A DNA stretch of 64,000 nucleotides from positions 248,001-312,000 of the forward strand of contig NZ_CANMJB010000001.1 in the NCBI RefSeq assembly GCF_947498175.1. The letters run 5' to 3'. Below the pieces are notes generated by a model. That model did no database searches. It was not told the origin of the DNA and saw nothing but the letters and a program-made list of their open reading frames with translations. Positions 1 through 64,000 of this stretch are shown here, one piece after another (the first letter of the stretch is position 1; each line of letters opens with the position of its first letter). The position numbers and the translations under genes were made by a program. The DNA is from an uncultured Algimonas sp. (GTDB lineage: Bacteria; Pseudomonadota; Alphaproteobacteria; Caulobacterales; Maricaulaceae).

Positions 1-998
1 GGCTCGGCATGGCCTACATCCGGGTTTACGAAGTCGCGACTTTCTATACCATGTTCAACCTGGCCCCGGTTGGGAAGTACCACATCCAGCTCTGCGGGAC
101 GACGCCGTGCTGGCTGCGCGGTTCGGACGCGCTGAAAGACGTTCTGGCGCGCCGGGTCGGGCCGCAGAACACGATCGGCGCCGACGGCACTTTCAGCTGG
201 ATCGAGGTGGAGTGCCTGGGGGCCTGCGCCAATGCGCCGATGATGCAGGTGTCCGCCGATATCGATGACGATCCTTATTACGAAGACCTGACGCCGGACA
301 CGCTCGAAGCCATTCTCGACGACCTGGCCGCGGGGCGCGAGCCTGCGCGCGGACCGCAGATCGACCGCATCAATTCCGCACCGGAAGGCGGTCCGAAGAC
401 TTTGAATTCAAAGGATCTCTATGCGGCGGCCCAGAAGCTGTCCCAGCTTCCCCATCAAGACAAGAAGGTGGCGATCAAGCGCCATGCGGACGATCCAAAA
501 GGCGTGCGCGCCACAATCGCCGGCCGCCGCAACAAACCGAAGTCGCCGCCCAAGACCCGTGTCGATCACGAGCGCAGCCCGGCCGGCGAACTGCTCGACA
601 AGGCCAAGGACATGGCCAAGGCCGTGGTGCCCGACAATAGAGGGACGCCTGTCACGGACCGAAAACCGGTCAAGGCCGACGGAAAGCCGACTCCCGATCC
701 AAAAGGCGCCGCTGTCGCCCCGCGCCGCCGGACATCGGGCGCCGTGCCGGAGGTGCTCTACCGCGAAGGCCCGACCGATGGTCAGGCGGACGACCTGAAG
801 AAAATCAAGGGTATCGGCCCGGTTCTTGAACGAGAGCTCAACGAAGGCGGCATCTATTATTACCGTCAGATCGGGGCCTGGAAGGTGGCGGACATCAAGA
901 CCGTCGAGCGCGAGGCGCTCGGACGTCATCCGGGGCGCATCAAGCGTGAAGGTTGGGTGAAGCAGGCCAAGGCGCTCGCCAAGAAGGCTGAAACATGA
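1..998 (+). CDS. nuoE: NADH-quinone oxidoreductase subunit E with C-terminal helix-hairpin-helix extension (5' partial)
   Basis: This is the 24-kDa, 2Fe-2S (N1a) subunit of the complex I NADH-dehydrogenase module. The reading frame is open to the window edge, and the conserved start of the family precedes the methionine at position 9, so the gene is truncated upstream. Counting from that methionine, cluster ligands are C29 and C34 (motif CGTTPC) and C69 and C73 (ECLGAC). The ordinary subunit ends near residue 115. It is followed by a basic, Lys/Pro-rich linker (about 130-255) and a helix-hairpin-helix-like domain (about 258-325) with the motif [19 protein letters not shown]. The same domain type recurs on ribosomal protein S2 in this window. 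The stop overlaps the nuoF start (ATGA). The function of the tail is unknown. Confidence 0.95.
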
Positions 999-2302
999 CG
1001 CAGCTTCTCAAAGACGAAGACCGCATCTTCAAGAATCTCTACGGCACGCAGGACTGGGGCCTGGACGGCGCGCGGCAACGCGGAGCCTGGGAGGGTACGG
1101 GCGCGATGCTGGCGCAAGGCCGCGACTGGATCATCGAACAGGTCAAGGCGTCGGGCCTGCGTGGGCGCGGCGGCGCCGGTTTCCCGACCGGCTTGAAATG
1201 GTCCTTCATGCCCAAGGAAGTCGGCGAGCGGCCGCACTACCTTGTCGTCAACGCCGACGAATCCGAGCCCGGCACGTGCAAGGACCGCGAAATGATGCGG
1301 CACGACCCGCATTTGCTGATCGAAGGATGCTTGGTTGCCTCGTTCGGGATGCAGGCCCATGCGGCCTATATCTACCTGCGCGGTGAATACACGTTCGAAC
1401 GCAAGCGGCTCCAAGCTGCCGTGGACCAGGCTTACGAGGCCGGTCTGATCGGCAAGAACGCCTGCGGTTCCGGTTGGGACTTCGATGTCTTCGTCCATCA
1501 CGGCGCCGGCGCCTACATCTGCGGCGAGGAAACGGCCTTGCTCGAAAGCCTCGAAGGCAAGAAGGGCCAGCCGCGCCTCAAGCCGCCATTTCCGGCCAAT
1601 GCCGGTCTTTACGGTTGCCCGACGACCGTGAACAATGTCGAGTCGATCGCGGTCGTGCCGACGATCCTGCGCAAGGGTGCGGATTGGTTCGCCGGCTTCG
1701 GTCGGGAAAATAACAAGGGTACCAAGGTCTTCTCCATCAGCGGGCACGTAAACGCGCCTTGCAACGTTGAAGAAGCCCTATCCATCCCGTTGAAAACATT
1801 GATCGACACGCATGCGGGCGGTGTGCGTGGAGGCTGGGATAATCTGAAGGCGATCATTCCGGGCGGTTCCTCCGTGCCGCTGCTGCCCAAGGAAATCTGC
1901 GATACGGTCCTGATGGATTTCGATGCATTGCGCGAGCACCAGTCCGGTCTCGGTACGGCGGCCGTGATCGTCATGGACCAGTCCACCGACATCGTGAAAG
2001 CGATCGCGCGCCTCTCATACTTCTACAAGCACGAGAGCTGCGGCCAGTGCACGCCGTGCCGCGAAGGCACGGGCTGGATGTGGCGCGTGATGGAACGCAT
2101 GGTGCGCGGCGAGGCGGAAACGCACGAGATCGACATGCTGCTGGACGTGTCCAAACAGGTCGAAGGGCATACGATCTGCGCCCTCGGCGACGCGGCCGCC
2201 TGGCCGGTCCAGGGCCTGATCCGTCACTTCCGCCACGAAATCGAAGAGCGGATCAACCTCTACCGCACGGGTCGTCCCGTGTTCGTGCAGGCGGCGGAGT
2301 AA
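995..2302 (+). CDS. nuoF: NADH-quinone oxidoreductase subunit F
   Basis: This 435-aa subunit is the 51-kDa NADH-oxidising protein of complex I and holds FMN and the 4Fe-4S cluster N3. Visible signatures are the glycine-rich nucleotide/FMN loop [13 protein letters not shown] near residue 58, the central motif [19 protein letters not shown], and cluster ligands in [15 protein letters not shown] plus a distal Cys in [10 protein letters not shown]. The length is normal for alphaproteobacteria. The start codon overlaps the nuoE stop by four bases, which implies translational coupling, and a small extra gene follows after four bases instead of nuoG. Confidence 0.97.
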
Positions 2303-2306
2303 GCCT

Positions 2307-2576
2307 GTGAACGATTTCGATCCGAACAATTTCAGCCATCAATATTTTCGACGTCTCGACGAAAAGATGGACCGCATGCTTGAGAGTCAAAGCGATTTGA
2401 AGAGCCGAATGTCGAACGTTGAAGAACATCTGGGTTTCATCATGACGTCCATAGGTGGGTTGAACAAGCGCATGGACCGCTTTGAAGAGCGCATGGGTCG
2501 TATGGAACGCCGCTTGGATCTTCATGACAATGCGGTTGCTGAAACACAATCCTCCTTTGAAGGCCCGAAACGATGA
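2307..2576 (+). CDS. small coiled-coil protein inserted between nuoF and nuoG
   Basis: This is an 89-aa hypothetical protein with a GTG start four bases after nuoF and a stop overlapping the nuoG ATG (ATGA), so it is built into the operon's translational coupling. The sequence is rich in Lys, Arg, Glu, Met and Asp, with heptad-like spacing (DEKMDRMLESQSDLKSRM, then KRMDRFEERMGRMERRLD). That predicts a mostly helical coiled coil without membrane segments. It is not a recognised complex I subunit. Its base composition looks less GC-rich than the flanking nuo genes, which hints at a later insertion. Possible roles are an assembly or accessory factor, or a neutral passenger; the sequence does not decide. 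Confidence 0.75.
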   Translation: MNDFDPNNFSHQYFRRLDEKMDRMLESQSDLKSRMSNVEEHLGFIMTSIGGLNKRMDRFEERMGRMERRLDLHDNAVAETQSSFEGPKR

Positions 2577-4681
2577 GCGACCTTCGCACCATCAAGATCG
2601 ACGGCGTCGAGCACGACGTGCCGGCCGAGTATACGCTGATGCAGGCCTGCGAGGAGTTCGGCAACGCCGAGATCCCGCGCTTCTGCTACCATGAGCGCCT
2701 GTCCGTCGCGGGCAATTGCCGCATGTGCCTGGTCGAATGGGAAGGCGCGCCGAAGCCTCAGGCGTCCTGCGCTTTGCAGGTCAAGGACTTGCGGCCCAAC
2801 CGCGACGGCTCGCCGGCGCACATCAAGACCAATTCTCCGCTGGTGAAGAAGGCCCGCGAAGGGGTGATGGAGTTTCTCCTCATCAACCACCCGCTGGATT
2901 GCCCGATCTGCGACCAGGGCGGCGAATGCGACCTGCAGGACCAGGCGATGGCCTATGGCCGCGACTTCTCGCGGTTCGAGGAGAACAAGCGCGCCGTGGA
3001 CGACAAGCATATGGGGCCGCTGGTCAACACGATCATGACGCGCTGCATCCAGTGCACGCGCTGCGTCCGCTTCATCACCGAAGTGGCGGGCGTTCAGGAG
3101 ATCGGTCTGGTCAATCGCGGCGAGGACGCCGAGATCACGACCTATCTGGAGCAATCGCTGACATCCGAACTGTCCGGCAATGTCATCGACCTCTGCCCGG
3201 TCGGTGCGTTGACCTCCAAACCTTATGCCTTCAATGCGCGTCCATGGGAGCTCGACAAGGTCGAAAGCGTCGATGTGATGGACGCGGTCGGGTCGAACAT
3301 CCGGGTAGATAGCCGCCGCGATGCGGTCCTGCGCATTCTGCCCGTCGTCAACGACGACGTGAACGAGGAATGGATCAGCGACAAGACCCGCTTCGTCTGG
3401 GACGGGCTGACGCGCCAACGGCTCGACCGGCCCTTTGTCCGCGAAAACGGCAAACTGCGCCAAGCCGGATGGGACGAAGCGCTCGCCTTGGCCGCCGAAA
3501 AGCTGAAGGGCGACCCGGGCCGGATCGCCGCCATCGCCGGCGATTTGTGCGATGCCGAATCCATGTTCGCGCTGAAGGAGCTGATGGGCTCGCTCGGCGT
3601 GCAGAACATCGATTGCCGTCAGGACGGTAGCCTCGTCGGCACCGGTTCTCGGGAAAGCTACCTGTTCAACACCACCATCGCCGGGATCGACCGGGCGGAT
3701 GCGATCCTGCTGGTCGGCGCCAACCCGCGCCTCGAAGCGCCGATCATCAATGCGCGCATCCGCAAGCGCTGGCTGGAAGGCGGGCTCGACGTCGGCATGA
3801 TCGGCGAAGTGGCGGATCTGACCTACGATTACGATCACGCCGGAGAGACGGCCGCCGATCTCGTCAACTTCAGCCGTGCCAGCACCGGTTTCGCGGCGGC
3901 ATTGAAGGACGCCGAAAATCCGATGATCGTCGTCGGGCAGGGTGCTCTGGTCGGCGAAGAGGGGCTGGCGCTGCTGTCGGCACTCGGAAACCTGATGTCC
4001 GGCCCGAATTTCGCGCGCGAGGACTGGAACCCGTTCAATGTCCTTCACACCGCCGCAGCGCGGGTCGGCGGCCTCGACATGGGCTTCGTTCCGGGTGAGG
4101 GCGGCAAGTCCGCTTCGGGCATTCTCGATGCGGCCGAGCGCGGCGACATGGATACGGTCTATCTGCTGGGAGCCGACGAGTTCGACGCATCACGTCTGAA
4201 GAACAGCTTCGTGATCTATCAGGGCCATCACGGCGATGCCGGGGCGCATGTCGCCGACATCATCCTGCCCGGCTGTGCCTATACGGAGAAAGACGGGCTT
4301 TACGTGAACACCGAAGGCCGCGTCCAGATGGGCATGCGGGCCGTGCCGCCCAAAGGCATGGCCAAGGAAGACTGGGCCATCATCCGGGCCCTGTCCGCCG
4401 CCGTGGATCGAGTGCTTCCGTTCGACACCCAGTCGGAGCTGCGCGACCAACTCGTCGAGAAACACCCGACCTTCGGTGCGCTCGGCTACGCACCCGGAGC
4501 GGTGGCCTCAACCGCGTTCGACGTTTCCACGCTCGGCAAGGACGGCGCGCTTTCCAGCGAAACGCTGCGCAGCCCCGTTGCGGACTTTTACATGACCAAC
4601 CCGATTGCACGGGCGTCCAACGTCATGGCGGAATGTTCCGCCCTGCTGGATGGCCCGACCCTGGCGGAGGCTGCGGAATGA
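2573..4681 (+). CDS. nuoG: NADH-quinone oxidoreductase subunit G
   Basis: This 702-aa protein is the 75-kDa iron-sulfur subunit of the peripheral arm. The N-terminal ferredoxin-like domain binds a 2Fe-2S cluster ([15 protein letters not shown] plus a later Cys). It is followed by the His/Cys-ligated 4Fe-4S segment ([20 protein letters not shown]) and a further cluster segment ([10 protein letters not shown] with a later CPVGAL). The C-terminal two thirds is a molybdopterin-oxidoreductase-like fold without a visible catalytic function, as is usual in complex I. The start overlaps the stop of the small coiled-coil gene, and the stop overlaps the start of nuoH. Confidence 0.97.
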
Positions 4682-5784
4682 TCGACTTCGCAGCATTGCC
4701 GATCCTGCAGACGGTTATCGCCATCCCGGCAGAGGATCCCGGCTGGGGTTTGTGGGTGTTGATGAAACTGCTGCAAGTGCTTGGTTTCGTTATTGTCTTG
4801 GCGCTGCTGGTGGCAGCGCTCGTCCTGGCCGATCGCAAGATCTGGGCGGCCGTGCAGATGCGCCGCGGCCCGAACGTGGTCGGCGCTTTCGGTCTGTTGC
4901 AAACCATTGCCGATGCATTGAAGTTCTTCTTCAAGGAGATCATCGTCCCGGCCGGGTCCGACAAGTTCCTGTTCATCCTCGCGCCGTTGATCGCGCTCGT
5001 CATGGCGTTTCTCGCCTGGGCGGTGATCCCGGTCGCGCCGGGATGGGTGATTTCCGACATCAATGTCGGGGTTCTCTACGTCCTCGCCATCAGCTCGCTC
5101 GGTGTTTACGGCATCATGATCGGGGGATGGGCGTCCAACTCCAAATATCCGTTCATGGGCGCGCTGCGCTCGGCGGCGCAGATGGTGTCCTACGAAGTCT
5201 CGATCGGCTTCATCATTCTGACCGTCATCTTCGTGACGGGGTCCATGAACCTGACGGAGATCGTCGACACGCAGGCGGGCGGGTTCTGGAACTGGAACAT
5301 GTTCCGGTTGAACCCCGCGACGGAGTTCGGTCTGGCCAACTACATCCTGACGCCGGTCCTGTTCTATATGGGCGTGCTGTTCTTCATCAGCGCGCTGGCG
5401 GAGACGAACCGTCCGCCCTTCGATCTGCCGGAAGCGGAAAGTGAGCTCGTCGCCGGCTATCAGGTCGAATATTCCTCGACGCCGTTCCTGATGTTCTTCT
5501 TCGCCGAATATGTGAACATCATGCTGCTCTCGGCCATGATGGTGATCCTGTTCCTGGGCGGCTGGCACGCGCCGATCGACATCGGGGTGCAATTCCTGCC
5601 GGGCGTGTTCTGGTTCTTCCTGAAGACGGCCTTCATCTTCTTCCTGTTCGCCATGGTGAAAGCCATCGTGCCACGTTACCGCTACGACCAGCTGATGCGG
5701 CTGGGCTGGAAGGTGTTCCTGCCGACCGCCATCGTCGCCGTGCTGATCGTCTCCGGCGTCGTCGTCCTCACGGGAGCTGCCTGA
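4678..5784 (+). CDS. nuoH: NADH-quinone oxidoreductase subunit H
   Basis: This 368-aa integral membrane subunit sits at the junction of the peripheral and membrane arms and helps form the quinone-binding chamber. The chosen ATG overlaps the nuoG stop (ATGA) and gives the sequence MIDFAALPI. An upstream in-frame ATG at 4633 lies inside nuoG and would add 15 Pro/Gly-rich residues, so it is rejected. Family signatures are [19 protein letters not shown] near residue 51 and [20 protein letters not shown] in the quinone-site loop. About eight membrane helices are apparent. Confidence 0.96.
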
Positions 5785-6272
5785 TGGTCCGCGTCAAACA
5801 GTTCATTCGCGGCGCCTTGCTGCTGGAATTCGTGAGCGCCTTCGGTCTCGCCATGCGCTATTTCTTCCGCCCCAAGGTGACGATCAACTATCCGTTCGAG
5901 AAGGGTCCCTTATCGCCGCGCTTCCGAGGAGAACATGCGCTGCGCCGCTATCCCAGCGGGGAAGAACGCTGCATCGCCTGCAAGCTGTGCGAGGCGATCT
6001 GTCCGGCCCAGGCGATCATCATCGAGGCCGAACCGCGGCCCGATGGATCGCGCCGCACGACGCGCTACGACATCGACATGGTCAAGTGCATCTATTGCGG
6101 CCTGTGCCAGGAAGCCTGCCCCGTCGACGCCATCGTCGAAGGGCCGAATTACGAGTTCGCGACCGAAACCCGCGAAGAGCTTTACTACGACAAGGACAAG
6201 CTGCTCGAAAATGGGGACAGATGGGAAACCGAAATCGCCAAGAACCTAGCCATGGATGCGCCCTACCGCTAA
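5784..6272 (+). CDS. nuoI: NADH-quinone oxidoreductase subunit I
   Basis: This 162-aa ferredoxin-like subunit carries two 4Fe-4S clusters (N6a and N6b) that pass electrons towards the terminal cluster. The two motifs are [16 protein letters not shown] and [16 protein letters not shown], each with four cysteines. A short amphipathic N-terminus (residues 1-30) anchors it to the membrane arm. Its ATG shares a base with the nuoH stop (TGATG). A gap of about 70 bases with a small hairpin separates it from nuoJ. Confidence 0.97.
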
Positions 6273-6292
6273 GGGGGCGCGATTCCGCTTCC

Positions 6293-6313
6293 GGAGGGGC
6301 CTGACGGACCTCC
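6293..6313 (+). other. short imperfect hairpin between nuoI and nuoJ
   Basis: GGAGG and CCTCC arms flank an inner CC-TGAC-GG hairpin, with a small internal mismatch. No run of T follows, so it is not a typical intrinsic terminator. It could slow transcription or mark an mRNA processing point. The core GGGGCCTGACGG recurs before lpxD at 34373-34384. Confidence 0.35.
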
Positions 6314-6341
6314 ATTGCGGACCGAGAGAAGAGAGCCAGAC

Positions 6342-6941
6342 GTGATCGCGGCCATAGCCTTTTACATCCTTGCCAGTGTCGCCGTCGGTGCCGCCTTCAT
6401 GGTGGTGGCGTCGCGCAACCCCGTGCATTCCGTGATGTTCCTCATCCTGACATTCTTCAGCGCGGCGGGCCTGTTCATCCTCATGGGCGCCGAGTTTCTC
6501 GCCCTGTTGCTCATCATGGTCTATGTCGGCGCCGTCGCCGTCCTGTTCCTCTTCGTCGTGATGATGCTCGACGTCGATTTCGTCGAACTGAAGAAGGGCT
6601 TCCTCTCCTTCGCGCCGATCGGGGGGATCGTGGCGGCCATCCTGCTGTTGCAGATGATCGCGCTCGGGGCGGCCTATTTCATGGATGGCGGCCGGCCTCT
6701 CGTGGCGCCCGATGCGACCATGACGAACCTCGAGGCGTTCGGGGCCGTTCTCTACACGAAATATGCGGGAGCCTTCGAAGCGGCCGGTTTCGTCCTTCTC
6801 GTCGCCATGATCGGGGCCATCGTGTTGACCTTGCGCGACCGCGAAGGCGTGCGTCGGCAGAGCGCGGTCGATCAGATGGCGCGGACCCGCGAGGACGGCG
6901 TCGAATTGGTGGATATCGAACCGGGGCAGGGACTCGGTTAG
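6342..6941 (+). CDS. nuoJ: NADH-quinone oxidoreductase subunit J
   Basis: This 199-aa membrane subunit of complex I has five predicted helices, including the conserved EFLALLLIMVYVGAVAVLFL segment that contains the pi-bulge helix. The frame also offers a TTG at 6315. The GTG at 6342 is preferred because a purine-rich site (GAGAAGAGAG) lies just upstream and the protein then begins MIAAIAFYIL, as in the family. It is followed by nuoK after 24 bases. Confidence 0.94.
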   Translation: MIAAIAFYILASVAVGAAFMVVASRNPVHSVMFLILTFFSAAGLFILMGAEFLALLLIMVYVGAVAVLFLFVVMMLDVDFVELKKGFLSFAPIGGIVAAILLLQMIALGAAYFMDGGRPLVAPDATMTNLEAFGAVLYTKYAGAFEAAGFVLLVAMIGAIVLTLRDREGVRRQSAVDQMARTREDGVELVDIEPGQGLG

Positions 6942-6965
6942 CCGGGTTTTGCTGGGAGGGAAGAG

Positions 6966-7292
6966 ATGGTCATCGGGTTGTCCCATTATCTGGTCGTTGC
7001 CGCCATGCTGTTCATCATCGGCGTGTTCGGCATCTTCGTGAACCGCAAGAACGTGATCGTCATCCTGATGTGCGTCGAGCTCATCCTGTTGGCGGTGAAC
7101 ATCAATTTCGTGGCGTTTTCGGCCCACATGCCGGTCATGCCCGGCGTCAACCCGATCGACGGGCAGATCTTCGCGCTCTTCATCCTGACGGTCGCAGCCG
7201 CCGAAGCGGCCGTCGGTCTCGCCATCCTCGTCGTCTATTTCCGCAATCGCGGCAACATCCAGGTCGAAGACGCCGACCTGATGAAGGGCTGA
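6966..7292 (+). CDS. nuoK: NADH-quinone oxidoreductase subunit K
   Basis: This 108-aa subunit has three membrane helices. It carries the conserved acidic residues of the proton path: Glu in [11 protein letters not shown] and Glu in [14 protein letters not shown] good ribosome site (GGGAGGGAAGAG) precedes the ATG. It ends four bases before the TTG start of nuoL. Confidence 0.97.
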
Positions 7293-7296
7293 TCTC

Positions 7297-9339
7297 TTGC
7301 TGTATCAGACAATCGTCTTCGCGCCTCTGATCGGGGCCATCATTGCAGGGTTGGCCGGCACGCGTTTCGGCGGTGCCCGCTTGCCCGAAAAGCTCAGCAT
7401 GGTTCTGACGACGGGCTTGCTGTTCCTGTCCGCCATCCTGTCCTGGGTTGCCTTCATGGGGATCGCATTCGGAGACGCTCCCGATACGACGATCACCCTC
7501 ATGCGATGGATGGATATTGGCGGCTTGAAAGCCGACTGGGCTCTGAAGATCGATACGCTGACGGCGGTCATGCTCATCGTCGTGACCAGCGTCTCCGCGC
7601 TCGTCCACCTCTACAGCTGGGGCTACATGGAGGAGGACCCGTACAAGCCGCGTTTCTTCGCCTATCTCTCGCTCTTCACCTTCGCCATGCTGATGCTGGT
7701 GACGGCGGACAATTTCGTCCAGCTCTTCTTCGGCTGGGAAGGGGTGGGCCTCGCCTCCTATCTGCTGATCGGATACTATTACAAGAAGCCGTCCGCCAAC
7801 GCCGCCGCCATCAAGGCCTTCGTGACCAACCGGGTCGGCGACGTCGGCCTTGCGCTCGGTGTGATGGCGATCTTCCTGGTCTTCGGTTCGGTCGAGTTCG
7901 ACGTGGTCTTCGCCGCCATCGCCGAGAACAGCGACCGCCGCCTCGACTTTCTGGGCCTGAACCTCAATGCGATGGAACTGATCGCCATGCTCCTTTTCGT
8001 CGGGGCGATGGGCAAGTCGGCGCAGTTCGTGCTGCATGTCTGGCTGCCAGACGCGATGGAAGGCCCGACGCCCGTTTCCGCCCTGATCCACGCGGCGACC
8101 ATGGTGACGGCCGGTGTGTTCTTGGTCTGCCGGGCCTTCCCGATCTACGAGGCCGCTCCGATCACGTCTGGTTTCATCACGGCGCTCGGCGCGTTCACGG
8201 CTTTTTTCGCCGCGACGGTCGGGCTGGTGCAGAACGACATCAAGCGGGTCATCGCCTATTCGACCTGTTCCCAGCTTGGCTACATGTTCTTCGCGGCCGG
8301 TGTCGGGGCCTACAACGCCGCCATGTTCCACCTCTTCACCCATGCTTTCTTCAAGGCGCTGCTCTTCCTCGGCGCCGGTTCGGTCATCCATGCGCTCCAC
8401 CATGAACAGGACATGCGCAAGATGGGCGGCATCTGGCGCAAAGTGCCCTGGACCTATGGCGGCATGATCATCGGGACCCTGGCGCTGACCGGCGTCGGCA
8501 TCCCGTTGCTGGGCTGGGGCTTTGCAGGCTTCTTCTCCAAGGACTTCGTGATCGAGGCCGCCTACGAAGTCGGCGCGGCCGGGGGCAATAACGCCGCCGT
8601 CTTCGCCTTCTGGATGGGGATCGTCGCCGCGCTGATGACCAGCTTCTACAGTTGGCGCCTTATCTTCATGACCTTCCACGGCGAGTTCCGCGGCGATCAC
8701 CACACGCTTGAACATGCTCATGAAAGCCCGTGGTCCATGCGTATCCCGTTGGTCGTTCTCTCGATCGGGGCGGTCTTTGTCGGTGCCGCCTTCTACGAGA
8801 GTTTCCGCTACGGCGTGGACGGTTTCTGGCACGGCGCCTTGCCGGGCGGCGATTACGCCATGGCCCCGACGAACCTCTATGCGGCTGCCGAAGGTTATGA
8901 GGGGGCAAGCGACGGTCATGGCGACGGGCATCACAAATATCCGACCTGGGTCTATTTCGCCCCGCTCCTCGCGACCTTCATCGGCTTCCTGATTTCGTGG
9001 CTGATGTACCGCAACGACGGTGCGCGCCGTCATATCGCGACCGTCCAGGATACAGGCGGATCGCCGATCTACCGCTTCCTGCTGAACAAGTGGTACATCG
9101 ACGAAATCTACGAGGCGACGATCGTTCGCGGCGCGCGGGCGCTCGGCGACGTCTTCTGGAAGATCATCGATGTCGGCATCATCGACCGCTTCGGCCCGAA
9201 CGGGATCGCCGGTTTCACATCCGGCGCCTCGCAGCGCCTGTCGCGTTTGCAGTCGGGCAAGCTGTTCCATTATGCCTTCGTGATGCTGATCGGCGTGTCC
9301 ATCCTGATCGTCATCGGCGTTCGCGGGCTGGGGGGCTAG
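7297..9339 (+). CDS. nuoL: NADH-quinone oxidoreductase subunit L
   Basis: This 680-aa protein is the distal antiporter-like, proton-pumping subunit. Key segments are the Glu/Trp motif [15 protein letters not shown] near residue 145, the Lys-containing [11 protein letters not shown], and [15 protein letters not shown] with the discontinuous helix. A long C-terminal lateral helix follows. The start is TTG, directly after nuoK and matching the family N-terminus [11 protein letters not shown]. The protein is slightly longer than the E. coli protein because of His/Asp/Gly-rich loops near residue 540. Confidence 0.96.
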
Positions 9340-9343
9340 GCCA

Positions 9344-10900
9344 GTGTTTTCCAACCTTCCCATCCTCCCGGCACTCGTCGTCATCCCGCTGATCGGCGCG
9401 CTGTTCCTGGCCTTCGTGTCCTGGCTGGCGCGCGGCGAAGGGCGTGAGCAGACGGAGCGCAACGCGCCGCGCACCGCGCTGCTGGTCAGCCTGATCGTCC
9501 TGCTTCTTTCGATCGTTCTGGTCGTGGACTTCGACGCGTCCAATCCGGGATTCCAGTTCATCGACGAAACGCCCTGGCTGGGCGGCGGCATCGACTTCCG
9601 CATGGGCGTGGACGGCATTTCCGTGTTGTTCATCGTGCTGACGGCTTTCCTGACGCCGCTCTGCATCCTGGCGTCGGAGACCTCGATCAAGACGCGCAAG
9701 GCCGACTACATGATCGCCTTCCTCTTGCTGGAAAGCCTCATGATCGGCGTATTCTGCGCGCTCGATCTGGTCCTGTTCTATATCTTCTTCGAAGCCGTGC
9801 TGATCCCGATGTTCATCATCATCGGCGTCTGGGGCGGGGCGAACCGGGTCTACGCGTCCTACAAGTTCTTCCTCTACACGCTGCTCGGCTCGGTGCTGAT
9901 GCTGGCGGCCATCCTCTGGCTCTATGGCGCGTCGGCGGACCAGTTCGGCCAAGCCACGACCGACATGCGCGCGCTCAAGGATCTCGACATTCCGGGCGGC
10001 ATCCAGACCTGGCTGTGGTTGGCGTTCTTCGCCTCGTTTGCCGTCAAGATGCCGATGTGGCCGGTCCACACCTGGTTGCCGGATGCACACGTGCAGGCGC
10101 CGACCGCCGGATCCGTCATTCTTGCAGGCATCTTGCTGAAGTTGGGAGGCTACGGTTTTCTGCGGTTCTCGCTGCCCTATTTCCCGGACGCCTCGGTCCA
10201 GTTCGCCCCGCTCGTCTTCCTGCTGTCGATCGTGGCGATCATCTACACCTCGCTGGTGGCCTACCGCCAGACCGACATGAAAAAGCTGATCGCCTACAGC
10301 TCTGTTGCCCATATGGGCTTTGTGACGATGGGCATCTTCACCTTCAACCTGCAAGGCATACAGGGCGGCATCTTCCAGATGATCAGCCATGGCCTCGTCT
10401 CGGGCGCGCTCTTCTTCTGCGTCGGCGTCGTCTATGACCGGATGCACACGCGCGAGATCGCCTTTTATGGCGGGCTGGTGAAGCGCATGCCGGTCTTCGC
10501 CGCCTTCTTCCTGCTCTTTACCATGGCCAATGTCGGCCTGCCGGGCACGTCGGGTTTCGTCGGCGAGATCCTGACCATGATCGGCGCCTACCAGGTCAGT
10601 CCGTGGATCGCGGCGGGCGCGGCCATCGGCATGATTCTGTCGGCCATGTATGCGCTGCATCTCTACCGCGAGACGGTGTTCGGCGAGCAGGTCAACGAAA
10701 AGCTGGACATAATCACGGATGTCACGCTTCGCGAATGGATGATCCTGGCCATATTGGCGGTCTTCACCTTGCTGCTGGGCATCTACCCATCGCTTGTGAC
10801 GGACGTGACCGAAGCCAGTGTCCTGCAACTCATATCCGACTTCCAGGCGGACACGACCGTGCCCGCCCTTGGTGCGCCCGATCCGGCCGAGGTGAATTAA
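9344..10900 (+). CDS. nuoM: NADH-quinone oxidoreductase subunit M
   Basis: This 518-aa antiporter-like proton-pumping subunit starts with GTG four bases after nuoL. It carries the family residues in [19 protein letters not shown] (Glu) and [18 protein letters not shown] (Lys, with the conserved HTWLPDAH). About fourteen membrane helices are expected. nuoN follows after one base. Confidence 0.96.
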
Positions 10901-10901
10901 G

Positions 10902-12341
10902 ATGATGGAAGCCGTGAGACTGATGGCGCCGGAGTTGATCCTCGCCGGCCAGACGATCTTCGTCGTGTTGATCAGCCTGTTCGTCAAAAGCGGAAAACAG
11001 GCCGACGTGATGCGCTGGATCGCCATCATCATGCTGGTCGTCTTCGCGCTTAGCGGGTTCCTCCTGGGGCGTCCGGAAGGCACGTCCTTCAACGGCCTGC
11101 TGGCCGTGGACGATTTCGGGCATTACTCCAAGCTCGTCATCGGTCTGACCGCCGCTTTGGCGCTGGTCTTCACGCGACCCTACTTCAAAGCCGAAGGGCT
11201 GGACCGGTTCGAGTTTTCCGTGTTGATGATCTACGCCGTGCTCGGCATGTCGATCATGGTCAGCGCCAACAATCTGCTGGCTCTCTATATCGGTCTGGAG
11301 ATGCAGGCTTTGTCGCTCTACATCATGGCCGCTTTCAACCGCGACAGCCTGCGCGCGTCCGAAGCCGGGCTGAAATATTTCGTGCTCGGCGCACTGTCGT
11401 CGGGCCTGCTGCTTTACGGGGCGTCGCTGATCTACGGTTTCACCGGGCATCTCGACTTTGGCGGGATCGCCGCTTCCATTGAGGCGAACGGAATGAGTGT
11501 CGGCATCGTCGGCGGCATGGTCTTCATGATGTGCGGCTTGGCCTTCAAGATTTCGGCCGCGCCGTTCCACATGTGGACGCCCGATGTCTATGAAGGCTCC
11601 CCGACGCCTGTGACGGGGTTCTTTGCCTCTGCACCCAAATTCGCCGCCATGGCGTTGATCGCGCGGCTGCTGTTCGGCCCGCTCGAGGACATTTTCAGCC
11701 AATGGCAACAAGTCGTCGCGGCGCTCGCCCTGGTCTCCATGTTCGTGGGCGCCATCGGCGCGCTCAGCCAGCGCAACATCAAGCGGCTCATGGCCTACTC
11801 GTCCATCGCCAATATGGGCTACGCCCTCGTTCCACTGGCGGCGGGGACCGTGTTCGGCTTGCGCGGCATGTTGATCTTCATGACGATCTACGTCGTGACG
11901 GCGATCGGCGTTTTCGCCGGCATCCTGCAAATGCGCATCCGCAACGGCATGGTGGAGCAGATCTCCGACCTGGCCGGACTGTCGGAGACGAACCGGCCGA
12001 TGGCCATCGTCATGACGATCTTCTTTTTCTCCCTTGCGGGCATTCCGCCGCTGCTGGGCTTCTTCGGCAAGCTGTTTGCCTTCTGGCCGGCCGTGGATGC
12101 CGGTCTGTGGTGGCTCGTCGTGGCAGCCTTGGTGGCGTCGGTCATCGGAGCGTTCTACTATCTGCGCGTCATCAAGACGATCTGGTTCGACGAACCGGCG
12201 CAGGAGTTCGTGTCGGCGCCTCGATCGCTGCGATGGATCACGACGGGTTCGGCCATCGCGCTGATCCTGATCATCGCGCTGCCTTTCGTGGCTATCCCGG
12301 TGCAGGGTCTGATCGACAGCGCTGCCGCGTCCCTGTTCTAG
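10902..12341 (+). CDS. nuoN: NADH-quinone oxidoreductase subunit N
   Basis: This 479-aa third antiporter-like subunit, nearest the quinone module, carries YIGLEMQALSLYIMAAF (Glu) and FKISAAPFHMWTPDVYEGSP (Lys and the conserved WTPD). It ends the nuo operon. A second ATG at 10905 is an equally possible start. birA begins six bases after the stop, so transcription probably continues. Confidence 0.96.
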   Translation: MMEAVRLMAPELILAGQTIFVVLISLFVKSGKQADVMRWIAIIMLVVFALSGFLLGRPEGTSFNGLLAVDDFGHYSKLVIGLTAALALVFTRPYFKAEGLDRFEFSVLMIYAVLGMSIMVSANNLLALYIGLEMQALSLYIMAAFNRDSLRASEAGLKYFVLGALSSGLLLYGASLIYGFTGHLDFGGIAASIEANGMSVGIVGGMVFMMCGLAFKISAAPFHMWTPDVYEGSPTPVTGFFASAPKFAAMALIARLLFGPLEDIFSQWQQVVAALALVSMFVGAIGALSQRNIKRLMAYSSIANMGYALVPLAAGTVFGLRGMLIFMTIYVVTAIGVFAGILQMRIRNGMVEQISDLAGLSETNRPMAIVMTIFFFSLAGIPPLLGFFGKLFAFWPAVDAGLWWLVVAALVASVIGAFYYLRVIKTIWFDEPAQEFVSAPRSLRWITTGSAIALILIIALPFVAIPVQGLIDSAAASLF

Positions 12342-12346
12342 CCGTT

Positions 12347-13066
12347 TTGCGATTACTCCACCTCGGAACCGTCGAATCGACCCAGGACGAAGCGCGCACG
12401 CTATATGATGAAGGTGAACGCGGCCCGGTCTGGATCCGCGCGGAACGGCAGACCAAGGGCCGCGGCCGCCGCGATAGGAACTGGGTCAGCGAAACCGGCA
12501 ACCTTTTCGCTACGCTCATACAGCCCGCATCGGAGGACCCGTCGCAATCCGCGCTTTACGGATTCGCCGTCTCGCTGGCGATCGCCCAGACGCTGGACCG
12601 GTACAACCCGATCAAGCCCGCCAAGCTGAAATGGCCCAACGACGTGCTCATCGGCGGCAGCAAGATCAGTGGTCTCCTGGTCGAGCGCGAAGCCGAAGCC
12701 TTGTTGATCGGTGTCGGCATGAATCTGGTCTCCCATCCATCCGACACGCCCTATCCGGCGACCCATCTGGTCGAACAGATGCAAGGGGGCGATCTAATGA
12801 ATGCCGAGCCGCTCTTCACGGGGCCTGAGGCGGTGTTGGCCCTCTTGTCCCGCAACGTCGAAAAATCGGTCCGGATGTTCCGCACCCATGGTTTCGATCT
12901 GATCCGGCGCGAATGGATGGCGCGTGCCCACAATCCTGGCGGGACCGTGACGGTGAACGACCAGACCGGGCGCTTTACGGGGCTCGGTCCCGATGGCGCA
13001 TTGTGCCTGACGCGTCCGGATGGCACAGAAGTGCGCGTCCATGCGGGCGACGTTGCGTTCGGATAG
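12347..13066 (+). CDS. birA: biotin--[acetyl-CoA-carboxylase] ligase (class I, no DNA-binding domain)
   Basis: This 239-aa enzyme activates biotin with ATP and attaches it to the biotin carboxyl carrier protein, whose gene accB lies at 47974-48471. Visible motifs are STQDEAR near residue 10, the glycine-rich adenylate loop [10 protein letters not shown], and KWPNDV followed by KISGLLVE with the catalytic-region lysines. No N-terminal winged helix is present, so it is not a repressor. The frame stays open far upstream through nuoN, but the TTG at 12347 gives the expected start [12 protein letters not shown] six bases after nuoN. The coaX start follows four bases after the stop. Confidence 0.93.
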
Positions 13067-13070
13067 GCTT

Positions 13071-13847
13071 ATGCTGCTCGTCATCGATACCGGAAACACC
13101 AATACGCTGTTCGCCATTCACGACGGGCAGGATTGGCTCGGCGAATGGCGGATCGCGACCGATGCCGCCCGAACGGCGGACGAATTCGCGGTCTGGTTCT
13201 TCCAGCTTCTCGCCATGGCCGATCTCTCCTTTGCCGACATCACGGGCTGCGTCATATCGACGGTCGTTCCGCAATCGCTGTTCAATCAACGCAACCTGGT
13301 CCGGCGTCATCTGAAGGTCGAGCCCATCGTCGTCGGCGAGGCCGGAGTCGAACTGGGCATCGGTCTGCGCGTGGACAATCCGGCGTCCGTCGGGGCGGAC
13401 CGCCTCGTCACCGTTCTGGGTGCTGTGGAAAAATATAGCGGACCGCTCATCATTGTGGATAGTGGCACGGCGACGACGTTCGATGTCGTTTCCGCCGACC
13501 GCCATTTTGAAGGCGGCGTGATCTGTCCCGGCATCAACCTGTCCATGCGCGCCTTGCACGAAGCGGCGGCGCAACTGCCGCGCATCGAGATCCGCCGGCC
13601 GGAGCGCGTCGTCGGCAGGGATACGGTGCCGGCCATGCAGTCGGGGGTGTTCTGGGGGTATATCGGGCTGATCGACGGATTGGTGGAGCGCATCCGCCGC
13701 GAAGACGGCCGCGACTTCACCATTATCGGAACCGGAGGCGTGGCGAGCCTTTTCGAAGGGGCGAGTGAAACCATTCAGCATTTCGATCCGGGTCTTACGA
13801 TCCGCGGTCTGCTGGAAATCTGGAAGTTGAACAAAACGCATGGATAA
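13071..13847 (+). CDS. coaX: type III pantothenate kinase
   Basis: This 258-aa kinase catalyses the first step of coenzyme A synthesis. It belongs to the ASKHA fold, with the phosphate loop [11 protein letters not shown] at residues 6-16, a second phosphate motif [12 protein letters not shown], and [11 protein letters not shown] in the pantothenate site. Type III enzymes are not feedback-inhibited by CoA. The ATG at 13071 is used; earlier in-frame codons lie within birA. The 3' end overlaps the RNase J gene by eight bases. Confidence 0.94.
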
Positions 13848-15531
13848 GAACGAATCGGAATTTCTGTTCCTGCCTCTGGGAGGGTCAGGCGAAATCGGCA
13901 TGAACCTGAACCTGTTCGGCTATGGTCGTCCCAGTGACCGTCAATGGGTGATCGTCGATCTCGGCGTGACGTTCGGCAATGCCGAAACGCCCGGCATCGA
14001 CATCATCATGCCCGACACGGCCTTCATCGAGGAACGGCGGGAGTCCCTGCTGGGCATCGTTCTGACGCACGCGCATGAAGACCATATGGGCGCATTGGCC
14101 CGGCTCTGGCCGCGCCTGCGCTGTCCGGTCTATGCCACGCCGTTCACCATGTGGCTGGTCAAGGACCGGTTGGCGGAAGCGGGATTGCTGGACGAGGTCG
14201 AGTTGATCGAGATCCCGCTGCAAGGCGGCTTCGACCTCGGACCGTTCCGCTTCGATCTGATCACGCTGACCCATTCCATTCCGGAGCCCAATGCGCTCGC
14301 CATCCGCACGGATCTCGGCACGGTACTGCATACGGGCGACTGGAAGATCGATCCCGATCCACAGATCGGCGAAGGCGTGGACGAAGCGGCGCTCAAGGCC
14401 CTGGGCGATGAAGGCGTTCTGGCCATGATCTGCGACAGCACGAATGTCTTTTCGCCCGGCGAAAGCGGCTCCGAAGAGGGCGTCCGGCAAGAGCTGACGC
14501 AGCTGATCGGCGAACATGACGGCAAGGGAATCGCCGTGGCGACGTTCGCGTCCAACGTCGCGCGGCTGCAGTCGGTCATGTATGCGGCCAAGGAGAACAA
14601 CCGGTCCGTCTGCCTGATCGGCCGGTCCATGAAACGCATGACGGCGGCGGCGAAGGCGGTCGGCCTTCTGTCCGATGTCGGCCATATCCTGTCCGAGGAC
14701 GAAGCGGCCGCCATGCCGGCGGGTCATGTCCTCTACCTTTGCACCGGCAGCCAGGGCGAGCCGCGCGCCGCCCTGTCACGCATCGCCGAAGGCTCGCATC
14801 GCAGCGTCAAGTTCAAACGCGGCGATCTGGTCGTCTTCAGCTCCAAGATCATTCCCGGCAATGAACGCGGCATCTTCGCCTTGCAGAATGCGCTCGCCGA
14901 TGACGGCGTCGAAATCGTCACCGAAAAGGACCGGCCGATCCATGTGTCGGGCCATCCCAACCGCGACGAACTCAAGCGCATGTATGAATGGGTCCGGCCG
15001 CGCATCGCCATACCCGTCCACGGCGAGCGGCGTCACCTGCTCGAACATGCCCGTTTCGCCAAGACGGTCGGTGCCGACAAGTCCATGCCGGGCCGCAACG
15101 GGGAAATGATCCGAATTGCGCCCAAAGGTCCGAAAGTCGTCGACATCGTGCCGTCCGGCCGCCTGTTCGAAGACGGCGGACAGATCGTGTCGGCGTCGGA
15201 TGACGGCTTGAGGTTGCGCCGCAAGATGGCTTTTGCCGGTCATGTCGGGGTCAGCCTCGTCGTCAACGAAAAAGGCCGGCTGGTCAGCGGACCCGAAGCC
15301 CGCATCGCCGGTTTCCCGGAAGGGCGCGACGGCGAAATCATGGACGAACTGATCGACGCCGTGGCGGATGCGGCCGAGGACGCTTTCAGGGAGCTTCCCA
15401 TGCGCGGCCGCAAGGACGAGGACACGATCGAGGACAAGGTCCGTGGCCGGGTCAGACGCATCCTGCGCGACATGACGGGCAAGCGGTCCATCGTCGAAGT
15501 CCATGCCCACATCGTGAAGAAGGCGGCCTGA
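13840..15531 (+). CDS. rnj: ribonuclease J
   Basis: This 563-aa metallo-beta-lactamase/beta-CASP ribonuclease has 5'-to-3' exonuclease and endonuclease activity in mRNA decay and rRNA maturation. The zinc motif [11 protein letters not shown] gives H77, H79, D81 and H82. Later signatures include [18 protein letters not shown] and the beta-CASP element [18 protein letters not shown]. Its position after coaX is conserved in alphaproteobacteria. Confidence 0.93.
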
Positions 15532-15532
15532 C

Positions 15533-15949
15533 ATGATCGGGCCGCTCAACCATGTCGGCATCGCCGTTCCGGACATTCGCGAAGCGATGACATTCTACCG
15601 CGAGACCTTGGGTGCGACCGACATAACGCAACCCAAGCCCCTGCCGCAGCAAGGGGTGAGCTTCGCCTTCATCAACTTGCCGGCCGGACAGATCGAACTG
15701 ATCGAGCCTTATGGCGAAGCCTCGCCCATCGCGAAGTTTCTCGAACGCAACCCCAAAGGCGGACAGCATCATGTCTGTTTCGAGGTCGATGACATCCACG
15801 CCGCGAGAGACCGGATGGTGGAACGCGGCATGCGCGTGCTGAACGAGCCGCGCATCGGCGCGCACGGCACACCCGTCATCTTCCTGCATCCCGGCGATAG
15901 TGGCGGCGTGCTGATAGAACTGATGGAGTCCCCGAAGGCGGGCCATTAA
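15533..15949 (+). CDS. mce: methylmalonyl-CoA epimerase
   Basis: This 138-aa VOC-superfamily enzyme interconverts (2R)- and (2S)-methylmalonyl-CoA during propionate and branched-chain catabolism. Two beta-alpha-beta-beta-beta repeats are visible. Metal ligands are H7 in LNHVGIAVPD, the His of GGQHHVCFEVDD, and the Glu of GVLIELME. The length fits the family exactly. It follows RNase J after one base. Confidence 0.93.
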   Translation: MIGPLNHVGIAVPDIREAMTFYRETLGATDITQPKPLPQQGVSFAFINLPAGQIELIEPYGEASPIAKFLERNPKGGQHHVCFEVDDIHAARDRMVERGMRVLNEPRIGAHGTPVIFLHPGDSGGVLIELMESPKAGH

Positions 15950-15958
15950 GGCAAGTCC

Positions 15959-16222
15959 ATGAACTGGTTCACGGGTCTTGCCACCTTTCTCATCCTCTGG
16001 TGGCTATCGCTATTCATCGTCCTGCCGATCGGCGTCCGCGGGCAGGCGGAGGACGATTCGGTCGAGCTTGGCACCGAACCGGGTGCGCCCATCCAATCCA
16101 ACATGTGGAAAAAAGCGCTCTGGGCGACCTTGCTCGCCATTCTCTTTTTCGGATTGGTCTGGATTGTCGTGACGGGCGGTTGGCTGTCGTGGGAAATGCT
16201 GGGCGATCTGATGGGGCTCTAG
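15959..16222 (+). CDS. DUF1467 family small inner-membrane protein
   Basis: This 87-aa protein has two membrane helices (about residues 5-24 and 53-75) joined by an acidic loop with LPIGVRGQAEDD, the hallmark of DUF1467. The family is alphaproteobacterial, usually lies between mce and proS as here, and has no known function. It starts nine bases after mce and is probably cotranscribed. Confidence 0.85.
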   Translation: MNWFTGLATFLILWWLSLFIVLPIGVRGQAEDDSVELGTEPGAPIQSNMWKKALWATLLAILFFGLVWIVVTGGWLSWEMLGDLMGL

Positions 16223-16284
16223 GAATGGCAGAATGGGTCAAGCCCTTCCTTGCCGCGCCGGGATCACGTCGCTAAGCGCGCTTC

Positions 16285-17601
16285 ATGCGACTCTCACGCT
16301 ATTTCCTGCCTCTGCTCAAAGAGACCCCGTCGGATGCGACCGTGATCAGCCACCAGCTGATGCTGCGCGCCGGCATGATCCGGCAGAACAGCGCCGGCAT
16401 CTACACATGGCTGCCCCTGGGTTACAAGGTTCTCAAGAAGATCGAACAGATCGTCCGCGAGGAGCAGAACCGGGCCGGGGCCATCGAAATGCTCATGCCG
16501 ACGATCCAGTCGGCGGACCTCTGGAAACAGTCCGGCCGCTATGATGCCTACGGTCCGGAAATGCTGCGGATCAAGGACCGGCATGACCGCGACATGCTGT
16601 TCGGCCCGACCAATGAGGAAATGCTGACCGACGTCTTCAGCAGTTTCGTGCGGTCCTACAAGGATCTGCCGAAAATGCTCTATCACATCCAATGGAAGTT
16701 CCGGGACGAACGCCGCCCACGCTTCGGCGTCATGCGCGGCCGCGAATTCCTGATGAAGGATGCGTATAGTTTCGACCAGACCCCGGAAGAGGCACGCAAG
16801 AGCTACAACAGGATGTTCGTGGCCTATCTCAACACGTTCGAACGCATGGGGCTGAAAGCCATACCCGTGCGCGCGGATACGGGGCCGATCGGCGGGGATC
16901 TCAGCCATGAGTTCGTGATCCTGGCCGAAAGCGGCGAAAGCGCGGTCTTTGCGCATAAGGACCTGGTCCAGATGGGCGCGCCGGGCTTGGATATCGACTT
17001 CGATTCAGACCTGCAGCCCGTCGTGGACGAACGGACGGCGCTCTATTCCGCTGCCGACGACATGCATGATCCCGAGGTTTTCGCAGCCTTGCCCGAAGAC
17101 AAGCGGGTGGAAGCCCGCGGGATCGAGGTCGGTCACATCTTCTATTTCGGGACCAAATATTCCGAGCCGTTCGACGCCACGGTCATGGGACCGGACGGCA
17201 AGCCCGGACTCGTCGAAATGGGCAGCTACGGGATCGGCGTTTCACGCCTGGTCGGTGGCATCATCGAAGCCAGCCACGACGATGACGGCATCGTCTGGCC
17301 CGAAGCCGTCGCGCCGTTCAAGGTGGGCATCGTCAACATGCGGGCAGGGGACGAGGCTTGCGACGCGGCCTGTTCGGACTTCTACGAGAAGGCCGTCCAA
17401 GCCGGGCTCGACCCGCTTTATGACGACACGTCGGACCGTGGCGGGGTCAAGTTTTCGCGCATGGATCTGATCGGCCTGCCTTGGCAGGTCATCATCGGGC
17501 CGCGCGGTCTGAAGACTGGCGAGGTCGAGGTGAAGGCCCGCAAGACGGGCGAACGTGAAAACCTGTCTCCCGATGCGGCTCTGGCGAAGCTGGCGGGCTG
17601 A
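16285..17601 (+). CDS. proS: prolyl-tRNA synthetase (short form without editing insert)
   Basis: This 438-aa class II enzyme charges tRNA-Pro. Class II motifs are visible: motif 2 in [25 protein letters not shown] (catalytic Arg) and motif 3 in [18 protein letters not shown]-terminal anticodon-binding domain covers about residues 340-438. E. coli-type enzymes are about 570 aa because of an internal editing (INS) domain. That insert is missing here, as is usual in alphaproteobacteria, so clearing of Ala-tRNA-Pro would depend on a separate deacylase. Confidence 0.96.
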
Positions 17602-17604
17602 ACC

Positions 17605-18894
17605 TTGGCGGAACCGGGTCAGAATGCACCCTTCGGCGGTGTCGAACGCAAGATCGCGATGCGCTATCTTCGCGCGAAGAAGAGCCAGGGCGGCGTCGGC
17701 TTCATCGCCGTGATCAGCTTCCTGTGCATCATGCTGGCCATCGCCGCGATGATCATCATCATGTCAATCATGAACGGGTTCCGGTCGGACGTTATCCGCC
17801 TGACCATCGGCAGCGAAGGCCACGTCTTCGTGCAGCCGATCGAGCCGGATGTCACGATCGAACAGATCGACGATCTGGAAAGCCGGATGCAAGCCATCCC
17901 CGGCGTGGAAAACGCCTTCCATTTCACCCAGCATTTCACGGCCGTCCAGGCGAATGGAGAGATGAGCGTCGCCCAGGTGATCGGCATCGCCAAGAACGAC
18001 CTCATGTCGTTCGACCTGATCGCCGACGGCGTCATACAGGGAAGCCTGGAAACGCTGGGCGAGGGCGCTGGTAACGAGCAGGCCATCGCCATTGGCTCTG
18101 CCATGGCCACGAGTCTGGGCGTGCAAGCCGGGGACCGCTTGCTCGTCTATTCGCCGCGGATGCGACAGACGATTTCGGGACCGGTTCCGGTCAGCAAGAC
18201 CTACACGATCGGCGCAATATTCGACGTCGGCCTGTTCGTGACGAACCAGACCTACATCTACATGGACATCGAACAGTCGACGCTTCTGTTCGAGGGCGGG
18301 CAGCTCATGGGCGATATCCAACTCAGGCTGGAAGACCCCGACGAGATCGACGGCATCGCGCCGCTCGTCTTGGAACGGGCCGGTCGTCCGGTGCGGATGC
18401 TGACGTGGAGAGACCGCAACCAGGGTACGGCCAGCGCACTCCGGATCGAGCAGGTTGCCATGCGCCTCATCTTCATGATCGTCGTCGTCATCGCGGCATT
18501 TCCCGTGCTCGCTTCGATGATCATGCTGGTGAAGAACAAGTCGCGCGATATCGCCATTCTTCGGACGATCGGTACGCCGCGCGGCGGGATCTTGCGGATA
18601 TTCCTGATGAGCGGGGCCACCGTCGGCATCATTGGGACCCTGGCCGGACTGGTGCTCGGCATACTGTTCTGCCTGAACCTGTATCCGATACAGCTTTTCC
18701 TCGAACGGCTCTTCAATGTGGAGCTGTTTCCAGCGTCCGCCTATCAGCTCGCAGACCGGATCCCCGTCAAGATCGTCTGGTCGGAAGTTGCGTCGGTGGC
18801 GCTGTGGGGTTTCCTGATCTCCGCGCTCGCCGTTTTCTGGCCGGCCTGGCAGGCGTCCAAGATCGATCCCGTCGAGGCGTTGCGCTATGACTAG
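17605..18894 (+). CDS. lolC: lipoprotein-releasing ABC transporter permease LolC/E family
   Basis: This 429-aa inner-membrane permease extracts mature lipoproteins for the LolA chaperone. One N-terminal membrane helix (about 35-58) is followed by a large periplasmic MacB-like domain and three C-terminal helices (about 285-415). The usual N-terminal coupling segment ERKIAMRYLRAKKSQGG is present. The start is TTG, four bases after proS. Only one permease gene is present beside lolD, so a homodimer (LolF-like) arrangement is likely. The 3' end overlaps lolD by eight bases. Confidence 0.92.
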   Translation: MAEPGQNAPFGGVERKIAMRYLRAKKSQGGVGFIAVISFLCIMLAIAAMIIIMSIMNGFRSDVIRLTIGSEGHVFVQPIEPDVTIEQIDDLESRMQAIPGVENAFHFTQHFTAVQANGEMSVAQVIGIAKNDLMSFDLIADGVIQGSLETLGEGAGNEQAIAIGSAMATSLGVQAGDRLLVYSPRMRQTISGPVPVSKTYTIGAIFDVGLFVTNQTYIYMDIEQSTLLFEGGQLMGDIQLRLEDPDEIDGIAPLVLERAGRPVRMLTWRDRNQGTASALRIEQVAMRLIFMIVVVIAAFPVLASMIMLVKNKSRDIAILRTIGTPRGGILRIFLMSGATVGIIGTLAGLVLGILFCLNLYPIQLFLERLFNVELFPASAYQLADRIPVKIVWSEVASVALWGFLISALAVFWPAWQASKIDPVEALRYD

Positions 18895-19588
18895 GCCCGT
18901 TCTGTCCGTCCGCAATCTGCACCGGGCCTACAAGTCCGGCGCAGGAATGCTCAAGGTTCTCGCCGGCGCCGACATCGATATCTTTCCCGGCGAAATGGTC
19001 GGCCTGATCGGTCCGTCCGGGTCCGGCAAATCGACATTGCTCCATGCCGCCGGATTGCTCGAAAAGCCGAATGCGGGTGAAGTCTTCATCAATGGCCGGG
19101 AGTGTCTGAAGCTACCCGATGACCAACGCACCGCCATTCGTCGCGAACGGATCGGCATGGTCTATCAATTCCATCACCTGCAGAAGGAATTCACAGCCGA
19201 GGAAAATGCGATGATCCCTCAAATGATTGCAGGCAAAAGCTCGCGTCGGTCGCGGGACGAGGCGCGGCGGCTGCTGACGGCCATGGGGCTGGGCGAACGG
19301 TTGACCCATCGCCCCAGCCAGATGTCGGGCGGCGAACAGCAGCGCGTGGCAATTGCCCGGGCGCTCGCCAACAAGCCGCAGATTCTGCTCGCCGACGAAC
19401 CGACCGGCAATCTCGACCCGGCCACGAGCGCGACCGTTTTCGATCAGCTCTATCAACTCACCCGGCAGGAGGGCGTGGCCGCGCTCGTGGCGACACACAA
19501 TATGCAGCTGGCCAGTTACATGGACCGGCTGCTGACCGTGCGCGAAGGCATGGTGGTGCCGTTCAAACCCGCGCCCGCTTCCTATTGA
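18887..19588 (+). CDS. lolD: lipoprotein-releasing ABC transporter ATPase LolD
   Basis: This 233-aa ATPase powers the LolCD exporter. It has Walker [10 protein letters not shown] at residues 42-50, a Q-loop in [17 protein letters not shown], the signature [14 protein letters not shown], Walker [13 protein letters not shown] and a switch His in VATHN. It overlaps the permease gene. Downstream lie about 170 bases without recognisable features, then the LexA-type promoter of the 31-codon gene. Confidence 0.95.
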
Positions 19589-19759
19589 GCTAAAGGCTGT
19601 CTGGCTGGAAGGTCTTTGCCGCAGGAACACGCTCTGGACTTTGTATGAGCGCGCAGCAGCTCGTCGGTCCGGGCCGAGACAATGTTCCGATTTCCCCTCT
19701 CCATAAGCGGTCGGTTCGTCTGCATGCGACAGGCAAGAAATTGCACTTGGAAAGGCAGC

Positions 19760-19788
19760 TTGACTCCGGAACAAAGCATGAACATAAG
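19760..19788 (+). promoter_or_regulatory. SOS promoter upstream of the 31-codon membrane peptide gene
   Basis: A -35-like TTGACT at 19760-19765 is followed 17 bases later by a weak -10-like CATAAG at 19783-19788, and the LexA box fills the spacer. A GANTC (GACTC) site at 19762-19766, the target of the CcrM methylase in this lineage, overlaps the -35. The spacing and the nearly identical layout in front of lexA support the call; the transcription start is not known. Confidence 0.6.
19769..19783 (+). promoter_or_regulatory. LexA box (GAAC-N7-GAAC)
   Basis: The site reads GAACAAAGCATGAAC, a direct repeat of GAAC with a seven-base spacer. This is the alphaproteobacterial LexA operator (GTTC-N7-GTTC) read on the other strand. 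It lies 44 bases upstream of the peptide gene, between its -35 and -10 elements, where repressor would block RNA polymerase. The lexA promoter in this window has a matching site. Confidence 0.8.
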
Positions 19789-19826
19789 CGCGGCACATTT
19801 CGGAATGGCCGAAAGAGGGGATAAGT

Positions 19827-19922
19827 ATGTTGAAGCAGTTCGCGCAGGACCTCGGGTCCGCTATCGTGTTGACGTCGTTCGTCGTCGTCATGTCGTTCTG
19901 GATGATGGTCGTGGGAGGATAG
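19827..19922 (+). CDS. sidA: 31-aa single-span membrane peptide, putative SOS-induced cell-division inhibitor (SidA-like)
   Basis: This short gene has an ATG six bases after the ribosome site AGAGGGG (19814-19820). The product has a short polar start (MLKQFAQDLGS) and one hydrophobic helix (about residues 10-30, with SFWMMVV) ending in Gly-Gly. A promoter with a LexA box precedes it, and its last codons contain the GGGAGG that can serve dnaE. In Caulobacter crescentus the SOS-induced inhibitor SidA is a 29-residue inner-membrane protein acting on FtsW/FtsN. From memory its gene also lies between lolD and dnaE. Size, topology, regulation and position therefore agree. Sequence identity could not be tested, so the name is an inference. 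Confidence 0.7.
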   Translation: MLKQFAQDLGSAIVLTSFVVVMSFWMMVVGG

Positions 19923-19929
19923 ACAGGCG

Positions 19930-22900
19930 ATGGTCCGGGATTTCGTTCATCTGCGCATGCGTTCGCCCTACTCCATGCTGGAAGGCGCGCTGAAGATGAA
20001 GGAGACGGCGGACCGTCTCGTCAAGTACCGCCAGCCCGCCATCGCCCTGACGGACACGAACAATCTCTGCGGCGCGCTCGAATTTTCCGAGACGATGAGC
20101 GCCGCGGGGGTCCAACCGATCATCGGCGTCACACTCTGCCTCGATATCGAAGGCGAGCGCCAGCCGGGGCAATTGCGCAAGGATCCCGACGGATCCCTCG
20201 TCCTGCTCGCGCAAAACGAAACGGGCTACGAGAACCTGATGGCCTTGTCGTCCTCGGCTTTTCTGGACGTCGATGCGACCGATCTGCCCCACATCAAAGC
20301 CAGTACGCTCGAAGGCCGGACGGAAGGTGTCATCGCGCTGACCGGCGGTCTGGACGGCATATTGGACGCTCTGATCGGTGGTGGCCGCACCGCAGAAGGC
20401 GAACGCTGGCTCGAACGTCTGATCGAACTTTTCCCGGACCGGCTATATGTCGAGTTGCAGCGTCACGGCCTTCCGCAGCAATCCGTGACGGAACCGGTGC
20501 TGATCGACATGGCCTACCGCCACGGACTGCCACTGGTCGCAACGAACGAGCCCTACTTCCTCGGCCCGGAAATGTATGAGGCGCATGACGCGCTTCTCGC
20601 CATGAGCGAGGGCTCCTATGTCCTCGAACAGGACCGGCGGAAACTGACGCCCAGACACTATCTGAAATCGACCGAAGAGATGTTGCAGCTGTTCGAGGAT
20701 CTGCCGGAAGCGCTCGCCAATACGCTGCACATTGCGCGCCGTTGCGCCTACAAGGCCTGCAAACGCAGTCCGATCCTGCCGCATTTCGGCGATGGCTCGC
20801 AGTCGGAGGCCGAAATTCTGGCCGATCAAGCCCGCGAAGGTCTCGAAGCAAGGTTGTCGAAAACCGAACTGGCCGAACCGCGCGAGGCCTATTTCGACCG
20901 ACTCGACTACGAACTCGGCATCATTACCCAGATGGGTTTTCCCGGCTATTTCCTGATCGTTTCGGACTTCATCAAATGGGCCAAGGAACATGACATTCCG
21001 GTCGGTCCAGGACGGGGGTCCGGTGCGGGGTCCGTCGTCGCCTGGGCGCTCCTGATCACCGATCTGGATCCGTTGCGCTACGGCCTGCTCTTCGAGCGCT
21101 TTCTCAATCCCGAGCGGGTCTCCATGCCCGACTTCGATATCGACTTCTGCCAGGAACGGCGCGGCGAAGTCATCGACTATGTGCGCCGCAAATATGGCGA
21201 CGGGCAGGTGGCGCAGATCATCACCTTCGGAACGCTGCAGGCCCGCGCCGTCGTGCGGGATGTGGGCCGCGTCATGCAGATGCCGCTGGGGCAGGTGGAC
21301 CGGCTGGCGAAGCTGGTGCCCAACAATCCGGCCAATCCCGTGACGTTGCAGCAGGCCATCAATATCGAGTCCTCCCTGCAGGATGCCCGCCGGTCCGATC
21401 CGACCGTGCGCAACCTTCTCGATACGGCGCTCTCGCTGGAAGGTCTCTACCGCAATGCTTCCACCCACGCCGCCGGCGTGGTCATCGGCGACCGTCCGCT
21501 CACGGAGCTGGTCCCGCTTTACCGCGACCCGCGCTCCGACATTCCGGCGACGCAGTTCACGATGAAATGGGCGGAAAAAGCTGGCCTGGTGAAGTTCGAC
21601 TTCTTGGGTCTGAAAACCCTGACGGTCATAGACCGCTGCCTGAAACTGATGCGCAAGGACGGCATCGACATCGATCTCGCCCAGATCGCCACGACGGAGC
21701 CCAAAGCCTACGAACCCTTGGCCAAGGGGCTGACGGCGGGCGTGTTCCAGCTTGAGAGTTCCGGCATGCGGGACGCGTTGCGCAAGCTCGAACCGGATTC
21801 GATCGAGGAACTGACGGCCATCATCTCGCTCTACCGGCCGGGACCCATGCGCAACATTCCGGATTTCATCGAGCGCAAATTCGGACGCCAGACCATTGAG
21901 TACCCGCATCCGGAACTGACGGATCTGCTCAAGGAAACCTACGGGATCATCATCTACCAGGAACAGGTGATGGAGATCGCGAAGATCCTGTCCGGTTTCT
22001 CGCTCGGCGATGCGGACCTGCTGCGTCGTGCCATGGGCAAGAAGGATCAGGCGGAAATGGACCGCCAGAAGGACAAATTCATCGACGGTGCCGTGTCGCG
22101 CGGAACCGACCGGGACCATGCGGCGCGCATCTTCGATCTCGTCAACGAATTTGCGGGCTACGGCTTCAACAAGTCCCACGCCGCGGCCTATGCGCTGATC
22201 TCCTTTCAGACCGCCTATCTGAAGGCCCTCTATCCGGCGCACTTCATGGCCGCCATCATGAGCCTCGACCTCAGCGTCGCCGAGAAGCTGGCTTTCTTCT
22301 TCCAGGAATCGAAGCGGATCGGCGTCGAAGTGCTGCCGCCCTGCGTCAACCGTTCCATGGCCGATTTCGATGTGGCCGATGGCAAGGTGCTCTATGCTCT
22401 CGGCGCGCTCAAGAATGTCGGTCTGGAAGCGATGAAGCACGTCGTGGAGGTTCGCGAGGGCGGCGGGCCGTTCACCGATATTTACGATTTCGCGCGCCGC
22501 GTGGATATGCGCATCATCAACAAGCGCGCTTTGGAGAATCTGGCGCGCGCCGGAGCGTTCGATTGCCTCGGCGTGTCCCGGCCGACCGCATTGGCCTCGG
22601 CGGAAATGCTTCAGAAGGTCGGCGCGCTAGCGGCCGAGGAGCGGGAATCGGCTCAGGTGAACCTGTTCGGCGGCATCGCGGAAGCCACGCCCGATCCGGA
22701 CCTTCTCTCCCGTCCGTCCTGGTCCAACATCGAGACGCTGGAACACGAATTCGGTGCCGTCGGCTTCTATCTCGGCGGGCATCCGCTCGAAGATCATCTG
22801 CAGACCATGTCCGAAACCATAGTCATGAGCGACAAGCTGGAAGACCTCGTCGCCAGCGGCCAGAAGAATTTCCGCGTGGCCGGGATCGTCCGCCGCCGTC

Positions 22901-23385
22901 AGGAACGCAGTTCCAAACATGGCAAGCGCTTCGCCTATCTCGGCCTGTCCGACCCGACCGGCGAATTCGAACTCTTCGTGCGCGAAGACTTGCTGTTCGC
23001 CAAGCGCGAGGTGATGACGGTCGGAAACGCGGTCGTCTGTGAAGCGCGGGTGGAAGGTGAGGGGGGCGATACCCGGTTCTTCGCGCAATCGGTCCGTTTG
23101 CTGTCCGGCTCTTCCCGGTCGGTCGATGAGGTCGCGCCGCCCAAAGGTTTGCGGATCCGTCTCAGAAACGCGGAAGCCGAGACGCTGGACGAGCTCGAAG
23201 CCATGCTTTGCAAATTGCGGGACACGCCGCATCTGCAGTCGGGCTTGATCGAACTGGCCGCCCCGCTAAGCGATGCGCGCGAAGCCCGATGGCGGCTACA
23301 AGGCAATTGGGCGATCGACCCGGAAATACGCAAGGCCTTGAAGGCGAACCGCGCCGTCGAGACGATCGAGGAAATTGCCGCCTAA
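19930..23385 (+). CDS. dnaE: DNA polymerase III alpha subunit
   Basis: This 1151-aa protein is the replicative polymerase. The order is an N-terminal PHP domain (about 1-270), palm/thumb/fingers with the catalytic aspartates in [20 protein letters not shown], a helix-hairpin-helix region, an OB-fold ([20 protein letters not shown]) and a C-terminal tau-binding region. No exonuclease domain is inserted, so proofreading should come from a separate DnaQ. The PHP start reads HLRMRSPYS, where E. coli has HLRVHSDYS. Loss of that His suggests a degenerate PHP metal site. The ATG lies seven bases after the SidA-like gene, so SOS control may extend to dnaE. Confidence 0.97.
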
Positions 23386-23425
23386 GTCCGGTTGCGCCTC
23401 TCACATCCTGAAATTCGGGCTTGCA

Positions 23426-23455
23426 GCGGCGCGACAAGCTGATATGGCGCGCCGC
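23426..23455 (+). repeat. inverted repeat between dnaE and rpsB
   Basis: Arms GCGGCGCG (23426-23433) and CGCGCCGC (23448-23455) are perfect complements with a 14-base loop. No T-run follows, so an intrinsic terminator is doubtful. The rest of the 181-base interval should contain the rpsB promoter and leader, but no convincing -35/-10 pair was found. Confidence 0.4.
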
Positions 23456-23566
23456 ATCAATTCGCGTGCGGGTTTTGGCCCTGTGCATATAGCGCAGACG
23501 TCAGTTCCGGTGGAAGGTTTCTTCCTCAACCCCGCACTTAGGCTAACCGGAAGAAGGAGATATCCA

Positions 23567-24700
23567 ATGGCTCTTCCAGAATTTTCCATGCGCCAGCTGC
23601 TCGAAGCCGGCGTCCACTTCGGCCACCAGACGCACCGCTGGAACCCGAAAATGGCCCCCTACATCTTCGGGGCACGGTCCAACATCCATATCCTCGACCT
23701 GTCGCAGACGGTTCCGCTCCTGCATCAGGCGCTCAAGGAAGTCCGCGATGTCGCGGCCAAGGGCGGCCGCGTTCTGTTCGTCGGAACCAAGCGTGCCGCA
23801 TCGGAGCCGATCGCACAGGCGGCGCAGCGTTGCGCCCAATATTATGTCAACCACCGCTGGCTCGGCGGCATGCTGACCAACTGGCAGACCGTGTCCGGCT
23901 CCATTGCGCGCCTGAAGCAACTCGACGCCATGGACCCGAACGATGCCGGTCTGACCAAGAAGGAACTTCTGAACCTGGCGCGCGAGCGCGAACGGCTGGA
24001 CCGGACGCTGGGCGGTATCAAGGACATGGGCGGGAAGCCGGACCTGATGTTCGTGATCGACACGAACAAGGAAAGCATCGCCATCAAGGAAGCGCGTCGT
24101 CTTGGCATTCCCGTCGTCGCCATTCTCGACACGAACTGCAACCCGTCCGAAGCCGACATTCCGATACCGGGCAATGACGATGCCGCCCGCGCCATCCAGC
24201 TCTATTGCGAACTGATGGCCGACGCCGTGCTCGACGGCATGACCGAAGCGGCCGCCGCCGTCGGCATGGATCTCGGCGCTGCCGAGAACCCCGAGGAAAT
24301 GGCGCTCGAGCTCGCCGACACGGTTCCGGCCGAAGAAGAGGCCGTCGCGGCCGAGATCGCCGAAGCGGCGTCCGAACCGGTCGAAAGCCCTGCCACGGAA
24401 GCCCTTTCGACGGAACCGGCCACGTCCGAACAGATGGCCGACGTTGCGCTCAAGCTGGAAGACATCGCCCTGATCGACGGTATCGGCCCGGTTTACAAAG
24501 AAAAGCTGGAGGCCGCCGGCATCAACTCGCTGGAAGTCATGGCGAACTTGTCCGACGAAAAGGTCGCCGAGATCGATGAATCCCTGGGCTTGAACGGCAA
24601 ACTGAAGGACGGCGATTTCCGCGACCAGGCCAAAGCGCTGCTGAACGGCGACGCGCCGCAGGCCGCTGCGGACAAGGAAGCGCTGAAGGCCGCCTCCTAG
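23567..24700 (+). CDS. rpsB: 30S ribosomal protein S2 with C-terminal helix-hairpin-helix extension
   Basis: This 377-aa protein has an S2 core (about 1-235, [20 protein letters not shown], then [15 protein letters not shown] and [20 protein letters not shown]) that sits on the small subunit near protein S1. Typical S2 is about 250 aa. Here an Ala/Glu-rich acidic linker (about 240-300) leads to a helix-hairpin-helix-like domain (about 303-365) with [17 protein letters not shown] and DQAKALLNG. The tail is visibly related to the NuoE tail in this window. A strong ribosome site (AAGAAGGAGA) fixes the ATG, although the frame is open upstream. Confidence 0.95.
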
Positions 24701-24716
24701 TCGTCCTGCGATCTTG

Positions 24717-24747
24717 CGGCCGGGGCGCATCCGCTCCGGCCGTCTTT
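24717..24747 (+). terminator. hairpin with short T-run between rpsB and tsf
   Basis: An 11-bp GC-rich stem (24717-24727 with 24732-24742, one G-T pair) closes a four-base loop and is followed by TCTTT. It may partly terminate transcription after rpsB and so tune the S2 to EF-Ts ratio. Confidence 0.6.
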
Positions 24748-24814
24748 AAATTGTAACGCGCCGCCCCTATCTGCAGCGCGAACCCCCGAACCCATTCAGC
24801 AATGGAGAAGACCC

Positions 24815-25732
24815 ATGGCGATCACTGCCGCAATGGTCAAAGAACTGCGCGAAAAGACGAGCGCAGGCATGATGGACTGCAAGAAAGCCCTTAACGAAAC
24901 GAATGGCGACATGGACGCCGCCGTCGATTGGCTGCGCAAGAAGGGCATCGCCAAGGCGGACAAGAAAGCGTCGCGCGTTGCAGCCGAAGGCTTGGTCGCG
25001 GCCGCGACGGACGGCAAAACGGGCGTCGTCGTCGAAGTCAATTCCGAGACGGATTTCGTCGCGCGCAACGAGCTGTTCCAGGAAACGGTCGGCAAGATCG
25101 CCAAGCGCGGTCTCACGGTCAGCGACTCGGCCGCCTTGGCGGATGCCGATCTCGAAGGCGGCAAATCCGTGACCGGCTACCTGACAGAGCTGGTCGGCAA
25201 GATCGGCGAGAACATGTCGTTCCGCCGCATGGAAAAGCTCGAAGTGCCGCAAGGCGTCGTCGCCTCCTACATCCATAATGCGGTCGCGCCCGACATGGGC
25301 AGGATCGGCGTCCTCGTCGCCCTCGAATCCGCTGGCGATACGGCCAAGCTTGAAGGCCTGGCCAAGAAGATCGCCATGCACGTCGCCGCGACCTCTCCGC
25401 TCGCCAACACGGTTGACGATCTGGATCCGGCGCTCGTGTCCAAGGAACGCGAAATGCTGAAGGCCGAAGCGCTGGAATCCGGCAAGCCGGAAAACATCGT
25501 CGACAAGATGGTCGATGGCCGCATGCAGAAATTCTTCAAGGAAAGCGTTTTGGCCACGCAGGTTTTCGTCATGGACGGCGAACGCACGGTCGAGAAAGTC
25601 CTCGAAGACGAAGGCAAGACGCTCGGATCCGACATCGTTCTGGCCGGTTTCGTCCGCATGGCCGTCGGCGAGGGGATCGAGAAGAAGGAAGAGAACTTCG
25701 CCGAAGAGGTCGCCGCCGCCGTCAACGGTTAG
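24815..25732 (+). CDS. tsf: translation elongation factor Ts
   Basis: This 305-aa factor exchanges GDP for GTP on EF-Tu. The N-terminal UBA-like domain has the family signature VKELREKTSAGMMDCKKALN at residues 8-27. The core contains NSETDFVARNELFQE with the TDFV motif that contacts the EF-Tu nucleotide site. A ribosome site (GGAGAAG) precedes the ATG, and an intrinsic terminator follows. Confidence 0.97.
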   Translation: MAITAAMVKELREKTSAGMMDCKKALNETNGDMDAAVDWLRKKGIAKADKKASRVAAEGLVAAATDGKTGVVVEVNSETDFVARNELFQETVGKIAKRGLTVSDSAALADADLEGGKSVTGYLTELVGKIGENMSFRRMEKLEVPQGVVASYIHNAVAPDMGRIGVLVALESAGDTAKLEGLAKKIAMHVAATSPLANTVDDLDPALVSKEREMLKAEALESGKPENIVDKMVDGRMQKFFKESVLATQVFVMDGERTVEKVLEDEGKTLGSDIVLAGFVRMAVGEGIEKKEENFAEEVAAAVNG

Positions 25733-25753
25733 GCCTTCCGCCGAAAGCAAAAG

Positions 25754-25784
25754 CCCGCTCCGGACGTTCTGGAGCGGGTTTTTT
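25754..25784 (+). terminator. intrinsic terminator after tsf
   Basis: The stem CCCGCTCC / GGAGCGGG (25754-25761 and 25771-25778) has a nine-base loop and is followed by six T residues. It ends the rpsB-tsf unit before pyrH. Confidence 0.88.
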
Positions 25785-25869
25785 CAATGCCGCAACGTTT
25801 GCCGCGATTGGCCTTGGCTATGCCGGACCACTGCGATAGAGCCGCTGAAACGGGTCGGTCGAGGAACGC

Positions 25870-26586
25870 ATGTCGGAGTATGATTACAAACGCGTCCTTT
25901 TGAAGATTTCGGGTGAAGCCCTGATGGGCGATCTTCAATACGGCATCGACACTGATACGGTTAAGCGCATCGCAGGCGAGGTTGGGGCGGTCCACGAGAA
26001 AGGTCTCCAGATCGCGCTGGTCATCGGGGCTGGAAACATCTTCCGCGGCCTTTCGGCCCAAGCGAGCGGCATCGAACGCTCCACGGCCGATTACATGGGC
26101 ATGTTGGCGACGGTCATGAACGCGCTGGCCATGCAGAGCGCACTGGAACAGCTGAGCGTCGACACGCGGGTTCAGTCGGCCATTCCGATGCAGACGGTCT
26201 GCGAAAGTTACATCCGCCGTCGTGCCGTTCGGCATATGGAAAAAGGCCGGGTCGTGATCTTCGCCGCCGGCACGGGCAATCCCTATTTCACGACCGACAC
26301 GGCCGCAGCCCTGAGAGCGGCCGAAATGGATTGCGACGCCTTGCTGAAAGGCACGCAGGTGGACGGGGTCTACGACGCCGATCCGAAAGACGACCCAGAT
26401 GCGACGCGCTACGACCAATTGAGCTATCACAAGGTCTTGTCGGACGATCTTAAAGTCATGGATGCCTCGGCCATCGCCTTGATGCGTGAGAACGACATCC
26501 CCATAATCGTGTTCTCGATCCACGAAACGGGCGGGCTTGATGCCGTCATGGCGGGACGGGGCACATCGACCTTGATAGGATCATAG
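25870..26586 (+). CDS. pyrH: uridylate kinase
   Basis: This 238-aa amino-acid-kinase-fold enzyme phosphorylates UMP to UDP. Visible parts are the N-terminal [14 protein letters not shown], the glycine loop [10 protein letters not shown], the phosphate-site segment [20 protein letters not shown] and the nucleotide segment [10 protein letters not shown]. It follows the tsf terminator after 85 bases, so a separate promoter is expected, and it heads the pyrH-frr-uppS-cdsA-dxr group. Confidence 0.97.
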
Positions 26587-26628
26587 TTCGGCCTTGATGC
26601 GGGCCAACGGACATCGGAGAACAGGCGG

Positions 26629-27186
26629 ATGACGACATTCAAACTTTCTGACTACCGCAAGCGCATGGACGGCGCGCTTGATTCATTGCGCAAGGATTTC
26701 GCCGGGTTGCGCACGGGCCGTGCGAATGCGGCGTTGCTAGACGGTATCGTGGTGTCGGCTTACGGCTCGGAAATGCCGATCAACCAGGTTGGATCCGTGT
26801 CCGTGCCGGAAGCGCGTATGCTGACCGTTTCCGTCTGGGACAAGACCATGGTCGGGCCGGTCGAAAAGGCCCTGCGTCAGAGCAGTCTCGGGCTCAATCC
26901 CGTCGTCGATGGCCAGACGTTGCGCATCCCCATGCCGCCCTTGACGGAGGAACGCCGCCGCGATCTGACTAAGGTCGCCGGAACCTATTCGGAGAATGCC
27001 AAGATTGCCGTGCGCAACGTCCGGCGCGACGGCATGAACACCGTCAAGCGACTCGAAAAGGACGGCGAGATCAGCGAAAACGAGCTGAAAGCGCATGAAA
27101 AGGATATCCAGGCGGCGACCGACGATCTGGTCAAGAAGATCGATGATGCGCTGGCCCAGAAGTCCGAAGAGATCATGCAGGTCTGA
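26629..27186 (+). CDS. frr: ribosome recycling factor
   Basis: This 185-aa, two-domain, L-shaped protein splits post-termination ribosomes together with EF-G. The three-helix bundle is visible at both ends ([15 protein letters not shown] near residue 24; [28 protein letters not shown] near residue 108) around a small beta domain. It lies 42 bases after pyrH. Its stop lies inside the first codons of uppS. Confidence 0.96.
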
Positions 27187-27917
27187 CGATCGCCGACGAA
27201 CCTGCATATCAGGGCGCTATCCCCGACCATGTCGCCATCATCATGGACGGCAATGGCCGTTGGGCCAAGAAGCGCCACAGACCGCGCAGTTTCGGTCATC
27301 GGGCCGGGGTGGAGGCTGTGCGGCGCATCGTCGAGGATGCAGCCGATATCGGGATCGAATGCCTGACCCTCTACAGTTTCTCGACCGAAAACTGGACGCG
27401 ACCACGCGCCGAGATCGCTGCGCTGATGACGCTCATGTCGGAATATATCGAGAACGATCTCGCCCGTCTCAAGCGTGAAGGCGTGAAGATACGCGTGCTG
27501 GGCGGACGAACGGGGTTGTCGCCAAACGTCTTGGCATTGATCGACAAGGCGGTTTCCGAAACATCGCAGAATGAGCGCTTCAAACTGAACATCGCGTTCA
27601 ACTACGGCGGCCGTGACGAAATTCTGCGGGCGATGCGAAAAGCCAGTGCGTCGGACGTGGATCTTCAGTCCATGACCGAAAGCGATTTCTCGCGCTATCT
27701 CGATACGGCCGGCCTGCCCGATCCGGACCTCGTCATCAGGACAAGCGGCGAACGGCGCATCTCCAATTATCTCCTCTGGCAAGCCGCCTATGCGGAATAT
27801 GTTTTCATGGATGTCCTGTGGCCAGATTTCGGCCGGGACGAGCTGATTGCGGCTCTGGATGAATACACGTCCCGGGACCGGCGTTTCGGCGCGGCGCAAG
27901 AAACCGAAGTCGCTTGA
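27183..27917 (+). CDS. uppS: undecaprenyl diphosphate synthase, probable CTG start
   Basis: This cis-prenyltransferase (about 244 aa from 27183) makes the C55 lipid carrier for peptidoglycan and O-antigen. Motifs are [16 protein letters not shown] with the catalytic Asp, [11 protein letters not shown], and [19 protein letters not shown]. The first ATG (27243) lies inside the MDGNGRW motif and would delete the first beta strand. No ATG, GTG or TTG occurs in frame between the upstream stop at 27144 and that motif. The best start is CTG at 27183, overlapping the frr stop; ACG 27186 or ATC 27189 are alternatives. The 3' end shares one base with cdsA. Confidence 0.88.
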
Positions 27918-28747
27918 TGTCCGCCAAAGCGAAAAGGCCGCGCTGGACGGGTCTGGGCGCGCGGTTGCTGACGGCCCTCATCGTTGCGTTGGTCTGCATC
28001 GTCCCTTTGTATCTGGGCGGGTTCGTCTGGACGATGTTGGTGGCGCTGTTCGCGTCGCGGATGATGTATGAATGGGTGCGGATGACCGACCCCGAAGCCT
28101 CATGGCCCGCGATCTTCATCGCTCTGTCGGGCCTCATCGTCGCGCTTCTCTACGCAATGCAGAGCCTGGAGCTCTGGCTGCTCGCAACAGTCGTCTTGTT
28201 CACCGGCCTCGCAGTCTGGGAGCGCATGCGACGCGACGATCCGTTCTGGACCGCCATGGGCTTGCCCTACGTCATCATTCCGGCGGCCGTCATCGTCTTG
28301 TTGCGCGGACCGGAAGCGGGCCTGGACACGCGCGGTTTTACTCAACTGGCCTTCATCATCCTGATCGTGATCGCAGCAGATGTCGGAGCCTATTTCGGCG
28401 GATCGACGCTAGGCGGTCCGAAGCTCGCGCCGTCCTTGTCGCCCAACAAGACCTGGTCCGGCGTATTGTCAGGCGCGGCCTTGGCCAGCTTCGTCGCCAT
28501 CGTTGCGGGGCTATTCATCGGCTTGTCGCCTGTCCTGGCCATACTCCTGGCGCTGCCGATCGTCGTTTTGTCGATCCTCGGGGATCTTCTGGAAAGCAGC
28601 GTGAAGCGCAAGATAGGCGTCAAGGATACCGGAGCGTTGCTACCCGGTCACGGCGGCTTGCTCGACCGGTTGGATAGCCTCATGGCGGCTGTCGTAGGCG
28701 GCGCCGTGATCTTGATGGTCGTCGGAGAGGGCTGGCCCGTCGCATGA
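27917..28747 (+). CDS. cdsA: phosphatidate cytidylyltransferase
   Basis: This 276-aa inner-membrane enzyme makes CDP-diacylglycerol from phosphatidate and CTP for phospholipid synthesis. Eight or so membrane helices are expected. The family signature near the C-terminus is intact (KRKIGVKDTGALLPGHGG followed by LLDRLDS). The ATG at 27917 overlaps the uppS stop; a TTG one codon earlier is possible. The stop overlaps the dxr start (ATGA). Confidence 0.93.
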   Translation: MSAKAKRPRWTGLGARLLTALIVALVCIVPLYLGGFVWTMLVALFASRMMYEWVRMTDPEASWPAIFIALSGLIVALLYAMQSLELWLLATVVLFTGLAVWERMRRDDPFWTAMGLPYVIIPAAVIVLLRGPEAGLDTRGFTQLAFIILIVIAADVGAYFGGSTLGGPKLAPSLSPNKTWSGVLSGAALASFVAIVAGLFIGLSPVLAILLALPIVVLSILGDLLESSVKRKIGVKDTGALLPGHGGLLDRLDSLMAAVVGGAVILMVVGEGWPVA

Positions 28748-29916
28748 CCAAATCCATCACAGTGCTCGGATCGACCGGATCCATCGGCGTCAATACGCTC
28801 GATCTGTTGTCGCGCGCCGATGACGGGGCGTTCTCCGTCGTCGGGCTCAGCGCCCATAGCAATGTCGATCTGCTGGCCGAACAGGCTGTGCGGTTTTCGG
28901 CCCAAGCGGTCGCTATCGCGGATCCGTCCTGCGAAGCACGGCTGGCGGAAAAGCTGTCCGGTCATGCCATCGACATCTATTCCGGGCCTGACGGCCTCGT
29001 CGAGCTCGCCCGCCTGTCCGCCGACATCACCATGGCGGCCATTGTCGGCTCCGCCGGTCTCGAACCGACCATGGCGGCGGTCGGGCAGGGGAACACTCTC
29101 GCCTTGGCCAACAAGGAATGCCTGGTTTGCGCGGGCGAGAGCTTCATGTCGGCGGTCGAACGCCACGGCACGACGCTTCTGCCCGTCGACTCCGAGCACA
29201 ATGCGATCTTCCAGGTTCTGGACGACCGCCGTCCCGAGCGGGTCAGACGACTGATCCTCACGGCATCGGGCGGGCCGTTCCGCGAAACTCCGATGGAGAA
29301 GATGCAGACCGTCACGCGCAAGGACGCGCTCGATCACCCCGTGTGGAGCATGGGGGCGAAGATCAGCATCGACTCGGCGACGATGATGAACAAGGGCCTG
29401 GAACTGATCGAGGCCGCGTGGCTGTTCGACCGGCCGTCTTCGCAGATCGACGTGATCGTCCATCCGCAGTCGATCGTTCACTCCCTGGTCGAATATGTCG
29501 ATGGCTCCGTGCTGGCGCAGATGGGCTCGCCCGACATGCGGACCCCGATCGCCTACGCTCTGGCTTGGCCGGACCGGATGGTCACGCCGGTGACATCGCT
29601 CGATCTCGCCGCCGTGGGCCAGCTGACCTTTTCCGAACCCGACCTGATACGTTTCCCCGCGCTGAGGCTCGCCCGCGAGGCGCTCGAAGCGGGCGGGCAG
29701 GCGGCCTGCATCCTGAACGCTGCCAATGAAATCGCCGTGGAGTCGTTCCTCCAGGGGCGGATCGCGTTCATGGACATTCCGCGGATCTGCGAAGAGGCGC
29801 TCGGCAAGCTCTCCGCCGACACCGGATTCGGTACGGCGCCGGCCGACATGCAGACCGTGATGCAGGCCGACCGATTGGCCCGCGAAACTGCAAATGAGCA
29901 TATTGTAAACTTGTAA
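28744..29916 (+). CDS. dxr: 1-deoxy-D-xylulose 5-phosphate reductoisomerase
   Basis: This 390-aa NADPH-dependent enzyme carries out the first committed step of the MEP isoprenoid pathway, feeding UppS and quinone synthesis. The N-terminal nucleotide motif is GSTGSIGVNTLDL. The metal and substrate site includes PVDSEHNAIFQ and the later ATMMNKGLELIEA. Overlap with cdsA points to translational coupling. Confidence 0.96.
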   Translation: MTKSITVLGSTGSIGVNTLDLLSRADDGAFSVVGLSAHSNVDLLAEQAVRFSAQAVAIADPSCEARLAEKLSGHAIDIYSGPDGLVELARLSADITMAAIVGSAGLEPTMAAVGQGNTLALANKECLVCAGESFMSAVERHGTTLLPVDSEHNAIFQVLDDRRPERVRRLILTASGGPFRETPMEKMQTVTRKDALDHPVWSMGAKISIDSATMMNKGLELIEAAWLFDRPSSQIDVIVHPQSIVHSLVEYVDGSVLAQMGSPDMRTPIAYALAWPDRMVTPVTSLDLAAVGQLTFSEPDLIRFPALRLAREALEAGGQAACILNAANEIAVESFLQGRIAFMDIPRICEEALGKLSADTGFGTAPADMQTVMQADRLARETANEHIVNL

Positions 29917-29969
29917 GCCCCGCCCAATCCGGGCATCCGCGATGGGGACCTGGAATCAGGCCGCATCGT

Positions 29970-29974
29970 GAAGG
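29970..29974 (+). promoter_or_regulatory. ribosome-binding site that supports an ATT start for rseP
   Basis: The sequence GAAGG lies seven bases before ATT at 29982. It is the only good site near the expected N-terminus of RseP, where no ATG, GTG or TTG exists in frame. Confidence 0.5.
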
Positions 29975-29981
29975 CACAGCC

Positions 29982-31157
29982 ATTATCGACCTCTTTTACA
30001 TTCTTCTGGCAGGAGTCGTTTTCCTGTTCCTCATCTCGTTGCTGATCTTCATCCACGAGCTCGGCCACTATAGCGTGGCCCGTTTTTTCAACATTCGCGT
30101 CGAGCGTTTTTCGATCGGTTTCGGCGCACCCGTCTGGAAGCGAAAGGCGCGGTCGGGAACGACTTGGGCCGTCTCGCGCTGGCCGCTGGGCGGTTACGTC
30201 AAGTTCGCGGGCGATGCCGGATCGGCGTCAAATCCCGATGCTGCGGCGCTCGACAGGATCCGCTCCGAAGAAGACGATGTCAGCGACATCTTCCATTTCA
30301 AACCGGTCTGGCAGCGCGCCCTAGTCGTCCTGGCCGGACCGGTGGCGAACTTCATCCTCGCCGCTGTCCTGTTCGCTGTCGCCGTCCTGTGGGTCGGTAC
30401 GCGTCACCCCGAAGCTTTGGTCGGCGAGGTCGAGGCGACCAGCCCGGCCGCCTTGGCCGGAATCCAGCCCGGCGACCGCATTGTCGAAATGGACGGCCGC
30501 CCCATCGACGATTGGGTTTCGATGGCACAGCATATCCAATTGCGCGGGAACACGCCTATTAAGACGGTCGTTGAGCGCGATGCGGACCGTATCGCACTGA
30601 CCGTTACGCCACGCATGATCGAGGACGAGGATTTCGTCGGGGGGCGCATGACCCGCGGCCAGTTCGGGATCCGGCTGTCCTCGGACGCGCAAATGGAAAC
30701 GCGGCGCTACAATCCCGTGTCCGCGCTCGCTTTCGGATCGGATCAGGTGGTCAACACCCTCTCCGCCACGGGCCGGTATATCGGCCGCATCTTCTCGGGC
30801 CGCGAAGACGGCAAGCAACTCGGTTCGATCCTACGGATCGGTGCCATGACCGGCAAGGCCACGGTCGATGTCGCCAAAGCGGAAGTGCCGGCCGGCGAAC
30901 GCGTGCGCAACCTGCTGCTCGTCATGCTCAATCTTGGAGCCGGAATTTCCGTCGCATTAGGTTTCGCTAATCTGCTGCCGATCCCCATGCTCGATGGTGG
31001 ACATCTCGTCTTCTACGGTTATGAAGCGCTCGCGGGGAAACCCCTGAGCCAGAAAAAGCAGGAAATAGGGTTCAGGTTCGGAATGGCCATTCTTCTGGGG
31101 CTGTTCGTCGTCCTGACGATCAACGACATCGGCTATATCGGAAGCCTACTTTCATAA
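29982..31157 (+). CDS. rseP: RIP metalloprotease RseP (site-2 protease), probable ATT start
   Basis: This intramembrane zinc protease (about 391 aa) is involved in envelope-stress signalling and clearing of signal peptides. From 29982 the protein begins MIDLFYILLAGV and places HELGH at residues 25-29 inside the first membrane helix. One PDZ domain follows (about 125-210), and the second active-site motif is NLLPIPMLDGGHLVFYGYEA. The first conventional start is TTG at 30039, which would put HELGH at residue 6 and destroy the first helix. ATT at 29982 has a well-spaced GAAGG. A lost base that hides an upstream GTG (29968) is an alternative. Confidence 0.9.
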   Translation: MIDLFYILLAGVVFLFLISLLIFIHELGHYSVARFFNIRVERFSIGFGAPVWKRKARSGTTWAVSRWPLGGYVKFAGDAGSASNPDAAALDRIRSEEDDVSDIFHFKPVWQRALVVLAGPVANFILAAVLFAVAVLWVGTRHPEALVGEVEATSPAALAGIQPGDRIVEMDGRPIDDWVSMAQHIQLRGNTPIKTVVERDADRIALTVTPRMIEDEDFVGGRMTRGQFGIRLSSDAQMETRRYNPVSALAFGSDQVVNTLSATGRYIGRIFSGREDGKQLGSILRIGAMTGKATVDVAKAEVPAGERVRNLLLVMLNLGAGISVALGFANLLPIPMLDGGHLVFYGYEALAGKPLSQKKQEIGFRFGMAILLGLFVVLTINDIGYIGSLLS

Positions 31158-31171
31158 TTGGACGACCACGA

Positions 31172-33730
31172 ATGGGATCTTTCCACATAAGGATGGAGCG
31201 GCGTATCCGTTTTTCGCGCCTGTTATCGTGCTTGGCATGCGTGTTCGCACTCGCCATTGCACCTCTGTCCGCCCGCGCCCAGCAGACACCCATCCCGGAT
31301 ACGACGCCCGCCCCTGTACCACAGGCGCCGCAATATCAGCCGCCGACTCGGATCCAGAGCGTGCAGGTCATCGGCAACCAGCGGGTCGAAGCCAATACGG
31401 TCGCTTCCTATCTGTTGTTCGCGCCCGGCGATCCCTATTCCGAAGAGCGCATCGACCTCAGCCTGAAGACGCTCTACGCCACGGGCCTGTTCGCGGACGT
31501 GATCATCGATCCGCGCGACGGCAACGTCCTGATCCAGGTGATCGAGAACCCGATCATCAACCGGGTGATCTTCGAGGGCAACAAGTCGCTGAAAACCGAC
31601 AAGATCAATGACGAGATCAGCGCGGAACCCCGGGCGCTATTCACGCGGGCCCAGGTGCAGGAAGACACGCAGCGGATCATCGAACTGTACCGACAATCCG
31701 GCCGGTTCGGCGCGACCGTCGAACCCAAGGTCGTGGAACAGCCGCAGAACCGGATCGACCTGATCTTCGAGATTTCCGAAGGCCCCGTGACCGGCATCAA
31801 GCGGATCAACTTCATCGGCAACACGGAATTCACCGACCGCGCGCTGCGCAAGGAGATCGCGACGACCGAATCGAAGTGGTGGAACTTCTTCAGCTCCAAC
31901 GACAATTACGATCCCGGGCGACTGGAATTCGACCGCGAGCAGCTTCGGACCTTCTACACCAATCGCGGTTTTGCCGACTTCCGCGTCGTGTCCGCCGTGG
32001 CGGAACTCACACCCGACCAGGAGGATTTCTACGTCACCTTCACGGTCGACGAAGGCGGCGAATACCGCTGGGGCGACATATCGGTCGAAACCGAACTGGA
32101 AGCGCTCAACAAGGATTTCCTCGAACGGCTGATCAACATCGAAAGCGGCGAGGTCTATAATGCTTCGCAGATCGAAAATGCGATCGATAGCCTGAATTTC
32201 GCCGCCGGAACGTCCGGTTACGCTTTCGTGGACATCCAGCAGGACTTCCGCCTGAACCGCGAAGACAAGACGGTCGATCTCGTCTTCAACGTGGTCGAGG
32301 GGCCGCGCGTCTATATCGAACGCATCGACATCGTCGGCAACACGACGACGCTCGACTATGTCATCCGTCGCGAGATGGAACTGGTCGAAGGCGACGCCTT
32401 CAACCGCATCCTGCTCGACCGGTCGCGCAACCGCGTCCGGGCGCTGCGATTTTTCGAAGAGGTCGAGATCGAGGAAACGCAAGGCTCCGCACCCGACAAG
32501 GCCGTCGTGGAAGTCCGCGTCAGCGAACAACCGACGGGCGAGCTGTCCTTCTCGGCCGGTTTCTCGTCGGCCGACGCCTTTCTGGTCGATCTGTCGATCA
32601 CGCAACGAAACCTTCGGGGTCGGGGCCAGCTCTTGCGGTTTGTCATCCGTGCATCGTCGAACCGCCGCGAAATCGATCTCCGTTTCACGGAACCGCGGTT
32701 TCTCGGACGCAATCTCGCAGGCAGCGCGGAGCTGTTCGATGTCGTGATCGATTTCCTCGACGAGGCGGGTTTCCGCTCCACGCGGACGGGGGGGCAGGTC
32801 GGACTCGCATTTCCGTTGACCCAGAACACCAGCCTGTCGACCCGATATTCGCTGCGGTCGGAATCGATTGAGTTTCCGCAGGAAAACCAGTGCGATACGC
32901 TGTTGCAGAACTCCGCCGACAATAGGCTTTCTCCTCAGGATACCCAGCTTCTGACCTTGTGCCAGCAGGTCGGCGGACGTCTGTCCTCGGTGGTCGGCTA
33001 TACGTTCGGCTGGGACCGGCGGAACGATCCGATCACACCGACAGGCGGCTTCGACCTGCGGTTCAGCCAGGATGTGGCCGGTGTCGGCGGCGATGTGCGC
33101 TATCTGCGGACCGATGTGCGCGGCAACTATTACAAGGGTATCTTCCCAGGCGTCGTGGCGTCCGCGACCTTGTCCGGCGGGTATATTCGCGGCTGGGGCG
33201 GCGATCCCGTGCAGATCAACGACCGCTACTTCAAGGGCAATTTCGATTTCCGGGGCTTCGACAATGCCGGTATCGGGCCGCGCCTGATCAACTATGTCGC
33301 CGAGACTGGGTCGACGCTCATTCCCACGGCGGGCGGCAATGTCGATGGTCGCGGCCGCGCTCAGGGCGGCAACCTGTTCGGCCTGGCTGCAGCCGAGGTG
33401 AGTTTTCCTATTGGCTTGCCCCAGCTTCTCGGGTCAGTCTTCGTCGAGGCCGGCACGGTCGGCTTGCTGGATGAGGATTTCCAGTCCAACATCATCATCG
33501 ATGCTGCTGCATCCGGTCTCCAGGTCGGGGCAAGTTGCAACGGTGTCACCGCGCAAGGCGTCATCTGTCAGCGGACGATCGATACGCTTGATCCGCGTGT
33601 CACCGCCGGGGCCAGCGTCTTCTGGGAGAGTCCATTCGGTCCGATCCGCTTCGATTTCACCCAACCGCTCGTCAAGCAACCGTTCGACGACCGGCAGTCG
33701 TTCCAGTTCACTACCCGTACGAGGTTCTAA
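31172..33730 (+). CDS. bamA: outer membrane protein assembly factor BamA
   Basis: This 852-aa Omp85 protein inserts beta-barrel proteins into the outer membrane. A signal peptide ends near ARAQQ (about residue 37). Five POTRA domains span about 50-430, followed by a 16-strand barrel. The lid-loop motif FRGF is present in NFDFRGFDNAGIG, and the protein ends in an aromatic Phe (TRTRF), the barrel-assembly signal. It lies 14 bases after rseP and just before skp, the usual order. Confidence 0.96.
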   Translation: MGSFHIRMERRIRFSRLLSCLACVFALAIAPLSARAQQTPIPDTTPAPVPQAPQYQPPTRIQSVQVIGNQRVEANTVASYLLFAPGDPYSEERIDLSLKTLYATGLFADVIIDPRDGNVLIQVIENPIINRVIFEGNKSLKTDKINDEISAEPRALFTRAQVQEDTQRIIELYRQSGRFGATVEPKVVEQPQNRIDLIFEISEGPVTGIKRINFIGNTEFTDRALRKEIATTESKWWNFFSSNDNYDPGRLEFDREQLRTFYTNRGFADFRVVSAVAELTPDQEDFYVTFTVDEGGEYRWGDISVETELEALNKDFLERLINIESGEVYNASQIENAIDSLNFAAGTSGYAFVDIQQDFRLNREDKTVDLVFNVVEGPRVYIERIDIVGNTTTLDYVIRREMELVEGDAFNRILLDRSRNRVRALRFFEEVEIEETQGSAPDKAVVEVRVSEQPTGELSFSAGFSSADAFLVDLSITQRNLRGRGQLLRFVIRASSNRREIDLRFTEPRFLGRNLAGSAELFDVVIDFLDEAGFRSTRTGGQVGLAFPLTQNTSLSTRYSLRSESIEFPQENQCDTLLQNSADNRLSPQDTQLLTLCQQVGGRLSSVVGYTFGWDRRNDPITPTGGFDLRFSQDVAGVGGDVRYLRTDVRGNYYKGIFPGVVASATLSGGYIRGWGGDPVQINDRYFKGNFDFRGFDNAGIGPRLINYVAETGSTLIPTAGGNVDGRGRAQGGNLFGLAAAEVSFPIGLPQLLGSVFVEAGTVGLLDEDFQSNIIIDAAASGLQVGASCNGVTAQGVICQRTIDTLDPRVTAGASVFWESPFGPIRFDFTQPLVKQPFDDRQSFQFTTRTRF

Positions 33731-33732
33731 TC

Positions 33733-34323
33733 ATGTCCATCCGCTCCCACTTCACCACACCCGCCGCCAAAGCCCTGGCCGGAACGGCTTTCGCCCTTCT
33801 GGCGTCCGCGTCGGCGTTCGCCCAGAGTACGGTTCTGGTCGTCGACACGGCCAAGGTCTACAATGACAGCACCGTCGGCAAACATATCGAACGCCAGATC
33901 TCGACGATGGCCAACACGACCAAAACGCAACTCGAAGCCAAGCAGAGCCCGCTTCAGACGCGCGGCAAGAGCCTGATGACCCAGATGGACGGCAAGACAC
34001 GCGAACAGATCGCAGCCAACACGACGCTCGTGTCCCAGATCCAGAAGCAGCAGAAGGACGAGATGCAGCTGCAACAGGATGCCGCCATCGCCCAGCGTGA
34101 AATTCAGATGGCCAAGCTCAAGGCCGTTCAACTGGTCGATGCGAAAGTCTCCTCCATCATCAAGACGCTCGTCAGTGAACGCAAGGCCGACATCGTCATC
34201 GACCGTGCCAACGTCATCTACGGCGCACCGGCGGACATCACGCCGGATGTCCTGTCTCGCCTGAATGCGCAGATGACGACCGTTCCCGTCACGCGCGAGA
34301 AGCTCCCCGCGCCGACCCGGTGA
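33733..34323 (+). CDS. skp: periplasmic chaperone OmpH/Skp family
   Basis: This 196-aa protein has a cleavable signal peptide (about 1-30, ending ASAFAQ). A core strand (VLVVDTAKVYNDS) is followed by long Gln/Lys-rich helices (about 50-135) that would form the tentacles of the trimeric chaperone holding unfolded outer-membrane proteins. It follows bamA after two bases, consistent with shared function. Confidence 0.9.
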   Translation: MSIRSHFTTPAAKALAGTAFALLASASAFAQSTVLVVDTAKVYNDSTVGKHIERQISTMANTTKTQLEAKQSPLQTRGKSLMTQMDGKTREQIAANTTLVSQIQKQQKDEMQLQQDAAIAQREIQMAKLKAVQLVDAKVSSIIKTLVSERKADIVIDRANVIYGAPADITPDVLSRLNAQMTTVPVTREKLPAPTR

Positions 34324-34372
34324 TTGCACGGCGCAGCCGCGTCACCTGCTGACATGCGACGTGTCTTGAGAC

Positions 34373-34388
34373 GGGGCCTGACGGCCCC
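34373..34388 (+). other. perfect short hairpin before lpxD
   Basis: GGGGCC-TGAC-GGCCCC forms a six-pair stem with a tetraloop 12 bases before the lpxD ATG. There is no T-run. It may act as a weak terminator after skp or as an mRNA-stability element. Confidence 0.45.
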
Positions 34389-34400
34389 TAATCGCTCCTC

Positions 34401-35333
34401 ATGATCGATCCGCGCTTCTATCGTCTGCGCTCGCAAACCATGACGGTCTCGGAGCTATGCGCTCGCCTGGATTTGGCGGCGCCTGACGGATCGTTCGGCG
34501 AAACACCGGTCTTGCAGCCCGCCGCGCTGGCAGGCTCCGTTTCCGGCGACCTCGCCTTTCTCGAAAGCAAGCGCCATCTCGCTTCGCTCGAAGGAGCCGG
34601 AGCTTCGGCCTGTTTCGTCAAACCCGCGCTCGCCGACACCGTGGCGCAGAAGAACATCGTTCCCATCCAGACGGAGGTGCCCAAATATCACCTCGCGAGG
34701 GCGACGATGCTGCTCGTCTCGGACAACACGATAGAGTCCGACATCTCCGCCAAGGCGGACATCCACCCGACCGTTCACATCGGGCCCGGCGTGGTGATCG
34801 GTGACGATGTCAGAATTGGCCCGCATTCCGTTGTGACGAACGCCGTGATCGGCCGGGGCGTGACGATCGGTGCGTGCACGGTCATCGGCGGCGAGGGCTT
34901 CGGTGTCGTCGTCGGCCCGGACGGCGACATGTTGCCCGTCCCGCACGTTGGTCGCGTCATGATCGGGGAGAATGTCCGCATCGGATCGAATGTCTGCGTC
35001 GATCGGGGTCAGTTGGGGGATACGCGCATCTCCGATGGCTGCCAGATCGACAATCTGGTGCAGATCGCGCATAATTGCGTTCTGGAACAGGGCTGCATCC
35101 TGGCGGGCCGGGTTGGTCTGTCCGGCTCCTGCCATATCGGAACAGGCGTCATGATGGGGGGGAGCGCAGGTCTGGCCGATCACATCACTGTCGGCGACGG
35201 TGCCCGCCTGGCGGCCTTCGCCGGTGTGATGCACGACGTTCCGGCCGGGGAGACCTGGTCGGGCATTCCGGCCATGCCGATCCGCGATCACATGAAGATC
35301 GTCGCCCAGTCCAAGCGGTCGATCCGCAAATGA
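34401..35333 (+). CDS. lpxD: UDP-3-O-acylglucosamine N-acyltransferase
   Basis: This 310-aa left-handed beta-helix enzyme performs the third step of lipid A synthesis, adding an acyl chain to the 2-amino group. An N-terminal uridine-binding domain (about 15-105) precedes hexapeptide repeats (IHPTVHIGPGVVIGDDVRIG onwards). The catalytic His is in VQIAHNCVLEQG. It is slightly shorter than the E. coli protein (341 aa). The stop overlaps the fabZ start. Confidence 0.93.
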   Translation: MIDPRFYRLRSQTMTVSELCARLDLAAPDGSFGETPVLQPAALAGSVSGDLAFLESKRHLASLEGAGASACFVKPALADTVAQKNIVPIQTEVPKYHLARATMLLVSDNTIESDISAKADIHPTVHIGPGVVIGDDVRIGPHSVVTNAVIGRGVTIGACTVIGGEGFGVVVGPDGDMLPVPHVGRVMIGENVRIGSNVCVDRGQLGDTRISDGCQIDNLVQIAHNCVLEQGCILAGRVGLSGSCHIGTGVMMGGSAGLADHITVGDGARLAAFAGVMHDVPAGETWSGIPAMPIRDHMKIVAQSKRSIRK

Positions 35334-35779
35334 GCCTGCAATATCCGCTCGAGCGCGATGTCGTGGCTGGGCTGCTGCCGCATAACCCACCGGCCTTGCT
35401 CGTGGACCGGGTGCTCTCTTTCGACGGCCGGTCGACCCACGCGCAAGTCCATGTCGCCGAGGACTGGGATGTCTTTCGCGGCCATTTCCCCAACCGTCCC
35501 ATCTTGCCGGGTGTATTGATGATCGAAATGGTCGCGCAAACCGGGGCGTTGATCGGCGTGCTGGGAAACATGGTGGCCGACGACGCGTTCCTCGCCTTCA
35601 CGGGCATCGACAAGGCGCGTTTCCGCCGCCCGGTCGTGCCGGGAGAGACTTTGGATCTTCATGCGGAATTGATCGACGTGCGGCGGTACATCTATCGCTT
35701 CAGGGGGCAGGCGGTCTGCAACGGGGTCAAGGCCCTGACGGTCGAGTTCCTGGCCAGCCCCCTATCCTTCGACGGGTAA
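35330..35779 (+). CDS. fabZ: 3-hydroxyacyl-[acyl-carrier-protein] dehydratase FabZ
   Basis: This 149-aa hot-dog-fold enzyme dehydrates 3-hydroxyacyl-ACP, competing with LpxA/LpxD for the same substrates. The catalytic His is in FRGHFPNRPILPGVLMIE and the acidic partner is the Glu in the same helix (MIEMVAQTGA). The ATG overlaps the lpxD stop (ATGA), although the frame is open far upstream. Confidence 0.95.
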   Translation: MSLQYPLERDVVAGLLPHNPPALLVDRVLSFDGRSTHAQVHVAEDWDVFRGHFPNRPILPGVLMIEMVAQTGALIGVLGNMVADDAFLAFTGIDKARFRRPVVPGETLDLHAELIDVRRYIYRFRGQAVCNGVKALTVEFLASPLSFDG

Positions 35780-35782
35780 GGC

Positions 35783-36586
35783 ATGACGGCAACGATACAT
35801 CCGACGGCCATCGTCGATCCGGCTTGCCGTCTGGGCGACGAGGTCGAGATCGGGCCCTATTGCATCGTGGACGAACATGTCACCCTGGGTGACCGGACGC
35901 GTCTGGTCAGCCATGTAACGGTATCGGGGCGGACGGAGATCGGCGCCGATTGCCTGCTCTACCCGCAAGTCTCGATGGGATATCCGCCACAGGATTTCAA
36001 ACATCGCGGCGAAGGTGATATCGGCATCAGGATCGGGGACCGCTGCACGTTCCGCGAGATGGTCAATGTCCATCCCGGCACGGATGTCGGCAAACCCAGG
36101 ACGGTGATCGGCGACGACTGCTATTTCATGGTGGGATCGCACTTGGCGCATGAATGCCAGGTCGGCGACAACGTCACCCTGTCCAACTATGTCCAAGTCG
36201 GCGGAAACGTGTCGATCGGCGACTACACGACCCTTGGCGGATTGGCGGCGATCCATCAGCATACCCGGATCGGAAACTACGCCTTCGTCGCCGGCATGGC
36301 GCTGGTGACGAACGATGTCATTCCCTACGGTCTCGTCATGGGCAATTCGGCGCATCTGAATGGATTGAATGTCGTCGGGCTGAGACGCCGCGGCTTCGGC
36401 AAGGCGCAGATCCACAAGCTCAGAGCCGCCTATCGCCAGCTTTTCGCCTATGAGGGCACTTTGGCCGAACGGGTCGAGGACGCGACGCGGCTTTATTCGG
36501 ATGAGCCGCTCGTGATGGAAATCATCGAATTCATCATGACGCAGAGCAACGGGCGCAATCTGACCTTGCCGGACATGCGTCGTTAA
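35783..36586 (+). CDS. lpxA: acyl-[ACP]--UDP-N-acetylglucosamine O-acyltransferase
   Basis: This 267-aa trimeric beta-helix enzyme starts lipid A synthesis. Hexapeptide repeats begin at IHPTAIVDPACRLGDEVEIG. The catalytic His lies in GSHLAHECQVGDNV. The C-terminal helical part (LRRRGFGKAQIHKLRAAYRQ) matches the family. It follows fabZ after three bases. Confidence 0.96.
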   Translation: MTATIHPTAIVDPACRLGDEVEIGPYCIVDEHVTLGDRTRLVSHVTVSGRTEIGADCLLYPQVSMGYPPQDFKHRGEGDIGIRIGDRCTFREMVNVHPGTDVGKPRTVIGDDCYFMVGSHLAHECQVGDNVTLSNYVQVGGNVSIGDYTTLGGLAAIHQHTRIGNYAFVAGMALVTNDVIPYGLVMGNSAHLNGLNVVGLRRRGFGKAQIHKLRAAYRQLFAYEGTLAERVEDATRLYSDEPLVMEIIEFIMTQSNGRNLTLPDMRR

Positions 36587-36601
36587 AGGGTGAAGCAGTC
36601 A

Positions 36602-37450
36602 ATGCATATCGGACTCGTGGCCGGCGGCGGAAAGCTGCCGGCCTACGTGGCATCGGCCATCCGGGAGGATGGCCATGATCTGACCGTGATGGAGATCGAT
36701 CCGGATTGCCCGCCAGGGCAGTTCGGGACGTCCTTGCGCTATCCCATGTCCAAGTTCGGCAAGATGCTGAAGTCCTTCGACAAGGCGGGCGTGACGCATG
36801 TCTGCCTGGCCGGAACGGTCGGTCGTCCAGACTTTTCGACCTTCAAACCGGATCTAGGGGCCATGCGCTACCTGCCGGGCACGCTGATGGCGGCGAAGGA
36901 AGGCGACGATGCCTTGTTGCGCCATGTCATGGCGATCTTCGAATCGCGCGGGTTCGCAATCGTGTCCGCGCAATCCCTGTGTTCGAGCTTGCTGCTGGAT
37001 GCGGGCGCGCTCGGTCTGCATGGCCTGCCGGACGCTCACCGGGAAGATGCGCAACGGGCCATGGAAGTGGCCCGCATCATCGGCGACCGGGATATCGGCC
37101 AGGGTGCCGTGGTCGCCAAGGGTATCGTTCTGGCGGTCGAAGCGCAGGAGGGCACGGATGCGATGCTCGAACGCGTGTCGGACCTTCCAAAAGCGCTGAC
37201 AGGGCAAAGAGACCGACGGGCGGGCGTGTTGGCAAAGCGCTTGAAGCCGGGACAGGACGACCGCGTCGACCTGCCGACCATCGGCCCCGAAACGGTGCGC
37301 CTGGCCGCGGCCGCCGGGCTGGCGGGAATCATCGCCGACGCAGGCGACGCCTTCGTGATCGACCGGTCCGAAACGGTACGCCTGGCGGATGAGGCCGGCT
37401 TGTTCATCGTCGGGTTGCCGAAGAAACCCGCCCCCGATGTCCCGAACTGA
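36602..37450 (+). CDS. lpxI: UDP-2,3-diacylglucosamine diphosphatase LpxI
   Basis: This 282-aa enzyme (DUF1009 family) makes lipid X from UDP-2,3-diacylglucosamine and replaces LpxH in alphaproteobacteria. It begins with LGLVAGGGKLP-type sequence (here HIGLVAGGGKLPAYVA) and has the conserved AKGIVLAVEAQEGTDAMLER. A GTG at 36590 would add four residues; the ATG is preferred for its fit and spacing. It lies between lpxA and lpxB as in relatives, and overlaps lpxB by 14 bases. Confidence 0.9.
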   Translation: MHIGLVAGGGKLPAYVASAIREDGHDLTVMEIDPDCPPGQFGTSLRYPMSKFGKMLKSFDKAGVTHVCLAGTVGRPDFSTFKPDLGAMRYLPGTLMAAKEGDDALLRHVMAIFESRGFAIVSAQSLCSSLLLDAGALGLHGLPDAHREDAQRAMEVARIIGDRDIGQGAVVAKGIVLAVEAQEGTDAMLERVSDLPKALTGQRDRRAGVLAKRLKPGQDDRVDLPTIGPETVRLAAAAGLAGIIADAGDAFVIDRSETVRLADEAGLFIVGLPKKPAPDVPN

Positions 37451-38621
37451 CGTTTTCATCGTTGCCGCCGAGCCGTCCGGTGACCGGCTCGGGGCCGCTC
37501 TCGCGCAATCCCTGATCAAGTTTCGCCCGGAGATCCGTCTGGCCGGTATCGGAGGGCCGGACATGGAACGGGCGGGTCTGCCGTCACGCATGGACATTGA
37601 CGGGTTGGCGATCCTCGGCTTCGTCGAGGGGCTGAAAGCCTATGGCCATGTGCTCAGGAAAGTCCGCCAAGCCACTGAATCCATAATGAATTCGAATCCG
37701 GAAGCGGTCGTGCTGATCGATAGCTGGGGGTTCATGATGCGCGTGGCCAAACGTTTGCGCCGACAGGGCTACGCAGGTCGGATCGTCAAATATGTCGCGC
37801 CGCAGGTCTGGGCGACCCGGCCCGGGCGGGCAAGGATACTGGCCAGTCATGTGGACCATCTTCTGTCCACTCAGACGATGGACACCCCGCATTTCGAGCC
37901 CCTCGATTTGCCGCTGACTTTCGTCGGCAACCCCGTTCTGGACACGGATTACGGCGCTGGCGATGCGGAGGCTTTCCGGTCGCGCCATGAGCTGTCGGCG
38001 GCACGGCCGATCGTCGGTCTTTTTCCGGGCAGCCGTCCCGCCGAAGTGGACCGTGTCGGGCCTGCCATCCTGGGCGCGCTCCGGACGGCGCGCGCGGCGA
38101 TACCTGCGCTGCAGCCCGTCTGCATCGTCGCCGAAGTCGTCACTACGCAGGTGAGGGCGCTTTTCGCTGGCGAAGCCGTGACCCTGATCGACCAGACGGA
38201 GTTCATCGACGCCCTGTCCGCGATGGATGCGGCTTTGGCCTGTTCGGGGACGGTAACGACGCAGCTGGCCGCCGCGGGCGTTCCGACGGTCGTGCTCTAC
38301 AGGCTTTCACCTCTGACGTTTGCGATCGCCAGTCGCATGTTTCGCCCGCGCTTCATTTCGCTCGTCAACATTTCGGCCGACAGCGCAGGCGCGGGATCCG
38401 AGGCTCCGCTGTTGCAGGAATTCATGCAGGACGACATCGACTCGGACGCGCCGGCTGATGCGCTGATTGAATTGCTCGAAAACGCTGACTTATCAAAGCG
38501 CTTGAGTGACCGGCTGATGCAGGAAACCCGGCGCATGAGCGCCGGGCCGGAACACGCTTCAGACAAGGCCGCGAAGGCCGTCCTGTCCTTGATCGGTCAG
38601 CGCTTGCCCATCGGGACGTAG
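37437..38621 (+). CDS. lpxB: lipid-A-disaccharide synthase
   Basis: This 394-aa GT-B glycosyltransferase of family 19 condenses lipid X with UDP-diacylglucosamine. Signatures are [14 protein letters not shown] at the N-terminus, [18 protein letters not shown], and the nucleotide-sugar region [21 protein letters not shown]. The start inside lpxI is set by the family N-terminus. Its last 25 bases overlap the 3' end of gltA on the other strand. Confidence 0.94.
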
Positions 38622-39901
38622 TCGCGCTCGGTCGGGCCGGTATAGAGCTGACGCGGGCGCCCGATGCGCTGGCTGGGATCTTCCAGCATCTCGTTCCACT
38701 GACTGATCCAGCCCGTCGTGCGCGCCAGGGCGAACAGCACCGTGAACATGTCGGTCGGAAAGCCCAGCGCGGACAGGACGATGCCGGAATAGAAATCGAC
38801 ATTCGGGTAGAGGCCGCGCTTGACGAAATAGTCCTCGTTGGTCGCGATCTTTTCCAGCTCCAGCGCGACTTCCAGAACGGGGTTTGTGATGCCGAGCTCG
38901 CCCAGCACTTCATGCGTGGTCTTGCGCATGACGTTGGCGCGCGGGTCGGTCGCCTTGTAGACGCGGTGGCCGAAGCCCATCAGACGGAACGGGTCTTCCT
39001 TGTTCTTGGCCCGGTCGACATATTCCGGGATGCGGTTGACCGTCCCGATCTCGCGCAGCATGTTCAGCGCCGCTTCGTTCGCGCCGCCGTGGCTCGGCCC
39101 CCACAGACAGGCCGTGCCCGCCGCGATGCAGGCGTAAGGGTTGGCGCCCGACGATCCGGCCAGCCGCACGGTCGATGTCGAGGCATTCTGTTCATGGTCG
39201 GCATGGAGGATGAAGATTTTGTCCATCGCCGCTTCGATGACCGGGTTCAACTCATAGGGCTCGGCCGGCACGGAGAAGCACATGCGAAGGAAGTCGCCCG
39301 CATAGGACAGGCTGTTGTCGGGATAGACGTGCGGCTGGCCGATCCGGTATTTGTAGCACCGCGCCGCCAGCGTCGGGATCTTGGCGATGATGCGGTGGAT
39401 CGCAAGATTGCGGGCCTCGTCCTCGGTCGTGTGCTGATCGTCGTGATAGAATCCGGACAGGGCGCCGACTGTCCCTGTCAGCATCGCCATCGGATGGCTG
39501 TCGCGACGGAATCCGTGGAAGAAGCTTTCGATCTGGTCGTGCAGCATCGTGTGACGCGTGATCGTGTCTGTGAAATTCTTGTACTGCTTGTTGTCGGGCA
39601 GGTCGCCGTTCACGAGGAGATAGGCGACTTCCAGGAAAGTGGATTGCTCGGCAAGCTGTTCGATCGGATAGCCGCGATAGAGAAGCTGGCCTTTCTCGCC
39701 ATCGATGAAGGTGATCTGGGATTCGGTCGAGCAAGTGGAGGTGTAGCCGGGGTCGAAGGTGAAGTGACCCGTTTTCTTGGACAGGGCCCGGACGTCGATG
39801 GCGGGCTGGCCCATGGAGCCGCTGAGGATGGGGAAGTCGGCCGTCTCGCCGCCTTCGATCTTGATGGTGGAGGATCCGGTTTGTTTGACTTTGTTTTCCA
39901 T
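38597..39901 (-). CDS. gltA: citrate synthase
   Basis: This 434-aa type II (hexameric, NADH-sensitive class) citrate synthase condenses oxaloacetate and acetyl-CoA. Active-site segments are [15 protein letters not shown] and [15 protein letters not shown] with catalytic His residues, and an Asp near [15 protein letters not shown]. An N-terminal beta domain (residues 1-60) is present. It converges on lpxB with a 25-base tail overlap and lies 57 bases downstream of gltX. Confidence 0.97.
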
Positions 39902-39958
39902 GACTCTCTTCGTTTTCAGCCCCTTGGGGGTCGTTTCTGCCCTTGACGGGTTCTGGTT

Positions 39959-41365
39959 CTAGCCCATTGCGGGCCTGGCATCTTCGATACGTCCGAGCGT
40001 TTCGTCCCGGCCCAGCAGGGCCATGACGTCATGCAGGTCGGGGGACGGGGCTCCCGCTGTCAGCGCTGCCCGGACGGGCGCACCGATCTTGCCGAAACCG
40101 ATCTCATGATCCGCGACGAAGCCGGTCAGCACCGATTGGAGCCTGTCCGCCGTCCACGATGCGTCTTCTAAGGATTCCAGCCGCGTTGTCAAAGCGCGGA
40201 CCAGATCGGCCGTGCCTTCGCGCCGCAGCGGTTTGGCCGCTTTACCCGTGATCTGCAGGGGTCTGGCGTCGAACAGGTAGGCCGCGTTATCAGCGAGTTC
40301 GACCAAAGTCTTGGAGCGCGGCTTCAATGTCGGCAAGGCCGACCGGATGCGCGCCGTGACGTCTGCGGATAGATCCGATCCCGATTTCCGTTCGAGGAAC
40401 GGCCTGGCTGCCTGCATCAGGACCGCATCGTCGGCTGCCGCGATATGCTGCGCGTTGACATGGTCCATCTTGTCGAAATCGAGCCGGGCCGGAGCCGCAT
40501 TGATGCCGTCCAGGTTGAAAGCCTCCGCAATCTCGCGGTCGTCCAGATAGATTTCGCGGTCGCCGTCCGACCAGCCGAGCTTGACCAGATAGTTCCGCAA
40601 TCCCGAGGCCAGATACCCCATCTCCCGATAGGCTTCGACGCCGAGCGCGCCGTGACGCTTGGACAGTTTCTTCCCGTCCGGACCATGGATCAGCGGCACA
40701 TGCGCCCAATCCGGCACGTCCCAGCCGAGCGCGTCATAGAGTTGCTGCTGACGCCCGGCATTGATCAGGTGGTCGTCGCCGCGGATGACGTGGCTGATCT
40801 GCATGTCGTGATCGTCGACCACGACGGCCAGCATGTAGGTCGGCGTGCCGTCCGCGCGCAGCAGGACCAGATCGTCGAACTGGTCGTTGTCCCACGCGAC
40901 GTCGCCTTGGACATGGTCGCGGATCTCGGTCCGCCCGCTTGGCACCCGGAAACGCACGGCGAAGTCGCCCGACCCGGTCTCGCCGTCGCGGTAAGGCGAG
41001 CGGAACGCCGTTCCAGCCGCTTTGGCTCTGTCCCTTTCGGCGTCCAGGTCTTCCGCGCTCAGATAGCACCGGTAGGCCGCACCGGACGCCAGCAACGCTT
41101 CTGCGGCCGCGACATGCGCGCGCGCGTTCCGGCTTTGATGGACGATGTCGCCCGTATGGCGGATCCCCAGCCAGTCCAAGCCGTCGATGATGGCTTGCGT
41201 CGCGTCGGGCGTCGACCGCTGCTTGTCCGTATCTTCGATGCGCAACCACATCTCCCCGCCCATCCGGTCTGCGAAATAGCGGTTGAACAGGGCGGTACGG
41301 GCCCCGCCAATATGCAGGAAACCCGTCGGAGACGGGGCGAAACGGGTGCGGACGGAACGGCTCAT
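39959..41365 (-). CDS. gltX: glutamyl-tRNA synthetase
   Basis: This 468-aa class I synthetase charges tRNA-Glu. The HIGH-type motif is TGFLHIGGARTALFN and the KMSKS-type motif is GKKLSKRHGALG. A zinc-like Cys region is absent, as in many alphaproteobacteria. It is divergent from comEC, with about 60 bases between the start codons, and is followed by gltA. Confidence 0.96.
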   Translation of the reverse strand: MSRSVRTRFAPSPTGFLHIGGARTALFNRYFADRMGGEMWLRIEDTDKQRSTPDATQAIIDGLDWLGIRHTGDIVHQSRNARAHVAAAEALLASGAAYRCYLSAEDLDAERDRAKAAGTAFRSPYRDGETGSGDFAVRFRVPSGRTEIRDHVQGDVAWDNDQFDDLVLLRADGTPTYMLAVVVDDHDMQISHVIRGDDHLINAGRQQQLYDALGWDVPDWAHVPLIHGPDGKKLSKRHGALGVEAYREMGYLASGLRNYLVKLGWSDGDREIYLDDREIAEAFNLDGINAAPARLDFDKMDHVNAQHIAAADDAVLMQAARPFLERKSGSDLSADVTARIRSALPTLKPRSKTLVELADNAAYLFDARPLQITGKAAKPLRREGTADLVRALTTRLESLEDASWTADRLQSVLTGFVADHEIGFGKIGAPVRAALTAGAPSPDLHDVMALLGRDETLGRIEDARPAMG

Positions 41366-41425
41366 CGTGAATGATCTTCGGCAAGAGGCTTGCGATGGGG
41401 GGCGGCGCGCGGTCTATGCAAGATC

Positions 41426-43504
41426 ATGGGCGGCTTTCAAAGCCAAATCGCGGAGAGGGGATATATCCCTGCAGCCGGGCGCGGAGGCTCTCTGCCGCGC
41501 CTGACGCTGAGCTTCGAACTGGCGATCATCGCTTTCGGGATCGGGATCGGCACCTATTTCGCCTGGCCGACGGAGCCCCGCGTATGGATCGTGCTCCTGG
41601 CCGCTCTCATCGTCTGGGCCGCGGCGTGGCGCGCGCCGTCTCACAGCTCGGCCTGGCCGTCCGTTCTTCTGATCGCGTTGATCGGCTTCGGCTGGTGCGC
41701 GATCCATGCGAAGCTCGTCTCGCCGAACCCGCTCGTGACCGAACAGAGGCTGGGGATCACCGGATGGGTGTCCGGTGTGGAGACCGGCGGCCGGATGCGG
41801 CGGCTGACCATCGACGTCATCGAGACCGACCGCGTGCCGGACTCCGGACAGCCGGAGCGCGTGCGTATCCGGGTCGGTCGGACCTTCCCGGATTTCGAGA
41901 TCGGTGACGGCATCCATGTGCAGGCCGTCGTCGGCCCCCTGCCGGGGCCGGTCGTGCCGGACGGCTACGATCCGGGACGCCGCGCCTACTTCGACGGGCT
42001 GGCCGGCACGGGCTTCGCCATATCGCCCGGAACGCGGGTCGAGGTGGGTTTGTCGGGTCGGGAGCACGCCAGGGTCAGGCTCGAGCGATTGCGGGCCGAC
42101 ATCGTCGAGCGCGTGATCGACAGCGCGCCGGACGCCACGTCCGGCCTGCAGGCCGCGCTGTTGACCGGGATCCGGGACCACATTCCCGACGAACAGACGG
42201 AAGCGCTCAGGCGGTCCGGTCTGGCCCATGTCCTGGCCATCTCCGGCCTGCACATGGGCATGGTCGCCTTTGGCGTCTTCGTCTGCGTCAGTGCGAGCCT
42301 CGCCGCGGTCGAACGGTTGTCGCGCGGCCGCGACGTGCGCAAGATCGCCGCGTTCGTGGGCATCGTGTCGGCCACGCTCTACCTGCTGCTGTCGGGCGCA
42401 TCGGTGGCGACGCAACGCGCCTACATCATGGTCAGCATCGCCTTTCTGGCCGTCATGTTCGACCGGCGGGCGATCAGCGTGCGGTCCGTCGCCGTTGCGG
42501 CTTTGCTGACCCTGCTGATCCGGCCTGAAGCGCTCGTCAGCGTCGGGTTCCAGATGTCTTTCGCCGCCGTGACGGCGATGGTCGTGATCTTCCGCGCGTG
42601 GCAGGACCGATGGCCGTCGCAGCGGCCGGTCTCGTTCAGGGACAAGGTCGGCAAATTCTACGGCTCGCTGTTCGGAACCAGCCTGGTCGCCGGGCTGGCG
42701 ACGGGCGGCTTCGCGCTGCTGCATTTCGGACGGATCGCCAATTACGGCCTGCTGGCTAACATGGCCGCCATGGCCGTCTTTCCGGTCGTCATGGCATCGG
42801 GTGTCGTCGCTTTGCTGCTGATGCCGCTGGGTCTGGAGGCGCTGCCGCTTCAACTCATGAGTTGGCTGCTGCAATTCATGCTGTCCGTCGCCGACTGGGT
42901 CAGCGCCATGCCGGGCGCGGTCGGAACCGTCAAAGCCAGCCAGCCTTGGGTGATCGGGCTTTACGGTCTGGGGTTCGCCGTTGCGTGCCTGGCGACGCGG
43001 TCGACCGCAGCGATCGGCATCGCGGCCATGACCGTGTCGCTGATCGGTTGGAGCCAGGCGCCGAACTATGAGTTGCGGATATCGGACAGCGGTCGTGTCA
43101 GCATCCTGTCAGGCGGTGAATCGGCGACGAGCAGCCTGCGCGCCGACCGATACGGACGCGATCAATTCGCCAGAGCGTCGGGTGATCCCGACATCGTCTG
43201 GCGGAACTACCGGGACGCCTTGGCCGACTGCGATGCGCTGGCCTGCCGCGTGACCGTCGGAACCACGGTCGTGACGGTCATCGAAGAGCCGTCCGAAGTC
43301 ATCGAAGCGTGCGAGACCAGCGACATCGTCGTGCTCGCCAGCCGGAACGCCGGACCTGTCGCGCGGCGCGGCTGCACCGCACGATTGCTCGATGTGAGAG
43401 AACTCGCCCGGACGGGCGGCGTCCACGTCGATATCGGAGAGGCGCCGCCGAAAGTCGTCCCGATTCTCACCGAGGCGAGACGCAACCGGCCATGGGGCGG
43501 CTGA
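41426..43504 (+). CDS. comEC: ComEC/Rec2 family DNA-uptake membrane protein, without a recognisable metallo-beta-lactamase motif
   Basis: This protein of about 692 aa is expected to form the inner-membrane channel for single-stranded DNA during transformation. It has an N-terminal hydrophobic and OB-like region, then the competence domain with LLTGIRDHIPDEQTEALRRS and GLAHVLAISGLHMGM, and multiple membrane helices. The C-terminal domain (about 560-692) is retained but no HxHxDH motif is visible, so any nuclease function is probably lost. The ATG at 41426 is chosen; a TTG at 41390 would add 12 residues. It ends three bases before the end of lexA. Confidence 0.88.
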   Translation: MGGFQSQIAERGYIPAAGRGGSLPRLTLSFELAIIAFGIGIGTYFAWPTEPRVWIVLLAALIVWAAAWRAPSHSSAWPSVLLIALIGFGWCAIHAKLVSPNPLVTEQRLGITGWVSGVETGGRMRRLTIDVIETDRVPDSGQPERVRIRVGRTFPDFEIGDGIHVQAVVGPLPGPVVPDGYDPGRRAYFDGLAGTGFAISPGTRVEVGLSGREHARVRLERLRADIVERVIDSAPDATSGLQAALLTGIRDHIPDEQTEALRRSGLAHVLAISGLHMGMVAFGVFVCVSASLAAVERLSRGRDVRKIAAFVGIVSATLYLLLSGASVATQRAYIMVSIAFLAVMFDRRAISVRSVAVAALLTLLIRPEALVSVGFQMSFAAVTAMVVIFRAWQDRWPSQRPVSFRDKVGKFYGSLFGTSLVAGLATGGFALLHFGRIANYGLLANMAAMAVFPVVMASGVVALLLMPLGLEALPLQLMSWLLQFMLSVADWVSAMPGAVGTVKASQPWVIGLYGLGFAVACLATRSTAAIGIAAMTVSLIGWSQAPNYELRISDSGRVSILSGGESATSSLRADRYGRDQFARASGDPDIVWRNYRDALADCDALACRVTVGTTVVTVIEEPSEVIEACETSDIVVLASRNAGPVARRGCTARLLDVRELARTGGVHVDIGEAPPKVVPILTEARRNRPWGG

Positions 43505-43507
43505 AGC

Positions 43508-44149
43508 CTACTGGTAGTTGCGGACCAGTCCGACCAGCACGCCTTGGACCTGCACCCGGTCCGGACCGAAGGTGCGGCTGGGGAAGTCGGGATTCTCGGC
43601 GATCAACTCGACCTGGCCGTCATGCTTGTAGATACGCTTGAGCGTGGCTTCTTCCTCGTCGACCAGCGCCACGACGATCTCGTTGTTGCGGGCCGTGTCG
43701 GACTTGCGGACCACGACAACGTCGCCGTCCATGATGCCCGCGCCGATCATCGACTCGCCTTCGATCTCGAGCGCGTAATGGTCGCCATTGCCGAGCAGGG
43801 ACGGCGGCACGGCCATGAGGTTGTGCGCATCCTCGATCGCCGCGATGGGAACGCCTGCCGCGATCTTGCCGACGAACGGGATTTCATAGGTATCGTTGGC
43901 CGCGACCGGGGCGAGGGGCGCGTCCTTCTGCAGCCCTTCCGGCATCTTGATGATTTCCAGCGCGCGCGCCTTGTTGGGCAGGCGGCGCACGAAACCGCGC
44001 TCTTCCAGCGCTGTGATCAACCGGTGAATGCCGGATTTGGACGCCAGCCCGAGTGCATCCTTCATCTCGTCGTAAGACGGGGGCACGCCGACGGCCCGGA
44101 TGCGGGTATCGATCAGAAGGAGGAGGTCCTTTTGCTTTTTCGTCAGCAT
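43508..44149 (-). CDS. lexA: LexA SOS repressor
   Basis: This 213-aa repressor has an N-terminal winged helix ([17 protein letters not shown], recognition region [14 protein letters not shown]) and a C-terminal self-cleaving peptidase. The cleavage bond is A98-G99 in [10 protein letters not shown]. The catalytic dyad is S133 (EGESMIGAG) and K171 (ATLKRIYK). The frame extends 21 codons upstream, but MLTKKQ is the family start. A LexA box and TTGACA element lie just upstream, after the trpC stop, so it is autoregulated and may also be read from the trp operon. Confidence 0.97.
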
Positions 44150-44215
44150 GGGTCTGTCCCTTTCGCGCGGGTCCAAGGGAATCGCCCTTGAACAAAATGG
44201 CAACGTTGCCACTCT

Positions 44216-44230
44216 GTTCTATGAATGTTC
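44216..44230 (-). promoter_or_regulatory. LexA box upstream of lexA
   Basis: On the plus strand the site is GTTCTATGAATGTTC. Read in the direction of lexA it is GAAC-N7-GAAC, six bases downstream of the -35-like TTGACA. It lies 67 bases before the lexA start. Together with the site at 19769-19783 it gives a local consensus of GAACA-N6-GAACA. Confidence 0.85.
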
Positions 44231-44236
44231 CGCAAA

Positions 44237-44242
44237 TGTCAA
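44237..44242 (-). promoter_or_regulatory. lexA promoter -35 element
   Basis: A perfect TTGACA on the minus strand precedes the LexA box. The -10 is not clear and probably lies within or just after the box. The arrangement mirrors the promoter at 19760-19788. Confidence 0.6.
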
Positions 44243-44250
44243 GAAAGGGT

Positions 44251-45030
44251 TCATAATCCTATCAGCGTGCGCGTCGCCGTTTCGACATCGTCCTGACGCA
44301 TCAGGCTCTCTCCGATCAGGAAGGCGTCCGCCCCCGACCCCGTCAACCGGTCGATATGCGCGCGGGTGAAGATGCCGCTTTCGGCCACGAGCAATGCGTC
44401 GTCCGGCGCGAGCGGCGCGACCCGGTCGAACGTGTCGAGCGATGTGTCGAAGGTGCGCAGGTCGCGATTGTTGATCCCGACCAGCCGCGCGCCGAGATCC
44501 GCGGCCCGCCGCATTTCCGTCTCGTCATGGGTCTCCACCAGCACGTCCATGCCGAGCGAGGCGGCCTCAGTCATCAGGCGGTGCGAGGTGCGGTCGTCCG
44601 TCATGGCGAGGATGACGAGGATCGCGTCGGCGCCCATGGCCCGCGCCTCTCGAACCTGCCGGACGTCGATCATGAAATCCTTGCGCAGCAAGGGCAGGGC
44701 GGTGTTTCGGCGGACCTCGGCGAAGATGGCGGCGCTGCCCTGGAAGCCGGGGCCGTCGGTCAGCACGGACAGGCAGGTCGCGCCTCCGGTGTCGTAGGCT
44801 TCCGCGATTGCGACGGGATCGAAATCCTCGCGGATGACGCCCTTGCTGGGCGATGCCTTCTTGACCTCGCAGATCAGGGCCGGAGCCTGCGCGTCGTGCA
44901 AGGCCGGGAGGAAGCCGCGCGGCGGGGCGACCGTGTCCAGCGCGCGCTCGACCGCGGCGTCGTCGATGGTTGCGACTTCGCCCACCTTGTAGGTGGCGAT
45001 CCTGGCCAGGATGTCGGGAACGTCTTTCAC
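44251..45030 (-). CDS. trpC: indole-3-glycerol phosphate synthase
   Basis: This 259-aa TIM-barrel enzyme of tryptophan synthesis has no fused TrpF domain. Signatures are ICEVKKASPSKGVIREDFDP (catalytic Lys), LLRKDFMID, and GINNRDLRTF. The start overlaps the trpD stop by four bases. It is the last trp gene here, and lexA follows after about 100 bases. Confidence 0.96.
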   Translation of the reverse strand: MKDVPDILARIATYKVGEVATIDDAAVERALDTVAPPRGFLPALHDAQAPALICEVKKASPSKGVIREDFDPVAIAEAYDTGGATCLSVLTDGPGFQGSAAIFAEVRRNTALPLLRKDFMIDVRQVREARAMGADAILVILAMTDDRTSHRLMTEAASLGMDVLVETHDETEMRRAADLGARLVGINNRDLRTFDTSLDTFDRVAPLAPDDALLVAESGIFTRAHIDRLTGSGADAFLIGESLMRQDDVETATRTLIGL

Positions 45031-46040
45031 GCGTTGGTCGCGGCGACGAGCCGGGCGAGCGTGTCGCGGGCGTCCATGCTGTCGATGGCCTGCACGGCGC
45101 GGTCGATGCCGTCCGGCACGGTCTCGGCGATCCCGGCGATCATCAGCGCCGCCCCGGCGTTCAGCAGCACGATGTTGCGATATTCGCTGGCATTGCCGTC
45201 CAGCAGGTCGCGCAGGGCATCGGCGTTCTGGGACGGTTGGCCGCCGCGCAAGGAGTCCAGGCTGGCCAGATCGAACCCGTAGGTCTGGGGTGAGAGCGTA
45301 AATTCCCGAATCTCCGCGCCTCTAACCTCGGTGACGTATGTTGGACCGGTCGTCGTGATCTCGTCCAGCCCGTCCTGGCCGTGGACGACCCAGACGTGGT
45401 CGACGCCGAGATCGCGCAGCGCTTCGGCCATCGGCGCACGCCAGCCATCGTCGCACACGCCCAGCAGCATGCGCCGCGCCCGGGCCGGATGGCTCATAGG
45501 GCCGAGCATGTTGAACAGGGTGCGGATGCCGAGCGCTTTGCGGGCCGGAGCGACATGGCGCATGGCGGGATGGTGGTTCGGCGCGAACAGGAAGCCGAGC
45601 CCGACCTCTTCCACCACTTGCGCTGCTCGGTCCGGCGACAGAGCAAGGTTCACGCCCAGCTCGGACAGCGTATCGGCCGTGCCGGTCAGCGACGAGGCGG
45701 CACGGTTGCCATGCTTGGCGACCTTGGCTCCGGCCGCCGCGCTGACGATGGCCGTCGCCGTCGAGATGGACAGCGTGTGCAGACCGGTCCCGCCGGTCCC
45801 AACGATGTCGATCACGTCGCCGTCGATCTCCACGGGGATCATGTTGGTGCGCATGACTTCGGTGCCGATACGGACTTCGCGAGCGGAAAGTCCAATCATT
45901 TCAAGACCGAGCAGCAAGGCGCTCACCTGTTCCGACCGGGCGTCGCCGTTCAGGATGGCGGTCAGCGCGGCGCGCAGCGCGTCTTCGCCCGGGCGTTCGT
46001 TTCGCGACAGGGTGGCGAGGATCTGCGGGTCGACGCTCAC
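45027..46040 (-). CDS. trpD: anthranilate phosphoribosyltransferase
   Basis: This 337-aa enzyme transfers phosphoribosyl from PRPP to anthranilate. The PRPP-binding loop is DIVGTGGTGLHTLSISTAT. It also has KHGNRAASSLTGTADTLSELG and the anthranilate-site segment FLFAPNHHPAMRHVAPARK. Four-base overlaps with trpC and trpG indicate one coupled operon. Confidence 0.96.
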   Translation of the reverse strand: MSVDPQILATLSRNERPGEDALRAALTAILNGDARSEQVSALLLGLEMIGLSAREVRIGTEVMRTNMIPVEIDGDVIDIVGTGGTGLHTLSISTATAIVSAAAGAKVAKHGNRAASSLTGTADTLSELGVNLALSPDRAAQVVEEVGLGFLFAPNHHPAMRHVAPARKALGIRTLFNMLGPMSHPARARRMLLGVCDDGWRAPMAEALRDLGVDHVWVVHGQDGLDEITTTGPTYVTEVRGAEIREFTLSPQTYGFDLASLDSLRGGQPSQNADALRDLLDGNASEYRNIVLLNAGAALMIAGIAETVPDGIDRAVQAIDSMDARDTLARLVAATNA

Positions 46041-46612
46041 CGCAACCCGGCGATCTTCAGGAAGTTGCCAATCAGGGCGTGGCCGTTCTCCGACGCGATG
46101 CTTTCGGGATGGAACTGCAGACCGTGAATGGGCCGGGTCGCGTGGCGCAGGCCCATGATCTCGCCGTCCTCGGTCCAGCCATTCATCAGCAGCTCGCCCG
46201 GCACCGTCTCGCGGTCCACCGCAAGGCTATGATAGCGCGTCGCCTCGAACGGGCTGTCGAGCCCATCGAACAGCCCCGTTCCGTCATGATGCACGGGCGA
46301 AGTCTTGCCGTGCATGATCTCGCGCGACTGGATCACGCGCCCACCGAACGCCTGTCCCATGGCCTGCAGGCCGAGACAGATGCCGAGGATCGGCAGATCG
46401 TCCGGCGCCTTGCGGATCACGTCGAGACAGATCCCGGCTTCGTTCGGCGTGCAGGGCCCGGGCGACAGCAGGATGGCCCGCGCGCCGGACGCGAGCGCCT
46501 CGTCCGCGCCGATCTCGTCATTGCGCACGACCTTGGTATCCGCGCCCAGCTCCTGCGCGTAATGGACGAGATTGAAGGTGAAGCTGTCGTAATTGTCGAT
46601 GACGAGCAGCAT
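46037..46612 (-). CDS. trpG: anthranilate synthase component II (glutamine amidotransferase)
   Basis: This 191-aa class I amidotransferase supplies ammonia to TrpE. The nucleophile Cys is in PILGICLGLQAMGQAFGG, and the His/Glu pair is in LQFHPESIASENGH. trpE is not next to it: the upstream neighbour is accC, whose stop overlaps its start by one base. A dual role with PabB (as PabA) is therefore possible. Confidence 0.93.
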   Translation of the reverse strand: MLLVIDNYDSFTFNLVHYAQELGADTKVVRNDEIGADEALASGARAILLSPGPCTPNEAGICLDVIRKAPDDLPILGICLGLQAMGQAFGGRVIQSREIMHGKTSPVHHDGTGLFDGLDSPFEATRYHSLAVDRETVPGELLMNGWTEDGEIMGLRHATRPIHGLQFHPESIASENGHALIGNFLKIAGLR

Positions 46613-47964
46613 CAGCTCTCCTCGATGCGCTCTTTCAGCCAGTTTTCGAGCCAGTGAATATCGTACTCGCCCGCCTGGAATTCCGGATCCTCGATCAGCG
46701 CTTCGTGCAGCGCCTTGTTCGTCGTGATGCCGGTGATGACCATTTCGCCCAGCGCGCGGCGAAGGCGCAGGATCGCGCCTTCGCGCGTATTGCCCCAGAC
46801 GATCAGCTTGCCGATCAGGCTGTCATAATGGGGCGGAACGGAATAGCCGGTATAGAGCCCGCTATCGAGGCGCGTGTTCATCCCGCCCGGCGCGTGGAAG
46901 TCGGCGACCTTGCCGGGGCTTGGCGCGAAGGTGAACGGGTGTTCGGCATTGATGCGGCATTCGATCGAATGGCCGTTGAAGCGCACGTCCGACTGTTCGT
47001 AGTTGAGCGGCAGACCCGAAGCGACGCGGATCTGTTCGCGCACCAGGTCGATGCCGGTGATCTCCTCGGTGACGGGATGTTCGACCTGCAGGCGGGTGTT
47101 CATCTCGATGAAGAAGAACTCGCCGTTCTCGTAGAGGTATTCGACCGTGCCGGCGCCGCGATAGCCGATGGCCTTGACCGCCTGGGCCGTGATCTCGCCG
47201 ATCTCGGCCCGCTCTTCGGGTGTGAGAGCGGGCGAGGGGGCTTCTTCGAGCACTTTCTGGTTCCGGCGCTGCAGCGAACAGTCGCGTTCGCCCAGATGCA
47301 CGACATTGCCGTGGGTATCGGCCAGCACCTGGATCTCGATGTGACGCGGACCCTTGAGATAGCGCTCCAGATAGACGGCGCCGTTGCCGAACGCCGCTTC
47401 GGCTTCGGTCTGGGCCGATCTCAAGGCTTCGTCCAGATCGCCTTCGGTTTCGGCCAGCCGCATCCCGCGCCCGCCGCCGCCCGCCGCCGCCTTGATGAGG
47501 ACCGGAAAGCCGATCTCCTTGGCGGCGGCCTTGGCGGCCTCGAAATCCTCCACCGCGCCGTCGGAGCCCGGAACGACCGGGATGCCGGCCTTGGCGACCG
47601 TCTGCTTGGCGGTGATCTTGTCGCCCATGATGCGGATATGCTCCGCCGTGGGGCCGATGAAGGTCAGGCCGTGGGCTTCGACGATTTCGGCGAAGCGGGC
47701 ATTTTCCGATAGGAAACCGTAGCCCGGATGGATGGCGTCCGCGCCGGTGATCTCGCAGGCCGCGATGATGGACGGGATGTTCAGATAGCTGTCCGTGCTG
47801 GACGGCGGCCCGACGCAGACCGATTCGTCGGCCAGGCGGACATGCATCGCGTCCGTGTCGGCCGTGGAATGGATGGCGACCGAGGACAGGCCCATCTCCT
47901 TGCACGCCCGGTGGATGCGCAGGGCGATTTCGCCCCGGTTCGCGATGAGAACCTTGCTGATCAC
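46612..47964 (-). CDS. accC: acetyl-CoA carboxylase, biotin carboxylase subunit
   Basis: This 450-aa ATP-grasp enzyme carboxylates biotin on AccB as the first half of malonyl-CoA formation. Visible parts are [20 protein letters not shown], the glycine-rich ATP loop [15 protein letters not shown], and the active-site region [20 protein letters not shown]. It lies nine bases after accB on the same strand. Confidence 0.97.
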
Positions 47965-47973
47965 GGAGCGGCC

Positions 47974-48471
47974 TTAATCTATCAGGAACAGCGCATCGCC
48001 GAACTCGACCGGCGAAACATCGTCGACATAGACGGCCGACAGCGAGCCGGATTTCGGCGCGGTGATCGGGTTGAAGGTCTTCATCGCTTCGACCAGCATG
48101 ATGGTCTCGCCTTCCTTCACCTGCGCGCCCACTTCCGCGAACAGCTCCGCATCCGGGGAGGGGCGCAGATAGCAGGTGCCGACCATGGGCGATGTGATCG
48201 CGTCGGGATGGACGGCGTCGGCGGTCTCTGGCGACGCGGCAGCAGCCATCGTTGCAGGGGCGGCCGATGCAACGGGCGCAGCCGTCTGCATCGGGGCGGC
48301 CGCCATGACGGTCTGCTGACCGGCGGCGCCGTTCTTGGAGACCCGGATTTTCAGGTCGCCCTTTTTCATCTCGATCTCGGTCAGGTCGCTACTGTCGAGG
48401 ACCTTCGCGAGCTCCTTGATGAGCGTGAGATCGGTATCGGTCTTGTCCGAATTCGATTTGGAGCCGGCCAT
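47974..48471 (-). CDS. accB: biotin carboxyl carrier protein of acetyl-CoA carboxylase
   Basis: This 165-aa carrier has an N-terminal helical part (about 10-45), an Ala/Pro/Thr-rich flexible linker (about 50-85) and a C-terminal biotinyl domain. The biotin-accepting Lys is in VEAMKTFNPITAP. The thumb-like insert CYLRPSPDAELFAEVG is present. BirA in this window would attach the biotin. It lies between aroQ and accC. Confidence 0.95.
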   Translation of the reverse strand: MAGSKSNSDKTDTDLTLIKELAKVLDSSDLTEIEMKKGDLKIRVSKNGAAGQQTVMAAAPMQTAAPVASAAPATMAAAASPETADAVHPDAITSPMVGTCYLRPSPDAELFAEVGAQVKEGETIMLVEAMKTFNPITAPKSGSLSAVYVDDVSPVEFGDALFLID

Positions 48472-48492
48472 AACGAGTCCCCGTGGCAGAAA

Positions 48493-48933
48493 TTATCCGT
48501 GCGCCTTAGCGAGTTTCAGCGCCGCTTGCAGCCCTAAAAGGTAGGAATCCGCGCCGAACCCGCTGATCGTGCCGGTCACCGCCTCCGAAACGTAGGAGCG
48601 GCGGCGGAAACTCTCCCGCGCAGCGGGCTGGGACAGGTGGATTTCCACGGCCGGGACGCCGACCGCCCTCAGCGCGTCGTGAAGCGCGATCGAAGTGTGC
48701 GTGTAGGCGGCGGGATTGATGACCACGGCATCGGCGGACTCGCCCGCCGCCTGCACCATGTCCACCAGTTCGCCTTCGATGTTGGATTGGCGGAAGACCA
48801 GCTCGACGCCGGGATGCGCCTTTCGGCACATCGCTTCGATATCGTCCAGCGTCTGCGCCCCGTAAATGTCCGGTTCGCGCGCGCCCAGCAGATTCAGGTT
48901 GGGGCCGTTGATGATGTGCAGGCAAATCGGCAT
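48493..48933 (-). CDS. aroQ: type II 3-dehydroquinate dehydratase
   Basis: This 146-aa dodecameric enzyme carries out the third step of the shikimate pathway. Motifs are [19 protein letters not shown] with the catalytic Tyr, [18 protein letters not shown], and [20 protein letters not shown] with active-site His and Arg. It heads the minus-strand aroQ-accB-accC-trpG-trpD-trpC run and is divergent from thiS, with 126 bases between starts. Confidence 0.95.
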
Positions 48934-49059
48934 TGCGGTCCTTGCGCCAATGAGGCTTCCGGGAGACAGGGCGGCGTGTTAACGCCCGCAACCCGGTTCA
49001 ACAAGCAGTCATCATTATGCCGTCAGGCAAGCTGCAACGACAGGATAGACGGCGCGCCC

Positions 49060-49263
49060 ATGCATCTGATCATCAATGGCGATCATCACGACGATCTTCC
49101 GGACGGGCTGACCGTCGCGGCCCTGGTCGCGCATCTGGGTCTGCCCGAGCGCAAGATCGCCATCGAGCGCAACCGCGAGGTCGTGCCCAAGAGCACGTTC
49201 GGGGAGGTGCGGCTCGCCGATCACGACGTGCTGGAAATCATCCACTTCATCGGAGGCGGCTAA
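49060..49263 (+). CDS. thiS: sulfur carrier protein ThiS
   Basis: This 67-aa ubiquitin-fold protein is adenylylated and then carries a C-terminal thiocarboxylate that supplies sulfur for the thiazole of thiamine. The required Gly-Gly C-terminus is present (HFIGGG). The frame is open far upstream on the strand opposite aroQ, but the ATG at 49060 fits the family. The thiG start follows the stop directly. No TPP riboswitch was recognised in the leader. Confidence 0.92.
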   Translation: MHLIINGDHHDDLPDGLTVAALVAHLGLPERKIAIERNREVVPKSTFGEVRLADHDVLEIIHFIGGG

Positions 49264-50043
49264 GTGTCTGATAAACGGGACAAGCTGATCGTCGCGGGCC
49301 GCGAGTTCGATTCGCGGCTCATCATCGGCACGGGCAAGTATGCCGATTACCGGCAGAATGCCGACGCGTTGGCGGCCAGCGGTGCCGACATCGTCACCGT
49401 GGCCGTGCGCCGGGTGAACGTCTCGGACCCGGACCAGCCCATGCTGGCCGACTTCATCGATCCGCAAAAGACGACCTATCTGCCCAATACGGCGGGGTGT
49501 TTCACGGGCGAGGACGCGGTGCGGACGCTGCGTCTGGCGCGCGAAGCGGGCGGCTGGGACCTGGTGAAGCTGGAGGTCCTGTCCGACCCCAAGCACCTCT
49601 ACCCGGACATGGAAGAGACGATGCGCGCCATGGCGATGCTGAAGGACGACGGGTTCGAGGTCATGGTCTATTGTTCCGACGACCCGGTCTTCGCGCGCAA
49701 ACTCGAAGAGATGGGCGCGGCCGCGATCATGCCGCTGGGCGCGCCGATCGGGTCGGGCCTCGGCATCCAGAATCCGGTGGGCATCCGCCTCATCGTGGAG
49801 CAATCGTCTGTCCCCGTCATCGTGGATGCGGGCGTCGGCACGGCGTCGGACGCGACCGTGGCGATGGAACTAGGCTGCGACGGCGTGCTGATGAACACGG
49901 CCATCGCCGAAGCCAAGGACCCCATCCGCATGGCGCGCGCCATGAAACATGCCGTCATCGCCGGGCGCGACGCCTATCTGGCTGGACGCATGCCCAAGAG
50001 ACGCTATGCCGACCCCAGCTCGCCGCTCGCCGGACTGATCTGA
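49264..50043 (+). CDS. thiG: thiazole synthase
   Basis: This 259-aa TIM-barrel enzyme builds thiamine thiazole phosphate from DXP, dehydroglycine and ThiS-thiocarboxylate. The Schiff-base Lys is in [18 protein letters not shown], and the phosphate-binding segments are [15 protein letters not shown] and [21 protein letters not shown] start, immediately after thiS. Confidence 0.95.
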
Positions 50044-50099
50044 CGCGGCCCGACCCATTTAATCGCAACCAACCCATCCGAAAGCGCGTTCGACCTTTT

Positions 50100-50585
50100 A
50101 TGACACGATACATCCTCGCCCTGACCCTGACCTCCGCGCTCGCCATGGGAGGATGCGCGACGGCGGGCACGGATGCCACGTTCAAGGGCGACCGCATTCA
50201 GGACGTCGATTCCGCCGTCGCCTCGCCCGTCTACGATGTCGGTCTCGAAGATATCGACATCCCGGTCTACCTCTCCAGAATGACCAATCCCTACGCCAAA
50301 CTGCCGGGCGACTGCGCGGCGGCCAAGGCCGAGATCGAGATGCTCGACCGCCTGCTGGGCGCGGACATGGACGTGCCCGAAGACGAGGACGCCAAGCGCG
50401 AACAGACCGCCCTGCAGGCCACCTCCAGCACCATTGGCGGGCTGTTGCCGTTCCGCGGCATCATCCGGGCGATTTCCGGGGCGACCCGCAACCGGGCGCA
50501 AGCGCGCGAAGCCTATGAGCGGGGCCTGGTCCGCCGCGCCTATCTGAAAGGCGTGGCCGAAGAGATGGACGACTGTTCCGTCTAG
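50100..50585 (+). CDS. putative lipoprotein of unknown function
   Basis: This 161-aa protein has an N-terminal signal and a lipobox-like Cys (ALAMGGCATAG, Cys at about 19), so it is probably acylated and membrane-anchored. The rest contains an acidic stretch (MDVPEDEDAK) and a Gly-containing, weakly hydrophobic segment (IGGLLPFRGIIRAISGA), followed by Arg-rich helix and an acidic end with a second Cys. I do not recognise the family. It lies 56 bases after thiG. Confidence 0.75.
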   Translation: MTRYILALTLTSALAMGGCATAGTDATFKGDRIQDVDSAVASPVYDVGLEDIDIPVYLSRMTNPYAKLPGDCAAAKAEIEMLDRLLGADMDVPEDEDAKREQTALQATSSTIGGLLPFRGIIRAISGATRNRAQAREAYERGLVRRAYLKGVAEEMDDCSV

Positions 50586-50702
50586 AGCGGCCCATCGCTC
50601 CGGCCGCGGCTGCAACCTGTCCACATTGAGGGTGGAAGTCCCGGCCCGTCCGGTTTAAGGGCGCGGCCTCGTCCGACGCCCTTTCGTTGACTGCGATCAC
50701 CT

Positions 50703-52785
<2,083 letters not shown>

Positions 52786-52912
52786 GCTCAAAACCCGCAC
52801 CGGTGTTGTCGTTCACGCAAAGGTGTGAGCGATCCGTCACAAGTGAGTTGACCCTGGGCCCGTTGCGCCATTGAGGGGGCGCTTCGACAACAGACCCGGA
52901 TACCGTCCTCCC

Positions 52913-55129
52913 ATGCTTCCCAGTTATCTTACCGGTGCCGCGCTCGGCGCCGTTCTCCTTGCGGGCACGTCGTTCGGCACGGCCCGCGCCCAGGGCGCGA
53001 TCGCCGACGAAGTCATCGTCACGGCCCAGAAGCGTGAACAGAGCCAGCAGGACGTTCCCGTCTCCCTGGGCGTCGTGCGCGGCGAAGCGCTGGACGTGGT
53101 CAGTTCCGGCGCAGAAGACATTCTCTTCCTCTCCGCGCGCGTGCCGAGCGTCTATGCCGAAGGCTCGTTCGGCCGGACCTTTCCGCGCTTCTACATCCGC
53201 GGCCTGGGCAATACCGATTTCGACCTGAACGCCAACCAACCGGTCAGCCTGGTCTATGACGGCGTCGTGCTGGAGAACCCGGTGCTGAAGGGCTTTCCCG
53301 TCTTCGACCTCGACCGCATCGAGGTCCTGCGCGGTCCCCAAGGCACGCTGTTCGGCCGCAACACGCCAGCCGGGGTCATCAAGTTCGAATCCGCGCGTCC
53401 GACGCACGACGTGGAAGGCTATGTGCGCGGCGCCTACGGCCGGTTCGGCACGGTCGATCTGGAAGGCGCAGTCAGCGGCCCCTTGAGCGAGACCTTATCC
53501 GCACGCCTGTCCGGCCTGTTCCAGAGCCGCGACGACTATGTCGACAATGTCGCGCCGAACCCGTCCGAGGCGGGCTATGAGGAATTCGACGAATATGCGG
53601 CGCGCCTGCAGCTATTGTTCGAACCCGTGGGCGACACGACCGTCTTGCTGAACCTGCATGGTCGGCAGCTCGACGGCGGGTCGCGCACCTACCGCGCCAA
53701 TGCCATCCGCCCCGGCACGGGCGGATTGGTGGCGGGTTTCGACCGGTTCGAAGCGTCCCAGGATGCCGATCAATTGCTGGACGTGTCGAACCTGGGCGGC
53801 TCGCTGACGATCGAAAGCGGCATCGGCCCGGGCACATTGACGGCCATCACCGCCTATGAGCGCGTGCGGATCGATGCGCGCGGGGATGTCGATGGCGGGT
53901 TCGGCGCGGTCTTCGCGCCGCCGTCCGGCCCGGGCATCATCCCGTTCGCGGCAGAGAGCCAGGACAACATCACCGGCCACGGCCAATGGACGCAGGAACT
54001 GCGCTACAATTTCGATGCGTCTTCGGCGCTCAACGTCACTTTCGGCGGTTTCGCCTTCATCGAAAAGCTAGAAATCGAAAGCCTGTCCTTCGACACGCTG
54101 GGCGGCGGCGTCGTGAACGGCCAGGCCGTGCAAGACCAGGATACGGAAAGCTACGCCCTGTTCACCTCGATGGAGTGGCAGGCCACGGACCGGCTGACGG
54201 CGACGGGCGGGCTGCGCATTTCGGCAGAGAAGAAAGACTTCACCGCCTCGCGCCTGATCGGGCCGTTCGGCTCCGGGACTCTCGGTCCCGTCACGCGCAG
54301 CCTGGACGACACGGTCGTGACGGGCGACTTGGCCCTGACCTATGCGGTGAACGACGCCCTGAACCTGTTCACCCGCTATTCCCGGGGCTTCCGGGCACCG
54401 AACGTGCAGGGCCGCATCGTCTTCGGCGATGCCGTCACGGTCGCGGATACGGAAACGATCGATTCGATCGATGTCGGGTTCAAATCCCGCGTCCTGGATG
54501 GCCGCGGCACGGTCAGCGCGACGGCGTTCCTGTTCGAGACCCGCGACCAGCAGCTGACGGCCGTGGGTGGGGCCGGGAATTTCAACCAGCTGCTCAACGC
54601 GGACGCGGTCGGCGGGCGCGGCATCGAACTCGACGCCACGCTCGATCCGACCGATCATATCCAGTTGAGTGCAGGCTTTTCCATCAACGACACCGAGATC
54701 CACGACGGCGATCTGGAAGTCGGACCCTGCGGCGCGCCTTGTACCATTCTCGATCCGGTCAATCCGCTGACCGGCAATGCCCGGATCGACGGCAACCCCT
54801 TGCCGCAGGCGCCGAAATACATCGCCAACGCCTCGGCTCGCTTTGGCCTCCCGGTTTCTGCCTCCGGCGAGATTTTCGTCTTCGCCGACGTGGCCCATCG
54901 CAGCGCCGTCAATTTCTTCCTTTATGAAAGCGCGGAGTTCCGCAGCAACGGCCTGACCGAGGTCGGCCTGCGCGGCGGGTACATGCATGAAGACGGCCTG
55001 GAGATCGCGGCCTATGTCCGCAACTCCTTTGACGCTCTGGCGCTGGAAGGTGCGGTCGATTTCAACAACTTCACCGCCTTCATCAACGAACCGGCGATTT
55101 ACGGCGTGGAGGTGACGAAGCGGTTCTAA
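52913..55129 (+). CDS. TonB-dependent outer membrane receptor
   Basis: This 738-aa receptor has a signal peptide ending near ARAQG (about residue 28). A TonB box-like DEVIVTAQKRE is followed by a plug domain (about 40-160, with LDRIEVLRGPQGTLFGRNTPAGVI) and a 22-strand barrel ending in Phe (VEVTKRF). The substrate cannot be told from sequence; the type resembles FecA/CirA-like receptors widespread in Caulobacterales. The ATG at 52913 is preferred to one 14 codons earlier because it directly precedes the signal peptide. An S41 peptidase-like gene follows. Confidence 0.9.
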   Translation: MLPSYLTGAALGAVLLAGTSFGTARAQGAIADEVIVTAQKREQSQQDVPVSLGVVRGEALDVVSSGAEDILFLSARVPSVYAEGSFGRTFPRFYIRGLGNTDFDLNANQPVSLVYDGVVLENPVLKGFPVFDLDRIEVLRGPQGTLFGRNTPAGVIKFESARPTHDVEGYVRGAYGRFGTVDLEGAVSGPLSETLSARLSGLFQSRDDYVDNVAPNPSEAGYEEFDEYAARLQLLFEPVGDTTVLLNLHGRQLDGGSRTYRANAIRPGTGGLVAGFDRFEASQDADQLLDVSNLGGSLTIESGIGPGTLTAITAYERVRIDARGDVDGGFGAVFAPPSGPGIIPFAAESQDNITGHGQWTQELRYNFDASSALNVTFGGFAFIEKLEIESLSFDTLGGGVVNGQAVQDQDTESYALFTSMEWQATDRLTATGGLRISAEKKDFTASRLIGPFGSGTLGPVTRSLDDTVVTGDLALTYAVNDALNLFTRYSRGFRAPNVQGRIVFGDAVTVADTETIDSIDVGFKSRVLDGRGTVSATAFLFETRDQQLTAVGGAGNFNQLLNADAVGGRGIELDATLDPTDHIQLSAGFSINDTEIHDGDLEVGPCGAPCTILDPVNPLTGNARIDGNPLPQAPKYIANASARFGLPVSASGEIFVFADVAHRSAVNFFLYESAEFRSNGLTEVGLRGGYMHEDGLEIAAYVRNSFDALALEGAVDFNNFTAFINEPAIYGVEVTKRF

Positions 55130-55156
55130 GAGCCGACGACACAGGTCGTTTTCCGC

Positions 55157-55185
55157 TTGCCTGCGTTTTGAGCGGGAGATATCCT
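55157..55185 (+). promoter_or_regulatory. candidate sigma-70-type promoter for the S41 peptidase-like gene
   Basis: TTGCCT (55157-55162) and TATCCT (55180-55185) are separated by 17 bases. They lie 22 bases before the ATG and just upstream of the ribosome site AAGGGAAG. Confidence 0.45.
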
Positions 55186-55207
55186 CCTCCTGACAAGGGA
55201 AGATGCG

Positions 55208-56497
55208 ATGTTGAAGCGCTTGGTCATGGGAATGGCGTTGGCGGTCGGCCTGGTGAGTCCGACCTGGGCGCAGGATCTGACTCGCGGCGACTACGAGGCC
55301 GACTTCGCCTATTTGGTCAAACAGCTGGAAGCGCGGCATCCCGACCCGTTCATCGTTCTGTCGAAGCCGGAGTTCGAGGCGCGTCTCGACGCGTTGCTGG
55401 ACGATGTGGAGACGCAGGACGCTTTCACCACCATGATGGATTTGCGGGTGCTGGTCGCCGCCTTGGGCGACTCGCATACCAGCGTCGGCTTCTACGACGC
55501 CATCTTCGAACGCGGCGCGTTTCCGCTGGAATTCGCCTGGTTCGGCGACGAAATCAGGGTAATCGGTGCGGAGGAAGCGTTCGTCTCCCTGCTGGGAGCA
55601 CGTCTCGACGCGATCGACGACACCCCCTTCGACGAGGTCGCGGCCGGGCTGGCGAGCCTCGTCCCGCCGCAGGATACGGGCTTTATGCGCAAGCGCATAC
55701 CGTGGTTCATGCGCTATATCGGCCTGCATCACTATCTCGGCTTCGCCGAAGGCGATGCGGCGGTTTTGAGCCTGACCGACGCGATGGGCGAGGGCCGCAA
55801 GGTCCGCGTCCCGGCGTCGGTTTTCGGTGGGGTGGAAGGCGATCTGATCTATCTGTCGGACCGGATCGATCATCCTACCTGGATCAATTTCAACGAAGAC
55901 CGGCTCGACATCATGTTCCGGGACCGGCTGTATGAAGACGGCATCTATCTGGTGCAGTACAATTCGGCCTGGGGGCGGGAATTGCAGGAACGCTTCCGCG
56001 ATCCTGAGACGGCGGACGACTATCCATCCTTCGAGACCTTCGCCGAACGCGTCCTCGCGACGCTCCGGGAGACCGATGTGAAAGCGATGATCTTCGACGT
56101 GCGCGCCAATTCCGGCGGGTCGTCGCCGCAGGGAACCCGGTTGGCCGAACAGATCTCGGCTTTGCCGGAAGGCCAGAAGCCGGAGGCCGTCTATGTCGCG
56201 ATCGGCGAGCAGACCTTCTCGGCCGCCATCATCAACGCCATGAATTTCAAGCAGATGCTGGATGCCGAATTCATCGGCACGCGCAGCGGCGGCAAGGCCA
56301 ACCATTTCGGCGAAGTCCGCATGTTCGTGCTGCCCCGTTCGGGCATCGAGCTGCCGCATTCCACCGAGTATTTCAAGTATGTCGAGGGAGAGAGCGGCAG
56401 CCTGGACCCCGACATCTATGCCCCGGCGCGTTTCGAGGATTTCATGGCGGGCCGCGACGCGGTCGTGGAAGAGGTTCGCGCCCGACTGGCGCGGTAA
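55208..56497 (+). CDS. secreted S41-family peptidase-like protein
   Basis: This 429-aa protein has a signal peptide (about 1-21, ending PTWAQ). The N-terminal helical part contains VAALGDSHTSVGF, typical of S41 relatives. The C-terminal tail-specific-protease-like domain has MIFDVRANSGGSSPQG and IGEQTFSAAIINAMNF, with the expected nucleophile Ser in the second motif. A following Arg/Gly/Gly/Lys segment (TRSGGKANHFGE) shapes the site. It is probably periplasmic or outer-membrane associated. It faces the epoxide hydrolase-like gene tail to tail, with 14 bases between. Confidence 0.8.
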   Translation: MLKRLVMGMALAVGLVSPTWAQDLTRGDYEADFAYLVKQLEARHPDPFIVLSKPEFEARLDALLDDVETQDAFTTMMDLRVLVAALGDSHTSVGFYDAIFERGAFPLEFAWFGDEIRVIGAEEAFVSLLGARLDAIDDTPFDEVAAGLASLVPPQDTGFMRKRIPWFMRYIGLHHYLGFAEGDAAVLSLTDAMGEGRKVRVPASVFGGVEGDLIYLSDRIDHPTWINFNEDRLDIMFRDRLYEDGIYLVQYNSAWGRELQERFRDPETADDYPSFETFAERVLATLRETDVKAMIFDVRANSGGSSPQGTRLAEQISALPEGQKPEAVYVAIGEQTFSAAIINAMNFKQMLDAEFIGTRSGGKANHFGEVRMFVLPRSGIELPHSTEYFKYVEGESGSLDPDIYAPARFEDFMAGRDAVVEEVRARLAR

Positions 56498-56511
56498 AGG
56501 CGTTTCAGGGT

Positions 56512-57468
56512 TTAGAAACCGCGCTCGCGCAACCAGCCGAGAATGGCGGCGTTGAGCGCCTCCGGCTGGTCCCACATCGCCCAATGGCCGCAATCGGGGA
56601 TCGTCACGCGGGTGAGGTCCGGCACGGTTTCGACCATGCCGTCCGTGCTGCTGGGCGGCAGAAAGAAGTCGTCTTCCGGGCTGATCATCAGGGTCGGCAC
56701 GTCGATCCGGGTCGAGAGCCCTTCGGCCAGCGCCCAATTGGCGGTCGTGTTGCGGTAGTAGTTCATCCCGGGCAGGAAGCCGGTGCGGGCATAGGCTTCG
56801 CTGTAGACGCGCCGCTGTTCCGGCGTGAGCACCATATTGCCATCATCCGGCGCGCCGCGCTCCAGATAGGCGGCGAAGCGGTTCGGCAGGTGGGTCAGTT
56901 CCGGTGTGAGTTCAAGGCCTTGCGGCGATGTCCTGAACATCATCCGGAAGAATGCATCCGGATCCGAATCATAGAGCGCCTCGACGTCGTCCGGATTGTC
57001 GCGGAACTGGACGAAGTAATGGTCCCGGCCGAACCGCCGTTCGAAAATCGCCATCGGATCGACGGGCGGGCGGCCGACATGGGGCGTGCTGATGCTGATC
57101 GCGGCGAGCGTCCGGTGCTTCAGCATCCGCACGGCGTGCCAGAGTACGATCCCGCCCCAGTCATGGCCGAGCATGACCGCTTGGGCGATGCCGAAATGGT
57201 CCAGCACGGCCTCCAGATGGCCGACCAGGTTTTCGATGCGGTAATGGCTCAGGCCGCGCGGCGCGCTGGACCGGCCGAAGCCGAGCAGGTCGTAGGGCAG
57301 GGCGCGGTATCCGGCCTGCGCCAAGGCCGGGACCGTCGTCGCCCAGCTATAGGCCAGTTCCGGCCAGCCATGGATCATGACGATCGGCGTGCCGCTGTCC
57401 GGGCCGTGCGGATAGGCGGCGATCCGGAACCCATCTATGGGAACGAACGTGGGATCATCGTAGGTCAT
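56512..57468 (-). CDS. alpha/beta hydrolase, epoxide hydrolase-like
   Basis: This 318-aa cytoplasmic alpha/beta-hydrolase has the oxyanion motif IHGWPELAYSW, a nucleophile elbow GHDWGGIVLWH with Asp as nucleophile, an acid in ISPEDDFFLPP and a catalytic His in CGHWAMWDQPE. The Asp nucleophile and the Tyr-rich cap (MNYYRNTTANW) favour an epoxide hydrolase, but haloalkane or fluoroacetate dehalogenases are alternatives. The ATG at 57468 is chosen; the frame continues 46 codons upstream with no family resemblance. It is divergent from rpsU. Confidence 0.82.
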   Translation of the reverse strand: MTYDDPTFVPIDGFRIAAYPHGPDSGTPIVMIHGWPELAYSWATTVPALAQAGYRALPYDLLGFGRSSAPRGLSHYRIENLVGHLEAVLDHFGIAQAVMLGHDWGGIVLWHAVRMLKHRTLAAISISTPHVGRPPVDPMAIFERRFGRDHYFVQFRDNPDDVEALYDSDPDAFFRMMFRTSPQGLELTPELTHLPNRFAAYLERGAPDDGNMVLTPEQRRVYSEAYARTGFLPGMNYYRNTTANWALAEGLSTRIDVPTLMISPEDDFFLPPSSTDGMVETVPDLTRVTIPDCGHWAMWDQPEALNAAILGWLRERGF

Positions 57469-57653
57469 GGCCGCAGTCTTGGCGCTTTCGCGACCGCTGC
57501 CAACCGCAAAAATGCCTTGCGGGAACCGGGAATCGCCCCTATGGCCCCGCCTGAACGCTGGTCCCGCGGGCAACCCGGGGCCTTTTGCTATTGATACGAC
57601 ACACATTGACGCCGCCGACGCGTCGAACCCGAATAGAGAGTTGAACGCTACAC

Positions 57654-57890
57654 ATGGTCGAAATCTACGTCCGTCAGAACAATGTCGATCAGGCCCTTCG
57701 CGCGCTGAAGAAGAAGCTTCAGAACGAAGGCATCCTGCGCGAGATGAAATCCCGCAAGCATTACGAAAAGCCGTCCGAGAAGCGCGTCCGCGAACAGGCC
57801 GAAGCCGTCCGCCGCGCCCGCAAGCTGGCCCGCAAGCGCGCCCAGATCGAAGGTCTGATCCCCGGCAAGAAGCGCAAGCCCCGCCGTTAG
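57654..57890 (+). CDS. rpsU: 30S ribosomal protein S21
   Basis: This 78-aa basic protein of the small subunit helps recognise the Shine-Dalgarno region. It begins [21 protein letters not shown] and ends in a Lys/Arg-rich helix (KKRKPRR). It is a single-gene unit with 185 bases upstream to the divergent hydrolase gene and an intrinsic terminator downstream. Confidence 0.96.
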
Positions 57891-57916
57891 GCGGGCATCC
57901 CTCCTATCCGTATCGA

Positions 57917-57940
57917 AGCCGTCCCTCGGGGCGGCTTTTT
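57917..57940 (+). terminator. intrinsic terminator after rpsU
   Basis: The stem AGCCGTCC / GGGCGGCT (one G-T pair) with loop CTCG is followed by five T residues. It separates rpsU from the convergent lipoprotein gene. Confidence 0.85.
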
Positions 57941-57983
57941 CGTTTGACGAAGACCATGGCGCCGACGATCCGTCGCGTAACGC

Positions 57984-58490
57984 TCACCCGTCTTCGCTGT
58001 TTGCGATCATGACCCGGATGTCTTCTGGCTTGGCGATATCCGCGCCGTCGGTCTTGTAGACGCTCAGCTCCCCGTCCGTCCACAGACCGACTTCCAGATC
58101 CTGGCGTGTCCGGTCGATGAGGAGATAGGCCGCGTCGGTGCCGCCTTGGTGCGCCTTGTTGCCGGACGTATAGTAAACGGACCCCTCGCGCTGCAGCGGC
58201 CCGGCCGTCTGCATGTTGGTCTCGAGCGTGGTCATCCGGTCGCCGAGCAAGGTCCTCAGCGTATCGGATATCGCGCTATCGTCGAACAGTGCGTTATTGT
58301 TCGGATATCCGCCGACAAACGCGTCGAGCGATGACCAGTCGTCGCCGCGTTGGGCGTTCGTGACCGTGTCCGGCATCGAGCTTGCCGGACGCGGTGCCTC
58401 GGCTCGCGACACATCGGAGGTCTTGGCGTGGCCGCATCCCGTCAGGACAAGCACGGATGTCGTCAGAATTGCGTTTGTCTTGAAGCGCAT
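57984..58490 (-). CDS. putative lipoprotein of unknown function
   Basis: This 168-aa protein has a clear lipobox (SVLVLTGCGHAK, Cys at 19). It is followed by a polar linker and a domain of about 120 residues containing DDWSSLDAFVGGYPNNNALF and GPLQREGSVYYTSGN. The latter resembles small periplasmic domains that bind or inhibit other proteins, but no family is recognised. It converges on rpsU and has its own upstream gap of 87 bases to coq4. Confidence 0.75.
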   Translation of the reverse strand: MRFKTNAILTTSVLVLTGCGHAKTSDVSRAEAPRPASSMPDTVTNAQRGDDWSSLDAFVGGYPNNNALFDDSAISDTLRTLLGDRMTTLETNMQTAGPLQREGSVYYTSGNKAHQGGTDAAYLLIDRTRQDLEVGLWTDGELSVYKTDGADIAKPEDIRVMIANSEDG

Positions 58491-58577
58491 GGCGCAGACC
58501 TTTGCCGTGGGATGATCTTTGTCATCGTGACTCTATCACACGGACAGGACGGACCGGTCTGACAATTCGGTAATTCG

Positions 58578-59378
58578 CTAGACTGTAACCGGGTCAAGCT
58601 GCGGCCCGCCCAGTGCCTCGTACGGATCCAGTCCCGCGTCGCGCATCCGGCGGTGGACCTCGGGATAGACCTCCATCGGCCTGACACCCAACATGTCCCG
58701 CACCTCTTCCAAGGGGCGGGGCAACAGGTCGAGCAGGTCATAATAGGTGACCGAGCGGGCGGCCCGGCCCCGCGCGGCAGCTTCGCGGATGGCCTTGATG
58801 ACGGGCGCGCCCCGGGGCGCCCAGCGCTTGACCTCCAGCGCGCCCATATAGGCGATGAACTGGATGCCCAGCCCGGAGGTCTGCTGATAGCTATAGGCCA
58901 GCACGCAGGTTTCGCCTAGCGCGTCGCGGCCGTAACCGGTCAGCACATGGTCCATGTCGTGCGTGTCGCGCGAGCGGTTGTTGTACCAGCGGAAGGCCTC
59001 GCTGCGCGTGTCCTGGGACCCCTCCATGAAACGATCATATTCGTCCACCAGCCCCTGCGCCGTCAGCCCTTCGCGGTCCATGAAATCGCAATAGGCCTGC
59101 GCCAGAGAGCCCGCCGGCATGGCGCGCAGGCGCGCCCGGTCGTCCAGCAGCGGCGGAAGATAGCGATGTTCGGCGAAGCGCTTGCGTCCTTCCGGGTCGG
59201 CCAGGAACCGGTTGAATTCGCGGTAGAGATCGTTGCCGTGCAGCGCCTTGGTGATGTGGAAGACCTGCGACGTGTCCTCCTTGTCCGCGATCAGCTTGCG
59301 GAAATGATACATCGCCTTGATCCAGCGGCGGGGAATGCGCGGAACGTCGATGGCGTCTGGAACGTGGATCTCGTTCAT
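58578..59378 (-). CDS. coq4: Coq4-family ubiquinone biosynthesis protein
   Basis: This 266-aa protein has the Coq4 zinc motif HDMDH-x11-E in HDMDHVLTGYGRDALGE, preceded by NNRSRDTH. Coq4 organises the ubiquinone synthesis complex and has been linked to decarboxylation/hydroxylation of the ring C1 position; complex I encoded at the start of this window uses the product. The frame is open upstream, but MNEIHVPDAIDVPRIPRRW is the sensible start. It is downstream of a GST gene on the same strand, 38 bases apart. Confidence 0.87.
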   Translation of the reverse strand: MNEIHVPDAIDVPRIPRRWIKAMYHFRKLIADKEDTSQVFHITKALHGNDLYREFNRFLADPEGRKRFAEHRYLPPLLDDRARLRAMPAGSLAQAYCDFMDREGLTAQGLVDEYDRFMEGSQDTRSEAFRWYNNRSRDTHDMDHVLTGYGRDALGETCVLAYSYQQTSGLGIQFIAYMGALEVKRWAPRGAPVIKAIREAAARGRAARSVTYYDLLDLLPRPLEEVRDMLGVRPMEVYPEVHRRMRDAGLDPYEALGGPQLDPVTV

Positions 59379-59416
59379 TCCGCCATGTGTAAATGCATGA
59401 CGAACCCGATCAACCC

Positions 59417-60049
59417 TCAAAGACCGTATGACGGCCGTTCGCGCATGCGCGCCATGTAGCGCTGCAGGTGCGGATGGTCGTCGCCCGGTTGCGCCTTCAC
59501 CCATTTGGAGAAGTCGAACGCCACCGTCAGCGTGATATCCGCCAGGCTGTAGCGGTCGCTCGCCAGATGGTCGCGATCCGAGAGATGCGCTTCCACGTCT
59601 TCGAAGAACCAGCCGAGCCGTTTGCGGCCGCGATCCGCCAGGTCGGGGATCTGGTCCAGGTCGCGCGGGCCGGGGAGGGCGCGGCCTTTCAAATGCGGCG
59701 AGCCGTTGCGCAGCACTTCGGCGATGGCCGACAGGCCTTCGAGCATGCAGCGCTGGTCCCAGGCCAGAACGCGCGCCTTTTCCAGCGGCGTCGTGCCCAT
59801 GAGCGGCGGGTCGGGATGGAGCGCTTCGACATAGGCCGCGATGCCGATATTGTCGGCGATGATCTCGCCGTCCGGCGTTTCCAGAACGGGCACGGTCGCG
59901 CGCGGGTTGAGGGCGAGGAAGGCCTCGCCCAGCTGCTCCCGGTTGCGCAGGTCGACCTCGACCGTCTCCCACTCCAGGCCCTTTTCGGCCAGGAACATGC
60001 GCGCCCGGCGCGGCGAGGGGGCGGTCGAGCAATCATAGAGCTTGAGCAT
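59417..60049 (-). CDS. glutathione S-transferase family protein
   Basis: This 210-aa protein has an N-terminal thioredoxin-fold domain beginning MLKLYDCSTAPSPRRARMFL. The Ser/Thr-rich first loop contacts glutathione, and NPRATVPVLETPDGEIIADN contains the conserved cis-Pro and the acidic residue that binds the glutathione gamma-glutamyl group. An all-helical C-terminal domain follows, with YSLADITLTVAFDF (N-capping Asp). It starts only 27 bases from the divergent pirin gene, so both promoters must share or overlap this gap. Confidence 0.88.
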   Translation of the reverse strand: MLKLYDCSTAPSPRRARMFLAEKGLEWETVEVDLRNREQLGEAFLALNPRATVPVLETPDGEIIADNIGIAAYVEALHPDPPLMGTTPLEKARVLAWDQRCMLEGLSAIAEVLRNGSPHLKGRALPGPRDLDQIPDLADRGRKRLGWFFEDVEAHLSDRDHLASDRYSLADITLTVAFDFSKWVKAQPGDDHPHLQRYMARMRERPSYGL

Positions 60050-60076
60050 TGCGGCGGTTCTCCTTAATCCGCGCCC

Positions 60077-60967
60077 ATGCTGTCCGAAGGCGAAGCCCCG
60101 ATCAAGGCCGCCTTGACCCCGAAGGTCAAGGAACTGGGCGGTTTCACCGTGCGCCGGGCGCTGCCCTATCTGTCGTACCGGTCGGTCGGGCCGTGGGTGT
60201 TCTTCGACCATTTCGGCCCCGTGGACTTCGCGCCGGGCGACGGCATGAACGTCCGGCCGCATCCGCATATCGGGCTGGCGACCGTCACCTATCTGTTCGA
60301 GGGCGAGATCTGGCACCGCGACAGTCTCGGCAATTCCGCGCCGATCCATCCGGGTGCCGTCAATCTGATGGTCGCGGGTTCCGGCATCGTCCATAGCGAG
60401 CGCACGCGCGACGAATTGCGTGCGTCCGGTTACCGCCTGCACGGGCTGCAGCTCTGGCATGCCCTGCCGGAGGACGAGGAACAGCGCGAGGCGAGTTTCC
60501 ACCACCACCCGGCCGAGACCATCCCGGAAACGGAGCTGGAAAACGGCGCGACGATTCGCGTCATGATGGGCGAGGCGTTCGGACTGGCTTCACCGGTCGA
60601 GACTTTTTCCCAAACGCTCTATTACGAAATCGACCTGCCGGACGGCGCCGCCGTCACTTTGCCGGACACGCCGGAGTCCGCGCTCTATGTCGTGGACGGC
60701 GAAGCCGAGGTAGACGGCGCGGTGTCGGAGCGGTTCCAGTTCTCGATTCTGTCGCCCGGCGCGCGGCGCGTCACGGCGAAGGGCCGGACCCGTTTCGCCG
60801 TCATCGGCGGCGCGCCCTTGGGCAAACGCCACATCAAATGGAATTTCGTCTCCTCCAGCCGCGACCGCATCGCCCAGGCCGCGACAGCCTGGCGCAACGG
60901 CGAGTTCCCGACCGTGCCCGGCGATGCGACCGAGTCGATCCCCCTGCCCAAAGAGTTGATTTTCTAA
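60077..60967 (+). CDS. pirin family protein
   Basis: This 296-aa bicupin protein binds iron with the N-terminal cupin motif (RPHPHIGLATVTYLFEGEIWHRD, with the later HSER supplying His and Glu). Bacterial pirins have been linked to quercetin 2,3-dioxygenase activity or redox sensing. The C-terminal cupin domain (about 180-290) lacks a metal site, as usual. It is followed after 15 bases by an outer-membrane protein gene. Confidence 0.9.
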   Translation: MLSEGEAPIKAALTPKVKELGGFTVRRALPYLSYRSVGPWVFFDHFGPVDFAPGDGMNVRPHPHIGLATVTYLFEGEIWHRDSLGNSAPIHPGAVNLMVAGSGIVHSERTRDELRASGYRLHGLQLWHALPEDEEQREASFHHHPAETIPETELENGATIRVMMGEAFGLASPVETFSQTLYYEIDLPDGAAVTLPDTPESALYVVDGEAEVDGAVSERFQFSILSPGARRVTAKGRTRFAVIGGAPLGKRHIKWNFVSSSRDRIAQAATAWRNGEFPTVPGDATESIPLPKELIF

Positions 60968-60982
60968 GGACGAAATCGAACC

Positions 60983-61708
60983 ATGCGACTCCTGTTCAGC
61001 CTTGCGATCCTGTTGTTCGCCGGTCTGGCCTCGTCGGCCAGCGCGCAGAACCTGACCGGCGTGTTCGGCCCCGTCGTCGATGCCGACGACCATGCGCTCG
61101 AATACCGCGTCGGCGCCATTCTCGCCGCGGGCGATGACGAGGCGGAATGGGGCCAGCGCCTGCATTACGAACGCGCCCTGAGCGGGAGTTTCCGCCTGCG
61201 CGGCATAATCGCCACGCGCGAAACGCCATCGCGGGAAATCGACTACGACTATGCCCGGATCGAGGCCGTCTGGCAGATCACGCCCGACGAGCGGGCCTAC
61301 CAGACCGGGATGCGGTTCGAGGCGCGCACGCGCGGCGACGGCCGTCCGGAGGAGATCCGCGCCAATTGGCTCAACCAGTGGGCATTGCCGGACGACTGGC
61401 GCATTCGGGCGCACCTCATGAATACGTTGCAGGTCGCGCAGCGCACCAATGACGAGCTGCAGTTCCAGGGCCGGTTCGAGCTGTCGCGAAACCTACCCGA
61501 CCGCGGCGTCCGCCTCGGCCTGCACAGCTATGTCGATTTCGGCGACACGGGAAAGCTGCGCGCCTTCAAGGGCAGCGAGGCGGAGATTGGCCCGTTCGTG
61601 GAGTTCGGCGTGGGCGAGGACGTCACCGTCTATCTCGGCACGTTGCATGGGCTGACGGGGAGTTCGGACGACAACCAGCTGCGGCTGTTCGTGGAGCGGA
61701 GTTTCTAG
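60983..61708 (+). CDS. predicted outer-membrane beta-barrel protein of unknown function
   Basis: This 241-aa protein has a signal peptide (about 1-21, ending ASSASAQ). Alternating hydrophobic/polar strands follow, with paired charged turns, ending in LRLFVERSF, where the terminal Phe fits barrel insertion by BamA. A small barrel (perhaps 10-12 strands) is likely. The family is not recognised with certainty. It is probably cotranscribed with the pirin gene. Confidence 0.72.
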   Translation: MRLLFSLAILLFAGLASSASAQNLTGVFGPVVDADDHALEYRVGAILAAGDDEAEWGQRLHYERALSGSFRLRGIIATRETPSREIDYDYARIEAVWQITPDERAYQTGMRFEARTRGDGRPEEIRANWLNQWALPDDWRIRAHLMNTLQVAQRTNDELQFQGRFELSRNLPDRGVRLGLHSYVDFGDTGKLRAFKGSEAEIGPFVEFGVGEDVTVYLGTLHGLTGSSDDNQLRLFVERSF

Positions 61709-61743
61709 AACGGCTCCTTGTAAGCCCGATCATCCTTAACATA

Positions 61744-61836
61744 CCTCATCCCGGACTTGATCCGGGATCCATCTCCCAGCTGTTCGAGCAAGGCTGACGG
61801 TCCTGTGATGGATCCCGGATCAAGTCCGGGATGAGG
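61744..61836. repeat. large perfect inverted repeat (two 30-bp arms)
   Basis: Arms at 61744-61773 and 61807-61836 are perfect reverse complements around a 33-base spacer. Each arm contains its own smaller palindrome (ATCCCGGA-CTTGA-TCCGGGAT), so the DNA or RNA could form either one long hairpin or two small ones. It lies between two convergent genes and may act as a bidirectional transcription barrier. The core resembles a palindromic sequence I recall as dispersed in many alphaproteobacterial genomes. Confidence 0.85.
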
Positions 61837-61850
61837 GTAAGAAAGGTGCT

Positions 61851-62267
61851 CTAAGTCGCGTAGAGGCGCTCGGGGTCCTTGAAGCTCTTGAATTCCAGCG
61901 CGTTGCCGCTGGGATCCAGGAAGAACATGGTCGCCTGCTCGCCCGGCTCGCCCTCGAACCGGATATAGGGCTCGATCACGAAATCCGTGCCCGCTGCCGC
62001 CAGCCGGTCCTTGAGCACGTGCCAACGCTCCCAGGGGAGAACCGCACCGAAATGGCGGACGGGCACCTGCTTGCCGTCCACCTCGTTCGTGGCCTGGGTT
62101 TCGGGCTCGCGGCAGACATGCAGGCTGACCTGATGGCCGAAAAAGTCGAAGTCGATCCAGTTCTCCGCTTCCCGTCCGACCGCGCAGCCCAGCCTGTCGC
62201 GGTAGAACAGGCGCGCTTCCTCCTTGTCCCGGATCGGCGCGGCGAGGTGGAAGGGGATGACGGTCAA
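61851..62267 (-). CDS. VOC-family (glyoxalase-like) protein
   Basis: This 138-aa vicinal-oxygen-chelate protein has two beta-alpha-beta-beta-beta modules. Probable metal ligands are the His in IPFHLAAPIRD, the His in VRHFGAVL and the Glu in NALEFKSF. The family includes dioxygenases, glyoxalases and antibiotic-binding proteins; the product is closest in feel to predicted dioxygenases. No ATG fits. TTG at 62267 overlaps the stop of the upstream small membrane gene (TTGA) and gives MTVIPFHLAAP. Confidence 0.83.
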   Translation of the reverse strand: MTVIPFHLAAPIRDKEEARLFYRDRLGCAVGREAENWIDFDFFGHQVSLHVCREPETQATNEVDGKQVPVRHFGAVLPWERWHVLKDRLAAAGTDFVIEPYIRFEGEPGEQATMFFLDPSGNALEFKSFKDPERLYAT

Positions 62268-62389
62268 TCGCGCCGCTCGACCTGGTCGGCATTGTCGGAC
62301 TCGATTCGGCTGCCGAGATAGAGCAAGGCGACCATCATGAAGAGGAACAAACCAACGATGTAGAGATTGACCCACATTTCTTCAGTCAT
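62264..62389 (-). CDS. 41-aa single-span membrane protein
   Basis: This very small gene encodes one hydrophobic helix (about residues 7-27, VNLYIVGLFLFMMVALLYLG) followed by a charged cytoplasmic-type tail (SRIESDNADQVERRD). It overlaps the upstream 79-aa gene by eight bases and the downstream VOC gene by four, so it is translated as part of the same message. Its function is unknown. A start four codons earlier (62401) is possible. Confidence 0.65.
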   Translation of the reverse strand: MTEEMWVNLYIVGLFLFMMVALLYLGSRIESDNADQVERRD

Positions 62390-62621
62390 TCGTCTCTCCA
62401 TCTTCGAGTTCGGCCAGATAACGCAGACCGAAGGCAAACATGCCGATAGAGATAAGCGCCAACGGCACGGATAGCAATATGCCGTCAACCGATCGTTGGC
62501 TGAGCGGTTCCCAAAGACCGACGCCCAGCGCTCCGAATCCGATCGTGCGAAAGATGACGGAAATGGATTTCCGCTGTTCGTTTCTGGCCTCGCGGGTCCC
62601 TTTCAGGCGAATGAAACTCAT
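62382..62621 (-). CDS. 79-aa protein with two predicted membrane helices
   Basis: This small protein has a basic N-terminus (MSFIRLKGTREARNEQRK) and two hydrophobic segments (about 22-40 and 47-70, the latter ILLSVPLALISIGMFAFGL). It ends with an acidic tail (ELEDGETND). The start overlaps the stop of the upstream GST gene (ATGA). The family is not recognised. A partner relationship with the 41-aa membrane protein is an inference from coupling. Confidence 0.68.
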   Translation of the reverse strand: MSFIRLKGTREARNEQRKSISVIFRTIGFGALGVGLWEPLSQRSVDGILLSVPLALISIGMFAFGLRYLAELEDGETND

Positions 62622-63253
62622 CCCTTCGGTCCGTAATCGTAATCCCCACCCCGTTCAAGCGCGCGGCGATAGGCGGGGCGGGCCCAGACGCGGTCGATAT
62701 AGGCGTTGCAGGCGTCGTAACCCTTGAGCAGGCCCCGTGCGCGGGCGGCTTCGAGCGGAAAGATCATGTTGAAGTCCGCGCCGCTCAGCCGGCCTCCGGC
62801 AAACCAGGCGCTTCGGATCAGGGAGTATTCGCAATAGTCGAGCACGCTCCGGATCTCGTTCGTGATCAGGGGCTGGATCGGCTTGGCGGCTTCTCCGAGA
62901 AAGCCGGTGTAGAGCGCGAGCAGGAGCGGCAGCATGGCCGAGCCTTCCGCGAAGTGCAGGAAGTGAACGTAATCGATGAAATCCTGCGTGCCGCGTTCCG
63001 GACGCAAGGCCGGGTCGGCGTCGAAAGTGTCGAGCAGATAGACGATGATCGCCCCGGTCTCGGCCACAACCAGACCGTCATGTTCGATGACGGGGCTCTT
63101 GCCGAGCGGATGGACGGTCTTCAGCACGGCCGGGGCGCGACGGCTCTCCGGATCGCGTTGATAGGCGCGGATGTCGTAATCCACGCCCAGCTCTTCCAGC
63201 AGCCAGAGGATGCGTTGCGAGCGGGAATTGTTGAGATGATGGACGGTCAGCAT
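62618..63253 (-). CDS. glutathione S-transferase family protein
   Basis: This 211-aa GST has a thioredoxin-fold start (TVHHLNNSRSQRILWLLEEL, with Asn/Ser in the glutathione loop), a cis-Pro region in HPLGKSPVIEHDGLVVAETG (Glu/Thr contacts to glutathione) and a helical C-terminal domain with GGRLSGADFNMIFPL. The ATG at 63253 is preferred; a GTG two codons earlier is possible. It leads a four-gene overlapped unit with two small membrane proteins and a VOC protein. Confidence 0.88.
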   Translation of the reverse strand: MLTVHHLNNSRSQRILWLLEELGVDYDIRAYQRDPESRRAPAVLKTVHPLGKSPVIEHDGLVVAETGAIIVYLLDTFDADPALRPERGTQDFIDYVHFLHFAEGSAMLPLLLALYTGFLGEAAKPIQPLITNEIRSVLDYCEYSLIRSAWFAGGRLSGADFNMIFPLEAARARGLLKGYDACNAYIDRVWARPAYRRALERGGDYDYGPKG

Positions 63254-63280
63254 GAGCACCGCCTAGGAGCGCCGCCGGTT

Positions 63281-63778
63281 TCAATCAACCGTCTTGGGCC
63301 CGCCCTCGCCGGAGAAGTCGAGCGTGACCGTGCGGCCGCCGCGGACGACGTTGACGCTGTTCCTCTGGTCGTGGACCAGGTCGCGCAGCATGCGCGCGTC
63401 GATGGTGAGCGGGCCGCCTGGACCGTCGCGGGAAACGCGGCCCTCCTGGTAGACATAGATGCTGTCGCCTTCGATCTCGGACCCGATGATGTCCAGCGCC
63501 ACGGGACCGGTCGCGTCGGAGAGCGTGAAATTGCGGTCCGTATAGAGCGCCAGCGTGGCACGAGCGCGCAGGCGGCCAAGGTCGGGCCGGTTGATCAGGC
63601 CGGCCTTGTAGAGCGCGACCTGCGCGTCCTGCACGTGATAGACATGAACCACCCCGACCGTGCCGTCCGGATCGATGCGCACTTCCGTCTCCGTGCGCGC
63701 CAGCCGGTGCGCGAAGGCCGGTCGGGCGAGCGCGACGGCGCCCAGCCCACCTAGCACGAGACGGCGCGACAGCATCAT
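63281..63778 (-). CDS. secreted DUF6702-like protein
   Basis: This 165-aa exported protein has a signal peptide with a basic N-terminus (SRRLVLGGLGAVALARPAFA, about 4-23). Mature sequence starts with HRLARTETEVRIDPDGTVGVVHVYHVQDAQVAL-type strands (only the pattern is given here), typical of DUF6702 proteins of about 160 aa. The function is unknown. Its start overlaps the stop of the upstream acidic gene (TGATG). Confidence 0.65.
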   Translation of the reverse strand: MMLSRRLVLGGLGAVALARPAFAHRLARTETEVRIDPDGTVGVVHVYHVQDAQVALYKAGLINRPDLGRLRARATLALYTDRNFTLSDATGPVALDIIGSEIEGDSIYVYQEGRVSRDGPGGPLTIDARMLRDLVHDQRNSVNVVRGGRTVTLDFSGEGGPKTVD

Positions 63779-64000
63779 TGGTCCCGGCCGAGCATCCGGC
63801 GCAGCGTTTCGCGCAAGGAGCGGCGGCGGTCCTCATCCTCGGCGTCCGTCTCTTCGGCGCCCGTCTCTGCGGCATCCGTGTTTTCGGCGCCCGTCTCCCC
63901 TGCCTCGTCCGGAGCCTCGTCCGGCGTCTCGGGCGCGCTGTCCGCACGCCCGTCCGGCACGCCCTCGGCGCGCTGCAGCGGGACGTCGCCGCTGCCGTCG
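63775..64000 (-). CDS. C-terminal part of an acidic, low-complexity protein (5' end beyond the window)
   Basis: At least 74 residues are visible, open to the window edge. The sequence is dominated by Glu, Asp, Ala and Thr in near-repeats of the form ETGAENTDAAETGAEETDAE, then changes to a basic end (RRRSLRETLRRMLGRDQ). Such tails occur on large envelope proteins, but no domain is visible, so the family is unknown. Coupled to the DUF6702-like gene. Confidence 0.6.
   Translation of the reverse strand, partial: DGSGDVPLQRAEGVPDGRADSAPETPDEAPDEAGETGAENTDAAETGAEETDAEDEDRRRSLRETLRRMLGRDQ

What the first reader, a model, noticed from the sequence alone, without database searches (positions are those of the whole stretch)
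19760..19922. SidA-like SOS division-inhibitor gene hidden between lolD and dnaE
A 31-codon gene with a good ribosome site encodes a single membrane helix. It is preceded by TTGACT, a GAAC-N7-GAAC LexA box in the promoter spacer and a weak -10. Established knowledge: Caulobacter SidA is a 29-residue, LexA-controlled inner-membrane peptide that blocks division through FtsW/FtsN, and from memory its gene lies between lolD and dnaE. All four traits match. It is easily missed by gene callers because of its length.
Basis: partly seen in the sequence, partly recalled or inferred. Interest (0 to 1): 0.85.

Follow-up and report, generated by a model that had tools for sequence, protein, structure and literature searches.

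The report
SidA-like SOS division-inhibitor gene before dnaE
A 31-residue membrane-helix gene with a DNA-damage (LexA) switch lies just before dnaE; it is very likely a strongly diverged relative of Caulobacter's cell-division blocker SidA, and the same arrangement recurs more widely than the named SidA family.

Summary
Window 19827-19922 (+) encodes 31 residues with one hydrophobic helix, 7 bp before dnaE; GAACAAAGCATGAAC lies at 19769-19783. The box alone is not significant; conservation carries the case. In genus members the peptide is under purifying selection (pooled pN 0.19, pS 0.66). Of 111 dnaE slots read in the order, 101 hold a comparable 27-31-residue helix gene, 76 of them with a strict LexA-type box. 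Strict box plus helix gene occurs in 73 of 111 slots, 0.01 expected from shuffles.

Caulobacter's slot peptide is SidA by NCBIfam NF033228. The window peptide misses that model but is tied to SidA through intermediates in its own family. The window genome has the same box motif at lexA, recA, uvrA, imuA, dinB and radA.

Best reading: a diverged SidA ortholog, LexA-repressed, probably co-transcribed with dnaE, that halts division at FtsW after DNA damage. Identity is well supported; function is inferred.

The parts
18887..19588 (+). lolD, upstream border of the slot
   Evidence: ORF; NCBIfam TIGR02211 249.6 bits, below its cut-off of 307.75
19760..19765 (+). TTGACT, probable -35
   Evidence: a TTGAC element lies upstream of the box in 12 of the 13 f1 slots printed, the window's included
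19769..19783 (+). LexA operator GAACAAAGCATGAAC, in the -35/-10 spacer
   Evidence: conserved in the slot; same motif at lexA and recA in this genome
19783..19788 (+). CATAAG, probable weak -10 (17-bp spacer)
   Evidence: read; not accepted by the tool's scan
19815..19820 (+). ribosome site GAGGGG
   Evidence: read
19827..19922 (+). sidA-like gene, 31 aa, single membrane helix
19930..23385 (+). dnaE, 7 bp downstream, probably on the same transcript
   Evidence: no terminator-like site in 19560-19960
43511..44149 (-). lexA, the proposed repressor (range without stop codon)
   Evidence: TIGR00498 187.4 bits, cut-off 110.95
44216..44230 (-). LexA-type box before lexA, GAACATTCATAGAAC

Best explanation
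This is a strongly diverged ortholog of Caulobacter SidA. Without DNA damage, LexA sits on GAACAAAGCATGAAC between -35 and -10 and keeps the promoter shut. Damage activates RecA, LexA cleaves itself, and an mRNA with sidA followed by dnaE is made. The 31-residue peptide inserts in the inner membrane (N-terminus probably inside, from its single Lys) and, as SidA does, binds the late divisome at FtsW, holding FtsW/FtsI/FtsN inactive so the cell elongates while it repairs. Shown here: gene, box, conservation, selection, homology chain to SidA, a LexA-type box at core SOS genes of this genome, an FtsW-type protein. Inferred: LexA binding, induction, co-transcription with dnaE, topology, FtsW binding, division block.
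For: Same slot and operator: 101 of 111 order slots read have a comparable peptide, 76 with a strict box and 24 with only a one-base-degenerate box; strict unit 73 of 111 against 0.01 expected. Selection: pooled pN 0.19, pS 0.66 over 15 genus loci, the window's included. Homology chain: a profile from the rest of the window's family scores the window peptide 19.5 bits (99th percentile of shuffles 6.2), and 17 of 17 window-type and 25 of 26 Caulobacteraceae peptides beat all 60 own shuffles; with the hydrophobicity pattern kept, 16 of 17 and 18 of 26 beat all 100. The Caulobacter slot peptide of G176 is SidA by NF033228, 72.3 bits. SOS circuit: 116 boxes against 58 for the reversed control; boxes at lexA, recA, uvrA, imuA, two dinB-type genes and radA. 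FtsW-type protein present, 331.9 bits, just under the cut-off of 337.5. SidA function: PMC4211646 passages, PMC12700426 passages.
Against: The window peptide misses NF033228 at E<=10 and its genome has no NF033228 match at E<=0.05. A profile of Caulobacteraceae SidA alone scores it 1.1 bits, no better than shuffles (0 of 17 window-type peptides beat all 60). The box alone is within chance for the window. The promoter scan finds nothing. The gene is missing from 10 of 111 order slots. I have no expression or division data for this organism.
Confidence: 0.82

Rival explanations
1. The peptide is an SOS-induced membrane toxin of the TisB or DinQ type that depolarises the membrane and slows growth, not a divisome inhibitor.
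For: Length, single helix and a LexA-type box fit that type too; DinQ is an SOS-regulated toxic single-transmembrane peptide (PMC3567139, title and abstract start seen).
Against: The slot ortholog in Caulobacter is SidA and the profile chain connects them. I did not look for an antisense RNA partner.
Confidence: 0.08
2. The ORF mainly couples dnaE to SOS: the LexA promoter serves to raise DnaE, and the peptide is a leader for translation.
For: 7-bp gap to dnaE in the window; median gap 54 bp in the 73 order slots with the strict unit, measured to the match-based dnaE start.
Against: The amino-acid sequence is selected; in genome G154 a SidA-like gene with its boxes lies on another contig than dnaE; 9 of the 73 gaps are 216-303 bp. 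It may be true in addition to the main reading.
Confidence: 0.06
3. Chance ORF and chance box.
For: The box alone is within chance for the window.
Against: Conservation, selection and shuffle controls.
Confidence: 0.01

Closest known systems
SidA of Caulobacter (NCBIfam NF033228, 29 positions)
   Same: Slot before dnaE, LexA-type box, 29-31 aa, one helix, near-gapless alignment
   Different: The window peptide is outside the curated model and 10-24% identical to the 26 Caulobacteraceae rows; here it lies 7 bp from dnaE
DidA of Caulobacter (71 aa)
   Same: Small single-helix damage-induced division inhibitor (PMC4211646, passages)
   Different: Longer, SOS-independent, binds FtsN (same paper, passages)
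YneA, SosA, ChiZ (SOS division inhibitors of Bacillus, Staphylococcus, Mycobacterium)
   Same: Membrane inhibitors modelled on FtsW (PMC13396833, passages)
   Different: YneA carries an extracellular LysM domain; SidA is modelled on the opposite side of FtsW TM7, at low confidence

Membership tests
SidA equivalog, NCBIfam NF033228 | Match above the curated cut-off of 35 bits | tested here: not met
   No match for the window peptide or its genome. Over the cut-off in 31 of 249 order genomes, all 31 in family f3, and in 1 of 14 control genomes (the call rings for E. coli, B. subtilis and Caulobacter vibrioides and does not say which one is over; presumably Caulobacter)
SidA lineage in the broad sense | Detectable descent from the same peptide | tested here: met
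   Through intermediates only; the direct Caulobacteraceae profile fails on the window type
SidA lineage in the broad sense | Position just upstream of dnaE, downstream of lolD | tested here: met
   for the window; for Caulobacter, where lolD is farther away
SidA lineage in the broad sense | About 29-31 residues, one membrane helix | tested here: met
   (17-residue hydropathy maximum 2.45)
SidA lineage in the broad sense | LexA-type operator GTTCN7GTTC/GAACN7GAAC in the promoter | tested here: met
   published Caulobacter motif in PMC12700426 (passage)
SidA lineage in the broad sense | Induction by DNA damage through LexA | not testable with these tools
   Needs expression data
SidA lineage in the broad sense | Binds FtsW/FtsN and blocks division | not testable with these tools
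   FtsW-type protein present; interaction untested
TisB/DinQ-type SOS toxins | Antisense RNA control and membrane depolarisation | not tested
   Criteria recalled; no search for an antisense RNA was made

The most novel reading that the evidence does not exclude
SidA is not a Caulobacter speciality but an ancestral SOS division checkpoint of Alphaproteobacteria, held just before dnaE and often in one operon with it, so that one LexA operator both stops division and supplies replicative polymerase. Its sequence drifts so fast that only slot and operator reveal it.
Probability: 0.55. Interest if true: 0.72.

Novelty: new member of a known kind. Interest (0 to 1): 0.52.

Why it matters
In the passages and listings I saw, the only SOS division inhibitor named for alphaproteobacteria is Caulobacter's SidA, and NCBI's model is over its cut-off only in family f3 (Caulobacteraceae) among 249 order genomes. 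Slot plus operator shows the gene in four of the five families of the order examined and candidates in 12 families outside it. This gives tiny, concrete test genes for how these bacteria stop dividing after DNA damage, and a natural series of diverged peptides for mapping what binds FtsW.

Tried and rejected
Direct comparison with NCBIfam and Pfam: no match for the window peptide except a sub-threshold DAGK_prokar hit (E 0.046), taken as composition. A direct Caulobacteraceae profile against the window type failed. Family f5 rests mainly on slot and operator: 0-1 of 14 f5 peptides beat their shuffles with the other profiles. The f5 profile itself beats all own shuffles for 4 of 27 f1rest peptides and 3 of 16 class peptides, so a weak sequence tie is possible. 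The single f4 sequence scores 23.2 bits with the f1rest profile. 'No strict box' slots at first looked like loss of LexA control; 24 of 25 carry boxes with one degenerate base, 1 (L109) none. A search for SidA letters in papers gave nothing. The 2011 Genes and Development SidA paper is not held, so its content is recalled or taken from later papers. No structure job was run.

Rows dropped: L051 (wrong flank of G168, refetched as L052); L001-L017 repeat or add to f1 and were not used in slot counts. Peptide picks used a motif filter; 7 slots it missed were read by eye. Choice of slots: 111 of the 247 order genomes with a dnaE match, hand-picked from a cut list to cover five families (51 f1, 30 f3, 16 f5, 9 f4, 5 f2); 89 of 147 other-order class genomes, those with the highest DnaE scores, so biased to nearer relatives. 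One of these, L344, is cut short by a contig end. The unit rule was written after I had seen the order slots and the first 29 class slots; on the 60 class slots read afterwards it gives 4 of 60, 0.007 expected.

Full report
What is there. Between lolD (18887-19588) and dnaE (19930-23385) lies a 31-codon ORF at 19827-19922 with a GAGGGG ribosome site, one hydrophobic helix and a stop codon 7 bp before dnaE. Upstream are TTGACT (19760-19765), GAACAAAGCATGAAC (19769-19783) and CATAAG (19783-19788). The box sits in the -35/-10 spacer, where a bound repressor would exclude polymerase. The tool's promoter scan does not accept this promoter, and the box alone is within chance for the window: 4 found, 2.16 expected, 22 of 100 shuffles reach 4.

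Is it a gene. In 40 relatives, 18 genomes (the window's own included) matched the peptide at E<=10. Of the 20 matches listed, 17 (L001-L017) lie beside dnaE; L018-L020 show no dnaE or lolD nearby and I treat them as chance. Over 15 genus loci, the window's included, 28 shared codons give pooled pS 0.66 and pN 0.19. The ten close pairs printed there have pN 0.00-0.05 with pS 0.19-0.55.

The slot across the order. I searched 249 genomes of the order for DnaE (247 matched) and read 111 dnaE slots, hand-picked from the listed matches to cover five families. A comparable ORF of 27-31 residues is present in 51 of 51 slots of the window's family f1, 30 of 30 of f3, 15 of 16 of f5, 5 of 9 of f4 and 0 of 5 of f2, together 101 of 111. 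Of the 101, 76 have a strict box within 130 bp, 24 have only boxes with one degenerate base, and 1 (L109) has none. lolD was seen on the same strand within the stretch fetched in 57 of 111 slots; most stretches reach only about 0.9 kb upstream. In G154 (f5) the dnaE slot has no such gene, but a SidA-like gene with one strict and one degenerate box lies on another contig; contamination, given as 2%, is not excluded.

Control. The unit counted is a strict box, then a 24-42-residue ORF starting 10-130 bp later, with mean hydropathy above 1.6 over 15 residues, ending by dnaE, against 100 dinucleotide shuffles per slot. Order: 73 of 111 with the unit, 0.01 expected; 82 of 111 with a box, 1.57 expected.

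Link to SidA. The Caulobacter slot peptide from G176 matches NF033228 (cell division inhibitor SidA) with 72.3 bits against a cut-off of 35, and the slot peptide of G132 (C. vibrioides DSM 9893) is over the cut-off too, 69.9 bits. In 249 genomes that model is over its cut-off in 31, all in f3; 30 more have sub-threshold matches, some of them in other families; the window's genome has none at E<=0.05. Of 85 slot peptides, 26 match it at E<=10, not the window's; 26 is also the number of f3 peptides in that set, though the call does not list which members matched. The bridge is the rest of family f1. A profile of 27 of its peptides, without the window type, scores the window peptide 19.5 bits, and 17 of 17 window-type and 25 of 26 Caulobacteraceae peptides beat all 60 own shuffles. 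With the hydrophobicity pattern preserved, 16 of 17 and 18 of 26 beat all 100 shuffles. The direct Caulobacteraceae profile does not see the window type (0 of 17; window 1.1 bits). The 85-row alignment spans only 32 columns. My combined profile hits 164 of 249 genomes at E<=0.05, including 53 of 53 of family f1. That is partly circular, since many rows come from these genomes.

The SOS circuit in this genome. GAACN7GAAC occurs 116 times against 58 for the reversed control. I inspected 16 sites, mostly A/T-rich ones chosen from the list of places printed. Seven lie at the 5' end of genes identified as lexA (in the window, 43511-44149 minus, box 44216-44230), recA, uvrA (418 residues only), imuA (43.5 bits, below its cut-off of 150), two dinB-type polymerases and radA. 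The L254 polymerase is below the cut-off of each model listed. The other nine sites were not assigned.

Mechanism. SidA is a 29-residue inner-membrane protein that interacts with FtsW (PMC4211646, passages); [quoted passage not shown] Deleting sidA removes the filamentation of a lexA deletion (PMC12700426, passages). A recent model puts SidA on FtsW TM7, at low confidence (PMC13396833, passages). The window genome has an FtsW-type protein at 331.9 bits, just under the 337.5 cut-off, and a second, weaker relative. By orthology I infer the same action here. The 7-bp gap and the absence of a terminator-like site suggest a sidA-dnaE operon. In the 73 order slots with the strict unit the median gap, measured to the match-based dnaE start, is 54 bp. 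Joint SOS control of dnaE is therefore possible and untested.

Beyond the order. Among 153 class genomes, 150 had DnaE, 147 of them outside the order. I read the 89 with the highest DnaE scores: 22 have a strict box (0.87 expected) and 15 the full unit (0.04 expected). The unit rule was written after the first 29 had been seen (11 of 29); on the 60 read later it gives 4 of 60, 0.007 expected. L257 and L260 have a 47-residue version just outside the length limit. The 15 fall in 11 families outside the order, 12 with L257 and L260. In 11 of the 15, lolD was seen upstream. In five same-family pairs the peptide is selected (pooled pS 0.59, pN 0.14). Against the f1rest profile, 6 of 16 class peptides beat all 200 shuffles, and 7 of 16 beat all 100 hydrophobicity-preserving shuffles; L278, L279, L281, L273 and L287 show no sequence signal with it, the other five are intermediate. 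So shared slot and operator are firm, shared ancestry is supported for some and open for others, and 74 of 89 slots lack the unit (72 if L257 and L260 are counted). Searches of the paper library showed me no report of SidA outside Caulobacter. I saw listings, abstract starts and some passages only, and most subscription papers are not held.

Verdict. The gene is a diverged SidA-type inhibitor of a known kind, outside the curated SidA model. The wider value lies in the slot-plus-operator evidence that the checkpoint is older and broader than its named family.

Noticed in passing
L039-L043, L045, L046, L048-L050, L053, L055-L058, L068 (family f1): The peptide is kept but the operator is two boxes, each with one degenerate base (mostly GAACN7GAAT/A), 25 bp apart; many f3, f5 and f4 slots instead pair a degenerate with a strict box 16-18 bp apart. 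Possibly a weaker or cooperative LexA switch.
   Followed up: partly
L377:917-1003: SidA-like gene with one strict and one degenerate box on another contig in genome G154, whose dnaE slot lacks it.
   Followed up: partly
L128 and L132 (family f2): No sidA in the slot, yet a LexA-type box in reverse orientation (GTTCN7GTTC) 84 and 137 bp before the match-based dnaE start, at the end of the lolD match; dnaE itself might be under LexA there.
   Followed up: no
L378 (genome G037): A second SidA-like frame with no box found in 2.3 kb.
   Followed up: no
L247, L249, L253 (window genome): LexA-type boxes near genes that I did not assign by any model; L247 looks like an endonuclease III relative and L253 like a ComM relative by eye.
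   Followed up: no
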